Positions 1 to 55,054 of a stretch of 55,054 nt of DNA are shown in pieces; within the stretch, counting starts at the first letter, position 1; every line of letters starts with the position of its first letter. Below the pieces are notes generated by a model. It was given only the letters and a program-made list of their open reading frames with translations, made no database searches and was not told the origin of the DNA. Origin of the DNA: Acidobacteriota bacterium (GTDB taxonomy: Bacteria > Acidobacteriota > Terriglobia > UBA7540). The stretch is from positions 1-55,054 of the forward strand of contig QHZN01000086.1 in assembly GCA_003225365.1 (NCBI GenBank), read 5' to 3'. The translations under genes were made by a program, and so were the position numbers.

Positions 1-440
1 AAAATCGCCGAACGATACTGAGAACCCTCGTCCGGCCCCTGTCGGTTCAATTCGGTCGGGTCGTGCGCCACAGAGAAAAACACGCGCAACAGATCCGCGT
101 AAGACACCTTCGACGAATCAAACTTGACTTCCACCGACTCGGCATGCCCGGTCGCCCCCGTGGAGACGGTCTCGTAATGAGCGGCCGTCGCGCTTCCTCC
201 GGCATACCCTGAGACGACACGAGTAACGCCCTTCACGTGTTTGAATACGGCGTCCACGCCCCAAAAGCACCCTCCGGCAAATACCGCGGTCTGTTCGCCA
301 TTCGTAAGAGGACCTCGAGGGTTGCCTGCAAATCGGGGGACCTGGGCGCGCGCAGAGAGGCAACCGAACGTCCCGGCGATCCCTGCCAAAACCATCAAGA
401 AAACCAATAGCCGTAAACGCTTCCCGTCACATCCCACCAT
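1..440 (-). CDS. msrA: Peptide methionine sulfoxide reductase MsrA, exported, 3' end outside the window
   Basis: MsrA reduces methionine-S-sulfoxide in proteins. The visible 146 codons start with a basic and then hydrophobic N-terminus of about 30 residues, ending in a Cys/Ala-rich stretch that looks like a signal or lipoprotein peptide, so the enzyme probably works outside the cytoplasm. The family motif GCFWG, carrying the catalytic Cys, follows, then SGYAGG, a TGHAE segment and [10 protein letters not shown], all typical of MsrA. The ATG at 440 has GGAGGAG about 8 nt upstream. The C-terminus, including any recycling cysteines, lies beyond the left edge. The family call is firm; periplasmic location is an inference. 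Confidence 0.93.
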
Positions 441-804
441 GGTGGCATCTCCTCCAATCGAAGGCAGAATTTCGGAGGAATAACTGATCAGCCGCGATCG
501 CCTTAGTATGAGATAGGAAATTGAGTGAAAAGGTTTCAACTCCGACACAAAAAAGGTTGTTCAGCTTAAGCCTGCACGGCCGCCCTTCTCTCCGTAGTCA
601 AAATATCTGGCGGGGTCTAAACGGAATCGTGCATCAGGGGGAATTTCTAGCGCGGCCTTCGATCTGGTTCATCAGCGGTATCCGAAAAATCCAAGGACCA
701 AACGTGCGGAGTATTGGTTCCGTTAGATAAAGAACCGCGAAGGATACTTGGTGCCAATCGAGCGACGGCTGGACCCCGCCAAGATAGGTCGGGAGGAAGC
801 CCAA

Positions 805-832
805 AAAAAAAGGGGGGATTACTCCCCCCCAA
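805..832 (-). terminator. Intrinsic terminator reading leftward
   Basis: On the reverse strand a run of seven G, the loop AGTAAT and a run of six C are followed by about nine T. This is a textbook Rho-independent terminator. No reverse-strand protein gene lies just upstream of it, so it most likely ends an RNA gene or a leftward read-through transcript. Confidence 0.7.
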
Positions 833-937
833 GCGTCGGGTGTTGGGTCTAATCTTGGAGCCTTGCGCCAGATTGTCCCCGCTTTTCGGCGGGTCTGGAG
901 TTGGCTCGGTTACATCAGGGGCAAGCCGGGTACCAAA
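806..937 (-). ncRNA. Candidate small structured RNA (reverse strand)
   Basis: Reading the reverse strand, a perfect TATAAT box lies at 947-942, so a transcript would begin near 935. It would then fold into a stacked hairpin: GAGCC (858-862) pairs with GGCTC (903-907), CCAGA (868-872) with TCTGG (894-898), and CCCGC (878-882) with GCGGG (889-893), around a TTTTCG loop. It would end in a G7/C6 hairpin followed by a T run at about 815-806. Length would be about 130 nt. There is no good -35 match at 16-18 bp spacing, which lowers confidence. The long hairpin with bulges recalls 6S-type RNAs, but no family is assigned. Confidence 0.4.
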
Positions 938-1252
938 TCAAATTATACGGACGTTGACCACGTAAGTTGTTGTCAGGACAGGGTATCAGCGCGAACTTCC
1001 GAGTTTTTCCACACGATTGGAGTTCGAAACTTATTCACAATTCAGAATTTGGGAGGGCTAAATCCAAGATTCTGCAGCGTCAGAGCGTTTCGCAACTATT
1101 GCGCGGCTTGCTTGGAGCTCCTTGACTGTTGTGTCGCGGGAGCGCCTTGACGAATGCTCGCCCCGAAGTTAGGTTTAGTATCTTGTAACAAAGAGCCGAA
1201 GAGGGCGAGCGTGAACCTTGGTCGCCCCCTGTCGCGCAAGGCCAGAGCCCAG

Positions 1253-2032
1253 ATGATTGACATTCACTGCCACCCCCTTCCCCAAACCGACGACGGGCCA
1301 AAGACCTTCGAAGAGGCTGTCGAGATGCTGAAGATGGCGGCGGCCGACGGCACCACGCACCTTGTGGCAACTCCGCATTGCAATTACAAGTACGCCTTCA
1401 AGCCCGCGGAGAATCGCACCAAGCTCGAAGCCCTTCAGGAGGCCGTGGGTGAGAAACCCAAACTCTTGCTCGGCTGTGACTTCCACCTCTACTACGAAAA
1501 CATCCGCCAGCTTGTCGAGGACCGCGGCTCATTTACCATCAATCAGAGCGATTACGTGCTGGTCGAGTTTGGCGATCAGTTTGTTCCCGAGCAGATGGAC
1601 CGAGTCTTTTACGAAATCGAATGCGCGGGCCTCATCCCAATTCTGACCCATCCTGAGCGTAACCCCGTCTTCAGCCGCAAGCCGGAGCTTTTGCATCGCT
1701 GGGTTACGCGCGGGTGCCTGTGCCAAATCACGGCCAAGTCGTTAACGGGGGGCTTCAGCCGCGAGGCCCAGCATCTTGCCGAAGGCTGGCTCGGCCAGAA
1801 CCTCGTGCATTTCTTTGCTTCCGACGCGCACGACTTGAAACACCGGCCGCCGATTCTGTCGGAATGTTACCGGAAGATCGCTGAGACGAAAGGTGAGGAC
1901 ACAGCCAAGCGATTGCTCGAGACTAATCCGGAATGCGTCATCAACAATCGCCGGCTGCCACCCGGCCCCGAGCCGCTGGAGCTTGCCCCACGAAAGCCCA
2001 AGCGGAAATGGTTCGCACTCTTCAGGAGTTAG
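1253..2032 (+). CDS. PHP-domain phosphatase, CpsB/CapC-like
   Basis: This 259-residue protein resembles the CpsB/CapC/YwqE metal-dependent tyrosine phosphatases that act on bacterial tyrosine kinases controlling capsule and exopolysaccharide export. PHP metal ligands are visible: HCH at residues 5-7, the TPH at about 40-42, LTHPERN with His at about 133, and SDAHD with Asp/His at about 191-193. The C-terminus is basic and proline-rich (about 240-259), unlike the core family. An upstream in-frame start at 1154 exists, but the family begins at MIDIHCH, so the ATG at 1253 was chosen although its ribosome site is weak. No kinase partner lies nearby; two small genes follow on the same strand. Other PHP hydrolase roles are possible. 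Confidence 0.85.
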   Translation: MIDIHCHPLPQTDDGPKTFEEAVEMLKMAAADGTTHLVATPHCNYKYAFKPAENRTKLEALQEAVGEKPKLLLGCDFHLYYENIRQLVEDRGSFTINQSDYVLVEFGDQFVPEQMDRVFYEIECAGLIPILTHPERNPVFSRKPELLHRWVTRGCLCQITAKSLTGGFSREAQHLAEGWLGQNLVHFFASDAHDLKHRPPILSECYRKIAETKGEDTAKRLLETNPECVINNRRLPPGPEPLELAPRKPKRKWFALFRS

Positions 2033-2099
2033 CCCAGAACATCGCTGAGGGTGGTGGGGGCGTCGAACCGCCAACTGGCCGGCAGGGAGGCGATCGCGC

Positions 2100-2366
2100 T
2101 TGTTTGCCCGCAAGGTTTCGGTCGAGGTCTTAAACGATGAGCGGGCCACGACCTGCCCGCTCGAATGGCTCGACAGTTTTTTCATGCGCAGTTTCACGGG
2201 CCGCACGGCCTTCGATGAGGCCTTGCCCGTCGCGGCAGGGGAAATCGAAGTGAGCTTTCGAGTGGACCTCGCCGCATTGCAGACAGACCTCGAAGATTGG
2301 CTCACCAAAAAGTTCGGGGCAGGCAAGCCCGTCAAACTGCGCCTGACAGAAGTGGACAAGGAGTAG
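2100..2366 (+). CDS. Small hypothetical protein (88 aa)
   Basis: The protein is not recognised. It is acidic overall, with a possible amphipathic helix around residues 55-75 and no membrane segment or Cys motif. The start is TTG with GGGAGG about 10 nt upstream, which supports real translation. It lies 67 nt after the PHP-phosphatase stop on the same strand and may be co-transcribed with it. Open frames also run through here on the reverse strand, but they have no motif and no ribosome site. Confidence 0.55.
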   Translation: MFARKVSVEVLNDERATTCPLEWLDSFFMRSFTGRTAFDEALPVAAGEIEVSFRVDLAALQTDLEDWLTKKFGAGKPVKLRLTEVDKE

Positions 2367-2461
2367 TGCCGAATTGCCCCGCCGGACTAGATGAGGATCC
2401 TCAGCACCTGGCCCTGCGGATAGAAGCGCGTCGGCGGCTGGGCGTCGGTCAAATCCGAGCA

Positions 2462-2743
2462 ATGGCCAAGGTGGATATCGAAGCTTTTTGGGGCAAAGAG
2501 GTTACTCGCGTATACATTGCGGGCAAGTTGGGTGAAGCAAAGCAAGTGGAGAGCACCCTCACGGAAAACGGCATTGACTACGCAGTTGAGGTCGAACCTT
2601 TTGTTACGCTGATTCTCGGCATTCTCCCCTCAGAGTACGCAGGGGCCGGATTTTACGTTCTATCCGAGCAGGCGGCCCTTGCACGGAGCATTTTGCTTGC
2701 AGCCGGTTTCACGGCGGGTATCGAAGTCGATTGCCATGGTTGA
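2462..2743 (+). CDS. Small DUF2007-like protein (93 aa)
   Basis: The pattern of an early beta-strand (TRVYIAGKLGEA), a helix, a residue stretch around NGIDYAVEVE and a C-terminal FYVLSEQAALARSILLAAG segment resembles the small DUF2007 'putative signal-transducing' fold, which lies near PII/ACT-type folds. The function is unknown. A longer frame opens at 2297, but the ATG at 2462 marks where the domain begins. It probably belongs to the same transcript as the preceding two genes. The family match is tentative. Confidence 0.6.
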   Translation: MAKVDIEAFWGKEVTRVYIAGKLGEAKQVESTLTENGIDYAVEVEPFVTLILGILPSEYAGAGFYVLSEQAALARSILLAAGFTAGIEVDCHG

Positions 2744-2895
2744 AAAGAAGCAGGCAAGAAGTGCCAAAGGCCTGAAGGCCAACGTCAGTGTCGCCCGGCG
2801 AATGCAAGGGCAATTGCCGGGATGGTATTTCGGATGACGGAGATGCCCGCGGCACAGGAATTGCGCCTTGGCTTGCCGCTACGACGCTGAGGGCC

Positions 2896-4683
2896 TCAGA
2901 CGACTTTAATGGCGATCATCACTTTGTCGTCTATGTGGGTTCCCTGGCGGGAGAAGGCTTCGACGTCGTCGCGGACGGCCTCGACGATGTCGCTCGCCTT
3001 GCGGTCGGAGACTTCCAAGACTTTGCGGGCCAGCCGTTCGGTTCCGTATTCCTCGTTCATGGCATTCATAGATTCCATGATACCGTCGGTGCACAGCACC
3101 ACCACGTCGCCGCTTAGGAGTTTTACTTGCCCGCGCTGGTAAGAGGGATTCTCGAACAGGCCGATGACCATACCGCCTTCGGTGAGCGAGATTGGTTGGT
3201 GCCCGCGCCGGACGACGAAGGGCGGGACGTGCCCGCAATTAATGTAGTGCACGGCCTTGTTCCGGGTGTCGAGCAAACCTATGAATAGGCTCAGGTACTT
3301 CTCGGCGCGCGTGTCATTCCAGATCATGCGGTTCAGGCTCTCGACGATTTCGTTTAGAGAGTGGAGGTGCAGTACCAGCGCCCTCAGCGTCGCCTGAAGG
3401 TTTGACATGACCAGGGCGGAGGCCACGCCTTTGCCTTCGACGTCGGCAACCACGGAAAGCAGCGTCCGCGGGCCGAGGCTCAAGAAGTCGTAGTAATCCC
3501 CGCCCACGGCGTAGCAGGGCTCGTTGAGCACCGCGATGTCGAAACCTTCTACGACTGGCGCCCTTTCCGGCAGCAGGCTGTGCTGGATGCCCCGCGCCAG
3601 CGCCAGCTCCTTTTCCATCCGCTCCTTGTCGAGAAGCTGCTGGTGCAGTTGCGCATTTTCGAGTGCCAAGGCCATGTGGCCGGAGAGAGTCAAGAGGAAT
3701 TCATTGTCATCCCTACTGAAGGCGCCGCCCTCTTTATTGAGCAATTCCAAGGTGGCAATGATCTTGTTCTCCTTGTTGTAGATGGGAAGACATAGGATGT
3801 TGCGGGTTCGGAAGCCGGTGCGCTTGTCCACTTCGGGATTGAAGCGCGGGTCGGCATAAGCATCCGGGATGTTCACGGTCTGGCCGGTCTTAGCGACGTG
3901 GCCGGCGATGCCTTTACCGAGCGGCAGGCGGATTACCTCTCTTTCCAGGCCGTGTGCGATCAGCGACCATATTTCTTCAGTCCGGTCGTCCACCAAGAAG
4001 ATCGTGCCGCGTTCGGCGCGCGTCTGAGTCTTCGCGACGTCGAGGATGCGACCCAGAAGCTCGAGCAAATCAAGCGTCGAGGTGAGCGCCTTGCTCGCTT
4101 CCACCAGGGTGTTAAGCTTACTCAGCGTCTGCCGGGTTGAGAACAACAGCTCGGCGTCACGCAGGGCAATGGCGACCAGCCGGGCGTGCAGGCGGAACAG
4201 GGCCAGAAGCGTTTTCGAGGGCGGCTTTTTGCGGGCGACCAGCACCGCCCCCTGCGCGGTGGAGTCGCAAACCAACGGGAAAACCGCGACGAAGGCCAGG
4301 CTATTCTGCCGGGCCCATCGCTCCACCTTTTTGTCTGCCGACTCTTTCTCGCTCAACAATTGCGGGCGGCGCTCGCGAACTGCCTTGCCAAGCAGCGTGT
4401 CGTCGAGCGAGGCTTTTTCCAGACCGACAGGTGGTTTGAGCGCGCCCGTGTGGGCGGTCAATTGGAGCGTTGACGTGGCGTTGTCCGTTACCCACACACC
4501 CGCCAGCGCTACCCCGTAACGCTCCACCAGCCGCGTAACCAGCGTTCGGACGATGGCCTTCGGGTCGCTTTGTGCCGCCAATAGGCTCGAGAGATCCTCG
4601 ACCTCGAGAACCAAGTTAGCCGCGCCGAATTCCTCAGGCGGCGCGGCTGTCGCGGCTTTCACAGTTTGCTTGGCTTTGGGCAC
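2896..4683 (-). CDS. RsbU-type serine phosphatase with two GAF domains
   Basis: This is a PP2C/SpoIIE-type phosphatase of about 595 residues, the class that dephosphorylates anti-anti-sigma factors in partner-switching pathways. A first GAF-like domain spans about 35-175 and a clearer second one about 195-345 (with IPDAYADPRFN and LCLPIYN). The SpoIIE catalytic part covers 370 to the end, with the metal-binding signatures GGDYYDF, DVEGKG, CTDGIMES and a final DDKVMIAI. No membrane segment is seen, so it should be a soluble sensor. The start is uncertain: a TTG at 4755 gives 24 extra residues, while the GTG at 4683 has GGAAG about 6 nt upstream. No anti-sigma factor or antagonist gene is adjacent, so its target is unknown. 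Confidence 0.88.
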   Translation of the reverse strand: MPKAKQTVKAATAAPPEEFGAANLVLEVEDLSSLLAAQSDPKAIVRTLVTRLVERYGVALAGVWVTDNATSTLQLTAHTGALKPPVGLEKASLDDTLLGKAVRERRPQLLSEKESADKKVERWARQNSLAFVAVFPLVCDSTAQGAVLVARKKPPSKTLLALFRLHARLVAIALRDAELLFSTRQTLSKLNTLVEASKALTSTLDLLELLGRILDVAKTQTRAERGTIFLVDDRTEEIWSLIAHGLEREVIRLPLGKGIAGHVAKTGQTVNIPDAYADPRFNPEVDKRTGFRTRNILCLPIYNKENKIIATLELLNKEGGAFSRDDNEFLLTLSGHMALALENAQLHQQLLDKERMEKELALARGIQHSLLPERAPVVEGFDIAVLNEPCYAVGGDYYDFLSLGPRTLLSVVADVEGKGVASALVMSNLQATLRALVLHLHSLNEIVESLNRMIWNDTRAEKYLSLFIGLLDTRNKAVHYINCGHVPPFVVRRGHQPISLTEGGMVIGLFENPSYQRGQVKLLSGDVVVLCTDGIMESMNAMNEEYGTERLARKVLEVSDRKASDIVEAVRDDVEAFSRQGTHIDDKVMIAIKVV

Positions 4684-5344
4684 AATCGCTTCCAGGGAGT
4701 CAGAAGCTGTTCCGGACGAAAGGACGAGTATATACGGGGGCGGGGATTCACGCAAATTGTCTTGTGGCTTGCTAGCGTCCTAATTTGAAGGCCCGTAGGG
4801 AAAGGCGTCCATCCCGAGGGGCTGTCATCCTGAGCGGAGCGAAGGATCTCGCAGTGAAGAGCTGGCTGAATTCAATTATCAGGGCGAGATTCTTCGTCGT
4901 CCCGATGGAATAAATCGGGGCTCCTCAGAATGACAGCTCTTATGAAACGGCTGTTGCCTTCAAAATAGGACACTGCCTGCGGCTCGCCGATTGCAGGGGG
5001 GATGTCGAGGAAGGAGGAAGTGAGTAACTTGGTCGCCCTAAGACGCTACCCACTTCCCCAGGTAGTCATCTGTGTTGAGTTACAGTTTTCGACGCTCGGG
5101 TGAGGCAAAAGGTTGCAAGAATTTTTTCACCGTACTGTAAGGTCCCCCCAAACTGTGGATTTTTACGCTTTGGGATCGCGCGGGCCCGGGAAAAGGCGCG
5201 GACCCCACGAGCCCTCACCAATTCCCGAAGTAGAATATAATGACCATGTGCGGCGATGAAGTCGGGCGCAGGTTCAACCCACCTGCCGGCCCCCGCCAGC
5301 CGCGGGCAGGGCGGGCGGGTAAGAAAAAGTGAGGCCAATCGAGT
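4684..5344. other. Intergenic region upstream of glmS
   Basis: No gene is visible. The region contains the palindromic repeat at 4821-4938 and, nearer glmS, a TATAAT at 5236-5241 without a good -35 element, about 100 nt before the glmS start. I see no glmS-ribozyme core. Confidence 0.6.
4820..4938. repeat. Dispersed palindromic repeat (MITE/REP-like)
   Basis: The ends are inverted copies: GCTGTCATCCTGAG at about 4821-4834 matches the reverse of CTCAGAATGACAGC at about 4924-4937. Inside lies a smaller hairpin, CCCGAT (4901-4906) with ATCGGG (4914-4919). Repeats with this 'TCATCCTGAGC...AATGACA' layout are common between genes in acidobacterial and other soil genomes. A hairpin with the same core occurs at 41124-41146. 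Confidence 0.7.
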
Positions 5345-7174
5345 ATGTGCGGAATCGTGGCCTACGTCGGGGGCCAAGACGCGCGAGGCATTCTGGTTGA
5401 AGGCCTGAAGCGGCTGGAGTATCGCGGCTATGATTCGAGCGGGATCGCGATCCTCGACGGCGAACGGCCGCCGTATCTGGCGCGCGCGGTCGGCAAGGTG
5501 GCGGCGCTTGAGGCGCGGGTCTGGGGCGAAGAACCACGAGGCGCCGTCGGCATCGCGCACACCCGCTGGGCGACGCACGGCAAACCCTCCGAGGCCAACG
5601 CCCACCCCCACCGCGACTGCGCCGGCAAGCTCTTCCTGGCCCACAACGGGATTATCGAGAACTACCTCGCGCTCAAGCGGCGCCTGGTGAGCGAAGGACA
5701 TCAATTTCTTTCCGAGACTGACACGGAAGTTCTGGTGCACCTGGTTGAGAGCCGCTACCAGGGAAACCTGGAGTCGGCAGTGCAACGGTCGCTGCAAGAG
5801 GTTCAAGGGACGTTCGGCATCGCGGTGATCCACTCGCAGCACCCGGCCGAGATCGTCGTGGCGCGGCGCGGCAGCCCCATCGTCCTCGGCATCGGCAGGG
5901 AGGAGTCGCTGGCGGCCTCTGACGTCGCGGCGCTCGCACAGCACACCGACCAGGTGGTTTTCCTCGAGGACAACGAGGTGGCGCGGCTCGAGCCCGGAAA
6001 GTTCACTATCACCACGCTCGAGAACCGGGCGGTGTCGCGCGGCACGACCGTGCTCGAAGCCGGCCTCGAAACGATGGACCAGGGCGAGTTTCCGCACTTC
6101 ATGCTCAAGGAGATTTTCGAGCAACCGGAGGCGGTCGAGAACGCGCTGCGCGGCCGAATCAGCCACTCCGAAGGCGTCGCGAAACTCGGCGGCCTGGAAT
6201 CGGTGATGGACCGGCTTGCCGCCGCGCGCCACTTGATCATCATCAGTTGCGGCACGAGCTATTACGCCGGCCTCTTCGGGCGCTACGTCTTCGAGGCTTT
6301 GACGGATCTGACCGTCGAGACGGAGCTGGCTTCGGAATTCCGTTACCGGAAATTGAACCTCCGGCAAAACACGGTGGTGCTCGCCATCAGCCAGTCGGGA
6401 GAAACCGCGGACACCCTCGCGGCGCTGCGCGAGGCCAAACGCAAGGGCGCGCTGGTCCTGGGGCTGGTGAACGTGGTCGGGAGCTCCATCGCCCGCGAGA
6501 CCCACGCCGGCGTTTATTCGCACGCCGGCATCGAAGTGGGCGTCGCGTCCACTAAATCTTTCACCTCGCAAATCACGGTTCTCACGCTCATGGCGCTGTT
6601 GGTCGGCCGCGGCCGCGACCTCTCCTATGGGGAGGGCTCGGCGCTCCTCCGAGGCTTGGAGCGAGTCCCGGATCAGATCCGCGAGATTTTGAAGCAATCG
6701 GGGCGCATCCGGGCGCTGGGGGAGAAATACTGCTCCGCCGAACATTTCCTCTACATGGGGCGGAAGTATCAATACCCCATCGCGCTCGAAGGCGCGCTGA
6801 AGCTGAAAGAAATCGCTTACATTCACGCCGAAGGCTACGCTGCGGGCGAGATGAAGCACGGCCCCATTGCGCTGATTGACCCTGCTTTCCCCACCATGGC
6901 GCTTGCGCCCGAAGACGGATCGTACGAAAAAGTGGTTTCGAACATTCAGGAAATCCGGGCGCGCGATGGCCGAATTATCGCCGTCACCACGGCCGGAAAC
7001 ACGAACCTCGGTTCGATTGTGGACGATGTCATCGAGGTCCCCTCCACTCACGAACTCCTGGCTCCATTGCTGACCGTCGTTCCACTTCAATTATTCGCTT
7101 ATCATTGCGCTGTTCTGCGCGGCTGCGACGTCGATAAGCCGCGGAACCTCGCCAAAAGCGTTACAGTGGAGTAG
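5345..7174 (+). CDS. glmS: Glutamine-fructose-6-phosphate aminotransferase GlmS
   Basis: GlmS makes glucosamine-6-phosphate from fructose-6-phosphate and glutamine, the first step toward UDP-GlcNAc for peptidoglycan and LPS. At 609 residues it has the usual length. The N-terminal glutamine amidotransferase domain starts with MCGIVAYVG (catalytic Cys2) and includes AHTRWATHG and AHNGIIENY. Two SIS sugar-isomerase domains follow, with ISCGTSYYAG, ISQSGETADT, STKSFTSQ and EGALKLKEIAYIHAEGY, and the conserved end KPRNLAKSVTVE. The start is fixed by the family; GTGAGG lies about 10 nt upstream. It appears to be a single-gene unit. The call is firm. Confidence 0.98.
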   Translation: MCGIVAYVGGQDARGILVEGLKRLEYRGYDSSGIAILDGERPPYLARAVGKVAALEARVWGEEPRGAVGIAHTRWATHGKPSEANAHPHRDCAGKLFLAHNGIIENYLALKRRLVSEGHQFLSETDTEVLVHLVESRYQGNLESAVQRSLQEVQGTFGIAVIHSQHPAEIVVARRGSPIVLGIGREESLAASDVAALAQHTDQVVFLEDNEVARLEPGKFTITTLENRAVSRGTTVLEAGLETMDQGEFPHFMLKEIFEQPEAVENALRGRISHSEGVAKLGGLESVMDRLAAARHLIIISCGTSYYAGLFGRYVFEALTDLTVETELASEFRYRKLNLRQNTVVLAISQSGETADTLAALREAKRKGALVLGLVNVVGSSIARETHAGVYSHAGIEVGVASTKSFTSQITVLTLMALLVGRGRDLSYGEGSALLRGLERVPDQIREILKQSGRIRALGEKYCSAEHFLYMGRKYQYPIALEGALKLKEIAYIHAEGYAAGEMKHGPIALIDPAFPTMALAPEDGSYEKVVSNIQEIRARDGRIIAVTTAGNTNLGSIVDDVIEVPSTHELLAPLLTVVPLQLFAYHCAVLRGCDVDKPRNLAKSVTVE

Positions 7175-7490
7175 AACCGCTGTCCCCGGCCACGCCTTTA
7201 AAGACGCATATCGCCCCCCGCCTGCTCCAGGTAGTTGTGGTGTCATTTGGAATCGGATCCCCCTCGAGACTCCGGTCATTCCCGCGAAAGCGGGAATCCA
7301 TTCCCTCGGCGGCGCATTTCCAATGGCTCGCGCAGTAGATTCCCGCTTTCGCGGGAATGACTGCGCCCGGGAGCGCCCGTGTCTCGCAAATGACACCATC
7401 ACCCGCCAAGTTGTGAATTTGCATCCGTGGGGACGGAGTGCTACTCTCTTCCCGGATGATTCACCTAAATTCCGATTGAAGGAGGAAAAT
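7175..7490. repeat. Inverted pair of REP-type palindromes
   Basis: Two copies of a GTCATTCCCGCGAAAGCGGGAAT palindrome lie in opposite orientation at 7275-7299 and 7338-7362, so together they can form a larger hairpin. This motif is a widespread intergenic repeat in bacteria, often mobilised by RAYT-like transposases; none is seen here. The rest of the glmS-cupin gap contains no gene. Confidence 0.8.
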
Positions 7491-7817
7491 ATGGCAACAG
7501 CTTCTACTCCGCAGGCGGGGAGGCAGGATCCCATCAAGGTGGACCAGAAGCATTACACCGTCGAATTGGAGAACAACCGAGTGCGGGTGCTTCGAGTCCG
7601 TTACGGACCCCACGAGAAATCCTCCATGCACGCGCACCCTGCCCTCGTGGGAATTTCCCTCACCGATTCACGTGTAAGGTTTTCCTATCCTGACGGCAAG
7701 ACGGAGAATGCGGAACTGAAAGCAGGACAGGTTTTGTCTTACGAGCCTGTCGTGCACCTTCCTGAAAATCTGAGCGATAAACCCCTTGAGATTATCCTCG
7801 TGGAGCTGAAAACGTAG
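7491..7817 (+). CDS. Small single-domain cupin protein
   Basis: The protein has 108 residues. The segment YGPHEKSSMHAHPALVGI matches cupin motif 1 with two spaced His, and the second motif is weaker (LSYEPVVHLPENL). Such small cupins bind a metal and can be sugar-binding, dioxygenase-like or purely sensory; the substrate cannot be told. No signal peptide is seen. GGAGG 6 nt before the ATG supports this start over the longer frame from 7323, which would run through the REP element. Confidence 0.85.
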   Translation: MATASTPQAGRQDPIKVDQKHYTVELENNRVRVLRVRYGPHEKSSMHAHPALVGISLTDSRVRFSYPDGKTENAELKAGQVLSYEPVVHLPENLSDKPLEIILVELKT

Positions 7818-8030
7818 ATGCGCTGCCCGCTTTCTCGGGGAATTCAAGGGGACAGCAGGCAGCCGAAGGCTCCAAAATTTGCCTTTGCTCTCTCGAGGGT
7901 GCTGGTGCTGTCCCTTTCTTCTATCCGATCAAACGGGACTAAGCGCAGGTACCGGGGACAGGAACTGGCAGTAAGCAAAGCGAACGGAGAGACCCGTTCT
8001 TAGATCCCCTGCCATTGGACGCCCCGACAA

Positions 8031-8144
8031 GAAACTCACGCAGCGACGATCGAACCCGAATACCTGACCTCGCCCGGCGTGACGATGGGTACGGCGGCCT
8101 ACATGTCTCCCGAGCAGTCGTGCGCGGCTCAAGGCCCGGGCTAG
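8031..8144 (+). pseudogene. Remnant of a bacterial Ser/Thr protein kinase
   Basis: The frame 8043-8144 encodes an activation-loop segment ending GVTMGTAAYMSPEQ, the hallmark GT..YMSPEQ of Hanks-type kinases, then runs into unrelated residues and a stop. Just upstream, in another frame, K-K-L-T-Q resembles the LAKLT that normally precedes this loop, suggesting a frameshift. No catalytic loop (HRD.KP) or DFG is present, so it is a dead fragment of about 35 codons. Its right end abuts a palindromic repeat, which may mark the deletion. Confidence 0.7.
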
Positions 8145-8150
8145 CCCGCT

Positions 8151-8193
8151 GCGGTTCGACAGGCTCACCGCCATGAGCGAAGTCGAATGGCGG
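8151..8193. repeat. Dispersed repeat, copy 1 (TTCGACAGGCTCAC type)
   Basis: The sequence TTCGACAGGCTCACCGCC followed by GAGCGAAGTCGAA is a palindrome-like intergenic repeat. A second copy lies at 46481-46532. Here it overlaps the last codons and stop of gmhA. Confidence 0.7.
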
Positions 8194-8803
8194 CCTCTAT
8201 CCGCGATTTGAAATCGAGGAAAATCAGGTGGGCGAGGGTCAGATGCGCGTCCTCGATTTTTTGCATGTGGTCGGAGGGAACAACGATGGCGCAGTCGAGC
8301 AGGGCGTTCATCTTGCCGCCGCCCGAGCCCACCAAGCCCACAGTGGTAGCGCCCTTTTCGCGCGCCAGCTGGAGGGCGCGAAGGACGCTTGCTGAATTGC
8401 CGCTGCCGCTAATGCCGAAGGCCACGTCGCCGGCGGTCACGAAATTTTCCATCTGCGCGGCAAAAACGCGCTCGTAGTCCGTGTCGTTCGCCCAAGCGGT
8501 CAGGAGCGGCACATTGTCGGTGAGGGCCAAGACTTTCATGCGTTTCACACCTTCGAGCGAGGCCGGCCCGGGGACGTGCGTGCCTTTCCCGAGGTCGGCG
8601 GCCAGGTGCGAAGCGAGCGCCGCGCTGCCGCCGTTGCCAAACAGGAATACGGTGTGGTCGGTGCGATAAGCCTCTTCGAGAATGTCCACGGCGCGGCGCG
8701 CAGCCTCGAGCGGCAGCGCGTCAATGACCTGCTTCAAATCGGCAAGATACGCCGCATAGGCATCAGGAGGGGGAGGCGATTTCGCGATTTTTTGGCGTTT
8801 CAT
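8165..8803 (-). CDS. gmhA: Phosphoheptose isomerase-like SIS protein
   Basis: GmhA converts sedoheptulose-7-phosphate to D-glycero-D-manno-heptose-7-phosphate for LPS core heptose. The 212-residue protein has the SIS signatures VFLFGNGGSAALASHLAADL (about 50-70) and GISGSGNSASVLRAL, and a C-terminal helix with EDAHLTLAHLI, where the family's active-site residues lie. The first 15 residues are proline-rich. The last residues (after about 205) and the stop fall inside a dispersed repeat, so the native C-terminus may have been altered. DiaA-type relatives are an alternative. No other heptose genes are in the window. Confidence 0.85.
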   Translation of the reverse strand: MKRQKIAKSPPPPDAYAAYLADLKQVIDALPLEAARRAVDILEEAYRTDHTVFLFGNGGSAALASHLAADLGKGTHVPGPASLEGVKRMKVLALTDNVPLLTAWANDTDYERVFAAQMENFVTAGDVAFGISGSGNSASVLRALQLAREKGATTVGLVGSGGGKMNALLDCAIVVPSDHMQKIEDAHLTLAHLIFLDFKSRIEAAIRLRSWR

Positions 8804-8965
8804 TCCATCGCCAGGCGATTGGGCAGCCGCTGGTCACTCACCACTCATCTCACGTCACTCACGAGGTCGCAGGCATCAAGCCAGGCGATTGTAGCACGGG
8901 AGCGCGCCTCTACACGCACCGACGCGATTGACTCGATGCGTGGGTCCCACTATTCTGCGAGAACG

Positions 8966-10195
8966 ATGAGAGCCCTGAAGGCTCGAAGGCTTATTTGGCG
9001 GCCCGGCTTGGTAGGAGGGCTCGCGGTTTGGAGCGCGCTTGGCCTCGCTGGTCAAAAGCAGCCGGTGAAGCCTCAGGGCGAGATGAGTTCGCCGGAAGTG
9101 GCGCGGGCGCTGTCGCGGGGCCGTGAGGCGATGACCCGCGGCGATTTTCAGGGCGCGGCCGCCGCCTACGGCGAGGCCGTTCGTCTAGCACCGCACGTCG
9201 CGGAATTTCATTCCGACCTCGGCCTGGCGCTCTATTCGAATGGCCAGCCGCTCGAGGCCTCGCGCGAGTTCGCTCAGGCGCTCAAGCTCAAGCCGGCGCT
9301 CTCGGCCAGCCACTATTTCCTCGGCGCAAGCTTGGCGGAGTCCGGCCAGTGCCCGGCGGCGATGCCTTATCTCGAAAAGGATTATCCGCGCCTCGAAGAC
9401 CAGCGCCTGAAACGCGCCCTGGGCCTCGACGCGCTGCGATGTTCGATGGCCTTGAACCGGCCGGACCGCGCCGTGGCCCTGCTCGAAAAGCTCGGCCGCG
9501 ATTTTCCGGACGACTCGGACGTGTTGTACTACACCAGCCACATTTATTCCGACCTCTCGACCCGCGCCTCCGAACGCTTGCTGGCCACCGCGCCGGGCTC
9601 CGTGCGGGCGCGCCAATTGAATGCGGAAGTCATGGAGCTTCAGGGCAAGCTCGGGGACGCGCGGGCGGATTACCTTAAGGTCCTCGAGATGAATCCGCGC
9701 CTGCCGGGGATTCATTATCGGCTGGGCCGGCTGATTCTGGCCGATCCTGAGAATGCGATTGACGAGGCGCGCAAGGAATTCGAGGAGGAGCTGAAAGTCG
9801 ATCCCGCGAGCGCGCCGTCGGAATACGAGCTCGGCGAGATGGCACGCCAGGCGCGCGATTGGAGGCGCGCTATCGAACACTTTTTGCGGTCGGTGAAGCT
9901 CGACCCGGAGTTTATGGAGGCACAGATCGGTCTGGGGAAAGCGCTGGTCTCGGCAGGGCGAGCCGAGGAAGCAGTGGCACCGCTCGAGGCCGCCGTCAAG
10001 CTCGACCGCGCGGACCCCGTCGCGCACTATCAACTATCCTTCGCTTACCGCAGGGTTGGCCGAAGTCAAGACGCGGAGCGGGAAATGGCGCTGTATCGCC
10101 AGACCAGCGACGAGGCGGCCCGCCGCCGCGAATCCATTCGCGCCGGCATCCTCGGCCGCACCGGCCAGGAGCAAAAAGCCGAGCCGCCGGAATAA
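8966..10195 (+). CDS. TPR-repeat protein, exported
   Basis: This 409-residue protein has an N-terminal hydrophobic segment (about 10-32) that looks like a signal peptide, followed by tandem TPR motifs, for example AMTRGDFQGAAAAYGEAVRL, LYSNGQPLEASREFAQAL, LGDARADYLKVLEMNP, ARDWRRAIEHFLRSVKLDP and SAGRAEEAVAPLEAAVKLD. TPR solenoids act as protein-protein scaffolds, so the partner cannot be read from sequence. The frame is open from 8576, but that stretch lies antisense to gmhA; the ATG at 8966 begins the signal peptide and is preferred. It converges with the small membrane protein gene 18 nt beyond its stop. Confidence 0.85.
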   Translation: MRALKARRLIWRPGLVGGLAVWSALGLAGQKQPVKPQGEMSSPEVARALSRGREAMTRGDFQGAAAAYGEAVRLAPHVAEFHSDLGLALYSNGQPLEASREFAQALKLKPALSASHYFLGASLAESGQCPAAMPYLEKDYPRLEDQRLKRALGLDALRCSMALNRPDRAVALLEKLGRDFPDDSDVLYYTSHIYSDLSTRASERLLATAPGSVRARQLNAEVMELQGKLGDARADYLKVLEMNPRLPGIHYRLGRLILADPENAIDEARKEFEEELKVDPASAPSEYELGEMARQARDWRRAIEHFLRSVKLDPEFMEAQIGLGKALVSAGRAEEAVAPLEAAVKLDRADPVAHYQLSFAYRRVGRSQDAEREMALYRQTSDEAARRRESIRAGILGRTGQEQKAEPPE

Positions 10196-10213
10196 ACGCC
10201 GATTCTCCCCGAT

Positions 10214-10552
10214 TCAAGGCTTGACGGGCCGACCCGGAATATAAACGCTGAGCACGATTCCCATAGTTAGCACCGACGTGACGAGCCCTATCAGGGCCCA
10301 CTTGAGCTGATTAGCCACCAGCAGTGTTGCGGGCACCTGTTGGCTTAAGTCGGGAGCGGCCTGGAGCGCAAAGATGACGGGAACGAGGAGCAACATGACG
10401 TTCGAAAACGCGCGCCAGAAGTCCGCGCGCTCGGGCGTCCCGCAGAGCTCGATGAGGAGCTTGCGGAGGTGCGCCGCAATGTAGAAAATCACGCCAAGAC
10501 CAGCCAGACCCGTCCCGGCTACACCAGCTACAAAAATTTCGGTTGGATTCAT
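10214..10552 (-). CDS. Small hypothetical membrane protein (112 aa)
   Basis: Three hydrophobic segments are visible at about 8-28, 48-65 and 82-105, with a basic loop (HLRKLL) after the first. No family is recognised. Its ATG overlaps the stop of the upstream DUF805-SRPBCC gene in an ATGA arrangement, so the two are probably translationally coupled and may form a membrane pair. Confidence 0.75.
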   Translation of the reverse strand: MNPTEIFVAGVAGTGLAGLGVIFYIAAHLRKLLIELCGTPERADFWRAFSNVMLLLVPVIFALQAAPDLSQQVPATLLVANQLKWALIGLVTSVLTMGIVLSVYIPGRPVKP

Positions 10553-11979
10553 GGAATGGCCCCTCCGTTTTTGAGCTCTCCGGCGGCATTCGATCGCTCA
10601 GCGCGAAGCTGGATGTGCCGGAGCACGCGCTCGTGAATCCGGTGAATGATGAAGTCCGACCATAGGCGCCAGTATTCGGCGGGTTGCATGTGATGGCGAT
10701 ACCAGGTGGATCCTTCGAGAAGCGTTTGATGGGGACCGAGCGAAGTCAGCAGAAATTGGCCGCGCTCGGAAACGAGGAAGCCTTCGAGGTGCGGCGGCTG
10801 GATATTTTCGTAGGGCGTCCATTCCGTCATCGAAGGCGGGTTCGACGTGACGCTAAAAGCCAGACGGCGCGGCTCGTCCCAGACTTCGATCGGTTCGACG
10901 AAAGCGCCGGTCGAAAAAACACAATGCCGCACGGCGCCCGGACCGCGGCCGGCAATCGTTGCCCGCGTGGGGCAGGCAATACCCAGGCGGAAGAGCCAAT
11001 CGGGCGGCTCGTCGATATCGTTGAATGTCACGAGCTCGCGCCACACCGTTTCCGCCGGCGCGTGAATCACGACTGAAGTCGTCACTTGGTAGAGCGGGGC
11101 TTCGGGCTTTAAGGCACGCTCGGCCTGAATGACGCCCGGGGCGAACAGGATCGCGATCAGCATTGTCGCAGGAGTCTGGCGCGCTGCGCCCGAAACGGGT
11201 TGGATGAGGTAACCGACCGCACCTCCCACCACGGCTAGAATCATTCCGATGGGGACCGCCATGATGAGGCAAAACGCGCCCTCAATGGCCAGCGCGAAAA
11301 GCCCCACGCCGACGAGCACTGCGGAGAGCGCGGAAACCGCGAGGCACCGAAGAAGACTTCGCGGGTGGTGATACCCATCGATAAGCGATGAAATCAGCCC
11401 CAAACAGAAGGGCAAGCCGACGTAAAGGCCCACACCGTAAACGGGCATTTGCGAGGTCGCGAACCCGACCGTCGCGACGCCCAGAATCGCGGTGATGAGC
11501 ACGGCCAGCGCTGCGCTGCCAACGATGTGATGGGGAATATAGCGGTCGAAGATTCTCTCCAATCTGTCCCTTGCCGGAGGCGGCGCGGCGCCTTTCGGGG
11601 CCCGCGAAGGAAGGGTACTCAGAAGAAGAAAGAAAAGCAGGTTGAGCGCCGGTACAAAAAACAAAACGACAAGCCAGATGGGCAGGCCGATGGCGCGAAG
11701 ACGACGAACCGTGAGCGCCACGCCGACCCAAATGAACGGCAGGGCCATCGCCAGCAAGCTGCCGAGAAAAATGGCGTCCGCGCGGGGAAGAGAGGAGAAA
11801 TGCAATACCTGGACGGGCGGAATCCAATAATTGAAAATGCCCCAGCGGCGATGGAAAATAACCGTCGCCACCAACCGGTCGAGGTTGTGCTTGAAAGCGA
11901 AGCCAATGACGCCCACCAGGGCGTAGAACCCTCGCCCCACCGTGCCGTCCCACCGAAAGAGGATTGAAAGTTGCTTCAT
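10549..11979 (-). CDS. Membrane protein: DUF805-like region fused to an SRPBCC domain
   Basis: The N-terminus (LFRWDGTVGRGFYALVG) resembles the start of DUF805 membrane proteins. About six to eight hydrophobic segments fill residues 10-325, including a long loop with a basic patch near 135-150. From about 340 to 460 the chain matches an SRPBCC/START-like ligand-binding fold: VVIHAPAETVWRELVTFNDI is the typical first strand, and ending helices contain WSDFIIHRIHERVLRHI. The combination suggests a membrane-anchored lipid or hydrophobe binder; the function is unknown. Two ATGs stand in tandem; the second has GGAGG 6 nt upstream. The stop overlaps the next start. Confidence 0.8.
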   Translation of the reverse strand: MKQLSILFRWDGTVGRGFYALVGVIGFAFKHNLDRLVATVIFHRRWGIFNYWIPPVQVLHFSSLPRADAIFLGSLLAMALPFIWVGVALTVRRLRAIGLPIWLVVLFFVPALNLLFFLLLSTLPSRAPKGAAPPPARDRLERIFDRYIPHHIVGSAALAVLITAILGVATVGFATSQMPVYGVGLYVGLPFCLGLISSLIDGYHHPRSLLRCLAVSALSAVLVGVGLFALAIEGAFCLIMAVPIGMILAVVGGAVGYLIQPVSGAARQTPATMLIAILFAPGVIQAERALKPEAPLYQVTTSVVIHAPAETVWRELVTFNDIDEPPDWLFRLGIACPTRATIAGRGPGAVRHCVFSTGAFVEPIEVWDEPRRLAFSVTSNPPSMTEWTPYENIQPPHLEGFLVSERGQFLLTSLGPHQTLLEGSTWYRHHMQPAEYWRLWSDFIIHRIHERVLRHIQLRAERSNAAGELKNGGAIP

Positions 11980-12007
11980 CATGGGCCTCCAGGCTGTCGG
12001 CGATCGG

Positions 12008-12988
12008 TTATCGCCCCGCTCTGGGATTCGCCTTTGGCCGGCCACGGAATAGGCTTCGGCAGTCGCCCCAGCCAAAAGGTTCCGGCGAGGGCAGTCCCTG
12101 TCGAATTTGCTGCTCGCTAAAAACGGTCTTGGGCCGAAGGCCCTCCGGCAAAGAGTCGCAAGCGGGCAGAGGCTCAACCAATCCTTCCGCAAGGATGCGG
12201 ACTTGCGCGAGCGAGATGAGTGGAATGGTCATCAAGCGCTCGAACCACCAAGCCAGGAAATAGTGCGCACTCAGAGGGAGGGGCAGAATTCGGACCCGTC
12301 GACCGAGGACTCCACCCACTCGCCGCACGACCTGGCTGAACGGGAGCTCCTCGGGCCCCGTGACGCCAACCGTTTTGCGCGAGAGGCGGCCCTCGACAAG
12401 CGAAGCTTCGATGATCGCGGTCAAATCCTCAACCGCCAGTGGACGGACGGGCGCGTTACGGCCTCGGAGCAAAGCGAAAATCGGAAAAGTGTGCAGCGCG
12501 CGGCTCAGGTGATCGAGTAAGTGATCTCCCCGGCCGTAGATGATTCCGGGCTTGAGGATCGTGAAATCAAGCCGGGAGGCTCTGACGATTTCTTCCGCCG
12601 CCCACTTCGACTCGTGATACGGGCTGCCGCAGCGGGGCCGGGCGCGGAGAAAACTGACCAGCAGGAGTTTCTTGGCGCGGGCGCGCTCCGCAGCGCGAAC
12701 CACGTTTTGTGTGCCCTGGATGTGCACCCGCTCGTAGGTTTGTAAACCCGCTTCGCGATTAATTCCCGCACAATGAGCCACGGCGTCGCAACCTGCGAAA
12801 GCTTCAGAAAGCTTTTCTTCATCGCTCGTGCCGATGGCAAAAAAACGCGCGCGCGGAAGGCTGAAGACGCCCGGATCGCGCCGGTCCAAGCCTCTCGAGA
12901 CCAGAACCACGTCGTGCCCGTGGTCGGCAAGGCGGCACGCCAGATGCCGACCCACAAATCCCGTCCCGCCAGTAATAGCAATCTTCAT
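12008..12988 (-). CDS. NAD-dependent epimerase/dehydratase family protein (NDUFA9-like atypical SDR)
   Basis: This 326-residue protein has a Rossmann start ITGGTGFVGRHLA (residues 4-16) that binds NAD(P), followed by FAGCDAVAHCAG and YHESKWAAEE, the YxxxK catalytic pair. The C-terminal half resembles complex I NDUFA9-like atypical SDRs, with a hydrophobic stretch near LSAHYFLAWWFERLM. The substrate is unknown; sugar-nucleotide or membrane-associated redox roles are both possible. A much longer frame opens upstream but reads antisense and overlapping material; ATG 12988 starts the Rossmann fold and has GAGGG a few bases upstream. It follows the 135-aa membrane protein by 8 nt, so they are one operon. 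Confidence 0.85.
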   Translation of the reverse strand: MKIAITGGTGFVGRHLACRLADHGHDVVLVSRGLDRRDPGVFSLPRARFFAIGTSDEEKLSEAFAGCDAVAHCAGINREAGLQTYERVHIQGTQNVVRAAERARAKKLLLVSFLRARPRCGSPYHESKWAAEEIVRASRLDFTILKPGIIYGRGDHLLDHLSRALHTFPIFALLRGRNAPVRPLAVEDLTAIIEASLVEGRLSRKTVGVTGPEELPFSQVVRRVGGVLGRRVRILPLPLSAHYFLAWWFERLMTIPLISLAQVRILAEGLVEPLPACDSLPEGLRPKTVFSEQQIRQGLPSPEPFGWGDCRSLFRGRPKANPRAGR

Positions 12989-12996
12989 AGAATCCC

Positions 12997-13404
12997 TCAC
13001 GCTAGTCCTTGCCACGTCGCGGCCATGAAAATCACCGCGAGAAACGCGCAAGCAAGAGAATACGATATATGTGCGAGCAGATGGCGCCGCGCGAAGTCTT
13101 TGTCGAAATAGCGGACTTGCAGGACGAAGCGAAGCGACCAGAAAAGCGAAAGGAAGGTGGATACAGCAATCGACAAGGGATCGGCTGCGATAAGACGCGG
13201 CGCGAGAAACAAACACAAACCGCCCGATCCGATAACCACCAGGACGACGAACAGGGAATGAATGACGAAAACCTGGCGGACGATGGGCGAGAGCCTTGCG
13301 AGGTTTTGGGCATAATCGAGTTTCGCCGGCACGAACAGGTTGGCGGCGGCGATGACCCAAAGCAGCACTCCGGCGGCGCGGATCAGAAGGACCAAGTCGC
13401 TCAT
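12997..13404 (-). CDS. Hypothetical four-helix membrane protein (135 aa)
   Basis: Hydrophobic segments lie at about 3-24, 43-68, 78-95 and 110-130. No family motif was recognised. It lies between the GbsR-type regulator (59 nt after its stop) and the epimerase (8 nt before its start), all on the reverse strand, so it is likely part of an operon controlled from the regulator's promoter. Confidence 0.75.
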   Translation of the reverse strand: MSDLVLLIRAAGVLLWVIAAANLFVPAKLDYAQNLARLSPIVRQVFVIHSLFVVLVVIGSGGLCLFLAPRLIAADPLSIAVSTFLSLFWSLRFVLQVRYFDKDFARRHLLAHISYSLACAFLAVIFMAATWQGLA

Positions 13405-13463
13405 AACAGCCTCCTCTAGAAACCCCTTTGACTCTCCCGCCGGCCTGTTCGCATGCCGACGGA

Positions 13464-13997
13464 CTAGCTTGCGCCCTTGCCGAAGGCTTTGCGCAGCTTC
13501 TTGGTCGCTCTGAGCAATCCCCGCAGCCGGCCCGCGGGAAGCCTCCGGGCCTCTTCGTAGAGGGCGGTAAGCGACTCCAGAAAGTCGAGCATCTCGCCAA
13601 TGCGGCTGCGAAGGACGCGTTCGGAAGCCGGCGCCGACTCGAGCTCGCGCATCGACTCCCGGAGCATCTCGAGCGTCGGGTCAATCTCCCGCCGCTTGCG
13701 CTCTTCAAGGATCACGCGCGCCATTTCCCAGACCTCGGTCATGGACTCGTAATGCTCGCGGCGGTCTCCGAGCACGTGGACCGGGCGGACAATGCCCCAA
13801 CTCTGAAGCTCCCGAAGGCTGGTCGAGACGTTCGAGCGGGCGACCGTCAGGGTCTTGGCGATTTCCTCGGCGTCGAGCGGCCGGGGCGATAAATAGAGCA
13901 GGGCGTGGACTTGGGCGACCGTGCGGTTGACGCCCCAGCGCGTTCCCATCTCCCCCCAGTGGAGGATGAACTTTTGCGTCAAGGGGGTCAGCTCCAT
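13464..13997 (-). CDS. GbsR/MarR-type transcriptional regulator
   Basis: This 177-residue DNA-binding protein has a winged-helix core at about 25-90: LYLSPRPLDAEEIAKTL then ARSNVSTSLRELQSWGIV is the helix-turn-helix pattern of the GbsR family (MarR-related). The C-terminal half is helical and rich in Glu/Arg, suitable for dimerisation. The start ATG at 13997 has AAAGGA about 8 nt upstream. A perfect 7-bp palindrome with a 4-bp spacer overlaps its own -10 box, which suggests autoregulation. It probably heads the reverse-strand operon with the membrane protein and epimerase. Ligand unknown. Confidence 0.88.
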   Translation of the reverse strand: MELTPLTQKFILHWGEMGTRWGVNRTVAQVHALLYLSPRPLDAEEIAKTLTVARSNVSTSLRELQSWGIVRPVHVLGDRREHYESMTEVWEMARVILEERKRREIDPTLEMLRESMRELESAPASERVLRSRIGEMLDFLESLTALYEEARRLPAGRLRGLLRATKKLRKAFGKGAS

Positions 13998-14007
13998 ATG
14001 TCCATCC

Positions 14008-14051
14008 TTTCTGTCATTACAGAAAGTACAGTATAATCCATCGCCTGTCAA
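14008..14051 (-). promoter_or_regulatory. Promoter and operator of the GbsR-type regulator
   Basis: On the reverse strand TTGACA (14051-14046) and TACTTT (14028-14023) are 17 bp apart. The palindrome TTTCTGT-N4-ACAGAAA at 14008-14025 overlaps the -10 box and the expected start site, 11 bp before the ATG. This is the expected place for a self-repressing operator. Confidence 0.7.
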
Positions 14052-14195
14052 GCCCTTTTTTAGCACCGCGAGTCTCGCCGCGGCGGCTCTCTCCCGTTGA
14101 CTTGACTCGGCGGCGCCCCTTATCATCACCGACGCGCGGCGAGCCGCAGGGGCGGAAAGTAGGATGGCACCGGCCGCGCCAACAGGAGGCTCGAG

Positions 14196-14690
14196 ATGCG
14201 AAGCAATCGCTTAGTGAGTTTGTCCCTTCTCGGCGCAATTGTTTTAGGTCGGGTCGTCTTCGCTGGGGCAAAGGAAAAATCGGCGAACGTTGGCGCAAGC
14301 TATTTCCAGTCCTTGATGCGGCAGCAGCTTACTGCCTGGGAAAAACTCGATCCCGCCCAAGCGGCCAAGTTTTACGACCAGGATGCGGGAGACGTGTTTT
14401 TCGACCTCGCCCCAATGAAGTACGACGGCTGGAAGGATTATGACGCGGGGGTGAAGAAGACGCTGGCACCGTTCAGTTCCGTTAAATTCATACTCGGAGA
14501 TGACGTGAAAGTTCACCGGCACGGTGCTCTGACTTGGGCGACGGCTACCTGGACCGCCGATGCCGTCACCAAGGCGGGGGAGAAGCAGCGTTTGGCTGGG
14601 CGATGGACCTTGGTCTGGGAGAAGCGCGGGAGGCGTTGGCTCGTCGTTCATGAGCATTTCTCCATGCCCATTCCCCAGACGGCACCCTGA
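14196..14690 (+). CDS. Exported SnoaL/NTF2-like (DUF4440-type) protein
   Basis: The 164-residue protein has a signal peptide (basic start, hydrophobic 8-22, Ala-rich end) and then an NTF2-like cone fold: helix LMRQQLTAWEKLDPAQAAKFYDQDA, the strand stretch WATATWTADAV and a typical closing GRWTLVWEKRGRRWLVVHEHFS. Such proteins bind or turn over small molecules, but no substrate can be named. AGGAGG lies 7 nt before the ATG. The DUF2252 gene follows 16 nt after its stop. Confidence 0.85.
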   Translation: MRSNRLVSLSLLGAIVLGRVVFAGAKEKSANVGASYFQSLMRQQLTAWEKLDPAQAAKFYDQDAGDVFFDLAPMKYDGWKDYDAGVKKTLAPFSSVKFILGDDVKVHRHGALTWATATWTADAVTKAGEKQRLAGRWTLVWEKRGRRWLVVHEHFSMPIPQTAP

Positions 14691-14706
14691 TTTCCGCCCG
14701 GGAGCC

Positions 14707-15777
14707 ATGAAGATTCAAAAAGCCACGCGAGAGTATGAGTCTTGGTTGGGGCGGCACACTGCTCTGATTTCCGCCGACCTGAGACTGAAACACCAGAATA
14801 TGTCGGCGGAAGTCTTCCCGTTCCTGCGGGCGACTTTTTACCGCTGGATGCGGCTCTGGCCGGAGGTGGTGGGCGAGGCGGCCAAAGCCCCCGCTGTGCT
14901 CGCCGTGGGCGACCTGCACGTCGAAAACTTCGGCACCTGGCGCGACGCGGACGGCCGGCTCGTCTGGGGCATCAACGACTTCGACGAAGCCTACCCGCTC
15001 CCTTACACGCTTGACCTGGTGCGCCTGGCGGCAAGCGCGCATCTGGCCATCGCCGCAGACAACTTAGCCGTTAAAAATGAAGAAGCGTGCGAGGCGATCC
15101 TCGCGGGCTACGCCGACTGTCTGAAAAATGGCGGCAGACCCTTCGTTCTGGAAGAACAGCACGGCTGGCTGCGCCAAGCGGCGACGGGCGTGCTGCGCGA
15201 CCCTGTGCACTTTTGGCAGAAGATGCAGAGCCTCCCGGCCCTCCGCGAGCCAATTCCCAAAGGCGCGCGGACGGCTATCGAATCGCTGCTGCCGGAAAAA
15301 GGACTGGCGTACCGGCTGGCGCGTCGCGTGGCGGGACTCGGCAGCCTCGGTCGGCGACGCTATGTGGCGCTCGCGGAATGGCGCGGGGGCTTGGTGGCAC
15401 GAGAAGCGAAGGCGCTGGTGCCCTCCGCCTGCACCTGGGTGAACGGCGGCAAAGGAGGAATCTACTACGAAAAGATCATGACGAGCGCCGCGCGCGTGCT
15501 CGACCCGTTCGTTCAACTGCGCGGCTGTTGGATCGTGCGGCGTCTCGCGCCGCATTGCACGAGGATCGAGCTCGCCGCGATGCCGAAAGAGCGCGACGAG
15601 GCGCGATTGCTCTACGCCATGGGCTGGGAAACCGCCAATGTCCACTGGGGCAGCCGGAAAGCCGTTGCCAAAGTCCGGCGCGATCTGGCGCGGCGGCCCG
15701 GACACTGGCTCCACGCGGCTTCGAAAGAAATGGTTAAGGCGACCGTGAAAGACTGGAAAGATTGGAGGAGCCAGTAG
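14707..15777 (+). CDS. DUF2252 family protein (kinase-fold-like)
   Basis: The 356-residue protein carries the DUF2252 signatures: VGDLHVENFGTW, INDFDEAYPLPYTLDLVRLA and later GLGSLGRRRY, with GCWIVRRLAP further on. The GDLHxxNF and DFD motifs mirror the catalytic and metal-binding motifs of aminoglycoside-phosphotransferase-like kinases, so a small-molecule phosphotransferase role is possible but untested for the family. The start ATG 14707 begins the homologous region. It converges on the DUF2332 gene with a 3-bp gap. Confidence 0.88.
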   Translation: MKIQKATREYESWLGRHTALISADLRLKHQNMSAEVFPFLRATFYRWMRLWPEVVGEAAKAPAVLAVGDLHVENFGTWRDADGRLVWGINDFDEAYPLPYTLDLVRLAASAHLAIAADNLAVKNEEACEAILAGYADCLKNGGRPFVLEEQHGWLRQAATGVLRDPVHFWQKMQSLPALREPIPKGARTAIESLLPEKGLAYRLARRVAGLGSLGRRRYVALAEWRGGLVAREAKALVPSACTWVNGGKGGIYYEKIMTSAARVLDPFVQLRGCWIVRRLAPHCTRIELAAMPKERDEARLLYAMGWETANVHWGSRKAVAKVRRDLARRPGHWLHAASKEMVKATVKDWKDWRSQ

Positions 15778-15780
15778 CAC

Positions 15781-16848
15781 TCATGCTGCGAGCCATCGGA
15801 CTGGCAGGCCGTGGAAGCCTGCTTGGGCGAGAAGTCTTTCTTCGCCGCCCGGCCAAAGAGTCAGACGGATCTCGGCTTGGTCGCCCCCGGCTTCCATTCG
15901 CAGCCAGGCAAGTGGCGAAGAGTTTGTGGCGCCGCGCCCGGCCTTCTTGAGCGTCTCTTTAATTCTTCTCCTCCCGGCCCTCGAAACGTAGGGCATGAAA
16001 ATGGAGTGAAAAACTACGGTTGCTGCGCCCGTGGGCAGCACCGCGAGTTTTGCCGGGAGCCATAGGGGCGCGTCGGCTCGGTCCACGCGCGCGGGAACGG
16101 CCCGTGCCACTCTTAGCGCAGCGCGAAGCTGCCGCAGCCGGGCAGTCTGATCGGCCCACGTGTACGATAAAAGTGTCAGTCCGCCCTGGCGCGTCGAAGG
16201 GTTCACCGGATGGAGGTCCGAGCCCGCTCGCTCGACAATTCGGACGCGCGCGTCGAGGCGAGGTGCCCGGCCGACGAAGACGTTTTGAAACTTAACGGGC
16301 GAATTGGGTTTGCCCCAAGCGCTTCGTCCCGATTCAAAGTGGAAGTGGTCCCAACGCAAATTCAAGCCGGCGCTGGCTCCGAGTTCGAGAAGGCGCAGAG
16401 GGAGGCGGGTCTCCCTTGCGATGCTGTGAAAGCCGCCGAGGAGCGCCGCCGAGCGGCCGACTTCGTTCGTCTGCACGTTCGGACGGATGAGGCGGCGAAT
16501 CGCGGGGCGATTAAGCTCGAGGGTCGACAGGAAAGCTTCTTCCGCACCGCTGCGATTCGCGTCACCGCCCACTGAAGGATAAAAGGGCTCGAGAAGAGGC
16601 GCGCGTCCTGAGAGCACCAAGCGATGAACGGCGCCCATCAGGCGCAATGCCAGCCCATGGCCCGGCGGATCGTAGGCGAGATCCACCAGCAATTCCCACG
16701 CCGCGCCCCGGCGCTCGACATCGCGCGCCGCCGCTTCGAGAAGTTTCGCATAGAGAGGCGAGCCGAGCTTTCGACACCAGTCGCGCTGCCACCGCAGCTT
16801 TCGCGCGAGCCGAGCCTTGCGGCCGCTCACTCGTCCCCGCCCGCCCAA
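15781..16848 (-). CDS. DUF2332 family protein
   Basis: The 355-residue protein matches DUF2332: FYPSVGG, LNRPAIRRLI, QTNEVGRSAALLGGF, the glycine-rich LLELGASAGLNLRWD (about 155-170), SYTWADQTARLRQL and VVFHSIFMPYV. The LELGASAGLN segment resembles a Rossmann methyltransferase SAM site. A TTG at 16866 is also in frame, but the TTG at 16848 sits 6 nt after GGAGG and directly behind the stop of the HAD gene, giving tight coupling. No function is established for the family. Confidence 0.82.
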   Translation of the reverse strand: MGGRGRVSGRKARLARKLRWQRDWCRKLGSPLYAKLLEAAARDVERRGAAWELLVDLAYDPPGHGLALRLMGAVHRLVLSGRAPLLEPFYPSVGGDANRSGAEEAFLSTLELNRPAIRRLIRPNVQTNEVGRSAALLGGFHSIARETRLPLRLLELGASAGLNLRWDHFHFESGRSAWGKPNSPVKFQNVFVGRAPRLDARVRIVERAGSDLHPVNPSTRQGGLTLLSYTWADQTARLRQLRAALRVARAVPARVDRADAPLWLPAKLAVLPTGAATVVFHSIFMPYVSRAGRRRIKETLKKAGRGATNSSPLAWLRMEAGGDQAEIRLTLWPGGEERLLAQAGFHGLPVRWLAA

Positions 16849-16849
16849 A

Positions 16850-17461
16850 TCACGCCTCCACGCCAATGCGGGCGAGGTCCCTCCTGAGTTGCTCGACGCT
16901 CTGGAAGTGAATGGTTTGCATGCCGAGAAGCTGGGCGCACTCGACGTTCAGTTTTCGGTCGTCAATGAAGACACATTCATCGGGCGGGGTTTGAGTGATC
17001 TCGAGTGCGCGACGATAGATCTCGCGCCGAGGCTTGCGCAAGCCGAGATAACAAGAGCTGAAGAAATCCTGGAAGTAGTCGCGCAAGTGAAATCTTTCGA
17101 TGCGGTAGAGATTCAGCTCACGAGATTCGTTGTTGAGCGTGGCCATCCGGAAGCGGCCCGACCGGGCCAGGGAGGCGAGGACGGCGAGGGCCTCCGGCTT
17201 CACCTCCGACTCGCGGAACATGAACTCGCGGAAGTCTTCGCGCGAGAAGTCGCGGCGGCAGTAGAAGACCACCCAGTCGAGATATTCGTCGAGGGTGAGA
17301 CGGCCTTCTTCAAATTCGCTGTCAACAAGCTCGTGCCGCTCATTGAATTCCTCTTCCGCGAGGGAGTACTTCTGGATGGCCCTTTTTCGGGATTCGGCGC
17401 CCCAGGCGTTTGAAAGAATCACTCCCCCCACGTCCCACAGCAAGGTTCGCATCTCGGCCAC
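16850..17461 (-). CDS. HAD-like hydrolase
   Basis: HAD-superfamily phosphatase of about 203 residues. Motif I is degenerate, with LWDVGGVIL instead of DxDGTL: the first Asp is present but the usual second Asp is Gly, as seen in some YihX-like HADs. Motif II is near LNNESREL, the Lys is in GLRKPRREIYRRAL and motif IV is VFIDDRKLNVECAQLLGM. Together these resemble the YihX/epoxide-hydrolase N-terminal HAD group acting on sugar phosphates. GTG 17461 has GGGAGG 6 nt upstream; ATG 17452 is the alternative. The stop abuts the DUF2332 start. Confidence 0.85.
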   Translation of the reverse strand: MAEMRTLLWDVGGVILSNAWGAESRKRAIQKYSLAEEEFNERHELVDSEFEEGRLTLDEYLDWVVFYCRRDFSREDFREFMFRESEVKPEALAVLASLARSGRFRMATLNNESRELNLYRIERFHLRDYFQDFFSSCYLGLRKPRREIYRRALEITQTPPDECVFIDDRKLNVECAQLLGMQTIHFQSVEQLRRDLARIGVEA

Positions 17462-17544
17462 ACCGCACCTCCCGTGCGCGGCCGCATGGGAATGAGCTAT
17501 AACGGCCGGCGCATCTTTGACCGTGCGATTATGCCACTGCCGCC

Positions 17545-18294
17545 TTAGGACCCCTCGTCGCGCCATTCCTTTGCGACAACAAATTTGAAATCTGGACGAA
17601 AAGTTTTGGTTTGTGGGACTGGCTTGAAGTCCCCCTCCAACTTGAAGAGCGCGTGATAGGCGCCGTTCGATGGGCAGCATTCCGGATCTTGTGGCTTGTA
17701 AACTCCCGCCTCAAAACTGAAATGTTGGTTCTTGAACATATACCGGCCGTTCCGGAGTTCTTCGCTCGCCTTGAGCAGCTTCGACTTGCTCACATTCTCG
17801 AAGGGGATGCTTGAAAGCTGATCGTCACTGGACATCGTGTAAACATCGTGCATCACAATGCCGCCTGATCCCGAAATGTTGTCGCGAACGTACAAAAAGT
17901 GCAGGTCGCCGATGGTGATAAAGTCCTGGTCGAAATCATTGTCGGAATAAAGAAGGCCCTCGACGATGGCCGCCTCCGACTCAAAGGCCTTCAGGATTTT
18001 GTACTGACCTTCCTTTTCGAGCGCGATAACAACCTGGTCGTCGTTCATGCTGAATTTCGCCGTCGGTTTGGCGCGGTAATGGACAGCAAGGACCCGTTTG
18101 GGCTCCGGGCGGCAACTGATTTCTTGTTCCTGAGCCGCCATCACAATCCGCGGTACAGGATGGTCGGCGCTCGCCGGCAACTCCCTGACCAGTTCCGACC
18201 GGGACACTACATCGCCTTCCTCCTGCGCGGCGTTGGTTTGGTGCGCTGCCAGGGTCAGGGCAAGCAGCGCGCAAAGTAATGCGAGTCTTCTCAT
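17545..18294 (-). CDS. Exported hypothetical protein (249 aa)
   Basis: A signal peptide (residues 1-22, ending NAA) is clear. The mature chain is mixed alpha/beta with Cys at about 61 and a CC pair near 212 (PECCPSNG), suggesting disulphides in the periplasm or outside. The segment SDNDFDQDFITIGDLHFLYVRD is aspartate-rich and might bind calcium. No known family is recognised. It lies 84 nt upstream of the HAD gene on the same strand. Confidence 0.75.
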   Translation of the reverse strand: MRRLALLCALLALTLAAHQTNAAQEEGDVVSRSELVRELPASADHPVPRIVMAAQEQEISCRPEPKRVLAVHYRAKPTAKFSMNDDQVVIALEKEGQYKILKAFESEAAIVEGLLYSDNDFDQDFITIGDLHFLYVRDNISGSGGIVMHDVYTMSSDDQLSSIPFENVSKSKLLKASEELRNGRYMFKNQHFSFEAGVYKPQDPECCPSNGAYHALFKLEGDFKPVPQTKTFRPDFKFVVAKEWRDEGS

Positions 18295-18343
18295 TGCGAC
18301 CGGTTCATCCGAACATGGATCAACATGATTTAGCTCAAGGAAT

Positions 18344-18721
18344 TCAAGAGTTGGGCTGAGTTGCGTGCTTCCGCCGATACACGCCCAATAGCAAAATAGC
18401 GAGAGCGGTCACGAGATAGCTGATCATGAGAAGCATGCCCGGCGTGAAAAGGCCAATGCTGGCCGCGATGACGGAGGCCGTCAAGACGAAGGAGCGAAAT
18501 TCGACATTGGTCAATCCTCGGCGGATCAGGCCGACATCCACAATGAGAAGCGTCGGTAAGAACCAGCCAGTGCCGTAGGCCGGCCCGATCGAAGAGACGA
18601 GTTTCCATACCGCCGGTTGCGCGTCCTTCAGGAAAAGCCAGAAGAAACTTGCCAACCCTTGCACAAGCCCTAACAGGGGAGCAAGGAGGAGCCACAAGAA
18701 AACCTGCTGCCAGCGCCTCAT
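18344..18721 (-). CDS. Hypothetical membrane protein (125 aa)
   Basis: Hydrophobic stretches lie at about 5-30, 42-60, 75-95 and 98-115, with a basic C-terminus (YRRKHATQ). No motif was recognised. It lies 50 nt upstream of the exported 249-aa protein on the same strand and is probably co-transcribed with it. Confidence 0.7.
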   Translation of the reverse strand: MRRWQQVFLWLLLAPLLGLVQGLASFFWLFLKDAQPAVWKLVSSIGPAYGTGWFLPTLLIVDVGLIRRGLTNVEFRSFVLTASVIAASIGLFTPGMLLMISYLVTALAILLLGVYRRKHATQPNS

Positions 18722-18805
18722 TTATCGAAATCCGAGCGGTTCGTCGACCTCAAATCAGAAAATCGGGCTTCGCTGGGTTGGCCTTTTCCGAGAAGCCGCC
18801 GGGCC

Positions 18806-21319
18806 TCAATAGACCACATCGAAGGCCAGGTTGTACACGCGATGCTGGAACCCGACGAAATGGCCGAAGAAGGGGGAATCGAGGTTCGAATAAATATCGC
18901 GCGGATTAAGGCGATTGGTGAGATTGAACGCCGTGAACATGGCGCGGAACGTCCGTTTCTTCAGCCACTCGACCAGCGGGAAATGAAAATCCTTCGTGAC
19001 CTGCGTGTCGAGTGAAAGGAATGTGGGGAAGCGTTGGGCGTTGGGCGTTCCGACGTAATTTTGGAGCGCGTCATAGTTTGAGTAGGGGAACCCGGAGTGG
19101 ACGTCGAGGACTGGGCCAAGGGTGACGCGCCAAGGAATGCGGATTCGAGCCCAGGTGATCAGCCGATTGGGAACGTTCGAGGGCTGGTCGCCGAAGAAAT
19201 TCGGCCGGACCACAGGCTGCTCGAAGGGCACGAAGATTGAGGTCAAGCTGTTCAGGTCTCCGCGGGCTCCGCTCCAAACATAGGAGGCGTTGAGGTCGGC
19301 CCGGTCGCTGGCGTGAAACCGGACGGTTGACTCGAACTCGTGGTAACGCGAAGCGCCGCTATTGGTGAGGAGCATGGTCGGCGCAGTGCCGGGCTGGAGC
19401 AAGGGATTCACGACAAACATGTTGAACGTGCGGCTGGAAAGGTAGCTGAGGCGCACCAGCACGCGGGGGCTGAGTTCCTGGTCCATCTCTGCGTTCCAAG
19501 TCTGGTTATAAGGAGTGCTGGACAGCCGGTTGTTGGAGGGAACAATTTGGTGTCCATTCTCCAGGACTTTGATGTAGCCGTTGTGGAATGTGAGCGGCGG
19601 TCCCAAAGGGTTTCCCAGCGGGTCGAACTGGGTGACGGTTCGCTCAGGGTTATTTATGAAATCGCCGGCGAGCAGGGGAACTCGGTCGTAAAAGACGCCG
19701 AAGCCGCCGCGGAAAACCGTACGGCCTCCGGCGCCAGGAGAGAACACGAGGCCGGCGCGCGGCGAGATTGCGGCGGGCTCTCCGAGCGTCTGGCCGGAGA
19801 CCCGCAGCCCTGCGTCCACGGCGACGTGGTCGTTAAAAACCCAGTGGTCCTGAATGAAGGCGGCGCCCTCGTTGTCTTCGGCGTGAAGGGAAGCGGGCCC
19901 CGAGAAGTCAATCTGCTCGGCCAGCGAGCCGTCGGCCCGCAAGAGCCGGACGGCGTGCGAAACATCGCTGCCTCTGAAGCCCCGGTGAACCAGGTCTCCA
20001 CCCACTTGCCATTGGTGCCGCCCGTGCCATCCCTTGCGCGGGGACTGGTAAATAGTCAACAGCTGCTCCTCATTTGAGAAGCGCGTCCAGGCATCAAAAT
20101 AATTGCCGTCATAGCCGTTGGGCGTGACAAGCATATCGGCGGAGCCCTGCCCGTGGGCGTAGCTGTTGAACTCGGTGTACTGAATCAGGGATGTGAGGAC
20201 GCCGCCCGAGCTGAGCAGATGGCGGTTCGTCGCGCCGAGCGAAACGCCGCGCTGGCCGTCGTTTGAGGAAGCCGGCTGGGGAATCAAAGAATTGATGTTG
20301 GTGAACTCGTGGCGAAGCGGGAACAATTGCACGTTGACCGAGAGCAAGTTTGAAGGCGACGTGATGAACTGGAAACTGGTAAAAGAATTGAATCCCTGGG
20401 TCTTGATCTCGTTGTGGGGCCACGCCAGACCGCGCACGGGCTGGCGCGAGATTTCATAACTCAGGGCCTCGCTGAAATTGATGTGGTCGGCCCAAACAGG
20501 GCCGGTCAGATAGAGGCGCGGCTCGTCGTCCTGAATTCCGACCAGTTCTCCGCTGCGGATTCGGGGTGTCGGCATGAAGTCGTTCAGTTCGTAATGCCAT
20601 TGAGGCGCGGGCGGCTTCGTCTGGATGCTGGTGAGACCACCGGAAAAGCGCCCGTATTTGGCTTGGTATGCGGTTTTCTCGACTTCGAGGGACTCGATGG
20701 CGTCCAGAGGCACGTCAATGGAAAAACTTCCGGTCACAGGGTCCACCGTGTCCGCCAAATCCACCAGCAGCAGGCCTTGAGTTTCGACGGCTCCTTTGAT
20801 GTGGGTCTTGCCGTCCGGAGTCCGGATGACGCCGGGAACGAGCGGCAAGGCGGCTTTGAACTTCTGTTCGGTGAGAGGCAAGGTCTTCAGAAGCGGGAGA
20901 GTCAACTTCGCCGAAGGGGGGTTCGCCTCCTCGGTGACCACGTCCGCCTTCTCCCGAACCAATACCCTTTCCCGCACCACGACTTCTGCGGGCAGGATGA
21001 TTTGGAGGAGTGGGGGAGGCTGATCCGTTATATCAATGTCTTTTTGTTCTACGGGTTCGTAGCCCACCGCCGCGCAGGCGAGCGCATAGCCTCCGGGAAC
21101 GAGGCCCGGAAACGCGAAGGCGCCCTTCTCATCCGTGGTTTGAGAAATTCCCTGGTCGGGCAAAATGCCCGGGCGGTTGGAGGTGACAGTGCAGACAGCT
21201 CCTGCAATCGGCTGGTTCTTCTCGTCGAGAACTTCGCCCTTCAGGGCCTGGGTCTCCGCCCATGCTGGAATGACGGCAAGCACGACCAGGAAAATCACCC
21301 AAAGGCCCAGCCGAAGCAT
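18806..21319 (-). CDS. TonB-dependent outer-membrane receptor with carboxypeptidase-regulatory domain
   Basis: This 837-residue protein has a signal peptide (residues 1-21, ending AWA), then a CarboxypepD-regulatory Ig-like domain at about 25-100 (LKGEVLDEKNQPIAGAVC and FPGLVPGGYALACAAVGYE). A plug-like domain follows (about 130-250, with GLLLVDLADTVDPVTGSFS and AYQAKYGRFSGG), then a long beta-barrel to the C-terminus. The last residue is aromatic (VVY), as expected for barrel insertion. This architecture is typical of the large Oar-like TonB receptor families of acidobacteria. The substrate cannot be read from sequence. A start at 21385 is possible, but the ATG at 21319 begins the signal peptide. 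It is divergent from the membrane spermidine-synthase-like gene. Confidence 0.88.
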   Translation of the reverse strand: MLRLGLWVIFLVVLAVIPAWAETQALKGEVLDEKNQPIAGAVCTVTSNRPGILPDQGISQTTDEKGAFAFPGLVPGGYALACAAVGYEPVEQKDIDITDQPPPLLQIILPAEVVVRERVLVREKADVVTEEANPPSAKLTLPLLKTLPLTEQKFKAALPLVPGVIRTPDGKTHIKGAVETQGLLLVDLADTVDPVTGSFSIDVPLDAIESLEVEKTAYQAKYGRFSGGLTSIQTKPPAPQWHYELNDFMPTPRIRSGELVGIQDDEPRLYLTGPVWADHINFSEALSYEISRQPVRGLAWPHNEIKTQGFNSFTSFQFITSPSNLLSVNVQLFPLRHEFTNINSLIPQPASSNDGQRGVSLGATNRHLLSSGGVLTSLIQYTEFNSYAHGQGSADMLVTPNGYDGNYFDAWTRFSNEEQLLTIYQSPRKGWHGRHQWQVGGDLVHRGFRGSDVSHAVRLLRADGSLAEQIDFSGPASLHAEDNEGAAFIQDHWVFNDHVAVDAGLRVSGQTLGEPAAISPRAGLVFSPGAGGRTVFRGGFGVFYDRVPLLAGDFINNPERTVTQFDPLGNPLGPPLTFHNGYIKVLENGHQIVPSNNRLSSTPYNQTWNAEMDQELSPRVLVRLSYLSSRTFNMFVVNPLLQPGTAPTMLLTNSGASRYHEFESTVRFHASDRADLNASYVWSGARGDLNSLTSIFVPFEQPVVRPNFFGDQPSNVPNRLITWARIRIPWRVTLGPVLDVHSGFPYSNYDALQNYVGTPNAQRFPTFLSLDTQVTKDFHFPLVEWLKKRTFRAMFTAFNLTNRLNPRDIYSNLDSPFFGHFVGFQHRVYNLAFDVVY

Positions 21320-21652
21320 GCGTGGCTCGGCAGAATATGAACTCACATCGGAATTGGATGCACGCGTCAGCCGAATCGCTTCCAAAGAAGTCTCTAAACT
21401 TCCGGGTCGCTCGAAGTTGAGTGGAATCCACCTCGGAGCGAATGCCGGCAGGGCCAGAAATTCTCCGGAACGCCGCCGTTCTCGGCCTGCTATTATACTT
21501 CGTCAGGCAAACGAAGGCCACGAAACCTGTTTGCGGTTTCAACCGAACCCGGTTGTCTGGTCCTTGGCCTTCCACTGGAATTCGCCGGCGCATTTCGGGC
21601 ACGCTAGCCGAAGGCTGCTGGCTGTCTTGCGCGTGGAGGTCGCGGCCCTCGC

Positions 21653-23917
21653 ATGCTTTTAGACTTGAGTTTGGCTGCCCTTCTCTTGCCTGTCATTTTC
21701 GCAGGAATTGCGACTTATCGACACTGGGACAATCTCCGCGAGTGGGCGGGAAAGATTAACTCTTACTTCCTTCCTCCCGGCCGGCCTTCGGGAGGGATTC
21801 TCCTTCCGCTTTTTTTCGTCAGCGTGAGCTCGCTGTACCTCGAGATAATGCTGATCCGCTGGGTCGGCACCGAGGTGCGCATTTTCGCCTATTTCCAGAA
21901 CTTGGCGCTGATTGCTTGTTTTCTGGGCTTTGGTCTCGGGTGCTACTTTAGCAAGCGGCGTATTAACATCCTTTTCTCACTGACCGCCGTCACCGCGCTG
22001 GTAGCTCTTGTCAAGGCCCCGTTGAATCTGTGGCAAATCATTTTGACCATGACATCCAGCCTGCTGTCCGGTTCCCCAGACGCGGTGATGTGGGGAGGCG
22101 TGCTGCCAGAGTTGAGGACAGACACGATAGTTCTGGCCTCGATTGTTGCCATTGTCGCGGTAGGGCTCTTTCTGACTTTGGCTATTCTGGCCATGATTCC
22201 CGTCGGCCAGTGGGTGGGGTACTTTCTCGACTCTGCCCCCCAGCCCCTCACCGCCTACTCCGTGAACCTGTTAGGCAGTTTGGTAGGGATATGGTTGTTC
22301 GCGGTGCAATCCTACTTCTGGCTCCCTCCCAGCGGTTGGCTTGCCACCGCCTTCATCCTGCTCGTGCTATTCCCTCGATCTTCTTGGCGAATGAAGTTGG
22401 CGGTGGTGGTTCTGTTTGGGGCAGCTTTAGGGTTGCTCGCGGCCGGAGGGGGCGCTCAGGCGGGGACTTTCTGGTCGCCCTATCAGAAGATCGAGGTCGA
22501 CAGTCATGGGGACCAGCAGTATGTGCTCAAGGTAAACAGCACGAATTACATGAGCATTGCGAACGGGACGCCCGCTTATATGGCGAAACATCCCCAACTA
22601 GCTGCGGTGTTCGAGCAAGTGAGTTCTTATGACGCGCCGTATCGCTTCGCGGCACACGCGGCAGACGTCCTGATTGTCGGTGCCGGAGCCGGCAATGATG
22701 CCGCGGCCGCACTGCGGCACAGGGCACTGAGCGTGGACGCGGTTGAAATCGACCCGGTGATTCTGCACCTCGGTATGGTTCTGCATCCGGAACAACCCTA
22801 CTCCTCCTCCGGGGTGCATCCGATTTTAACTGATGCGCGCGCCTTCTTGCGCGGCTCGAAGCGGAATTACGACATGATCATTTTCGGTTTATTGGATTCC
22901 CACACGGAGTTTTCCGACTTCAGCAACGTGCGCATCGACAACTACGTTTACACCGAAGAGTCTTTGCGGGAGGCCCGGCGACTTCTTAAGCCGGAAGGCA
23001 TCCTTGTAGTCAAGTTCGAGGTGCGTCCACCCTGGACGTGGATCGGCCAGAGGCTATACGCAATGTTGGAAGAGGTCTTCGGCCGGCCGCCTGTGGTTTT
23101 TTATGCGAAACCCATCGGGGGGTATAATTCCGCAAGCGTTTTCATCACCTCAAACGACCCGGACCTTTGGCGTCGCGCCAAGGAGCCACTGCTGGCTTCG
23201 CTGGTACAGACCAATCCGCCGCCCTTCCCGGTTTTGTTGGAAGGGTCCCCTCCGCTGACGACGGACGACTGGCCTTATCTCTATCATCGCAGCCACTCGG
23301 TTCCACGGACTTACTGGACGGTGTCGCTGATCCTTCTGATTGTGGCATTTCTTTTTGCACGCCCGGCATTCCAGCCCCGAAGCCCGGGCACATGGCATTT
23401 TTTCTGTCTCGGTGCAGGGTTCCTGCTGCTGGAGACGCAGATGGTCTCACGGCTGGCGCTCTATTTCGGGACCACTTGGCTTGTCAATTGCATCGCTCTT
23501 AGCGCCATCCTCATGGTCCTCGTGGGCGCCAATCTCTGGGTGCTGTGGCTTCGTCCTCAGAAGTTGACGGTTTATTACGCCCTGTTGATCGTGAGCTTGC
23601 TCGCCAACTACGCGACGCCTTGGGAACTATTCCCCTGGGGTGTGCGAACCGTGGGAATCCTGTTGACAGGCGCCTTTGGAGTGTCCGTATTCTTGGCTGG
23701 AGTCATCTTCGCGGGCGTCTTCAACCTTGCGCCACAGCGGTCAACAGCGCTCGGGTCGAACCTCGTCGGGGCGGTGGTGGGAGGCTTGGCGGGAAACTTC
23801 TCTTTCATTGCCGGCCTGAAAACGCTCCTCATGATAGCCGCCGTGTTTTACGGAGCAGCCGCAGTTTTCGGCCGGCTCGATCGCGACGGGGAGGCTGAGA
23901 CGGAACTCGAACGGTGA
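21653..23917 (+). CDS. Membrane protein with an internal spermidine-synthase-like domain
   Basis: The protein has 754 residues. Residues 1-265 contain about seven membrane segments (one carries SSLYLEIMLIRWVGTEVR, a feature of membrane spermidine-synthase-like proteins). Residues about 275-510 form a SpeE-like Rossmann domain: VLIVGAGAGNDAAAAL is the SAM-type loop, followed by VEIDPVILHLG, LTDARAFLRGS and YDMIIFGLLDSH. A second membrane block of about six segments covers 550-740. Such proteins are often annotated as fused MFS/spermidine synthase; whether they make polyamines is not established. In motif LLDSH the usual catalytic Asp is present. ATG 21653 is weakly supported by a GGAGG 13 nt upstream. 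Confidence 0.85.
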   Translation: MLLDLSLAALLLPVIFAGIATYRHWDNLREWAGKINSYFLPPGRPSGGILLPLFFVSVSSLYLEIMLIRWVGTEVRIFAYFQNLALIACFLGFGLGCYFSKRRINILFSLTAVTALVALVKAPLNLWQIILTMTSSLLSGSPDAVMWGGVLPELRTDTIVLASIVAIVAVGLFLTLAILAMIPVGQWVGYFLDSAPQPLTAYSVNLLGSLVGIWLFAVQSYFWLPPSGWLATAFILLVLFPRSSWRMKLAVVVLFGAALGLLAAGGGAQAGTFWSPYQKIEVDSHGDQQYVLKVNSTNYMSIANGTPAYMAKHPQLAAVFEQVSSYDAPYRFAAHAADVLIVGAGAGNDAAAALRHRALSVDAVEIDPVILHLGMVLHPEQPYSSSGVHPILTDARAFLRGSKRNYDMIIFGLLDSHTEFSDFSNVRIDNYVYTEESLREARRLLKPEGILVVKFEVRPPWTWIGQRLYAMLEEVFGRPPVVFYAKPIGGYNSASVFITSNDPDLWRRAKEPLLASLVQTNPPPFPVLLEGSPPLTTDDWPYLYHRSHSVPRTYWTVSLILLIVAFLFARPAFQPRSPGTWHFFCLGAGFLLLETQMVSRLALYFGTTWLVNCIALSAILMVLVGANLWVLWLRPQKLTVYYALLIVSLLANYATPWELFPWGVRTVGILLTGAFGVSVFLAGVIFAGVFNLAPQRSTALGSNLVGAVVGGLAGNFSFIAGLKTLLMIAAVFYGAAAVFGRLDRDGEAETELER

Positions 23918-24045
23918 CGGCGCGCCATGAAATTCACGATCGAAAAGCACTCCCCTTCCTACCGGCTTTCATGTTTGGGACTATTAAATTGGAACGGCAC
24001 TAGCTAGGATCGGGCCTGGAAAGCGTCAGGCCGGCGAGGGTAAAG

Positions 24046-24492
24046 ATGCCCATTGAATCAGGCGCATTCCGCCGGCCACTCGCGCAAGAGCTAATTTCGC
24101 GGGGCGTCCGGATGACGCGCCGGCGGCGTCTGCTGGTCGAGATTATTCAGGGCGCCGAGCGCCACCCCGACGCCGTCTCCCTGTGGCAGCGGGCCCGGGC
24201 GCAAGATGCCACACTCAACAAGGTCACCGTTTACAGGACACTCGGCATGCTCAAGCGACAAGGGTTGGTGGACGAACTCGACCTCATGCACCTGGAGGGT
24301 GAAAAGCACTTTTACGAAGCCCGGCCGACGCGCGACCACATCCATCTGGCGTGCATCAAGTGCGGGCGCATCCAGGAATTCGAGAGTTCTCTGTTCGAGA
24401 AGCTCAAGGGCCAGATCGAGCGCGAGCGCCGCTTCCGCATTGAGGTCGTCCGGGTCGAGGCGGGTGGCTATTGCGACCGCTGCCAGGAGTGA
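24046..24492 (+). CDS. Fur-family transcriptional regulator
   Basis: This 148-residue protein has a winged helix at about 15-85 (VRMTRRRRLLVEIIQ, LNKVTVYRTLGMLKRQGLVDEL) and a metal-binding dimerisation half with HFYEARPTRDHIHLACIKCGRI and YCDRCQE, giving the two CxxC structural zinc sites of Fur/Zur/PerR relatives. The regulatory-site His residues in RDHIHL are present. Which metal or peroxide it senses cannot be decided. GAGGG lies 7 nt before the ATG. It converges on the large transporter fusion gene; no siderophore genes are adjacent. Confidence 0.92.
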   Translation: MPIESGAFRRPLAQELISRGVRMTRRRRLLVEIIQGAERHPDAVSLWQRARAQDATLNKVTVYRTLGMLKRQGLVDELDLMHLEGEKHFYEARPTRDHIHLACIKCGRIQEFESSLFEKLKGQIERERRFRIEVVRVEAGGYCDRCQE

Positions 24493-24526
24493 CATCGAGC
24501 AGTCCGCCGCTTTTCCTCCTATCCCT

Positions 24527-27500
24527 TCAAGTGAGATGTCGCGTCGCTTCGTAGGCCGGCAAGTTATCGGCTTCCATATTCTTTTGCCGCAACCGGTGCG
24601 TCAGGATTTTGAAAATGCTGAAGGCGATCTGCGGGCGTTCGTGAATGAGCTCCGCGAAGCTTTCGCGGTCGACCTTTAGCGCCAGAGTTGGCTCGAGCGC
24701 GCGGATGGAGGCTGAGCGCGGCTCGTCGTCAAGGATGGCCATTTCGCCGAAGAACTCCCTTTCACCTAGCACCGACAAGGGCTGCTCGGTTGCATCCACG
24801 CGCCGGAAGACTTCGACCTTTCCCTCAACGATTACGTAAAGGTGGTGCGCCTGCTGGCCCTCCTCGAAAATCACCTCGCCGGGCTTGAATTCTTTTTCCA
24901 GTGTGATCTCAGCCAAGGCGGCAAGCTCTTCTCCCTCCAGACTTGCAAAGACCGAAACGGACTTCATGAAGACCGCTTTTTCTACGGTGAGGAGCATGGA
25001 ATCCCCTTTCTCGCGTAATTTCAGGAGCCCGGAGGCTCCCTCGACCCGTTCCGCCTCAATCCGCCGCGCGCATCGAGCCAGGCGGGAGTCCGACGACCGC
25101 GCTGCGAAATCCACTTGCGGCTGCCAGGAATCCGCGAAGGCGCGCCACCCCGCATATAGCGCCGCCTCCCGAACGACCGGCTCTCTGTCCGCCAGAAATC
25201 CGAGAAGCATGCCCCTTCCGTCTGCACCGGGATTTGAGCCGAGATAGTTCGCGGTCAAGGCGCGCAGCCAGGCCTTGGGATGATGCATGAGCTCATCGAG
25301 CGCGCGCGCCGGCTGACCGGCGGACGTGGCGCCGCGAGGGAGCGGTGGAGGCTCCAGGATGGCGAGCATTTCCTTCCCTATTTTCTTCGGGGCCAGATTG
25401 TCCAGGGCTTCCAGGGCGTCCGCGCGTCCCGCGTGCGCGGGATCGGCCGAGCGGAGCTGTTCGAAGATGGATTTCATGCGGTCATGGCCGCAGAGGATGC
25501 CGAGAGTCCTGAAGACCCTCTCCTCAATATTAAGGCGGTCTTCTTCCAGAGCCTCCGCCAGAATGCGCTCGCTTTCGTTTTCGGGGTGGGGAAGGAGCGC
25601 GCGCGAAATAGCCTGGCTTCGCCGGAAGGACGTCAGCTCGCTGTGCGCGTAGTCGAACAAGGCGGCGCGGGCGTTTTCGGGGAATGCGCCCGAGCGGCTG
25701 AGCCGGCCGAAGGCCTTGAGCACCTTCCAGCGGACCCTCCACTCCGGGTCCGGTAGCAGTTTGATGAGCGTGTCGAATACTGTCGGACCGCTTAACCGGC
25801 CCAGAACATCGGCGAGTTCGCTGCGGATTTCAGCGCGTGGCGTCTCAAGAGCGGCGCGGGCAAGCTCTTCGGTCCCTTGGCCGCCGCTGCGTTCGACGAT
25901 CTTGGCAATGGCGCGACGCGCATCGTGCCGCAGCTCGCCGGCGCCTCCCAACGCCTCGATGAGCGCAGGGAAAACCCGCGGCGTCCCGACCCGGCGGAGG
26001 GCCTTGGCGGCCTCACAGCGGATTCTCAATTCAGGATCCTTGAGGAGGGGGGCGAGAAGGTCCATGGACTGTTCGACGGGCAGGCGTGCCAAGGCGTAGA
26101 TCGCAGCAGAGCGAGCTTCGCTGTCCCCGTGCGCTAACTCCGTGATGGATGGTATCCAGTCAGGAGCAGCCGAAACACCCTCGAGGGCCGTGATTGTCAG
26201 CAGCGAATTCACCCGCGCCCGCACGGCGGGGTCTCTTAGAAGCGGCATAATCTTTTCTACGATGTTTCGGTCGCCCGCTTTGTGCAAAGCCTCAACCGCA
26301 TTGGCGCGCACGCGCGGGTCAGTGTCCGCGAGCAATGACGTGATGGGCTCGATGTGCTTGTCAGGTCCCAAGCGCCCGAGCGCGGCGGTGGCGGTGGCGC
26401 GCACGCGGGCGTCGGGATGGAGGATGAGCCCAGCAATTCTATCTGCGGCATCGCTCGTCGCAAGCGTTTCCAGCAACTGAATGGCGGTCACTATTTGCTC
26501 GGGATCCTCAGAGCTCAATGTCCGGAAGAGGATGGAAAGGCTCGAAGGGTCTTTCATCTTGCTAAGCGCGGCCGCAGCCGACTGGCGTAAGGTCGGGCTG
26601 CTGCCCTTCAAGTTGAGCAACAAGGCTCGGATATAACCCCTTTTTGCCGTTGTGGCGACAACCAACCAGGTGGCGGCAAGCAGGACCGCTCCCCAGGAAA
26701 CCTGCTGGCCAACGGCAAACTCCCGCTCGCCGATGGTCACGGGCTTAAGGAACCGCTCGCCGAGGAATATCAGGCCGCCCGATGCCGCCAGGGACATCGG
26801 CCGGATGTAGCCCTCGATGAAGCCGCGAATACGTGCCCGGCGCTCGAGGGCGATGGGGTTGTAAAGAAGTTGGTACGAGGAATCGGAAAAAGTGTAGAGC
26901 ATGGTGGCGTCGGCGAGCTTGGTGCTGAAGACCGACGGAAAACCATAGGACGCGCTCATCCACGATAGGCCCAGCACCAGGCAAGCGGGGTGAAAGTTTA
27001 TGGTAGTCCCCACGCCCAGGCGGGCGATGATCGAACGGGTAAGGAGAACTTGTACGGCAAGGCAAAGAAAGCCCTGTAACCCGCCGAAGTGCCCAAGAAA
27101 TGCCGTCAGCTCGTCCGTCTGCGGATACTGGGCCTTCACAGTCTTGTTGAAATAGAAATCCACCACGGAATAGACCGTCCACATCAGCAGGATGTAGCCT
27201 CCCATGGACTGCAGCAGGGGTTCCCGCTTTATTTCGCGGAAGCCGGCGCGAATCTTCTGCCATTCGGAAGGCCGGACGGCAGGGACTCGGGAGGCGGTGC
27301 CTGTTTTGACTGCGTCGGGGACTTTTGGATAGGTGCGATAGGTGGTGGCGGCCGGGAGCCATGCCGCAAAAATCAAACCCGCCCAAACGACCATGACGTT
27401 TTCGGTCCCAATAGCGACGATAACCTTCTTGCATGTCAATCCGACACTGATCATGCCCAAAAGCGCACCCACAGCGAGAAAAGGGAACAGTCGCTTGGCC

Positions 27501-27940
27501 TGCCGCGTGTCGAACAAGTCCCCGGCAAACGTCCAGAACTGCATGAGTGAGAAGTACCAGGTAATTTGGGCGAAAACGTAAAGGACGGGATAAAAATAGC
27601 GCGGATGCCCGAACAGGATCACCCGGCTGACAAGCAAGCCGGCGATGAAAATCATGGAAATGCCGGTCCGAAGCTTGCCGCGGTCCATCCGGTCCGCCAG
27701 AAAGGAGTAGGCGACGGAGCAAAGCACTAGGAAAAGGGCGTTGAAGAAATACATGATGGGGAGGTATTGAATCCCGAACTTGCTAAAAAAGAGGGAATCG
27801 CGGGCGCTCCGGCCGAAGGTGATCCCGGCGTTGAGAAACAGATTGACGAGCAAACAGAGAGCCACCACACGGCCCTCGCCGGGGTAGATGGGGGCGATTC
27901 GGGCCAGCCAAAGCTTCATTCGCGAAGAGGGCACGGTCAT
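24527..27940 (-). CDS. Npt-like MFS transporter fused to HEAT repeats and a cyclic-nucleotide-binding domain
   Basis: This is a 1137-residue three-part protein. Residues about 20-430 contain ten to twelve membrane segments resembling the ATP/ADP antiporter (Npt/Tlc) branch of MFS proteins (GITFGRSARDSLFFSKFG and YSFLADRMDRGKLRTG). Residues about 440-960 are a HEAT/PBS-lyase-type alpha solenoid with recurring DPDxRVRxxAxEAL patterns. Residues about 985-1110 form a cNMP-binding domain: FKPGEVIFEEGQQAHHLYVIVEGKVEV and the phosphate cassette FFGEMAILDDEPRSASIRA with its conserved Glu and Arg. The layout suggests transport gated by a cyclic nucleotide through the solenoid; this is an inference. 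The transported substrate is unknown. The ATG at 27940 follows GAAGG with no spacing; GTG two codons on is an alternative. Confidence 0.87.
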   Translation of the reverse strand: MTVPSSRMKLWLARIAPIYPGEGRVVALCLLVNLFLNAGITFGRSARDSLFFSKFGIQYLPIMYFFNALFLVLCSVAYSFLADRMDRGKLRTGISMIFIAGLLVSRVILFGHPRYFYPVLYVFAQITWYFSLMQFWTFAGDLFDTRQAKRLFPFLAVGALLGMISVGLTCKKVIVAIGTENVMVVWAGLIFAAWLPAATTYRTYPKVPDAVKTGTASRVPAVRPSEWQKIRAGFREIKREPLLQSMGGYILLMWTVYSVVDFYFNKTVKAQYPQTDELTAFLGHFGGLQGFLCLAVQVLLTRSIIARLGVGTTINFHPACLVLGLSWMSASYGFPSVFSTKLADATMLYTFSDSSYQLLYNPIALERRARIRGFIEGYIRPMSLAASGGLIFLGERFLKPVTIGEREFAVGQQVSWGAVLLAATWLVVATTAKRGYIRALLLNLKGSSPTLRQSAAAALSKMKDPSSLSILFRTLSSEDPEQIVTAIQLLETLATSDAADRIAGLILHPDARVRATATAALGRLGPDKHIEPITSLLADTDPRVRANAVEALHKAGDRNIVEKIMPLLRDPAVRARVNSLLTITALEGVSAAPDWIPSITELAHGDSEARSAAIYALARLPVEQSMDLLAPLLKDPELRIRCEAAKALRRVGTPRVFPALIEALGGAGELRHDARRAIAKIVERSGGQGTEELARAALETPRAEIRSELADVLGRLSGPTVFDTLIKLLPDPEWRVRWKVLKAFGRLSRSGAFPENARAALFDYAHSELTSFRRSQAISRALLPHPENESERILAEALEEDRLNIEERVFRTLGILCGHDRMKSIFEQLRSADPAHAGRADALEALDNLAPKKIGKEMLAILEPPPLPRGATSAGQPARALDELMHHPKAWLRALTANYLGSNPGADGRGMLLGFLADREPVVREAALYAGWRAFADSWQPQVDFAARSSDSRLARCARRIEAERVEGASGLLKLREKGDSMLLTVEKAVFMKSVSVFASLEGEELAALAEITLEKEFKPGEVIFEEGQQAHHLYVIVEGKVEVFRRVDATEQPLSVLGEREFFGEMAILDDEPRSASIRALEPTLALKVDRESFAELIHERPQIAFSIFKILTHRLRQKNMEADNLPAYEATRHLT

Positions 27941-28001
27941 CCTTCGAGCCGAAGCACAGTGAGGCGCGCAGGCGGAACGCCGCCCGCCTCAACCTTATCC
28001 T

Positions 28002-28184
28002 TTACTCGTTCCGGATGGCCGCCTTGACCATGGCCAGGATGGAGGGTGGAATGTTCTTCGCGGGCATGCCGTGGTCCTTCTCGGCGTGGTCGGACGCGAG
28101 CTTGAGCAACTCATCTTCGGTCTCGGCGCGGATTTCCTTGGAGCAATCGAGTCCCAGGTCGCGACAGCGCAAGACTTTGGGCAT
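28002..28184 (-). CDS. DUF1059 small protein (60 aa)
   Basis: The short protein matches DUF1059: it starts with V-L-R-C-R-D and continues LDCSKEIRAETEDELLKLASDHAEKDHGM. The two conserved Cys and the HAEKDHG are the family signature and could bind a metal. The function is unknown. GGGAGG lies 5 nt before the ATG, so translation is well supported. It is divergent from the PilZ gene. Confidence 0.85.
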   Translation of the reverse strand: MPKVLRCRDLGLDCSKEIRAETEDELLKLASDHAEKDHGMPAKNIPPSILAMVKAAIRNE

Positions 28185-28264
28185 GGTTTCCTCCCTTACC
28201 AGGTGGACAGCCCGCGCATTGTAGCATCGCGTGGCACCATACCGCGATATTTCCAGCCTCGGAA

Positions 28265-28300
28265 TTGACTTTGGGGAATACTGCTGTATAGTAGGGCACT
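28265..28300 (+). promoter_or_regulatory. Sigma-70-like promoter of the PilZ gene, probably giving a leaderless mRNA
   Basis: TTGACT (28265-28270) and TATAGT (28287-28292) are 16 bp apart. The coding ATG is at 28301, only 8 bases after the -10 box, so the transcript would start at or next to the initiation codon. No ribosome site precedes the ATG. Confidence 0.6.
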
Positions 28301-28645
28301 ATGGAGGAGCCGAGTGTCCAAAACAGGCGTCATCCGCGCTATCTCGCTGATCTCGAAGTGATTATTTATCGTCAAGAGGATGCAATTCGCGCCCACATCG
28401 CACAAATCAGCCGCGGTGGCTGCTTGATCTTTCCCCCCTTGCCCGACCCGGCGGCGTCCCAGCTCAAAATGTCCTTCCGCCTGGGAGAAGACCTCCCATA
28501 TACCAATTGCAAGGGGGAGGTTGCCTACAGTATCAACGACCGGGGAACGGGTGTGGTGTTCACGGAAATCTCGCGATACAACCAGGATTTGATTACGGAT
28601 TATTTTGAACGACGGCTGGCCGCCCAAAAGCAACCTGGCGCCTGA
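28301..28645 (+). CDS. PilZ-domain protein
   Basis: The 114-residue protein is a single PilZ domain, the common cyclic-di-GMP receptor. NRRHPRYLADLEV gives the RxxxR motif (residues 9-13) and HIAQISRGGCLI the [D/N]xSxxG-like motif with Gln replacing the acidic residue at its start. The C-terminus is a helix. It may respond to cyclic-di-GMP and act on the signalling or secretion genes downstream; this is an inference from position. The promoter lies so close that the mRNA may be leaderless. Confidence 0.82.
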   Translation: MEEPSVQNRRHPRYLADLEVIIYRQEDAIRAHIAQISRGGCLIFPPLPDPAASQLKMSFRLGEDLPYTNCKGEVAYSINDRGTGVVFTEISRYNQDLITDYFERRLAAQKQPGA

Positions 28646-28719
28646 GTGCTCCCTCGTCGCCTTTTCTTGTCTTGCTTCCTCCCTTGAGCGATAATAGCCC
28701 CGCAAGACGACGCGAGGGG

Positions 28720-30519
28720 ATGCCCTTGTCCCTGATCACCCGCCGGCCACGGATTCTCGATCGCATCGGCAGGCTGGTTGTCCCGAGCGAAGACCAGCGG
28801 ATCGAGCAAATGCTTGCCGCCGCGCGGACATTTCTGGCGGCCGGCACCTTCATCGCCATCTACCTTGAGCCCACAGAGCCTAAGCGCTTTGTCTCGCTCA
28901 TCTATCTGTTGATGGGTTTCTACGGTATCCACAGCCTGGCTATCCAGTTTCTCGTGTTGATTCGCGAGAGAGCCACGCGCGCTTTCCGCCTCACCGTGCA
29001 TGCCGTGGATATCCTTTGGCCTCCCTTGATATCCTTGTTCACGTCCAACACAGGCAGCCCCTTTTTTTTGTTTACCGTGTTCGTCCTTTCAGCGGCCGCT
29101 TACCGTTGGGGGCTGACGGAGACGATTACGACCGCGGTAGCATCGATCCTCCTTTACTCCGGAGAGGCCTTCCTCGGCCCCACCTTAGGCGGCCGATTCT
29201 CGTTGCTGACCCCGGAATTTGAGTTGAACCGATTTATGGTGTCTGCAATTGAACTCCTCATTATGGGTTACTTGATTGGTTATCTGGGAGAGGAAGAGAA
29301 GACCTTGCGTACGGAAGCTTCCGCCACGGCCCGCATCACCGCACGGATCCAGGCCGAATTTGGGGTCCGGGGGGCGGTCGAGGCGGTGCTGGAGGAGCTC
29401 GGACAGCTCTTTGGTTCGGATCGTGCTCTAATTGTAATGACTGATATCAATACGGACCGGACCTACCTGTGGCAAGTGGCGCGAGTCGGAGGGGACGACC
29501 ACCCGAGTGTCACTCTGGCGGAAATCAACTCCGCCCAGCACGCCGTTTACAAGTTCGACCCTCCGGCCCAAGCCTGGTACGCCGCTCGCAGGAATACCAG
29601 GAGCGCCAGCGGAGGATTTAAAACTCTGGCGGTTGGCGAGAAGGGAAAGCGCCTTCATCACTCGGTTTGGGCGCCGCCTCCTGGCCTCCTCCACGCGCAC
29701 CCGTTCCGGCACGCTCTTGGCCTGTTACTTTCTTACGGGAATGAATGGTCCGGCTACCTGTTGATGCTGGATCCGGAGCGTGCTCCGTCCGGGGAATCGG
29801 CCACTGCATTCCTGCTCGCCTTGTCGCGCCACATCGGCCCGGCGCTGTACAACGTCTATCTAACCCGGCGCCTGAGGTCGCGCGCGGGGGCCGTGGAAAG
29901 GGCTCGCGTCGCCCGCGAACTCCACGACGGTGTCATCCAGGCGCTCATCGGTTTGGAAATGCGAATGGACGCCCTCAAACGTCAGCAAACGAATCACGAG
30001 GGCGGATTGGTTCCTGAACTCGACCGAATTCAGATGCTCCTTCGCAAGGAAGTTCTGAATTTGCGAGAACTGATGCAGCAAACCAAGCCGCTGGATCTGG
30101 GCCCGAAACAATTGCTGGACTTTATGGCATATTCTGTGGATAAATTTCGTCGGGATACGGGAATCGCCGCGAAGTTCACCTCTGCCTTTGAAGAAGTGCA
30201 CTTGCCGGCGCGGGTGTGCAACGAGGTCGGTCGCATTTTACAGGAGGCGCTGGTCAACGTGCGTAGGCACAGCGAGGCGGAGAACGTTTTGGTTCGATTC
30301 GCCTCGGCGAGCGGCTACTGGAAACTAACCGTGGATGACGATGGAAAGGGCTTTGCCTTTGACGGCCGCTTGACCCATGCCGAGCTCGACGCGGCGCGCG
30401 TCGGGCCGTTGGTGATCAAGGAACGCGTCCGCGCGATAGGCGGAGAATTGACGGTAGAATCCGGGCCCGGCCGCGGCACGCGGCTGGAGATCACCTTCCC
30501 TCAAAAGACTCATGCCTAA
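28720..30519 (+). CDS. Sensor histidine kinase, NarL-partner type (HisKA_3)
   Basis: This kinase of about 599 residues has five to six N-terminal membrane segments (about 25-190), a GAF-like domain (about 220-380), a HisKA_3 dimerisation helix with the phospho-acceptor in ARVARELHDGV (His about 402), and a GHKL ATPase domain with LQEALVNVRRHS (N box), VDDDGKGF and GRGTRLEITFP. The frame opens at 28672. ATG 28720 touches GAGGGG with no spacing, while TTG 28726 sits 6 nt behind it and may be the true start. Its stop overlaps the response regulator ATG by 8 nt, so the two form a coupled pair. The signal is unknown. Confidence 0.92.
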   Translation: MPLSLITRRPRILDRIGRLVVPSEDQRIEQMLAAARTFLAAGTFIAIYLEPTEPKRFVSLIYLLMGFYGIHSLAIQFLVLIRERATRAFRLTVHAVDILWPPLISLFTSNTGSPFFLFTVFVLSAAAYRWGLTETITTAVASILLYSGEAFLGPTLGGRFSLLTPEFELNRFMVSAIELLIMGYLIGYLGEEEKTLRTEASATARITARIQAEFGVRGAVEAVLEELGQLFGSDRALIVMTDINTDRTYLWQVARVGGDDHPSVTLAEINSAQHAVYKFDPPAQAWYAARRNTRSASGGFKTLAVGEKGKRLHHSVWAPPPGLLHAHPFRHALGLLLSYGNEWSGYLLMLDPERAPSGESATAFLLALSRHIGPALYNVYLTRRLRSRAGAVERARVARELHDGVIQALIGLEMRMDALKRQQTNHEGGLVPELDRIQMLLRKEVLNLRELMQQTKPLDLGPKQLLDFMAYSVDKFRRDTGIAAKFTSAFEEVHLPARVCNEVGRILQEALVNVRRHSEAENVLVRFASASGYWKLTVDDDGKGFAFDGRLTHAELDAARVGPLVIKERVRAIGGELTVESGPGRGTRLEITFPQKTHA

Positions 30520-31177
30520 GAAGCCTCCAGAGGTTCGGATTCTAATCGCGGACGATCATCCCATCTTCCGCGACGGCCTGCGCCGCTTGCTGCAGGCCGA
30601 AGGCTTGCACGTCGTGGGAGAGGCGCCGAACGGCGAGGAGGCGGTAAAGCTGGCTCGCCAGTTGAACCCCGACATCCTGCTCCTTGACGTCGCCATGCCC
30701 CTAAAACCCGGCTTGGAGGCGCTCCGCGAGCTGGCCGAAGCGAAGACGCCCGTGCGCACGATTCTGCTGACCGCGGCGATCGAGCGCACCCAGATCGTTG
30801 AAGCGTTGCAACTGGGCGCCCGTGGCGTTGTCCTGAAGGAATCAGCCACAGAACTGCTTCTCAAGAGCATCCAGGCCGTCATACGGGGAGAGTTCTGGGT
30901 GGGGCGCGAAAGCGTCTCCGATCTTGTTCAGACCTTGCGCGACCTCATGCCCCCGGCAGGAGCAGAGGCGCGCAAGTCCAAGTTCGGCCTTACTCCCCGG
31001 GAACTTGAGATTATTTCCGCCATCGTGGCCGGATACAGCAATCGCGACATAGCGCAGAAGTTTTCCATCAGCGAACAAACCGTCAAACACCACCTCACGA
31101 ATACCTTCGACAAACTTGGAGTTTCCACCCGCCTCGAGCTCGCGCTCTTTGCTGTCAACCATGGTCTGACGGAATAG
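30512..31177 (+). CDS. NarL/FixJ-family response regulator
   Basis: The 221-residue protein has a receiver domain (about 8-125: ADDHP acidic pair, LLLDVAMP with the phospho-acceptor Asp at about 59, ILLTAA Thr, VLKE Lys) and a LuxR-type helix-turn-helix (about 155-215: LTPRELEIISAIVAGYSNRDIAQKF and TVKHHLTNTFDKLGV). It is the partner of the overlapping kinase. The secretin operon starts about 660 nt downstream on the same strand and is a possible target, but no binding site could be shown. Confidence 0.95.
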   Translation: MPKKPPEVRILIADDHPIFRDGLRRLLQAEGLHVVGEAPNGEEAVKLARQLNPDILLLDVAMPLKPGLEALRELAEAKTPVRTILLTAAIERTQIVEALQLGARGVVLKESATELLLKSIQAVIRGEFWVGRESVSDLVQTLRDLMPPAGAEARKSKFGLTPRELEIISAIVAGYSNRDIAQKFSISEQTVKHHLTNTFDKLGVSTRLELALFAVNHGLTE

Positions 31178-31835
31178 GCCGCCTGCCGGGTCCTACGCCT
31201 ACTCCTATGCCCCGCAGGGCGGGGCGAAACGCACACCGTCAGAAAGCGGCGGCCGCAGGCTTTCTCGCAGAGCGTACGATGCAGCAGCTTTGTCCCATTC
31301 GTTTGGCACTTTCGTGGAATTGCCATTAAATGAGTCCGGGTGAATATTGCAGGACTTAAGCGGAACCGTGTGGCGATGGGTTGTGTTTTTCGAGCGCTGG
31401 GAACGAGCGCGGAGTGTGTCGGTGACGATCGGAAAGTGGGCCTGAGGCTTTCCAAAGATGATGCCGTGTTTGCAGAAACCAAATCATGCTTTGGGTTGAG
31501 TTCCTGAGCCGCTTTCACGGGGCTGAGGAACTGGGGGCTGAAGAACCATCAGGCTCTCGCCCCCTTTTTTCGACCTGCCCCGAAAACATAAAAACGAACG
31601 CCGGGCACGACTCTCGGGACTTTAAGAGTATGCAGCCACCTCCGGCAACCCCCGGTCGGGGACCGGTGTCTAAGGCAGGGGGAAAAGTATTGAGAATTGA
31701 TTGGCGTCACTCGGAATGGAAGGCTGAGAGCGTTTGAAAGAAACTCTTGGAACAAAGACTCCAAGAACCGGCGTGCCAGACCCGAGGTTTGTGGCTTGCG
31801 TTCGGGGCGATGATTCGGGGATAATTAGGTTTCGA
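31178..31835. other. Intergenic region before the secretion operon
   Basis: No convincing gene is present; an open frame at 31486-31737 has no motif and overlaps the terminator. The region holds a GCCCCGC/GCGGGGC hairpin at 31209-31225, soon after the regulator stop, and the tandem hairpins at 31499-31570. The secretin frame is open from 31734, but the signal sequence starts at 31836. Confidence 0.6.
31499..31570 (+). terminator. Tandem hairpin ending in an intrinsic terminator
   Basis: A first hairpin pairs AGTTCCT (31499-31505) with AGGAACT (31526-31532), plus AGCC with GGCT inside. Directly abutting it, GGGGGC (31533-31538) pairs with GCCCCC (31559-31564), with an inner CTGA/TCAG stem, followed by six T. 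It could end the kinase-regulator transcript, end a small RNA, or act as an attenuator for the secretin operon. Confidence 0.72.
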
Positions 31836-33641
31836 ATGCAGACAGATTCAAGACGGGAGAACAGAATCGCCGGCCGCGTAAGTCGAGTGTGGCCCGTCAT
31901 CGCCACGGCGTGGCTGGCAATGTCTTGCGGCCCCGGCAGCACCGCATACAATTTGGCCCGCAAAGCGGAATTGCGTAAGGACTGGGATACAGCCCTGGTG
32001 AATTATCAGAAGGCGCTGGCATCCCAGCCCGAAAATGCAAAGTACGTCATCCATGAGCGGTTATGTCGTACCAATGCAGCTATTTTCCATGTCAAACGGG
32101 GCCAGAGTTTGTTCGCCGGCGGCCGTGTGGATGACGCGGCCGGCGAGTTCCAGAAAGCGGTGAGCATCGACCCTTCCAACTTGGCCGCTGCGGCGGAATT
32201 GAACAAAGTTCTGGCCATTCAGGCCGAGGGGAAAAAGCAAAGAGAGACAAACCTGAAGGAAGCCCTCAAGGCCCGCGAGGGAGAGGGCGTCCCTGTCGGA
32301 GTTACGCTCAAGCCTCTCTCGGAGGAGCCCATCGGGCGCTTCAAGCTCTCCGGGCCAAGCAACACTGTGTTTACAACCATTGGCAAAATGGCTGAACTCA
32401 ACGTCGCCTTCAGCTCGGAGTTCCACCCCGTCCCCATAACAGAGGACCTGGCGAACGTTAAGATTGGAGACATCCTATCGATTGCCTGTTTTCAAACCAA
32501 GACGTTCTATAAGGTGATTACGCCCAACACTATCCTGCTGATTCCCGACACTCCGGCCAACCGCCGCATTTACGAGGATGAAATCGTCAAGACGGTTTAC
32601 CTGACCAACCCTTTGGCCGCAACTGACCGCGCCGCCATCACGACCGCCCTCAAACAGATTATGGGGATGCAGAAGATCATCGAAAATCCGGACACCAATG
32701 CCATCATTCTCCGCGACACCCCGGAAAGGGTGGAGGAGGCGGAGCGGCTCATTCACGACCTCGATCGGGGGAAAGCTGAGATCCTGATTGAAGTTCAGGT
32801 GGTGGAAGCCGACCGCGACCGCGTCCGAGACCTGGGCTTGACGCCCGCCACCGTTTCCGCCTCTGGCTCGGTCACGCCCGGCATTCAGGCGGGAGTGGCG
32901 TTTAGTCCCACCTCAGGGACCACCCTCACTCTTGGAAACCTGAGCTACCGGGACTACAGCGTTCTATTGCCGAGCGCCGCTGCCAATGCCGTGCTGAACG
33001 ATTCGCGCTCCCACATCCTGCAATCCCCCCAAGTTCGCACCACTGACGGACAGAAGGCGACTTTGCATATTGGCAGCCGCATCCCCTATGCCACCGGAAG
33101 CTTCCTGCCTTCCTTTGGCGGAACGGCTGGCGGAGGGCAGGGGGGGGTTGGGGGTGTGGGCTTGTTGGCCAGTACCCAATTCCAGTTTCAAGAGGTCGGA
33201 GTCAATCTTGATTTGACGCCGCGCCTGGAGCCCGACGGCCAGATCGCCATTCATGCCCTCGTTGATATCTCTTCAGTTGGACCCTCGCAGAGTTTCGGCG
33301 GGGGATTGTCCGAGCCGACCTTCAACCAGCGCAAGATCGAGCATGATATCCGCCTGAAGGAGGGGGAAGTAAGCCTCCTCGGCGGCTTAATCCAGACCAC
33401 GGAAACGAACTCAGTCTCCGGCACGCCCATCCTCGGGGACGTCCCTCTCTTGCGTTACCTCTTCTCGACCACGCACCACGAACGTTTGGAAACCGAAGTG
33501 CTTGTCATGTTGACTCCACGCATCATCCGCTTGCCAGAGACGCCCGCCAAGGCAGCCACCGGCCAGCCTGTTGGCGGAACTCAATCGCCTGAGCCCGTCC
33601 CGGGAGTGGTTCCGGAACCGCCCGGTGGTCCACGGCAATGA
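31836..33641 (+). CDS. TPR-containing secretin (GspD/PilQ-like)
   Basis: This outer-membrane channel protein of about 601 residues serves a type II secretion or type IV pilus machine. The N-terminus is basic, then hydrophobic, ending AMSCG, a likely lipoprotein site. TPR-like helices cover about 35-130 (KDWDTALVNYQKALASQP, GGRVDDAAGEFQKAVSIDP). An STN/N0-like region follows (about 155-235), then an N1/N3-like domain (VEEAERLIHDLD), then the secretin core with VQVVEADRDRVRDLG, QVRTTDGQKATLHIGSRIPY, VGVNLDLTPRL and the end VSLLGGLIQTTET...PILGDVPLLRYLFS. An upstream start at 31734 is possible; ATG 31836 starts the signal sequence. The pseudopilin ATG overlaps its stop. Confidence 0.93.
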   Translation: MQTDSRRENRIAGRVSRVWPVIATAWLAMSCGPGSTAYNLARKAELRKDWDTALVNYQKALASQPENAKYVIHERLCRTNAAIFHVKRGQSLFAGGRVDDAAGEFQKAVSIDPSNLAAAAELNKVLAIQAEGKKQRETNLKEALKAREGEGVPVGVTLKPLSEEPIGRFKLSGPSNTVFTTIGKMAELNVAFSSEFHPVPITEDLANVKIGDILSIACFQTKTFYKVITPNTILLIPDTPANRRIYEDEIVKTVYLTNPLAATDRAAITTALKQIMGMQKIIENPDTNAIILRDTPERVEEAERLIHDLDRGKAEILIEVQVVEADRDRVRDLGLTPATVSASGSVTPGIQAGVAFSPTSGTTLTLGNLSYRDYSVLLPSAAANAVLNDSRSHILQSPQVRTTDGQKATLHIGSRIPYATGSFLPSFGGTAGGGQGGVGGVGLLASTQFQFQEVGVNLDLTPRLEPDGQIAIHALVDISSVGPSQSFGGGLSEPTFNQRKIEHDIRLKEGEVSLLGGLIQTTETNSVSGTPILGDVPLLRYLFSTTHHERLETEVLVMLTPRIIRLPETPAKAATGQPVGGTQSPEPVPGVVPEPPGGPRQ

Positions 33642-34132
33642 ACAGAAAGAAGGCAGGAATTCGGGTGCCGCTCCCGGCTTTCCGGGATCGCGCGTTTACG
33701 CTCCTGGAATTGATCGTGGCTATGGCGTTGCTCTTGCTCCTTACGAGCGTCGCTCTGCCCATCGCCCGCAACCAAGTTAAACGCGCTAAAGAGGTGGAAC
33801 TGCGCCGGGACCTCCGCGAAATGCGCCAGGCCATTGACCGGTACAAGGATTTTGCCGACCGCGGGATGATCGCCGCGAATCAGAATACTTTCGGCTATCC
33901 TCCGGACTTGAAGACGCTCGTTGACGGCGTGGCGCTGAAAGGCACCGCCACCGCCAAGTACAAATTCTTGAGGAAAATCCCTGTGGACCCGATGTCCGGG
34001 ACCGCGGATTGGGGAATGCGCTCCATGCAGGACGAGGGGGACTCCAAGAGTTGGAGCGGGGAAGACGTCTTTGACGTTTATACTAAAAGCGATGGCATCG
34101 CTTTCGACGGAACAAAGTATTCGGACTGGTAA
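33638..34132 (+). CDS. Pseudopilin, GspG-like
   Basis: The 164-residue protein has a type III prepilin signal: a basic leader, then AFTLLELIVAMALLLLL, where the expected peptidase site has Ala instead of Gly before Phe and Glu at position 5 is kept. The N-terminal helix continues with RREL-type charged repeats, and the globular part has GspG-like features (YPPDLKTLVDG, IPVDPMSGTADW, VYTKSDG). It would form the shaft of the pseudopilus. The ATG overlaps the secretin TGA (ATGA). Confidence 0.88.
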   Translation: MNRKKAGIRVPLPAFRDRAFTLLELIVAMALLLLLTSVALPIARNQVKRAKEVELRRDLREMRQAIDRYKDFADRGMIAANQNTFGYPPDLKTLVDGVALKGTATAKYKFLRKIPVDPMSGTADWGMRSMQDEGDSKSWSGEDVFDVYTKSDGIAFDGTKYSDW

Positions 34133-34135
34133 AAG

Positions 34136-34618
34136 ATGCGAAGCTTCCGAACTATGAGCGTGCCCGCTCGTCACCCCGAGCCAGTGAAGCGGGAAGCTCT
34201 GCGGGCGGGGGACTCCGGCCGGGGCGTGATTTCGAGCGGGTTCACGCTGCTCGAGCTGATGATGGTCCTCGCTTTGTTGTTGATCTTTGCAGCGTTTGCC
34301 GTGCCGGGGTACCAAGCCGCGTTGCGGCGCGGGCGGGAAGCGGTGTTGCGCGAGGACCTCAGCACGATGCGGAAGATGATTGACGAGTTCACCCTCGACA
34401 AGCAACGGGCCCCTTCCTCACCCGACGAACTGGTTGAGGGGCATTACCTACGTGGTGGAATTCCCACCGATCCCATGACCCAGTCGGACCAGACCTGGGT
34501 ATGGGATTACGAGGATGTGCCCATCACCCCGGAACAAGCACTCCCCGGCATCGTGGATGTTCACAGCGGCTCCGATGCTATTTCCTCCGACGGTGAGACG
34601 GCCTACAGCAGTTGGTGA
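34136..34618 (+). CDS. Second pseudopilin, GspG-like
   Basis: The 160-residue protein has a long basic leader and the prepilin site GFTLLELMMVLALLLIF with canonical Gly, Phe and Glu5. The globular part has APSSPDELVEGHYLRGGIPTDPMT and ends VDVHSGSDAISSDG, parallel to the previous gene, so the two are paralogues from a tandem duplication. It starts 3 nt after the first pseudopilin. Two shaft-like pilins side by side suggest a hetero-polymer. Confidence 0.88.
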   Translation: MRSFRTMSVPARHPEPVKREALRAGDSGRGVISSGFTLLELMMVLALLLIFAAFAVPGYQAALRRGREAVLREDLSTMRKMIDEFTLDKQRAPSSPDELVEGHYLRGGIPTDPMTQSDQTWVWDYEDVPITPEQALPGIVDVHSGSDAISSDGETAYSSW

Positions 34619-34639
34619 GCCGCGAGGAGCGAGACTAGC

Positions 34640-35845
34640 GTGGCGGAATACGTTTGTAAACTCGGGACAGGAGCAGGCCGCGTGCTCCATGAAACGCGGC
34701 AGGCGCTCTCCGAGGAGGAGCTTCGCCGGCATCTGGCGGCCGAGGGGTATTACGTCTTTTCGATTGAGCCCCGCCGGGCGCTCAAGTTGCGGCTCTCGGG
34801 CGCGGGCCGCGAAAGGATTCCGCAGGACGAATTTCTAGTTTTTAACCAGCAGTTCCTGACGCTCTCGAAATCCGGGCTGCCGCTGCAAAAGTCCTTGGAG
34901 CTATTGGCCCGCCAGACGCGCAGCGAGGCGTTGCGAACCGCGGTCGAAAGCGTCACCGAGCGCGCCCGCACGGGCGCCCTGCTCTCCGAATCTTTCGAAG
35001 CGGTTGGGATGTTTCCCAAGGTCTATTGCGCCACGCTGCGGGCGGGCGAACGGAGCGGAAACCTGGACCGCGTCCTCGGGCAGTACATCGCCTATCAGAA
35101 GGTCTCGCGCAGCTTTCGGAAGAAGCTCCTTTCCGCCCTGGTCTACCCGACTTTTCTGATGGTGGCGCTGACATTCCTGATAGGGGTGGTGGTCTGGTGG
35201 ATCATTCCCAAATTCGCGCTTCTCTATTCCGACCTGAACGCGCAGTTGCCCCCTCTGACGCTGGCGGTGATCGGCTTTTCCCTGACCGTCAAGAGGTTCG
35301 CAGGGGTGATTTTGATCGGAATTCCGCTGACGATCGTGGGGTTGCGCGCGGCGTTGCGGGCCCCCCGCATGCGGCTGCTGCTGGAGCGTTTGAAGTACCG
35401 TTTGCCTCTGGCGGGAAAACTATTGCTGAAATTCTCCGTGGCGGAATTCGCCCGCACCCTGGCCACGCTACTTCAGGGAGGTATCCCGATCGTCTCGGCG
35501 CTCGAGACCACGCGTCTATCGGTTTCGAGCCCCCTGCTCTCGAAGGCCATTGCCCAGGTTCAGGAAGAGGTGACGGGCGGGCGTTCGATCGCCTCGGCGC
35601 TGCGCCTGACGGGCTTCTTCCCGGCCATCGCTCTGGACATGGTGGAAGTGGGGGAGGCGACCGGCGCTTTGCCAGGAATGCTTGAGTCGGTGGCTGAATT
35701 TTTTGAAGAAGACGTAAATATCGATTTGGCGACGCTCGTGGCGTTCGTGGATCCGGTGATGCTCGGGGCTATCGCCTCGGTGGTGGCTTTCGTTCTGATC
35801 GCCTTTTATCTGCCGCTGTTCTCGCTGGCCGCGCAGGTGCAGTAA
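34640..35845 (+). CDS. Inner-membrane platform protein GspF/PilC
   Basis: The 401-residue polytopic protein holds the assembly ATPase to the membrane. Two GspF domains are visible, about 65-190 (FNQQFLTLSKSGLPLQKSLELLARQ, LRAGERSGNLDRVL) and about 270-395 (FARTLATLLQGGIPIVSALETTR, VEVGEATGALPGML), with membrane segments near 170-195, 210-235 and 370-395. The start is GTG with GAGGAG about 12 nt upstream. Confidence 0.95.
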   Translation: MAEYVCKLGTGAGRVLHETRQALSEEELRRHLAAEGYYVFSIEPRRALKLRLSGAGRERIPQDEFLVFNQQFLTLSKSGLPLQKSLELLARQTRSEALRTAVESVTERARTGALLSESFEAVGMFPKVYCATLRAGERSGNLDRVLGQYIAYQKVSRSFRKKLLSALVYPTFLMVALTFLIGVVVWWIIPKFALLYSDLNAQLPPLTLAVIGFSLTVKRFAGVILIGIPLTIVGLRAALRAPRMRLLLERLKYRLPLAGKLLLKFSVAEFARTLATLLQGGIPIVSALETTRLSVSSPLLSKAIAQVQEEVTGGRSIASALRLTGFFPAIALDMVEVGEATGALPGMLESVAEFFEEDVNIDLATLVAFVDPVMLGAIASVVAFVLIAFYLPLFSLAAQVQ

Positions 35846-35933
35846 GGGTTCGCAGTCAACCCGCGGTCATGCGCCAAAATGACGAGCCGAATGGAAGAGG
35901 CTCGAAGCTCAAGGGTAAGGAGACAGCCCTCGC

Positions 35934-37538
<1,605 letters not shown>

Positions 37539-37559
37539 GCCCGCGGAACGGTACAGAAA

Positions 37560-38525
37560 ATGAGCTGGTCGAGCCTCAAGTCGTGGTTGAGTTCGAGCGC
37601 GGAGGAGAAGACCGCGGGTTTTGTGCTGCCCGCCTCGGTCATGGAAATCGCGCCGGGATTTGTGGCTGGGGCGCGTTTCGACCGAGCGAGCCTCCGCGCG
37701 CGCCGAGTGCGGCGCATGGCGGTCCGCGGATTTGCGCCTGCGGCTGTCCAGATTTCCTTCAACCGGCCGAACGTCGGTGGCAGTGAGGATGTCGCGAGGG
37801 CGGTTGAGGCTGTTCAAGCCATGGTCGGGAACAGCGGGGGAGGGGTGGGGCTGCTCGTACCCGACGGTGCCGTCCACACCATGATCCTCGGCTTTGAGAA
37901 ACTCCCCGACAACCGGGAGGAAGCGGACACTTTAGTCCGATGGCGGCTTCGCGACCGGGTGCCCCCGCCGCTTGAGGAAATCCGCGTTTCTTATCAGGAA
38001 ATGGGCCGCGGGCCGGAAGGTGTGGAGTTGCTGGTAGTGGCGGCGAGAAGCTCGGTGCTCGCCGACTACGTGGGGACCTTGGGCTCGAAGAGCAGCCCTC
38101 CGGCGCTGGTTCTTCCCTCGACGGTGGCCTTGCTGCCTCTAATCGCTTCCGACGGCGAGGGGAGCGACTTGCTGGTCCACATTGCGACCGGGTGGGTGAC
38201 CATGGTCGCTCTGGCAGAGGAGAGAGTCATTTTGTGGAGAAGCCGGCCCGCGCAGGATGATTTACTGACGGATTTGAGTTCGGAAGCAAGACGCGCCGCG
38301 GCCAGCGTCCGCGACCGACAAAACTTGGAAGTCCGCCGCCTCTGGATTTGCGAACGACCCTCCGCATCATCCCCCCTGGCCGAAGAGCTCGGGAAAGCGC
38401 TTTCGGTCGAGGCCAGAGCTTTGCGGCCGCCGGAGCGGGAGGCGGATCGGCTGTCGGAACCGGAAAAGGTGGTTTTTCAGCAATACGGGGCTCCCGTATC
38501 AGGGCTCCTTTCCAATCTCTCGTGA
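37560..38525 (+). CDS. PilM-like assembly protein
   Basis: The 321-residue actin-fold-like protein matches the PilM/GspL cytoplasmic domain: it begins with ASVMEIAPGFVAGARF, has a central LPDNREEADTLVRWRLRDRVPPPLEEIRVSYQEM and ends with a domain-closing segment (VVFQQYGAPVSGLL). ATP-binding glycines are weakly conserved. It would link the ATPase to the PilN/PilO membrane pair. It starts 21 nt after the ATPase stop. Confidence 0.82.
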   Translation: MSWSSLKSWLSSSAEEKTAGFVLPASVMEIAPGFVAGARFDRASLRARRVRRMAVRGFAPAAVQISFNRPNVGGSEDVARAVEAVQAMVGNSGGGVGLLVPDGAVHTMILGFEKLPDNREEADTLVRWRLRDRVPPPLEEIRVSYQEMGRGPEGVELLVVAARSSVLADYVGTLGSKSSPPALVLPSTVALLPLIASDGEGSDLLVHIATGWVTMVALAEERVILWRSRPAQDDLLTDLSSEARRAAASVRDRQNLEVRRLWICERPSASSPLAEELGKALSVEARALRPPEREADRLSEPEKVVFQQYGAPVSGLLSNLS

Positions 38526-38532
38526 GTGGCTG

Positions 38533-39114
38533 ATGGAAGTCAAACTCAATCTCGCTATCCGCGCCAGCCTTCGGGAGCGTTACGGCCTTTACTGGACGGT
38601 GCCGCTGTTGATCCTTTCACTCGGTGGATTGTCATGGGTGGTTTCCCACGGCGTATCCGCTTCCAGAAGGTACCGGCAGCTCAGCCAGGTCGTGGTTTTC
38701 AAACAGGAGGCCAATTTGGCCCGCCTCGAAAATCAGGAAAACGAGCTTCGCAAACAATTGGAGAAGCCCGGATTTCGCGAGACCGCGCTGAAGGTGAAGT
38801 TGGTCAACACGCTGATCGAGAGGAAGGCCGTGTCGTTCCCCGTGGTGACGGAGCAGGTGACGCGCTTGCTTCCTGCCGACGTCCGGCTGACGGGCTTGGC
38901 GCTCTCCTTCGGGGAAATGGGCCCGGCGGTGCGCATCGCGGTGGAGGGGAAGGGCCAGTTGGCTGCCGAAGGAGTTCTCAAGGCACTGCAAGACTCTACG
39001 GATTTCGCGGACGCGGAAATCCTAAGCGAAGAGTTGGGAATGAAGCAGAACGGGGAAGCCGGCGTAGGGATGGTGCTGTTCGCCCGCTACGTGGGCAGGA
39101 CGGGCCGAACGTAA
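38533..39114 (+). CDS. PilN-like inner-membrane protein
   Basis: The 193-residue bitopic protein has a short cytoplasmic start (MEVKLNLAIRASLRERYG, where PilN meets PilM), one membrane segment (about 22-42), a coiled coil (about 50-95) and a ferredoxin-like periplasmic domain (about 105-185). The size and order match PilN. The gene follows PilM by 7 nt. Confidence 0.8.
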   Translation: MEVKLNLAIRASLRERYGLYWTVPLLILSLGGLSWVVSHGVSASRRYRQLSQVVVFKQEANLARLENQENELRKQLEKPGFRETALKVKLVNTLIERKAVSFPVVTEQVTRLLPADVRLTGLALSFGEMGPAVRIAVEGKGQLAAEGVLKALQDSTDFADAEILSEELGMKQNGEAGVGMVLFARYVGRTGRT

Positions 39115-39126
39115 GGATTCGGACTT

Positions 39127-39675
39127 ATGACGCGGGAACGTTTCCAGAAAATCGCGCGGTGGTTTGAGTGGGGTGCGCTCGCCATGGTCGCCGCGGACCT
39201 GATCCTTTACGCCGCATGGGTGGTTCCGGTGGACCGTCTGGCGGCGGGCGAGGAGCGGCGCCACGCGGAACTCAGCGAGCGCCTGCTCGTGGAAACGGAA
39301 GTGATCGGGAGACTCGAAGAGTTCAAGAACGCGGCGCCGCAGACCGCCCAGGAGCTCGACACGTTCGTAAATAAGCATATTCCGCCCCGTCGTGAGGCCT
39401 ACTACCGCGCGGCGCGCCTGATGCGCGAGCTTGCCGATCATTCAGGGCTGCAATTGAGCGGGATTTCTTATAAACTGGACCCATGGCGCGACGAGCCCCT
39501 GCGCCGCCTCGCAGTAGAAGTCCGCGTGGAAGGCCCGTTCAACGCCTTGCTGAATTTCGCACACGAGTTGGAAACGACGAAGGATTTTGTGATGGTCGAA
39601 AATTGTAATGTGCAGGGCCACCAAGGCGAGAGCTTGGCGATGCGTCTGACGGCGGGGATGTACTTGGAACCATGA
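39127..39675 (+). CDS. PilO-like inner-membrane protein
   Basis: The 182-residue protein has one membrane segment (about 15-35), a coiled coil (about 38-75) and a periplasmic domain with SGLQLSGISYKLD and VRVEGPFNALLNFAHELE. This is the PilO/GspM pattern and the partner of PilN. Its TGA overlaps the next ATG (ATGA), so the two are coupled. Confidence 0.82.
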   Translation: MTRERFQKIARWFEWGALAMVAADLILYAAWVVPVDRLAAGEERRHAELSERLLVETEVIGRLEEFKNAAPQTAQELDTFVNKHIPPRREAYYRAARLMRELADHSGLQLSGISYKLDPWRDEPLRRLAVEVRVEGPFNALLNFAHELETTKDFVMVENCNVQGHQGESLAMRLTAGMYLEP

Positions 39676-40247
39676 AAGCGCACACCCAGCTCCGGAAACC
39701 GAAAGCCCGGCTCGACCGATGGGTCAGCGCTGCGCTGGGCTTGGTATGCCTCCTCCTTGTCGCCTACTTGATCCGCTATTCGGGAGTGTGGGCTCAAGCG
39801 TCGCCGTCACGCTCGAAGCCGAGCAGGGCATCGAGCGCCTCCCCTCGAGGGCGGGATCGGAGGGATGAATTGGCACAGTTCGACCCCGTGGTCAAGCTCC
39901 AGCTTTTGAACGAGCTTCAATCTCGCCCGGCACCGCATTTCAGCCGCGATCCGTTTGAGTACCTCGCGCCCAAACTGCCGCCAACCCCCGCGCCGGTAGT
40001 CACCGCGGCCAGCCCGCCTCCCACGCCCACGCCGCCGCCTCCTCCGCCCATCAAGGCTCTCGGTTTTATGGAAAAAGCCGGAGGAGTTCGCGAAGCGACG
40101 GTGACGGATGAGGCGGAGAACCTCTATGTCGTCCATGAGAACGAGACCTTCGCGAGCCGCTACAAGGTCCTGAAAATCTCGCCCACGGTGATCGAAATTG
40201 AGGATACGACAACTCATCAAACCATTCAGATTCCGGTCCCGGAGTAA
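39672..40247 (+). CDS. PilP-like pilus/secretion protein with proline-rich linker
   Basis: The 191-residue protein has one N-terminal membrane segment (about 17-36), a Ser/Arg-rich stretch, a segment with HFSRDPFEYL, a PPPTPTPPPPPP linker (about 115-128) and a C-terminal domain (KALGFMEKAGGVREATVTDEAENLYVVHENETF) that resembles the small beta-rich domain of PilP/GspC-type proteins, which contact the secretin. Gene order supports this. The next gene starts 50 nt before its stop in another frame. Confidence 0.72.
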   Translation: MKAHTQLRKPKARLDRWVSAALGLVCLLLVAYLIRYSGVWAQASPSRSKPSRASSASPRGRDRRDELAQFDPVVKLQLLNELQSRPAPHFSRDPFEYLAPKLPPTPAPVVTAASPPPTPTPPPPPPIKALGFMEKAGGVREATVTDEAENLYVVHENETFASRYKVLKISPTVIEIEDTTTHQTIQIPVPE

Positions 40248-41058
40248 GAGCGCCGCGCCGACCACTCTCTCTCCGGACGAGGGCGGATATGCCCTGCTGG
40301 TGCTGATGATCGCGGTGACGGTGCTCTTGATTTCGCTCACTGCCGTCCTCCCCAGTGTCTACACCGAGGGGCAGCGCGAGCGGGAAGAGGAGCTGATCTT
40401 TCGTGGCAACGAGTACGCCCGCGCCGTCGCCCTTTATCACGCCCGGTTCAACCGCTATCCGATGAAAGTAGATGATCTGGTTAAAGCGACGAACGGCATC
40501 CGCTTCCTCCGCCACGCCTACCGAGACCCCATGACGCACGGCGGGGAGTGGCGGTACATCCACGCGAACCCCCTCGGCGTGGTCGTAGATTCGCGGATTC
40601 TTAAAAATTTGGCCAACATGCCTCCTGGGGGCGCCATGGGTGCTCCTGGCGGGGGGACAGGCTCCGGCTTCGGCCCCGGAGCGTCTGGCGGTTTTGGTGG
40701 CGGAATTGGAGTTGAGCAGGGGGCCGGTCAGCCCGAAACAAACCCCCCGGAAGGGGAACCGGTGGAGGGCGGAGGAAATCCGCAGGGGACTACACCCGCC
40801 TCGACACCTTCACCTGTAACAGGGTCGGCTTTCTCGAACGACACAACCGGCATGTTCATCGTCGGCGTCGCCAGCACAAGCCACAAAAAATCCTTCCGCA
40901 TTTGGAACAAGCAGAAGTATTACGATGACTGGGAGTTTCTGGGCATCCCTTCAATGCTTTCCGGGATGTCTGGCACAGTGGGCCCCATGCCCGCGGGGCC
41001 GAGCGGGACGCAACCCGCTCAGGGAACCACACCAGTGACCCCCACCCCGAATCCTTAG
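40198..41058 (+). CDS. Atypical pseudopilin-like protein, Gly/Pro-rich
   Basis: The 286-residue protein has a 29-residue basic leader, then GGYALLVLMIAVTVLLISLTAVLPS, a prepilin-like segment with Gly-Tyr at the cleavage site but Val instead of Glu at position 5. A short GspG/GspH-like globular part follows (HARFNRYPMKVDDLVKATNGIRFLRHAYRDPMT), then a low-complexity Gly/Pro/Thr stretch (about 140-215) and a final segment with FRIWNKQKYYDDWEF. The start is TTG inside the upstream gene; no other start lies ahead of the hydrophobic segment. Missing Glu5 is typical of GspK-like tip pilins. Confidence 0.75.
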   Translation: MRIRQLIKPFRFRSRSKSAAPTTLSPDEGGYALLVLMIAVTVLLISLTAVLPSVYTEGQREREEELIFRGNEYARAVALYHARFNRYPMKVDDLVKATNGIRFLRHAYRDPMTHGGEWRYIHANPLGVVVDSRILKNLANMPPGGAMGAPGGGTGSGFGPGASGGFGGGIGVEQGAGQPETNPPEGEPVEGGGNPQGTTPASTPSPVTGSAFSNDTTGMFIVGVASTSHKKSFRIWNKQKYYDDWEFLGIPSMLSGMSGTVGPMPAGPSGTQPAQGTTPVTPTPNP

Positions 41059-41104
41059 GCCGGCATCTCCCGGCTGGCCCGCGAAAGTGAAATTCGAATT
41101 GTCC

Positions 41105-41158
41105 AAGGGCTTCGCCGATTTCTGTCCCGATGAACCCCATCGGGACATCGGAGCCCTT
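41105..41158. other. Stacked hairpin after the secretion operon
   Basis: GTCCCGATG (41124-41132) pairs perfectly with CATCGGGAC (41138-41146), enclosed by AAGGGCT (41105-41111) with AGCCCTT (41152-41158). No T run follows, so it is not a classic terminator; it could stop RNA decay or be a repeat, since its core is like that at 4901-4919. Confidence 0.6.
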
Positions 41159-41169
41159 AAACCGGCCGA

Positions 41170-41346
41170 GCCCGTGAAGAGAAGGATCGGGATGGCCGCG
41201 GCATGGGAAGTCGAGTGTTCAGGAGCCCCCGGCGACTTCCAGGACTTGTCCTGAAACGTAATCGGAAAGTGGGGACGCGAAGAACAAAATTACGCCTGCG
41301 GCCTCGCGTGGCGTGCCCGGGCGGCCCATGGGGATGACCTTCAGGG
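41170..41346. repeat. Direct repeat, left copy (fabG end plus transposase sequence)
   Basis: This segment is over 90% identical by eye to 43442-43617 in the same orientation. It includes the last ~40 codons of a fabG gene and about 50 bp that in the right copy belong to a transposase remnant. Confidence 0.85.
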
Positions 41347-41355
41347 GGACTGGGA
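41219..41355 (-). pseudogene. 3' fragment of a fabG-like gene
   Basis: Reading leftward, the fragment encodes LKVIPMGRPGTPREAAGVIL and onward to the VAGGS stop, the same C-terminus as the intact fabG at 43491-44354. The frame is open and nearly all differences are at third codon positions. The 5' part of the gene is missing, replaced by the end of the TAXI-protein gene. Confidence 0.8.
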
Positions 41356-41368
41356 ACTTCGGCCGTAT

Positions 41369-43132
41369 CTATGGGTCCGGAACTGAAGCATGCTTGCGTC
41401 CGGGGCGCTTCAATGCGCGTGCGATCGAGAAAAGCCAGCCGGCTGCACTCTGCGCTCCCGCCCGGTTGATAGCACCCGCCAGCCAGCGGGACAGTTTTCT
41501 CACTCCTTCTTTGATAATGTCCGAGGTAAGCCATCCGAAAACGAGTGGAATGACAAAAAGAGCCCACGCGATCAGGTTCTCTCCTTGCCGCGTCATAGGC
41601 TTGCGATCTCGAAACGATCCGACTACATAAAACAGCATAGTCCGCATAGACGTCGCTGTCGTTTCGAAATTGGGATTGAACCTTCCCTCTGCTTGCGTTA
41701 ATTTGAATGCAAATCCGCACCACAAAAGCAAGAGAATGACGAATAAGAGGATTGTGTACGAGACTGCAGAGGGGTTCGCCGTGAGCCACCGAGGCGGGCG
41801 GTAAATCAACAAGAAGAGAAGAAAAAATGCCAGAGACCCTATCGCCGTCAACCAAACAAACCTAAGGTCCGGCCCTTTCAAATGGCTCTGGGCGCCCGCG
41901 TGGACAAAGCCTGCTAGATGCTCGTGTTCTGCCACTTTTCTCTCCAACAAATCGAGCTCCACTCCAGTGCCCTGTTCGATAATCGACTTGTTGTTTTTGA
42001 TCATGTTAATTAGATAACGAATTTCTTCTGCTTTAAGAGATTCAGCGGCGGTGAGGACAGTGGGGACTCCGACTGTTGGCAAACCCTGTTTGAGCCGCTT
42101 GCCACCGTATGCGTCAAGGGGAATTGCAGTTTCCACGTACAGGTTGTCCATGGCCAAGCGATCAATGACTTCGGGTGGCAAGGCGGCGATGTGGGCCTCG
42201 CCGTCCAGCAAACAATAAATCGGATCTCGATCCTTGTCCGCTATTCCCGGGGGATTACTCTTCGCGTCTTTGTCAGGCTTCAGAGAACCCTGAGGGGGCT
42301 GATCAATTGTTTGGACGGCTCTTGTCCAGAAGAACGCATTGAGATAGGGACGGTTACCCTTAATGGGAGCCAGAAGTCTGTCCGAAGCTACCGTCCAGGG
42401 GTTGGTTTGATTCATTGAGTTTTGACCGTTTGGACCATTGCAGTCCGAGAAACGCTGATCGATATCGCTCTCGACGAGACCCGAGGCTTGCAAGAGCCTC
42501 CTTGCGGTTTCTCTCGAACCACTTCTGCACGGCCCCAACCAGACGTGCTCTGCATCCCGTTTCAGATCTGCTAGCGAGTTCACGTAGAAATGAGGTCGAA
42601 GGATCACGTGAACCATTTCATTGTACAGATAGGTAACCAGTACAGGCTTTTCCGCTGACCGCTCCGGCTCGGGGTGCGGATTACATGCTTCAGCGTCATC
42701 TTTGAACCCGCTCGAAATCTCGGCAGATTGGTGGTGAACCACTACTGCATCCAGCGCGTCGATCTGTGCCAACGCCAGGCTCACTCTCCCTTCTTGGAGC
42801 AGCCGGATATTGTCGTAAGAACCTCTGGTGGCACACACCTGTATGTTAAGACCCTGGGTCTGGCCGACCGCGGCAATCTGCTTTCCGAGACGATAATACG
42901 TGCCATCCGGACTGCCGGTGGCCAGCCAGACAGGCGTGCTATCTTTGGGCGCCGCGGGACGCTTGTGGAACACCGACGCCAATGTTGAGAAAATGTTTTG
43001 GTTTCTTGCCAGCAGGAGGACGGAGGATACGAAGAGGAGCAAGAGGATGCCCATCACAATCATGGTGGCTGGCCGAGACATCTTCTTCATAAGTCGCCGC
43101 CGGTACTCCGAAGCTGAGCCATGAAGCAGCAC
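41369..43132 (-). CDS. TAXI-family solute-binding protein with extra C-terminal membrane segments
   Basis: The protein has about 587 residues. An N-terminal membrane anchor (about 23-42) is followed by a TAXI-type binding fold: WLATGSPDGTYYRLGKQIA is the family's start motif, then VCATRGSYDNIRLLQEGRVSLALAQIDAL, VHVILRPHFYVNSLADL and VWLGPCRSGSRETARRLLQ. The end of the fold has VPTVLTAAESLKAEEIRYLINMIKNN. Two membrane segments near 430-480 and a third near 525-545 follow, unlike simple periplasmic TAXI proteins. No TRAP permease lies nearby. AT content is visibly higher than in neighbours, and the gene sits between direct repeats, so transfer is likely. GTG 43132 or ATG 43090 may be the start. 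Confidence 0.8.
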   Translation of the reverse strand: MLLHGSASEYRRRLMKKMSRPATMIVMGILLLLFVSSVLLLARNQNIFSTLASVFHKRPAAPKDSTPVWLATGSPDGTYYRLGKQIAAVGQTQGLNIQVCATRGSYDNIRLLQEGRVSLALAQIDALDAVVVHHQSAEISSGFKDDAEACNPHPEPERSAEKPVLVTYLYNEMVHVILRPHFYVNSLADLKRDAEHVWLGPCRSGSRETARRLLQASGLVESDIDQRFSDCNGPNGQNSMNQTNPWTVASDRLLAPIKGNRPYLNAFFWTRAVQTIDQPPQGSLKPDKDAKSNPPGIADKDRDPIYCLLDGEAHIAALPPEVIDRLAMDNLYVETAIPLDAYGGKRLKQGLPTVGVPTVLTAAESLKAEEIRYLINMIKNNKSIIEQGTGVELDLLERKVAEHEHLAGFVHAGAQSHLKGPDLRFVWLTAIGSLAFFLLFLLIYRPPRWLTANPSAVSYTILLFVILLLLWCGFAFKLTQAEGRFNPNFETTATSMRTMLFYVVGSFRDRKPMTRQGENLIAWALFVIPLVFGWLTSDIIKEGVRKLSRWLAGAINRAGAQSAAGWLFSIARALKRPGRKHASVPDP

Positions 43133-43178
43133 TTTGTCGAGAACCTTGGCCCGGGATTTGAGGTGTAAGATAGGCTTA

Positions 43179-43206
43179 ATTCTACCCTTTATGTACCTAA
43201 AGTCAA
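43179..43206 (-). promoter_or_regulatory. Promoter of the TAXI-type gene
   Basis: On the reverse strand TTGACT (43206-43201) and TAGAAT (43184-43179) are 16 bp apart, putting the transcript start about 40 nt before the GTG start. The unit therefore carries its own promoter between the repeats. Confidence 0.6.
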
Positions 43207-43282
43207 GGCGTTATTCCCGGGGCAGTATCCAGCATTTCCGTTCAAAGTGAAGCCGAAGGCGCTCCGAGTCATATTCAGCCTC

Positions 43283-43480
43283 TCAAGAGGGGGCCTGCTG
43301 GCAGGCCAGCATGAAGCAGCCCAGGACCTACTCGCTGTGGGCCGCTTCGACGCAGCCGGGGAAACGACTCAGGTGCTTGCGCAGATGGCGGAAGAAGCCT
43401 TCCGCCAGGTTGGTGGTGCGCAGACGATGCCGAACGGTCTGGCCCGTGAAAAGATGGATCGGGATGGCCGCGGCATGGGA
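43283..43480 (-). pseudogene. Transposase C-terminal remnant (Mutator/IS256-like)
   Basis: The reverse strand encodes AAAIPIHLFTGQTVRHR, then LRTTNLAEGFFRHLRKHLSR, PGCVEAAHSE, a stop at 43330-43328, and LGCFMLACQQAP beyond it. The RTTN..E..FR..R pattern is that of the C-terminal part of Mutator-type transposases. It is broken by an in-frame stop and lacks the catalytic N-terminal part. It lies immediately downstream of fabG. Confidence 0.65.
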
Positions 43481-43617
43481 AGTCGAGCGTTCAGGAGCCC
43501 CCGGCGACTTCCAGGACTTGTCCTGAAACGTAATCGGAAAGAGGAGACGCGAAGAACAGAATTACTCCCGCGGCCTCGCGTGGCGTGCCCGGGCGGCCCA
43601 TGGGGATGAGCTTCAGC
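43442..43617. repeat. Direct repeat, right copy
   Basis: This is the partner of 41170-41346. It covers the end of the intact fabG and part of the transposase remnant. The two copies bracket about 2.1 kb with the TAXI gene. Confidence 0.85.
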
Positions 43618-44354
43618 GTGGCCGCCCGAATTTCGGAAGGAATTCCGAGCTCGATCGTAACCGGCGCGGCATTGGCCGGTGAGTCCGCGGGCCGAAGGGG
43701 GTGATGCTCGAATTTCGCTCCGCCTTCCTTCGCCTGCGTCAGCCGCGTGTCAATCAGCCCGAATGCCGCGCAATTGACCTGAATATTGAACGGCCCCCAC
43801 TCGCGGGCGAGAGTGCGCGTGAGCCCGATCACGCCGGCCTTGGCCGCCGCGTAGTTGCCCTGACCGAAATTGCCGCGGGTGGCGGAGGTGGAGCTGATGT
43901 TCACGATCTTGCGCGGGCGGGCCATGCTGGTCTGGGCCAACTCGGCCTTGGCCGCGCCGCGCATGGCGGAGGCAAGCGCCCGGATCAGGCGGAAGGGCGC
44001 CGTCAGGTGGACTTCCACCATCGCCTGCCACTGCTCGTCCGTCATCTTGTGAAGCGTTTTGTCCCACGTATACCCGGCGTTGTTCACCAGGACGTCGAGC
44101 GCGCCGAAGGTCGCCTCGACGCGCTTGGCCAGTCGGCTCGGGAAATCGGCATCCGTCACGCTGCCTTCGAGCCACTGGACCTCGCCGCCGCTTTTCCGGA
44201 TTTGAGCGGCGGAGTCTTCCAGCGGCTCCCGGTCGCGGTCGGTGAGGAACAACCGCGCGCCTTCGGCCGCGAATAATTCCGCTGCTGCGCGGCCAATCCC
44301 GCGCCCCCCGCCCGTGATGACGGCCGTTTTCCCTTTCAGCCAGCCGCTCGGCAT
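43491..44354 (-). CDS. fabG: 3-oxoacyl-ACP reductase-like SDR (FabG family)
   Basis: This 287-residue NAD(P)-dependent short-chain dehydrogenase has the classical motifs: AVITGGGRGIGRAAAELF (TGxxxGIG), LVNNAGYTWD (NNAG), VNISSTSATRGNFGQGNYAAAKAG with catalytic Ser, Tyr and Lys, and the PMGRPGTPREAAGVILFFAS end. It probably acts on acyl carriers or related ketones; the family alone does not fix the substrate. A 30-residue insert near 235-260 (KFEHHPLRPADSPANAAPVT) is longer than in E. coli FabG. GAGG lies a few bases before the ATG at 44354; the longer frame upstream has no homology. Confidence 0.88.
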   Translation of the reverse strand: MPSGWLKGKTAVITGGGRGIGRAAAELFAAEGARLFLTDRDREPLEDSAAQIRKSGGEVQWLEGSVTDADFPSRLAKRVEATFGALDVLVNNAGYTWDKTLHKMTDEQWQAMVEVHLTAPFRLIRALASAMRGAAKAELAQTSMARPRKIVNISSTSATRGNFGQGNYAAAKAGVIGLTRTLAREWGPFNIQVNCAAFGLIDTRLTQAKEGGAKFEHHPLRPADSPANAAPVTIELGIPSEIRAATLKLIPMGRPGTPREAAGVILFFASPLSDYVSGQVLEVAGGS

Positions 44355-44431
44355 GAGGCCTCGAAGCTTCCGGGGCCATCGTAAGGAATGAATGATGAAA
44401 AGACAAGCAACGAGGGTGGCAGGAAATGCGC

Positions 44432-44962
44432 TTAGGCTTGATGTGTAAACTTTGCGGCTCGCCGATGGTCGGCCAGCATCGCGAGGATGGAGCCGCGCTC
44501 GGGCTTTTCCGGGTGGACGGTACAAAGGGAAAGGGGAGTGAGAGTACGCACGTAATCGTGCACGAGCTTCTGGTAGGCCAATACCATTTCCGGGTGAAGG
44601 CCGCTTCCGTACGCCCAGCTCCAATCGGAAACCCAACGCATCACGGTGCCATTCCGCCGGAGCTGCGTTCGCTCGAAGGCCGGCGTGGGTTTTACAAAAT
44701 GGGTGAGGCATTCCGGCGCGGTCAGAAAAACCAGGCGGCCGTTTCGCAGCAGGGCGTCGGGACGCAAACCATTTTCGCTAAGGCCCCGCGCGATTTCCTT
44801 CAGGCAGCGCGGCCCCGCCAGCGCCACCACCTGCTGGCCGACTTCCAGCCCCGCAACCAGGAATTTGATCACTTCGGTGAGAGATTGTTCCTGCCGAACG
44901 ACCAGTCGGCAGGCGGTTCCGTTCATCGCCTGCGCCGGCGGTACAGCTGTGTAGGATGTCAT
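44432..44962 (-). CDS. MEDS-domain (DcmR-like sensory) protein
   Basis: The 176-residue protein resembles the MEDS domain found in methanogen/methylotroph sensors: CRLVVRQEQSLTEVIKFLVAGLEVGQQVVALAGP (about 17-52), then LVFLTAPECL, VMRWVSDWSWAYG and a final LAMLADHR. MEDS domains are thought to sense small ligands or anti-sigma signals. No output domain is present, so it would act through a partner. The assignment is moderate. Confidence 0.65.
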   Translation of the reverse strand: MTSYTAVPPAQAMNGTACRLVVRQEQSLTEVIKFLVAGLEVGQQVVALAGPRCLKEIARGLSENGLRPDALLRNGRLVFLTAPECLTHFVKPTPAFERTQLRRNGTVMRWVSDWSWAYGSGLHPEMVLAYQKLVHDYVRTLTPLSLCTVHPEKPERGSILAMLADHRRAAKFTHQA

Positions 44963-45095
44963 ATAGCTCTATCTTCGGCGAAATTCCGCTCCGATGTCAA
45001 CGGCCACGGAGACGAATTTTTGCAGGGCGCCGGGGGCCGGATTCCTCTTTCGCCTGTTCTTCGCGGCAGAGATAAAACCGGCAATCCGCAACCTG

Positions 45096-45860
45096 CTAGA
45101 GCGGCTTCTTGCTGAGTGTAGGGGAGACTTTCGCCAACTCGTCCACGAAGGGCCGGGCGGCGGCGGGCGTCTCGAGGTTTCCGTTGAGCAGGACTTCGCG
45201 AGCCTCCACCTCACGCCCATAGAGGTTGTGGTTGCCGTCACGATCCTGCTTGAGAACAGCGCCTTTGAGCTCGAGCCCCGCAAAGACGCCCTGGCTTCGC
45301 GAATAGGTCAGAATTTTGGCGTTCATTTGTGCGTCGGTTTCCGCAGAGGCCGAGCGGCCGACGGGACCCGCAGCCGCCGAGACATCTCCGCCGAGGGTGA
45401 ACTTGTCCTCGAGCAGGCGGTCAATCCCCGAGGGATTCATCACCAGCATGACGACGTCCACCGCCGCCGCGCCGATTTGAAGTCCGAAACTGCCACCCTC
45501 GAGTGTCACCATCGCAGGGGGACCCCAAGGCCCTGCCCCTTGCGACTTGCGGCAGGAGACTACGCCCTTGCCGTAGCGCCCGCCGATGATGAATCCGCCT
45601 TTCTTCATGGAAGGAATCACCAGCACACATACGGAGCGGTCAATGAGATCGCGCGGGATGCCCTGGTCGGGGGCGTCCATGATCTCCCGAAAGGCGCGCG
45701 TCGCGCGGTCCAGGCGTTCCAGTTCGGAATTCGCGGCAGCTTGGGCAGGAAAGTTAGAATCCCCAAGGGCGGCCGCGGGCAACAAGTGCGCGGCAGCGAT
45801 ACTCACCAGTACCGCGAGAATTGACGGCCCAAGCTGTATTGCGTTCTTGGATCTCTTCAA
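45096..45860 (-). CDS. Exported SYLF (Ysc84) domain protein
   Basis: The 254-residue protein has a signal peptide (about 1-32) and a SYLF lipid-binding domain: FREIMDAPDQGIPRDLIDRSVCVLVIPSMKKGGFIIGGRYGKGV, then WGPPAMVTLEGGSFGLQIGAAAVDVVMLVMN and LTYSRSQGVFAGLELKGAVL, all family signatures. Bacterial versions are lipoprotein-like or periplasmic proteins of unknown function. It is a single-gene unit. Confidence 0.9.
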   Translation of the reverse strand: MKRSKNAIQLGPSILAVLVSIAAAHLLPAAALGDSNFPAQAAANSELERLDRATRAFREIMDAPDQGIPRDLIDRSVCVLVIPSMKKGGFIIGGRYGKGVVSCRKSQGAGPWGPPAMVTLEGGSFGLQIGAAAVDVVMLVMNPSGIDRLLEDKFTLGGDVSAAAGPVGRSASAETDAQMNAKILTYSRSQGVFAGLELKGAVLKQDRDGNHNLYGREVEAREVLLNGNLETPAAARPFVDELAKVSPTLSKKPL

Positions 45861-46017
45861 GGTTGACTCGCTTTCTCCCAGGGGGCGCTCCGAGATTCCG
45901 GAGCGGCCTCCGGGGCGCGCTTCTCACCAGCGCTCCTGGGCAGTTTACTACGGCGGCGGAACGAATGTCACTGGTCCGGCGGCTCTGGATCGGACTGCGC
46001 TGCCAGAATGAGTATGC

Positions 46018-46062
46018 TGGCAGGGACTACGGGACTCGAACAGGCGGCCTCAGGCGTGACAG
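46018..46062 (-). pseudogene. tRNA-like 3' fragment
   Basis: On the reverse strand the stretch CTGTTCGAGTCCCGTAGTCCC has a T-loop (TTCGAGT) and the layout of a tRNA 3' half, preceded by CTGTCAC, which resembles a tRNA anticodon loop. The T-stem has two mismatches and there is no matching 5' half, so it is not a working tRNA. tRNA 3' ends are common attachment sites for integrative elements. Confidence 0.4.
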
Positions 46063-46480
46063 GAAACGGACCATTTCCATACTCTCCATCCTTTACCATA
46101 TTTTCCGTGGCCTTATGCGAATTCGGGGCGTCTGCTTACGCTCAAAAGAAGAACGCCGTTAGCGCCAATTTCATAGAATTTTGGAACAATTTTGGAACAC
46201 ACCGGTTGGGACGATTATGATGTCCGCCCTGCGTCTTGTGACCCGCGCGGGCTGAAGTCCCAATACTGGCACCCGCGCGCCGGCCCGAGCCTCGGCCCCC
46301 GAGGCAAGTTCGGTCAGCCGCAGCTGGTCGGACACGTTGTAGAGAAACAGCGCCTGAAACGAGCCCCTGAGCGCCTTCGCGCCCCTCCCTGTGTCGTAGA
46401 GGGTTAAGTCAACCTTACTTTGGCAAGGCTCTTCCGCGCAATCGAGTCCTCGGTTCGTTTCGCTGGATTCCCGCTTGCCG

Positions 46481-46532
46481 TTCGACAGGCTCACGGCGGT
46501 GAACAAAGTCGAACCGTGAGCGTAGTCGAAGG
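46481..46532. repeat. Dispersed repeat, copy 2 (TTCGACAGGCTCAC type)
   Basis: TTCGACAGGCTCACGGCGG followed by AAAGTCGAACC and GTAGTCGAAGGG repeats the element at 8151-8193, in the same orientation but longer. Confidence 0.75.
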
Positions 46533-46808
46533 GAAGATGTGATGACTGAGCGAATTCGAAGAACGAACGCGTGGAGCAAGACGTGGATTCCAGCCGCGTG
46601 GATTCTCTCCGCGCCATGTCCGCGGGCCCGGTACGAAAGTAATGGCACAAAGGTGCCATTCACCCCCCCACCTCCGTGCAATTGCCGAGGTTGCAATCCT
46701 AGCTCACACTCGTCTCCGACGGGTCGACAAGCCATTTTCCCGTCATTGGGAATATCTCTCGGCAAGGCCGCGGAAGCGGAATGAATGAAAGGCCGCCGGA
46801 ATTAGAAA

Positions 46809-47159
46809 ATGACGAAGACCGGTTACCAACGGGCTGTGCGCTTTCCGATTCAAACCGAGATCCATTACCGGCCCGAAGGCAAAGCGGAATGGCGCACGGG
46901 AGAGACGAAAAATATCAGCCGCTCCGGAGTGTTGTTCAATGTAACTGAGCTCCTCGCGGTCAACACGGCGCTGGAATTGATGTTTCCCCTTCCCAGCGAA
47001 ATCGGGAGCGAGGCCGGCGCCATGGTCCTTTGCCGCGGCCACATTGTGCGCACGATTCTTCCCCCCGCTTCGGACCAGCTCGGTTCGATGGCGGCGGACT
47101 TCTCGGAATACCGGCTGCAGCCAGCAAGCGGGAAAAAGACCCCAGAAGACGTCAAGTGA
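46809..47159 (+). CDS. PilZ-domain protein
   Basis: This 116-residue single PilZ domain has RAVRFPIQTEI at the start, where the RxxxR motif is only partly kept, and TKNISRSGVLFNV with the NxSxSG motif. It is therefore likely to be a degenerate or modified cyclic-di-GMP receptor. The C-terminus is Lys-rich. The ribosome site is weak. It is the second PilZ protein in the window and not adjacent to the secretion operon. Confidence 0.82.
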   Translation: MTKTGYQRAVRFPIQTEIHYRPEGKAEWRTGETKNISRSGVLFNVTELLAVNTALELMFPLPSEIGSEAGAMVLCRGHIVRTILPPASDQLGSMAADFSEYRLQPASGKKTPEDVK

Positions 47160-47320
47160 GAATCCCTTCAAATTTCCGTTTGGATGTTCGCCGCGCAGGC
47201 GTCCGCGCCGGAGTTGTCAGCCGGCGTAACCGATTTCGTCCGCCTCAGTACCCCGGCGATCTAGCGCCCGAGCCCGCCGCCAATGGCCGAGGCCTGGGCT
47301 GTCACGTTTCTCGGAGCCTA

Positions 47321-47437
47321 CCTCGGAAAGACTCGGAAGCCGCAGCCACAAATCTCCGAACCACTCAGAAAAGCGATGCCCACGCACAGGGCTCTCTCCT
47401 GGAGCCGGCCTCGAAATCACCGAAGGTCGCAGGTGAC
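47321..47437 (+). repeat. Imperfect direct repeat, copy 1 (117 bp)
   Basis: It aligns without gaps to 47834-47950 with 88 of 117 positions identical (counted by hand). It lies 28 nt before the ATG of the Cys-rich gene. Confidence 0.75.
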
Positions 47438-47465
47438 AGGAGCTAGTCAAAGGAAAAACATCCCG

Positions 47466-47747
47466 ATGAGCCTCTATAACCAATTCAAACAATGGTGCGA
47501 CCGGCTTTACCCACTTTTGTCTTTTGAACTCCTGATCCCCGCGCTCGCGCTGGTCGCAATCTTTGGGGCCAACTTTCTGGCAGCGCATTCTCCAAAAGCA
47601 ACGGCCCAAGTTTGCGCGATCGAGCATTGCGATTGCCACATCGATCGAAACTATTGCATCAGCTGGTGCGCTAAGGACGGCTCGAAGTTAGGGCCTTGCT
47701 GCCGGTTGCACTGCGTTTCGCTCCTGAAGAATTCGGGTGCCAAATGA
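47466..47747 (+). CDS. Cys-rich membrane-anchored small protein (93 aa)
   Basis: The family is not recognised. Residues about 18-38 form one hydrophobic helix; the rest, about 45-93, has eight Cys in C-x5-C-x-C, C-x3-C and CC-x3-C groupings with several His (HCDCH, WCAKDG, PCCRLHC). This would suit metal binding or a disulphide-rich outer domain. The frame is open back to 47283, but that part lies over the repeat and has no domain character, so ATG 47466 was chosen. The ribosome site is poor, and real expression is not certain. Confidence 0.5.
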   Translation: MSLYNQFKQWCDRLYPLLSFELLIPALALVAIFGANFLAAHSPKATAQVCAIEHCDCHIDRNYCISWCAKDGSKLGPCCRLHCVSLLKNSGAK

Positions 47748-47833
47748 GTCTTACGCCTCGAACATATTCTCTCTCCGAGTAAGTATCGACAGTAAAGCCA
47801 TTACCGTGCGGAACCCGGGACGCCCGAAGCGCG

Positions 47834-47950
47834 CCTCGGCAGGACTCGGGAGCCGCAACCGCGACTCTCGCAACTACTCATAAAACCACTACCCATGGAT
47901 AGGGCTCTATCCCGGCCCCAGCCTCGCACTCGCCGATGGTCACAGGCGAC
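47834..47950 (+). repeat. Imperfect direct repeat, copy 2 (117 bp)
   Basis: Partner of 47321-47437, placed at the start of the Kelch/Ig-like pseudogene. Confidence 0.75.
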
Positions 47951-48411
47951 TCGGATTCGACCGGCGCGACCTTGGCCACCACTGGGTTCTTCACCTCCGA
48001 TGGCAGCTTCACCGCTGCGCCTTTCATGAACTTCGCGCGCATGGGCCAAACAGCCTCCCTGCTTCAGGACGGCCGGGCGCGGTTGCGGGCGGAAAGGGGA
48101 CCTCCGGAACAACGTCCACAAGCTCTGAGGTCTACGGTTTCGCCACCGCCAGAACCGACGTCGCCGACTGCCCTCCGGGCACCACCGTAAATATCTCCGG
48201 CTCCGGCTGGCAGGCGGGCGAGTCGGTCATGCTGATGCTCGTCGAATCGCCGTTCAGGGATGCCCACACCCCCTTTACCACTGTCGCCGACGCGGACAGG
48301 CACCTCTCAGACAGCTCATCCACAACCGACTCTCACGACATAAGCATCAAGTTCATGCTCACCTCCGCCGGCTCCAGCCCATTGCTAGCCTGCGCGCCAT
48401 CTGTTTCTTAA
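47936..48411 (+). pseudogene. Frameshifted Kelch / Ig-like repeat protein
   Basis: In one frame, TGFFTSDGSFTAAPFMNFAR and GQTASLLQDGR form a Kelch-type repeat (the usual sequel is VLVAGG). A one-base shift near 48078 moves the reading frame, after which AGGKGTSGTTSTSSEVYGF follows, then PPGTTVNISGSGWQAGESV and a stretch like the Ig/filamin-type repeats of large secreted proteins (HDISIKFMLTSAG), ending at the stop at 48409-48411. Intact relatives are large cell-surface or secreted proteins; here only about 155 codons remain. The start is also missing. Confidence 0.72.
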
Positions 48412-48806
48412 GGGGTTTTCGATTTCTGAGGGCGAATGTCCTGGGCAAAGTACCACTCATGGCCTTCAGGATCCGTCGCCCCATAACGCCGATGGCCGTA
48501 CTCCGTGTCGGTTGGCTCCTCGAGGATGATGGCACCAGCTTTGCGCGCGCGTTGAAAATGTTTGTCGACGCCCTTTACATTAATGTACAGGCTCTGCGTG
48601 GCTTGGCCTAGCCGCTTCGGATTGCGATAACCGGACCCGGGACGCCCCATCATAATCAGGGCGTCGCCAAACTTCATCGCAGCGTGATTGATCTTGCCGT
48701 CCGGGCCCCGCATCTGGACGCCGTACTTGCGGAGTCCGAAAGCCTTGGCCAAGAACCTCAGAGCGCGGCCAACGTCTTCATAGTAGAGATACGGCGTGAT
48801 AGGCAT
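48408..48806 (-). CDS. VOC-superfamily (glyoxalase/PhnB-like) protein
   Basis: The 132-residue protein has a VOC fold: PYLYYEDVGRALRFLAKAFG is the typical start, followed by GRPGSGYRNP, LYINVKGVDKHFQRARKAGA and a closing YGATDPEGHEWYFAQD. One Glu and one His suitable for metal binding are present (EYGHRR, EGHEW). The substrate is unknown; PhnB-like and antibiotic-resistance VOC proteins look alike. GGGAG lies 9 nt before the ATG at 48806; the long frame further upstream runs through unrelated sequence. Confidence 0.85.
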   Translation of the reverse strand: MPITPYLYYEDVGRALRFLAKAFGLRKYGVQMRGPDGKINHAAMKFGDALIMMGRPGSGYRNPKRLGQATQSLYINVKGVDKHFQRARKAGAIILEEPTDTEYGHRRYGATDPEGHEWYFAQDIRPQKSKTP

Positions 48807-48994
48807 AAGCTGTGCTCCCGTTTTGTCTTCAGTTTGTTGCCCGCACGATGACACGCGGGCTAACTCTTGTTTAGGCTGACCTGAATAAAACACCTCCGGG
48901 TCGGCATAACGAGAAAGCGCCAATGCCGCGTCGCGGCCGTAACCACTTGCTATGTACCGACTTCCAATGCATGTGGCAATCCGCCTCTGGGATC

Positions 48995-49270
48995 TTATCC
49001 GGACGCCTCGGCCTGAATAATCCCCTGGCTCTCGACCGAGAGCTCCCTCCGCAGCCGGTCGAGGGGACTGTGCACCCCCTGCCCGCCGCGGTTCAGCACA
49101 AGCGTATATACCATCGCCGTCTTGAGGCCCTTGTGCTCCAAGATGAAGCGGCGAATCCAGTGGATGTAGGCCTGATCGATCCGACGGCATAAATGCCGAA
49201 TGCACAGGACTTCTGACACGCGGTCGTGGAGCCTCGGCACCAGCTGTCCAGGGAATAGCCCCCGTGGTGA
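48995..49270 (-). pseudogene. Internally deleted integron-type tyrosine integrase
   Basis: The reverse strand encodes an integrase N-terminal core-binding segment (LVPRLHDRVSEVLCIRHLCRRID then AYIHWIRRFILEHKG) joined directly to an IntI-like C-terminus (LKTAMVYTLVLNRGGQGVHS then PLDRL). The catalytic middle, with its Arg and His residues, has been deleted at about 49127. The Tyr in MVYT is kept. The NRGGxGVxSPLDRL tail is characteristic of integron integrases. The frame is still open but the product cannot be a recombinase. Confidence 0.78.
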
Positions 49271-49312
49271 GCGACGATTCGCGGCCGAGTTGTTCACGAC
49301 GCCTCGCTCCAA

Positions 49313-49656
49313 GAAACTTCTGGCTCTGGAAAGCAGAAATACTACGTCCGCTGAACCTGCGAGTCAACGGCACGGCACCTCGCCGAGCTGTTTCCGCGCC
49401 GTGGGTGCTGGCGATACCGCCTGTCACAGGAAATGCCGGATAGATCCGCTGTGACGCCGCAGTGTTTAGTTGGCCGCAGTTGGCGTCTGAGGTCCGGATT
49501 CCCCGCCACTTGGCGACAAGGGAAGATCTATCAAAACCCCAGCGAGCGGCATAGCCACCCCAATGACCTACGTCGGGACAAATAGCGCTAGGCAGTTCGT
49601 CGTTATCGCGGCCGGCAGCCGCAACAAATACGAAAGAAATTTCCGTCGGATTCGTC
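49313..49656. other. Intergenic region between integrase remnant and alpha-galactosidase gene
   Basis: No gene or clear repeat was found. No canonical integron attC site was recognised. Confidence 0.5.
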
Positions 49657-51708
49657 TTATTCGGCTTGTGCCTCCAGCAGCAGGTGTTTCTCAAATTGGG
49701 CAGTCCATGTGGCCACGGGACCGCGAACCGTTCCCAACGCCTCCCCGGTCTCATAGTTCGTCAGGCGATAAGCTCGCTTCTCCAAACCTCGCAATTTCAG
49801 CTTGCCGCTCCACTGGTGAGCGTAGAAGGCGTAGTACATGTTCCCGTTCTTGCGGATGGCGTGGGCTTCCGGTCGGTCAAAACCGATGTCATACAACGTT
49901 CCCAGGTATTCGCCCCTGGAGAGCATTTCGGCCTTATAGATTTTGATCCATTTGTCCCAGATTTTTTCCTTCTCAGGGGTCAAATCCAGCTTGGGCCGCC
50001 GGGCCGAACCCACCGGCCAGGTGAAATTGGTGCCCACCACGCCGCCCACTCCAATCGTCGAGGCGAAGTCGTCACCGCCATCGCTCATGTCCACGTGGTC
50101 TCCGAAGAAGGCGATGGAATCGCCCATCAAGGCCTTGAGGGTTTTTCCCTTCAGACGGACCTGCCAGGAACTCTTGGGGTCGGAGGCAACTGACATGTTC
50201 ATGAAGGGCATTGTGAAGAACGAGTACGCGGTCCCGCACGGGCAGAACTCAACTAGCGCGTCGGGCTTGATGCTGAGTGCCGTATCGTAGATCGCCTTGA
50301 AGAATCGGGGCAGCGCCTCCACCGCCTCCTCGGGCATCGCGTGATGGTGGGCGGGGTTGTAACAGGGGGGCACACCATTCATGAATTGTCCATCGAGCTT
50401 CAAGCCGTCAAAACCCCAATCACGCATGGCCTTGATGACGATGGCCTTGTGGTATTCCACCACTCCGGGAACCGCGGGACAGAGATACCACGCGTTCCAA
50501 TAGGAAATCTTCTGCTTCGATCCGTCGGCATTGAGCAGCAGATACTCTGGGTGCTCCTTGATTAGTTGCGTGTCTGGATCAACCGACACAGGCGCCCACC
50601 ATAGCTGAGCTTTGAAACCTTCGTCGTGAATCCGGTCCACCATCGCTTTTATGTCGCGGTCACCACCGGGAAATTTCTCTGGATTCAGGAACCAATCCCC
50701 CTCGGCGGTCTGCCATCCGTCATCCAGGGTGACCCACCGGAAGCCCAGTTTTTTGACGATCGGCAAGGCATTGTAGACCTGCGCCGTTGTGAAGTTCCTG
50801 CCGAAACCCCAGGCACACCAGATGGGACCAAAGGCGTCATCAGGCGCCGGCTTGAACACCACACCTTGTTTGACCATCGCCCGCCGATACTCCGCCAGGC
50901 TTCGGAAGTAGTCACCCAGATGAACGATGACGAAAGTCCGAAACGTCTTGATCGTTTCTCCCGGTTTCAGTTCTCTATTCAATTTGAAATGCACGGCCAC
51001 TGTGGCGTGCTCCTGGTCCGGCATGGCGACGGGAAGAGAGACCAGCTTGGGACTCAGCTCCAGGTGACCCGCGGCGATACCCACGTCTCTCCGCCAGACA
51101 TCCACGACCGGCGTTCCCCCTCCGTAATCGGTGTCGTTCATCCCCAGATAGTTTTCCTGATCGAAACCTGTCTTCAATGGCAGCACCCAGTCCGGCCTCT
51201 TCTCGTAAGAGCCGCTCTGGTACGACCAGAACGCCGGCTCGCCGCTCCCCTGACCGGCCGAGATGGAGTAGCGGTGGTTCGTCCAGCCGTCCACGGAAAG
51301 ACTGGAGTCTCCGGCGTTTGTGTACTGCACTTCGAAAATGGCCATCTGCGGAAACTCGCCGCAGGTCGTCACGGAAACGATCTTCTTCAGGGACGGTGCG
51401 GCCCCGGTCAGGGTGACGCGCTGCCCAGCACACATTGCATCCCGGACGGTCTCGCGTTTCACTTCGTGCAAAGTGAAATCACGGATTTCCTTTCCCGCGA
51501 CCGTGAGGGACTCCGAGGGCGCGAAGTCGCCGATCGCGATTTCCCTGCCTTCGAACTTGGCCACCACGCGACTGTGCAGCATTTCGTTGAACTCGATGCG
51601 GATATTCCTGCCATCCGCTTGGGCCCTCTGCGATGCCGAGGGGCCGGACCAACTCGCCAGCCACACTGCAAGCCCGACGACAAGCATTTTCCATGATTTC
51701 ATTAGCAT
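49657..51708 (-). CDS. GH36-like alpha-galactosidase, exported
   Basis: The protein has about 683 residues with a signal peptide (about 1-30). A beta-rich N-domain (to about 300) precedes a TIM barrel with WVTLDDGWQTAEGDW, FKAQLWWAPVSV and the nucleophile segment GFDGLKLDGQF (Asp about 439), then a likely acid/base Asp in SVASDPKSSWQ (about 510). A C-terminal beta domain closes it. This is the GH36/GH-D clan pattern; the substrate is probably an alpha-galactoside but this is not proven. Start options ATG 51708 and ATG 51702 lie 6 nt apart, with GGGAGA upstream. It follows the Tat-exported gene, so they probably form an operon. Confidence 0.85.
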   Translation of the reverse strand: MLMKSWKMLVVGLAVWLASWSGPSASQRAQADGRNIRIEFNEMLHSRVVAKFEGREIAIGDFAPSESLTVAGKEIRDFTLHEVKRETVRDAMCAGQRVTLTGAAPSLKKIVSVTTCGEFPQMAIFEVQYTNAGDSSLSVDGWTNHRYSISAGQGSGEPAFWSYQSGSYEKRPDWVLPLKTGFDQENYLGMNDTDYGGGTPVVDVWRRDVGIAAGHLELSPKLVSLPVAMPDQEHATVAVHFKLNRELKPGETIKTFRTFVIVHLGDYFRSLAEYRRAMVKQGVVFKPAPDDAFGPIWCAWGFGRNFTTAQVYNALPIVKKLGFRWVTLDDGWQTAEGDWFLNPEKFPGGDRDIKAMVDRIHDEGFKAQLWWAPVSVDPDTQLIKEHPEYLLLNADGSKQKISYWNAWYLCPAVPGVVEYHKAIVIKAMRDWGFDGLKLDGQFMNGVPPCYNPAHHHAMPEEAVEALPRFFKAIYDTALSIKPDALVEFCPCGTAYSFFTMPFMNMSVASDPKSSWQVRLKGKTLKALMGDSIAFFGDHVDMSDGGDDFASTIGVGGVVGTNFTWPVGSARRPKLDLTPEKEKIWDKWIKIYKAEMLSRGEYLGTLYDIGFDRPEAHAIRKNGNMYYAFYAHQWSGKLKLRGLEKRAYRLTNYETGEALGTVRGPVATWTAQFEKHLLLEAQAE

Positions 51709-51795
51709 GATGAACTTCTCTCCCATAGGCGAAAACGATTTGCGGATTACGGATGCGGCCTCCGACCTCAATAGGATGATCGGTCAATCAAACGC

Positions 51796-53355
51796 TCAAT
51801 CCGGGCTGAGATTTGTCCGCAAATGAAGGGAGCCGTCATCCTCCAGTTTCTGGTGACAGTCCCAGCGGACGGGGTAGCGCATACCTTTCACTTCAATCTC
51901 CGCCTTGAGTCTCAGTCCCTGCCAATTCGTTCCCCTGGGCAGGACGAACTGCGCTTGCCGGATTTTCCCGGGGAGCGGATAGCCGGGATCGAGCGAACCG
52001 CCGACCGCGATCTTGCCATCGTTACTCGCGAGGGTCACACGCAGCACACCGGGCACCCCGGCGATTCCGTCGTTGGTGAAGCCGATCACCAGCCCCGGCG
52101 AGCCGTCCTTTTCATATTCCCATACCAACGATGGCCTGACGCGATATCCGATTCGCCGGCCGATCTCGTCAATCGACTGGGGATATTGGCGGTAGTAATT
52201 CAGGATGTGGTCTGCCTTGATATGGTGAAAATTCCAGAGCGACCAGTAATTGGCGCCCACGTCCATCACGTGGGTGATTTCGTTGTCGGTGTAGGGAATC
52301 CCTTCGTTAATACGGAGCGAGCCAGGCGAGCCATCCGACATGCCGACCTCCACAATGGCGGCGACCCAGGGCGGCCGGTTGCCGATGGCCTCAATCTGTT
52401 CGTTCTCGACGAAAATCGTATCCGTCCGCAGCCAGTTATAGCTGCGCACGGTTCGATCGACGACTTCCGAGTTGCCGACGCGGCTGAAGTCTGGTTGGGT
52501 GTTGGTGACCAGCGGAGTCTTGGTCCAGTGCTTCAGTTGCACTTCGAACATGTTGATCCAGGTTCGCTCGGCCGTTGCGTAGTCTGGAAACGGATTATTG
52601 GCGAACGGCCACGTGTGCCCCTCGCCCCAGAAGCCGTACATGAACGTATCCATGAACTCAACCAGTGGATTGCCGTTCAGTTCCGCGGCCAGTAATCCGT
52701 TTAACTCCTCGAAGGCGGCTTGGAAGGCCGGGTGGTCGTAGCGCGGCTCGAGGTAGGTCTTGCGATGCCGGGCGGCGTTGGGGCTGCCTTTCCATTCGCC
52801 CTGTAGTTTCACCATCGGAACTTTCTCGAGAACGAAATCAGGGAGCGCTTCTTCCTCATAGTCGGGAGCGCGCATCTGAATACGAAAGGCCACACGCTTG
52901 CTGTGCTTTGCGGCCAGCCCGAAGGTGAGCTTCCAGTAATCGGGAAATTCCAAGCGTCCGGGACGCGGCTGAACTTCACGCCAGGTGGGGCGCAAGTACA
53001 GCTTCTGTCCGAGGGGAACGCGCACCAGGTCTTCGATGGCCTGCGGAATGTTATCGGACTGGATTTCCGCCCTGCCCATGTCGGCAGTGATGTAAGTGAT
53101 GAGCCCCCTGCCGAAGCTCGCTACGATTTCCTTCGAAGGTGTCGTGGCCATGACGACCGAGGAGCCCGGGACCACTTCCTCGGGCGGATACTGAGGAAAG
53201 GGTCCTTGGTTCAAACGATCGGCGATTGGAGGACCAGACCCGAAATCATACTTGTCCCAATTGTGGGCGGGAACGAAAGCTTTGGCGGACGCTCCGGCTA
53301 TTCCGCCGGCGACTCCCGTAACCCCAGCCGTCCTGAGAAACTCTCTCCGATCCAT
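51796..53355 (-). CDS. Tat-exported glycosidase-like protein
   Basis: The 519-residue protein starts MDRREFLRTAGVTGVAGG, a twin-arginine export signal with RR and a hydrophobic core. The middle resembles a TIM-barrel glycosidase: FRIQMRAPDY, a MDTFMYGFWGEGH motif where WGEGH might hold a catalytic Glu, and MDVGANYWSLWNFHH. The C-terminus (about 415-519) is beta-rich, like a DUF4832-type accessory domain. The exact family is uncertain. GGGAG lies 9 nt before the ATG. It lies upstream of the alpha-galactosidase gene on the same strand. Confidence 0.75.
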   Translation of the reverse strand: MDRREFLRTAGVTGVAGGIAGASAKAFVPAHNWDKYDFGSGPPIADRLNQGPFPQYPPEEVVPGSSVVMATTPSKEIVASFGRGLITYITADMGRAEIQSDNIPQAIEDLVRVPLGQKLYLRPTWREVQPRPGRLEFPDYWKLTFGLAAKHSKRVAFRIQMRAPDYEEEALPDFVLEKVPMVKLQGEWKGSPNAARHRKTYLEPRYDHPAFQAAFEELNGLLAAELNGNPLVEFMDTFMYGFWGEGHTWPFANNPFPDYATAERTWINMFEVQLKHWTKTPLVTNTQPDFSRVGNSEVVDRTVRSYNWLRTDTIFVENEQIEAIGNRPPWVAAIVEVGMSDGSPGSLRINEGIPYTDNEITHVMDVGANYWSLWNFHHIKADHILNYYRQYPQSIDEIGRRIGYRVRPSLVWEYEKDGSPGLVIGFTNDGIAGVPGVLRVTLASNDGKIAVGGSLDPGYPLPGKIRQAQFVLPRGTNWQGLRLKAEIEVKGMRYPVRWDCHQKLEDDGSLHLRTNLSPD

Positions 53356-53722
53356 GTCAGCGGCTCCCTGTTTGTTATCTCGCCATAAAATCCGCGATGC
53401 CCCGAAATCCTACGCCAACAACCTGGGCGATGGAAGGTCGAACCTGGTCGCCCGCCCCTCGATTGAGTGACTTCGCACCCACTCGGCATGAAGGCTTTTG
53501 ACACACGCAGGCAACGATTGTGACCTGTTCTGCAAGTTCTGCATATCTCCGCATGCCCTCCTCCCGACCGAAGCTTCTTTGAAATGGAAGTTGTGTGGTC
53601 CTATTCCCGAGGACCTCACCGCACCACGCAGCAGTACTGCCTGAGCTGCGGAAACTCGCAGTGAAGGAGGCTGCGCACACTGATGTGGTTCTGAGGCCCA
53701 GGGCCGATCAACGGGTTCTCAC
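53356..53722. other. Intergenic region
   Basis: No convincing gene; a reverse-strand frame (53375-53680) has no recognised motif. No clear terminator or repeat was seen. Confidence 0.5.
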
Positions 53723-54787
53723 CTAACGACCCGCTTCGAGAATCAACTTCTGTACGCGCCAATTCAACAATTCGGCGACGTAGAGTTCGGCCTCAGACGG
53801 GCACGCGATTTCGTGGATCCAACCGAACTGCTTGAGTTGTTTGCCGGATTCTCCGAGCACGCCCAAAACCTTGCCGTCCAAGCTGAGCTTGTAGACCCGG
53901 CCTGGGTACCCATCCGAGCTGAACAGCACTTGATTTGGCCCCGGCGTGATGCAAATCGCCCAGGGCGCGCCGGGCGCCATAGTGCCCGTGGTCGCGCTCG
54001 GCTTATTGCCGATGGCCGGACGGGCGGCCGGATCAACGGGCACGTCGATGGTGATCTGGCGCAGGAACTTGCCCTCGCCGTCGAACACCTGGATGCGGCG
54101 GTTACCGCGGTCCGCCACGTAGACGCTCCCCTGCGCGTCCACTGCAATGCTATGCGGAGTGTTGAACTGTCCAGGGCCGTCGCCGGGCTCGCCCCACGAC
54201 TCGAGCCAGTTGCCGTCTTTATCGACCTTAGCTACACGAGAGTTGATATAGCCGTCGCTGATATAGATATTTCCGGCCGCATCCCAGGCCATGTCGGTGA
54301 CTTGCCTAAACATCCCGTCCACCGGAGGCAGGGGCGGCTTGGGGTGGCGCAGCAGCTCGGTCCCCTCGTCCGAGGCTTCCTGTTTGCGCCCCAAGACCAT
54401 CGCCACGCGGCCTTCAGGATTGAACTTGATCACCATGTCCGAGCCTTTGTCCGCGACCCAAATGTTGTCATCCTTGTCGGCCTTCACGGAGTGTGCGAAC
54501 GACCAGGCATACAAATGATGGCCGATCTCGCGAATGAATTTGCCGTCAGCGCCGAACTCCAGAAGCTGTGCGGCCCCGGCCCCATAGGCGGGGCCTGTGG
54601 TGTCGCCACGCGAGAAGACGAAGACGTGTCCCTTGGAGTTCACCGCCACGCCTGCGACTTCGCCGAAATAGAGGTCCGGCGGGAGTTTCAGAAAATCGGG
54701 AACAGATTGGTATCGGATCTTGGGCGGGTGTTGAGCGAAAAGCGAAAAACTCAGGAAGAACAATAGAACAAGCATCGAGCGTCTCAT
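53723..54787 (-). CDS. Exported NHL-repeat beta-propeller protein
   Basis: The 354-residue protein has a signal peptide (about 1-18) and about six NHL repeats, for example VAGVAVNSKGHVFVFSRG, AHSVKADKDDNIWVADKGSDMVIKFNPEG, DMAWDAAGNIYISDGYINSRVAKVDKDG and HSIAVDAQGSVYVADRGNRRIQVFDGEG. Similar exported propellers are related to the peptidyl-alpha-hydroxyglycine amidating lyase fold. The likely role is binding or a lyase-like activity outside the cell; substrate unknown. It is upstream of the glycosidase genes on the same strand, with a 367-nt gap. Confidence 0.88.
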   Translation of the reverse strand: MRRSMLVLLFFLSFSLFAQHPPKIRYQSVPDFLKLPPDLYFGEVAGVAVNSKGHVFVFSRGDTTGPAYGAGAAQLLEFGADGKFIREIGHHLYAWSFAHSVKADKDDNIWVADKGSDMVIKFNPEGRVAMVLGRKQEASDEGTELLRHPKPPLPPVDGMFRQVTDMAWDAAGNIYISDGYINSRVAKVDKDGNWLESWGEPGDGPGQFNTPHSIAVDAQGSVYVADRGNRRIQVFDGEGKFLRQITIDVPVDPAARPAIGNKPSATTGTMAPGAPWAICITPGPNQVLFSSDGYPGRVYKLSLDGKVLGVLGESGKQLKQFGWIHEIACPSEAELYVAELLNWRVQKLILEAGR

Positions 54788-55054
54788 CGTAACCCCCTGG
54801 GGACCAGCGCAAGCCCGCCTTACCGTATTTGCGTCGAAATGCTTCAGGCGCTGAATTGCTATATACCGTTTGCCGGGGCAGTCGCAAGTCGGGATTTTAG
54901 AATACTGCTACGGGGAGAGGTGAACCCCAAAGGGGAAGCGATCATGCACGGAAACATACGCGTCGATAAAACCTGACTCAGGCGACCGTGCTGGTTCGGC
55001 GTCATGTCGTTTGTGGTCGAACGGCAGCCTCTTCCGACGAGCTCACGCGGCTGG

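What the first reader, a model, noticed from the sequence alone, without database searches (positions are those of the whole stretch)
24527..27940. Transporter, HEAT solenoid and cyclic-nucleotide domain in one 1137-residue chain
The nucleotide-transporter-like MFS part, a long HEAT solenoid and an apparently intact cNMP-binding cassette suggest a transporter gated by a second messenger. Which ligand passes and which messenger gates it are unknown.
Basis: partly seen in the sequence, partly recalled or inferred. Interest (0 to 1): 0.62.

Follow-up and report, generated by a model that had tools for sequence, protein, structure and literature searches.

The report
Nucleotide-transporter-like protein with cyclic-nucleotide sensor
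A soil Acidobacteria-group bacterium carries one long membrane protein that joins an ATP/ADP-transporter-like part, a long helical arm and a well-preserved cyclic-nucleotide pocket; the layout is real, but this family, and the idea that cAMP controls it, were published in 2017.

Summary
The 1137-codon ORF at 24527-27940 (-) encodes an NTT (ATP/ADP-translocase, MFS-fold) domain, about 30 HEAT helices and a C-terminal cNMP-binding domain. Pfam supports all three parts. AlphaFold models of the transporter part match the solved NTT structures best (TM about 0.78). It is not an assembly error: eight full-length orthologues from separate MAG assemblies keep the same order. The phosphate-binding cassette (FGE...RSA) is invariant in these orthologues but degenerate in many split paralogues, and is the only canonical cassette among five Pfam-detected cNMP domains in its genome, which also holds a class III cyclase with an adenylate-cyclase-like motif set. 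The architecture is not new: Major, Embley and Williams (2017) described NTT-HEAT-cNBD fusions, recurrent fusion and fission, and proposed cAMP control. My additions: residues essential for ATP/ADP exchange in AtNTT1 are substituted here (K155 to R, E245 to Q, E385 to D, K527 probably lost), so ATP/ADP exchange should not be assumed; and the gene follows a DUF1059 gene and converges on a PerR/Fur-type gene, as in relatives. Ligand and gating are untested. Verdict: a new member of a known, uncharacterised family.

The parts
24527..27940 (-). NTT-HEAT-cNBD fusion protein, 1137 aa
   Evidence: ORF and translation; orthologues
26606..27919 (-). NTT / TLC (ATP/ADP translocase family, MFS fold) domain, residues 8-445, about 12 TM helices
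   Evidence: PF03219 27 bits; AF2 pLDDT 89.5 and Foldseek best hits AtNTT1 and C. pneumoniae NTT1, TM 0.74-0.78
24986..26605 (-). HEAT-repeat solenoid, residues 446-985, about 30 helices
   Evidence: PF13646 152.8 bits, PF02985 79 bits; AF2 helices 449-977
24566..24973 (-). Cyclic nucleotide-binding domain, residues 990-1125
   Evidence: PF00027 90.9 bits; phmmer to PKG, PKA and CRP structures; Foldseek to CRP-cAMP, rmsd 1.7
24710..24751 (-). Phosphate-binding cassette FGEMAILDDEPRSA, residues 1064-1077 (Glu1066, Arg1075)
   Evidence: Invariant F, G, E and R, S, A in the orthologues; only canonical cassette among five in the genome
28002..28184 (-). DUF1059 small protein gene (60 aa), same strand, 61 nt upstream of the fusion gene; probable operon partner
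   Evidence: PF06348 60.1 bits; same position in L034, L036, L038, L039 and the end of one in L035
24046..24492 (+). PerR/Fur-family regulator, convergent with the fusion gene
   Evidence: PF01475 83.4 bits; 76-82% identical orthologue downstream in L035, L036, L037, L038, L040 and L044

Best explanation
It is an NTT-HEAT-cNBD fusion protein of the family described in 2017. Shown by computation: a 12-helix NTT/MFS-fold membrane domain, a long HEAT arm and a cNMP domain with a canonical, strictly conserved phosphate-binding cassette in one chain. Inferred: the arm and sensor lie in the cytoplasm; cAMP, made by the cell's class III cyclase(s), binds the sensor; the HEAT arm relays the change to the membrane domain and alters its transport of a probably phosphorylated, anionic solute. 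Strict ATP/ADP exchange is doubtful because the residues required for it in AtNTT1 are replaced.
For: Domain hits. AF2 models and Foldseek put the membrane part with NTTs ahead of all other MFS and the cNBD on CRP-cAMP. Cassette residues G1065, E1066, R1075, S1076, A1077 are invariant in nine orthologues down to 36% identity, while split-paralogue cNBDs often lose E and R, so the pocket is under selection in this clade. It is the only canonical cassette among the five PF00027 proteins of the window's genome; the same-genus genome G001 also shows only this one. The genome has two PF00211 cyclases; L062 shows, by eye, a D, K-D, D, N-R motif set as in adenylate cyclases and matches CyaB/CyaC. The cNBD is fused, or is the next ORF, in most distant relatives, with at least 3 label changes forced by well-supported branches: conserved gene order indicates joint function. 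Precedent for a CNBD controlling a secondary transporter: SLC9C1 (PMC6052114).
Against: I found no binding, transport or localisation data for any member. A canonical cassette does not prove binding or tell cAMP from cGMP. AlphaFold gives one static state and pTM 0.70, so the relay path is not shown. Several Myxococcota homologues have no adjacent cNBD within the DNA held, so the module may be dispensable in some lineages. The NTT part could be a receptor or scaffold that does not transport.
Confidence: 0.5

Rival explanations
1. The membrane part no longer transports: it is a membrane-anchored receptor or scaffold in which the cNMP-bound sensor and HEAT arm recruit partner proteins to the membrane.
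For: HEAT arrays are protein-interaction modules; the four AtNTT1 transport residues map to R47 (S in one orthologue), Q125, D261 and L384; AtNTT1 K155R nearly abolishes nucleotide binding and E245K transport (PMC3306366).
Against: Many membrane-domain residues are strictly conserved in the clade (Q297, G309, H317, P318, R146, K149, R150), and two of the four positions keep their charge sign; this looks like a working, altered transporter more than a dead one. The K527 mapping is uncertain.
Confidence: 0.25
2. A true ATP/ADP or nucleotide exchanger whose activity is tuned by cAMP to energy state, as proposed by Major et al. 2017.
For: NTT fold with the solved ATP/ADP exchangers as best structural match; published proposal.
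Against: E245 to Q and probable loss of K527 in the whole clade; TIGR00769 score far below its cut-off.
Confidence: 0.2
3. The cNBD is structural only or binds a different ligand, so no cyclic mononucleotide gates the protein.
For: Many CRP/FNR-fold domains, including several in these genomes, lack the cassette; many paralogue cNBDs are degenerate.
Against: The cassette is invariant in this clade.
Confidence: 0.2
4. Assembly or gene-calling artefact joining separate genes.
For: In paralogues the cNBD is a separate next ORF.
Against: Eight full-length co-linear fused orthologues in separate MAGs, plus Armatimonadota, Latescibacterota, Gemmatimonadota and Neomarinimicrobiota fusions.
Confidence: 0.01

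Closest known systems
NTT-HEAT-cNBD fusion proteins (Major, Embley and Williams 2017, Genome Biol Evol 9:480, PMC5381601)
   Same: Same three domains in the same order; separate-next-ORF and fused forms; uncharacterised; cAMP control already proposed there; Acidobacteria among the phyla with NTTs.
   Different: The paper stresses Cyanobacteria, Chlamydiae and oomycetes; its main text does not analyse cassette residues, NTT transport residues or neighbours of the acidobacterial clade.
Plastid and chlamydial ATP/ADP translocases (AtNTT1, C. pneumoniae NTT1; PDB 9j3j-9j3o; Pfam TLC PF03219)
   Same: Membrane-domain fold (TM 0.74-0.78 to the substrate-bound forms) and weak sequence similarity.
   Different: 14-16% identity; K155, E245, E385, K527 replaced by R, Q, D and a non-basic residue; HEAT and cNBD added.
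SLC9C1 (sperm Na+/H+ exchanger with voltage sensor and CNBD, PMC6052114)
   Same: Works-like analogue: a secondary transporter carrying its own cNMP-binding domain in one chain.
   Different: Unrelated transporter fold (Na+/H+ exchanger type), voltage sensor instead of HEAT arm; not homologous as a whole.
CRP, PKA and PKG cNMP-binding domains
   Same: Fold and phosphate-binding cassette.
   Different: Attached to a transporter, not to a DNA-binding or kinase domain.

Membership tests
NTT-HEAT-cNBD fusion family (Major et al. 2017) | NTT domain (PF03219) at the N-terminus | tested here: met
   27.0 bits, over the cut-off of 21; fold search
NTT-HEAT-cNBD fusion family (Major et al. 2017) | HEAT repeats (PF13646/PF02985) directly after the NTT domain | tested here: met
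NTT-HEAT-cNBD fusion family (Major et al. 2017) | cNBD (PF00027) fused at the C-terminus, or next ORF in relatives | tested here: met
NTT-HEAT-cNBD fusion family (Major et al. 2017) | Falls in the monophyletic NTT-HEAT clade of the 2017 tree | not tested
   The paper's alignment was not available; only a tree of the homologues found here was built
ATP/ADP exchange NTT (AtNTT1/Npt1 type) | NTT/MFS fold | tested here: met
ATP/ADP exchange NTT (AtNTT1/Npt1 type) | Four charged residues K155, E245, E385, K527 | tested here: not met
   R47, Q125, D261 and L384 at the aligned positions; K527 mapping is tentative
ATP/ADP exchange NTT (AtNTT1/Npt1 type) | NCBIfam TIGR00769 cut-off | tested here: not met
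   36.1 vs 387.2 bits
ATP/ADP exchange NTT (AtNTT1/Npt1 type) | Transports ATP/ADP | not testable with these tools
   Needs an uptake assay
Canonical cNMP-binding domain (CRP/PKA/PKG type) | Beta-barrel plus helices fold | tested here: met
Canonical cNMP-binding domain (CRP/PKA/PKG type) | Phosphate-binding cassette with Gly-Glu and Arg | tested here: met
   FGEMAILDDEPRSA, invariant residues
Canonical cNMP-binding domain (CRP/PKA/PKG type) | Binds cAMP or cGMP | not testable with these tools
   Needs a binding assay

The most novel reading that the evidence does not exclude
In this genus the fusion protein is the main or only protein receptor for cAMP in the cell, so that second-messenger signalling acts directly on a membrane transporter of altered, non-ATP/ADP specificity rather than on transcription: a bacterial cNMP-gated MFS transporter.
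Probability: 0.15. Interest if true: 0.6.

Novelty: new member of a known kind. Interest (0 to 1): 0.3.

Why it matters
If the sensor gates transport, this would be a bacterial secondary transporter under direct cyclic-nucleotide control, a mode known mainly from SLC9C1. The family is broad, reaching oomycetes, and a form without the cNBD occurs in Chlamydiaceae (PMC5381601); I found no functional work on it in the library searched. The conserved cassette against degenerate paralogues, and the residue swaps in the NTT part, make the question testable with two point mutants.

Tried and rejected
Assembly or gene-call artefact: rejected by recurrence. Other MFS family: rejected, NTT structures rank first. 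Canonical ATP/ADP exchanger: not accepted, signature residues not kept. cAMP versus cGMP preference from sequence: not decidable; best hits are PKG and PKA alike. Paper searches for AtNTT1/Npt1 structure articles and for later functional work on NTT-HEAT proteins in the open library found none. No model coordinates were available to look at the cavity. The regex gave one clear false match (L131) and matched an earlier stretch in L068; these were read by eye. The deep branches of the homologue tree contain long branches and were used only for the fused/split count. Promoter and terminator scans near the gene gave nothing convincing.

Full report
OBSERVATION. The ORF at 24527-27940 (-) is real: 1137 codons from ATG to stop. 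Pfam finds the NTT/TLC family (27.0 bits, cut-off 21), HEAT repeats (152.8 bits) and the cNMP-binding domain (90.9 bits, cut-off 27.5) in that order. NCBIfam's NTP/NDP-exchange model matches with E 3.6e-9 but far below its curated cut-off, so the transporter part is a divergent member. AlphaFold gives a confident full-length model (pLDDT 83.8, pTM 0.70) with about 12 membrane helices, about 30 HEAT helices and a cNBD barrel. The NTT part alone models at pLDDT 89.5 and pTM 0.88; its four best PDB matches are the solved chlamydial and plastid ATP/ADP translocators, at TM up to 0.78, ahead of every other MFS protein. The cNBD overlays cAMP-bound CRP at 1.7 A.

NOT AN ARTEFACT. Fourteen of 41 genomes searched (the window's own included) carry a homologue at E below 1e-30; eight full-length orthologues, mostly from the same family, are fused and co-linear over the whole chain at 36-60% identity, and the same-genus copy is cut only by contig ends. 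The collection scan names the hosts as Acidobacteria group 13 / Terriglobia MAGs, and finds fused homologues in Armatimonadota, Latescibacterota, Gemmatimonadota, Neomarinimicrobiota and a proteobacterium. In distant paralogues, including one in the window's own genome (contig C131), the cNBD is usually the next ORF. On a tree of the NTT domains the fused and split states are clustered but changed at least three times. Multiple fusions and fissions at this point were already reported in 2017.

SENSOR. The cassette FGEMAILDDEPRSA has the glutamate and arginine that bind the ribose and phosphate in CRP/PKA-type domains (established knowledge). Gly1065, Glu1066, Arg1075, Ser1076 and Ala1077 are invariant in the nine aligned orthologues. 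In many split paralogues both are lost. Of five PF00027 proteins in the window's genome (about 92% complete) only this one has both residues; the two CRP-like regulators, a histidine kinase and the split paralogue lack the pair. The sister genome G001 looks the same. Other genomes of the family have further canonical cNBDs, so this is a feature of the two genomes of this genus only. The genome has two class III cyclases; L062 (cyclase-TPR-HD) shows a complete adenylate-cyclase-like residue set by eye and matches CyaB and CyaC, while L061 has His where the catalytic Arg is expected. So cAMP is plausibly made and this protein is a leading candidate receptor; both steps are inference.

TRANSPORTER. 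AtNTT1 residues K155, E245, E385 and K527 are required for transport (PMC3306366, PMC4256464). Numbering the PDB chain by an offset of 84, which I derived by matching the E245/E385 spacing, the alignments map them to R47, Q125, D261 and, less surely, L384 with R/K380 one turn before. The K155 match rests on a low-scoring stretch but on a shared RxxxD pattern. Q125 and D261 are invariant in the clade, whereas most distant Myxococcota homologues keep Glu at the E245 position, which supports the alignment. In AtNTT1, K155R nearly abolishes nucleotide binding, and E245K nearly abolishes transport. I conclude that ATP/ADP exchange should not be assumed and that the solute is unknown, perhaps another anion.

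NEIGHBOURS. A 60-aa DUF1059 gene (28002-28184, -) lies 61 nt upstream on the same strand; homologues sit at the same place in L034, L036, L038 and L039, and the end of one in L035. A PerR/Fur-family gene (24046-24492, +) converges on the fusion gene in the window and in six relatives at 76-82% identity, about 2 kb away in L037.

COMPARISON. Major, Embley and Williams (2017) described this architecture, its split form, its recurrent fusion, and the cAMP hypothesis, with no functional data; I found no later functional study in the library searched. SLC9C1 is the proven case of a secondary transporter controlled by its own CNBD. I therefore file the protein as a new member of the NTT-HEAT-cNBD family, not as an ATP/ADP exchanger.

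VERDICT. Anatomy and family are near certain (about 0.95). The specific mechanism, cAMP-tuned transport, stands at about 0.5.

Noticed in passing
28002-28184 (-): Small DUF1059 gene directly upstream of the fusion gene, conserved in position in relatives; a likely operon partner.
   Followed up: yes
24046-24492 (+): PerR/Fur-type regulator convergent with the fusion gene, 76-82% identical in six relatives, a hint of a link to iron or peroxide stress.
   Followed up: partly
L004 3-1382 and 1330-1812 (own genome, contig C131): NTT-HEAT paralogue whose cNBD is a separate overlapping ORF with a degenerate cassette; another NTT-HEAT piece lies on contig C78.
   Followed up: partly
L044 5533-6279 and 6228-8813: Orthologue in genome G007 is broken into two overlapping ORFs inside the NTT domain: frameshift, pseudogene or assembly error.
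   Followed up: no
21653-23917 (+): 754-aa protein with many hydrophobic stretches around a weak spermidine-synthase domain (PF01564, 23.9 bits).
   Followed up: no
L062 844-2892: Class III cyclase fused to TPR repeats and an HD domain in the same genome as the window.
   Followed up: partly
28301-28645 (+): PilZ-domain gene divergent from the DUF1059/fusion genes, with histidine kinase and LuxR-type regulator genes beyond it.
   Followed up: no
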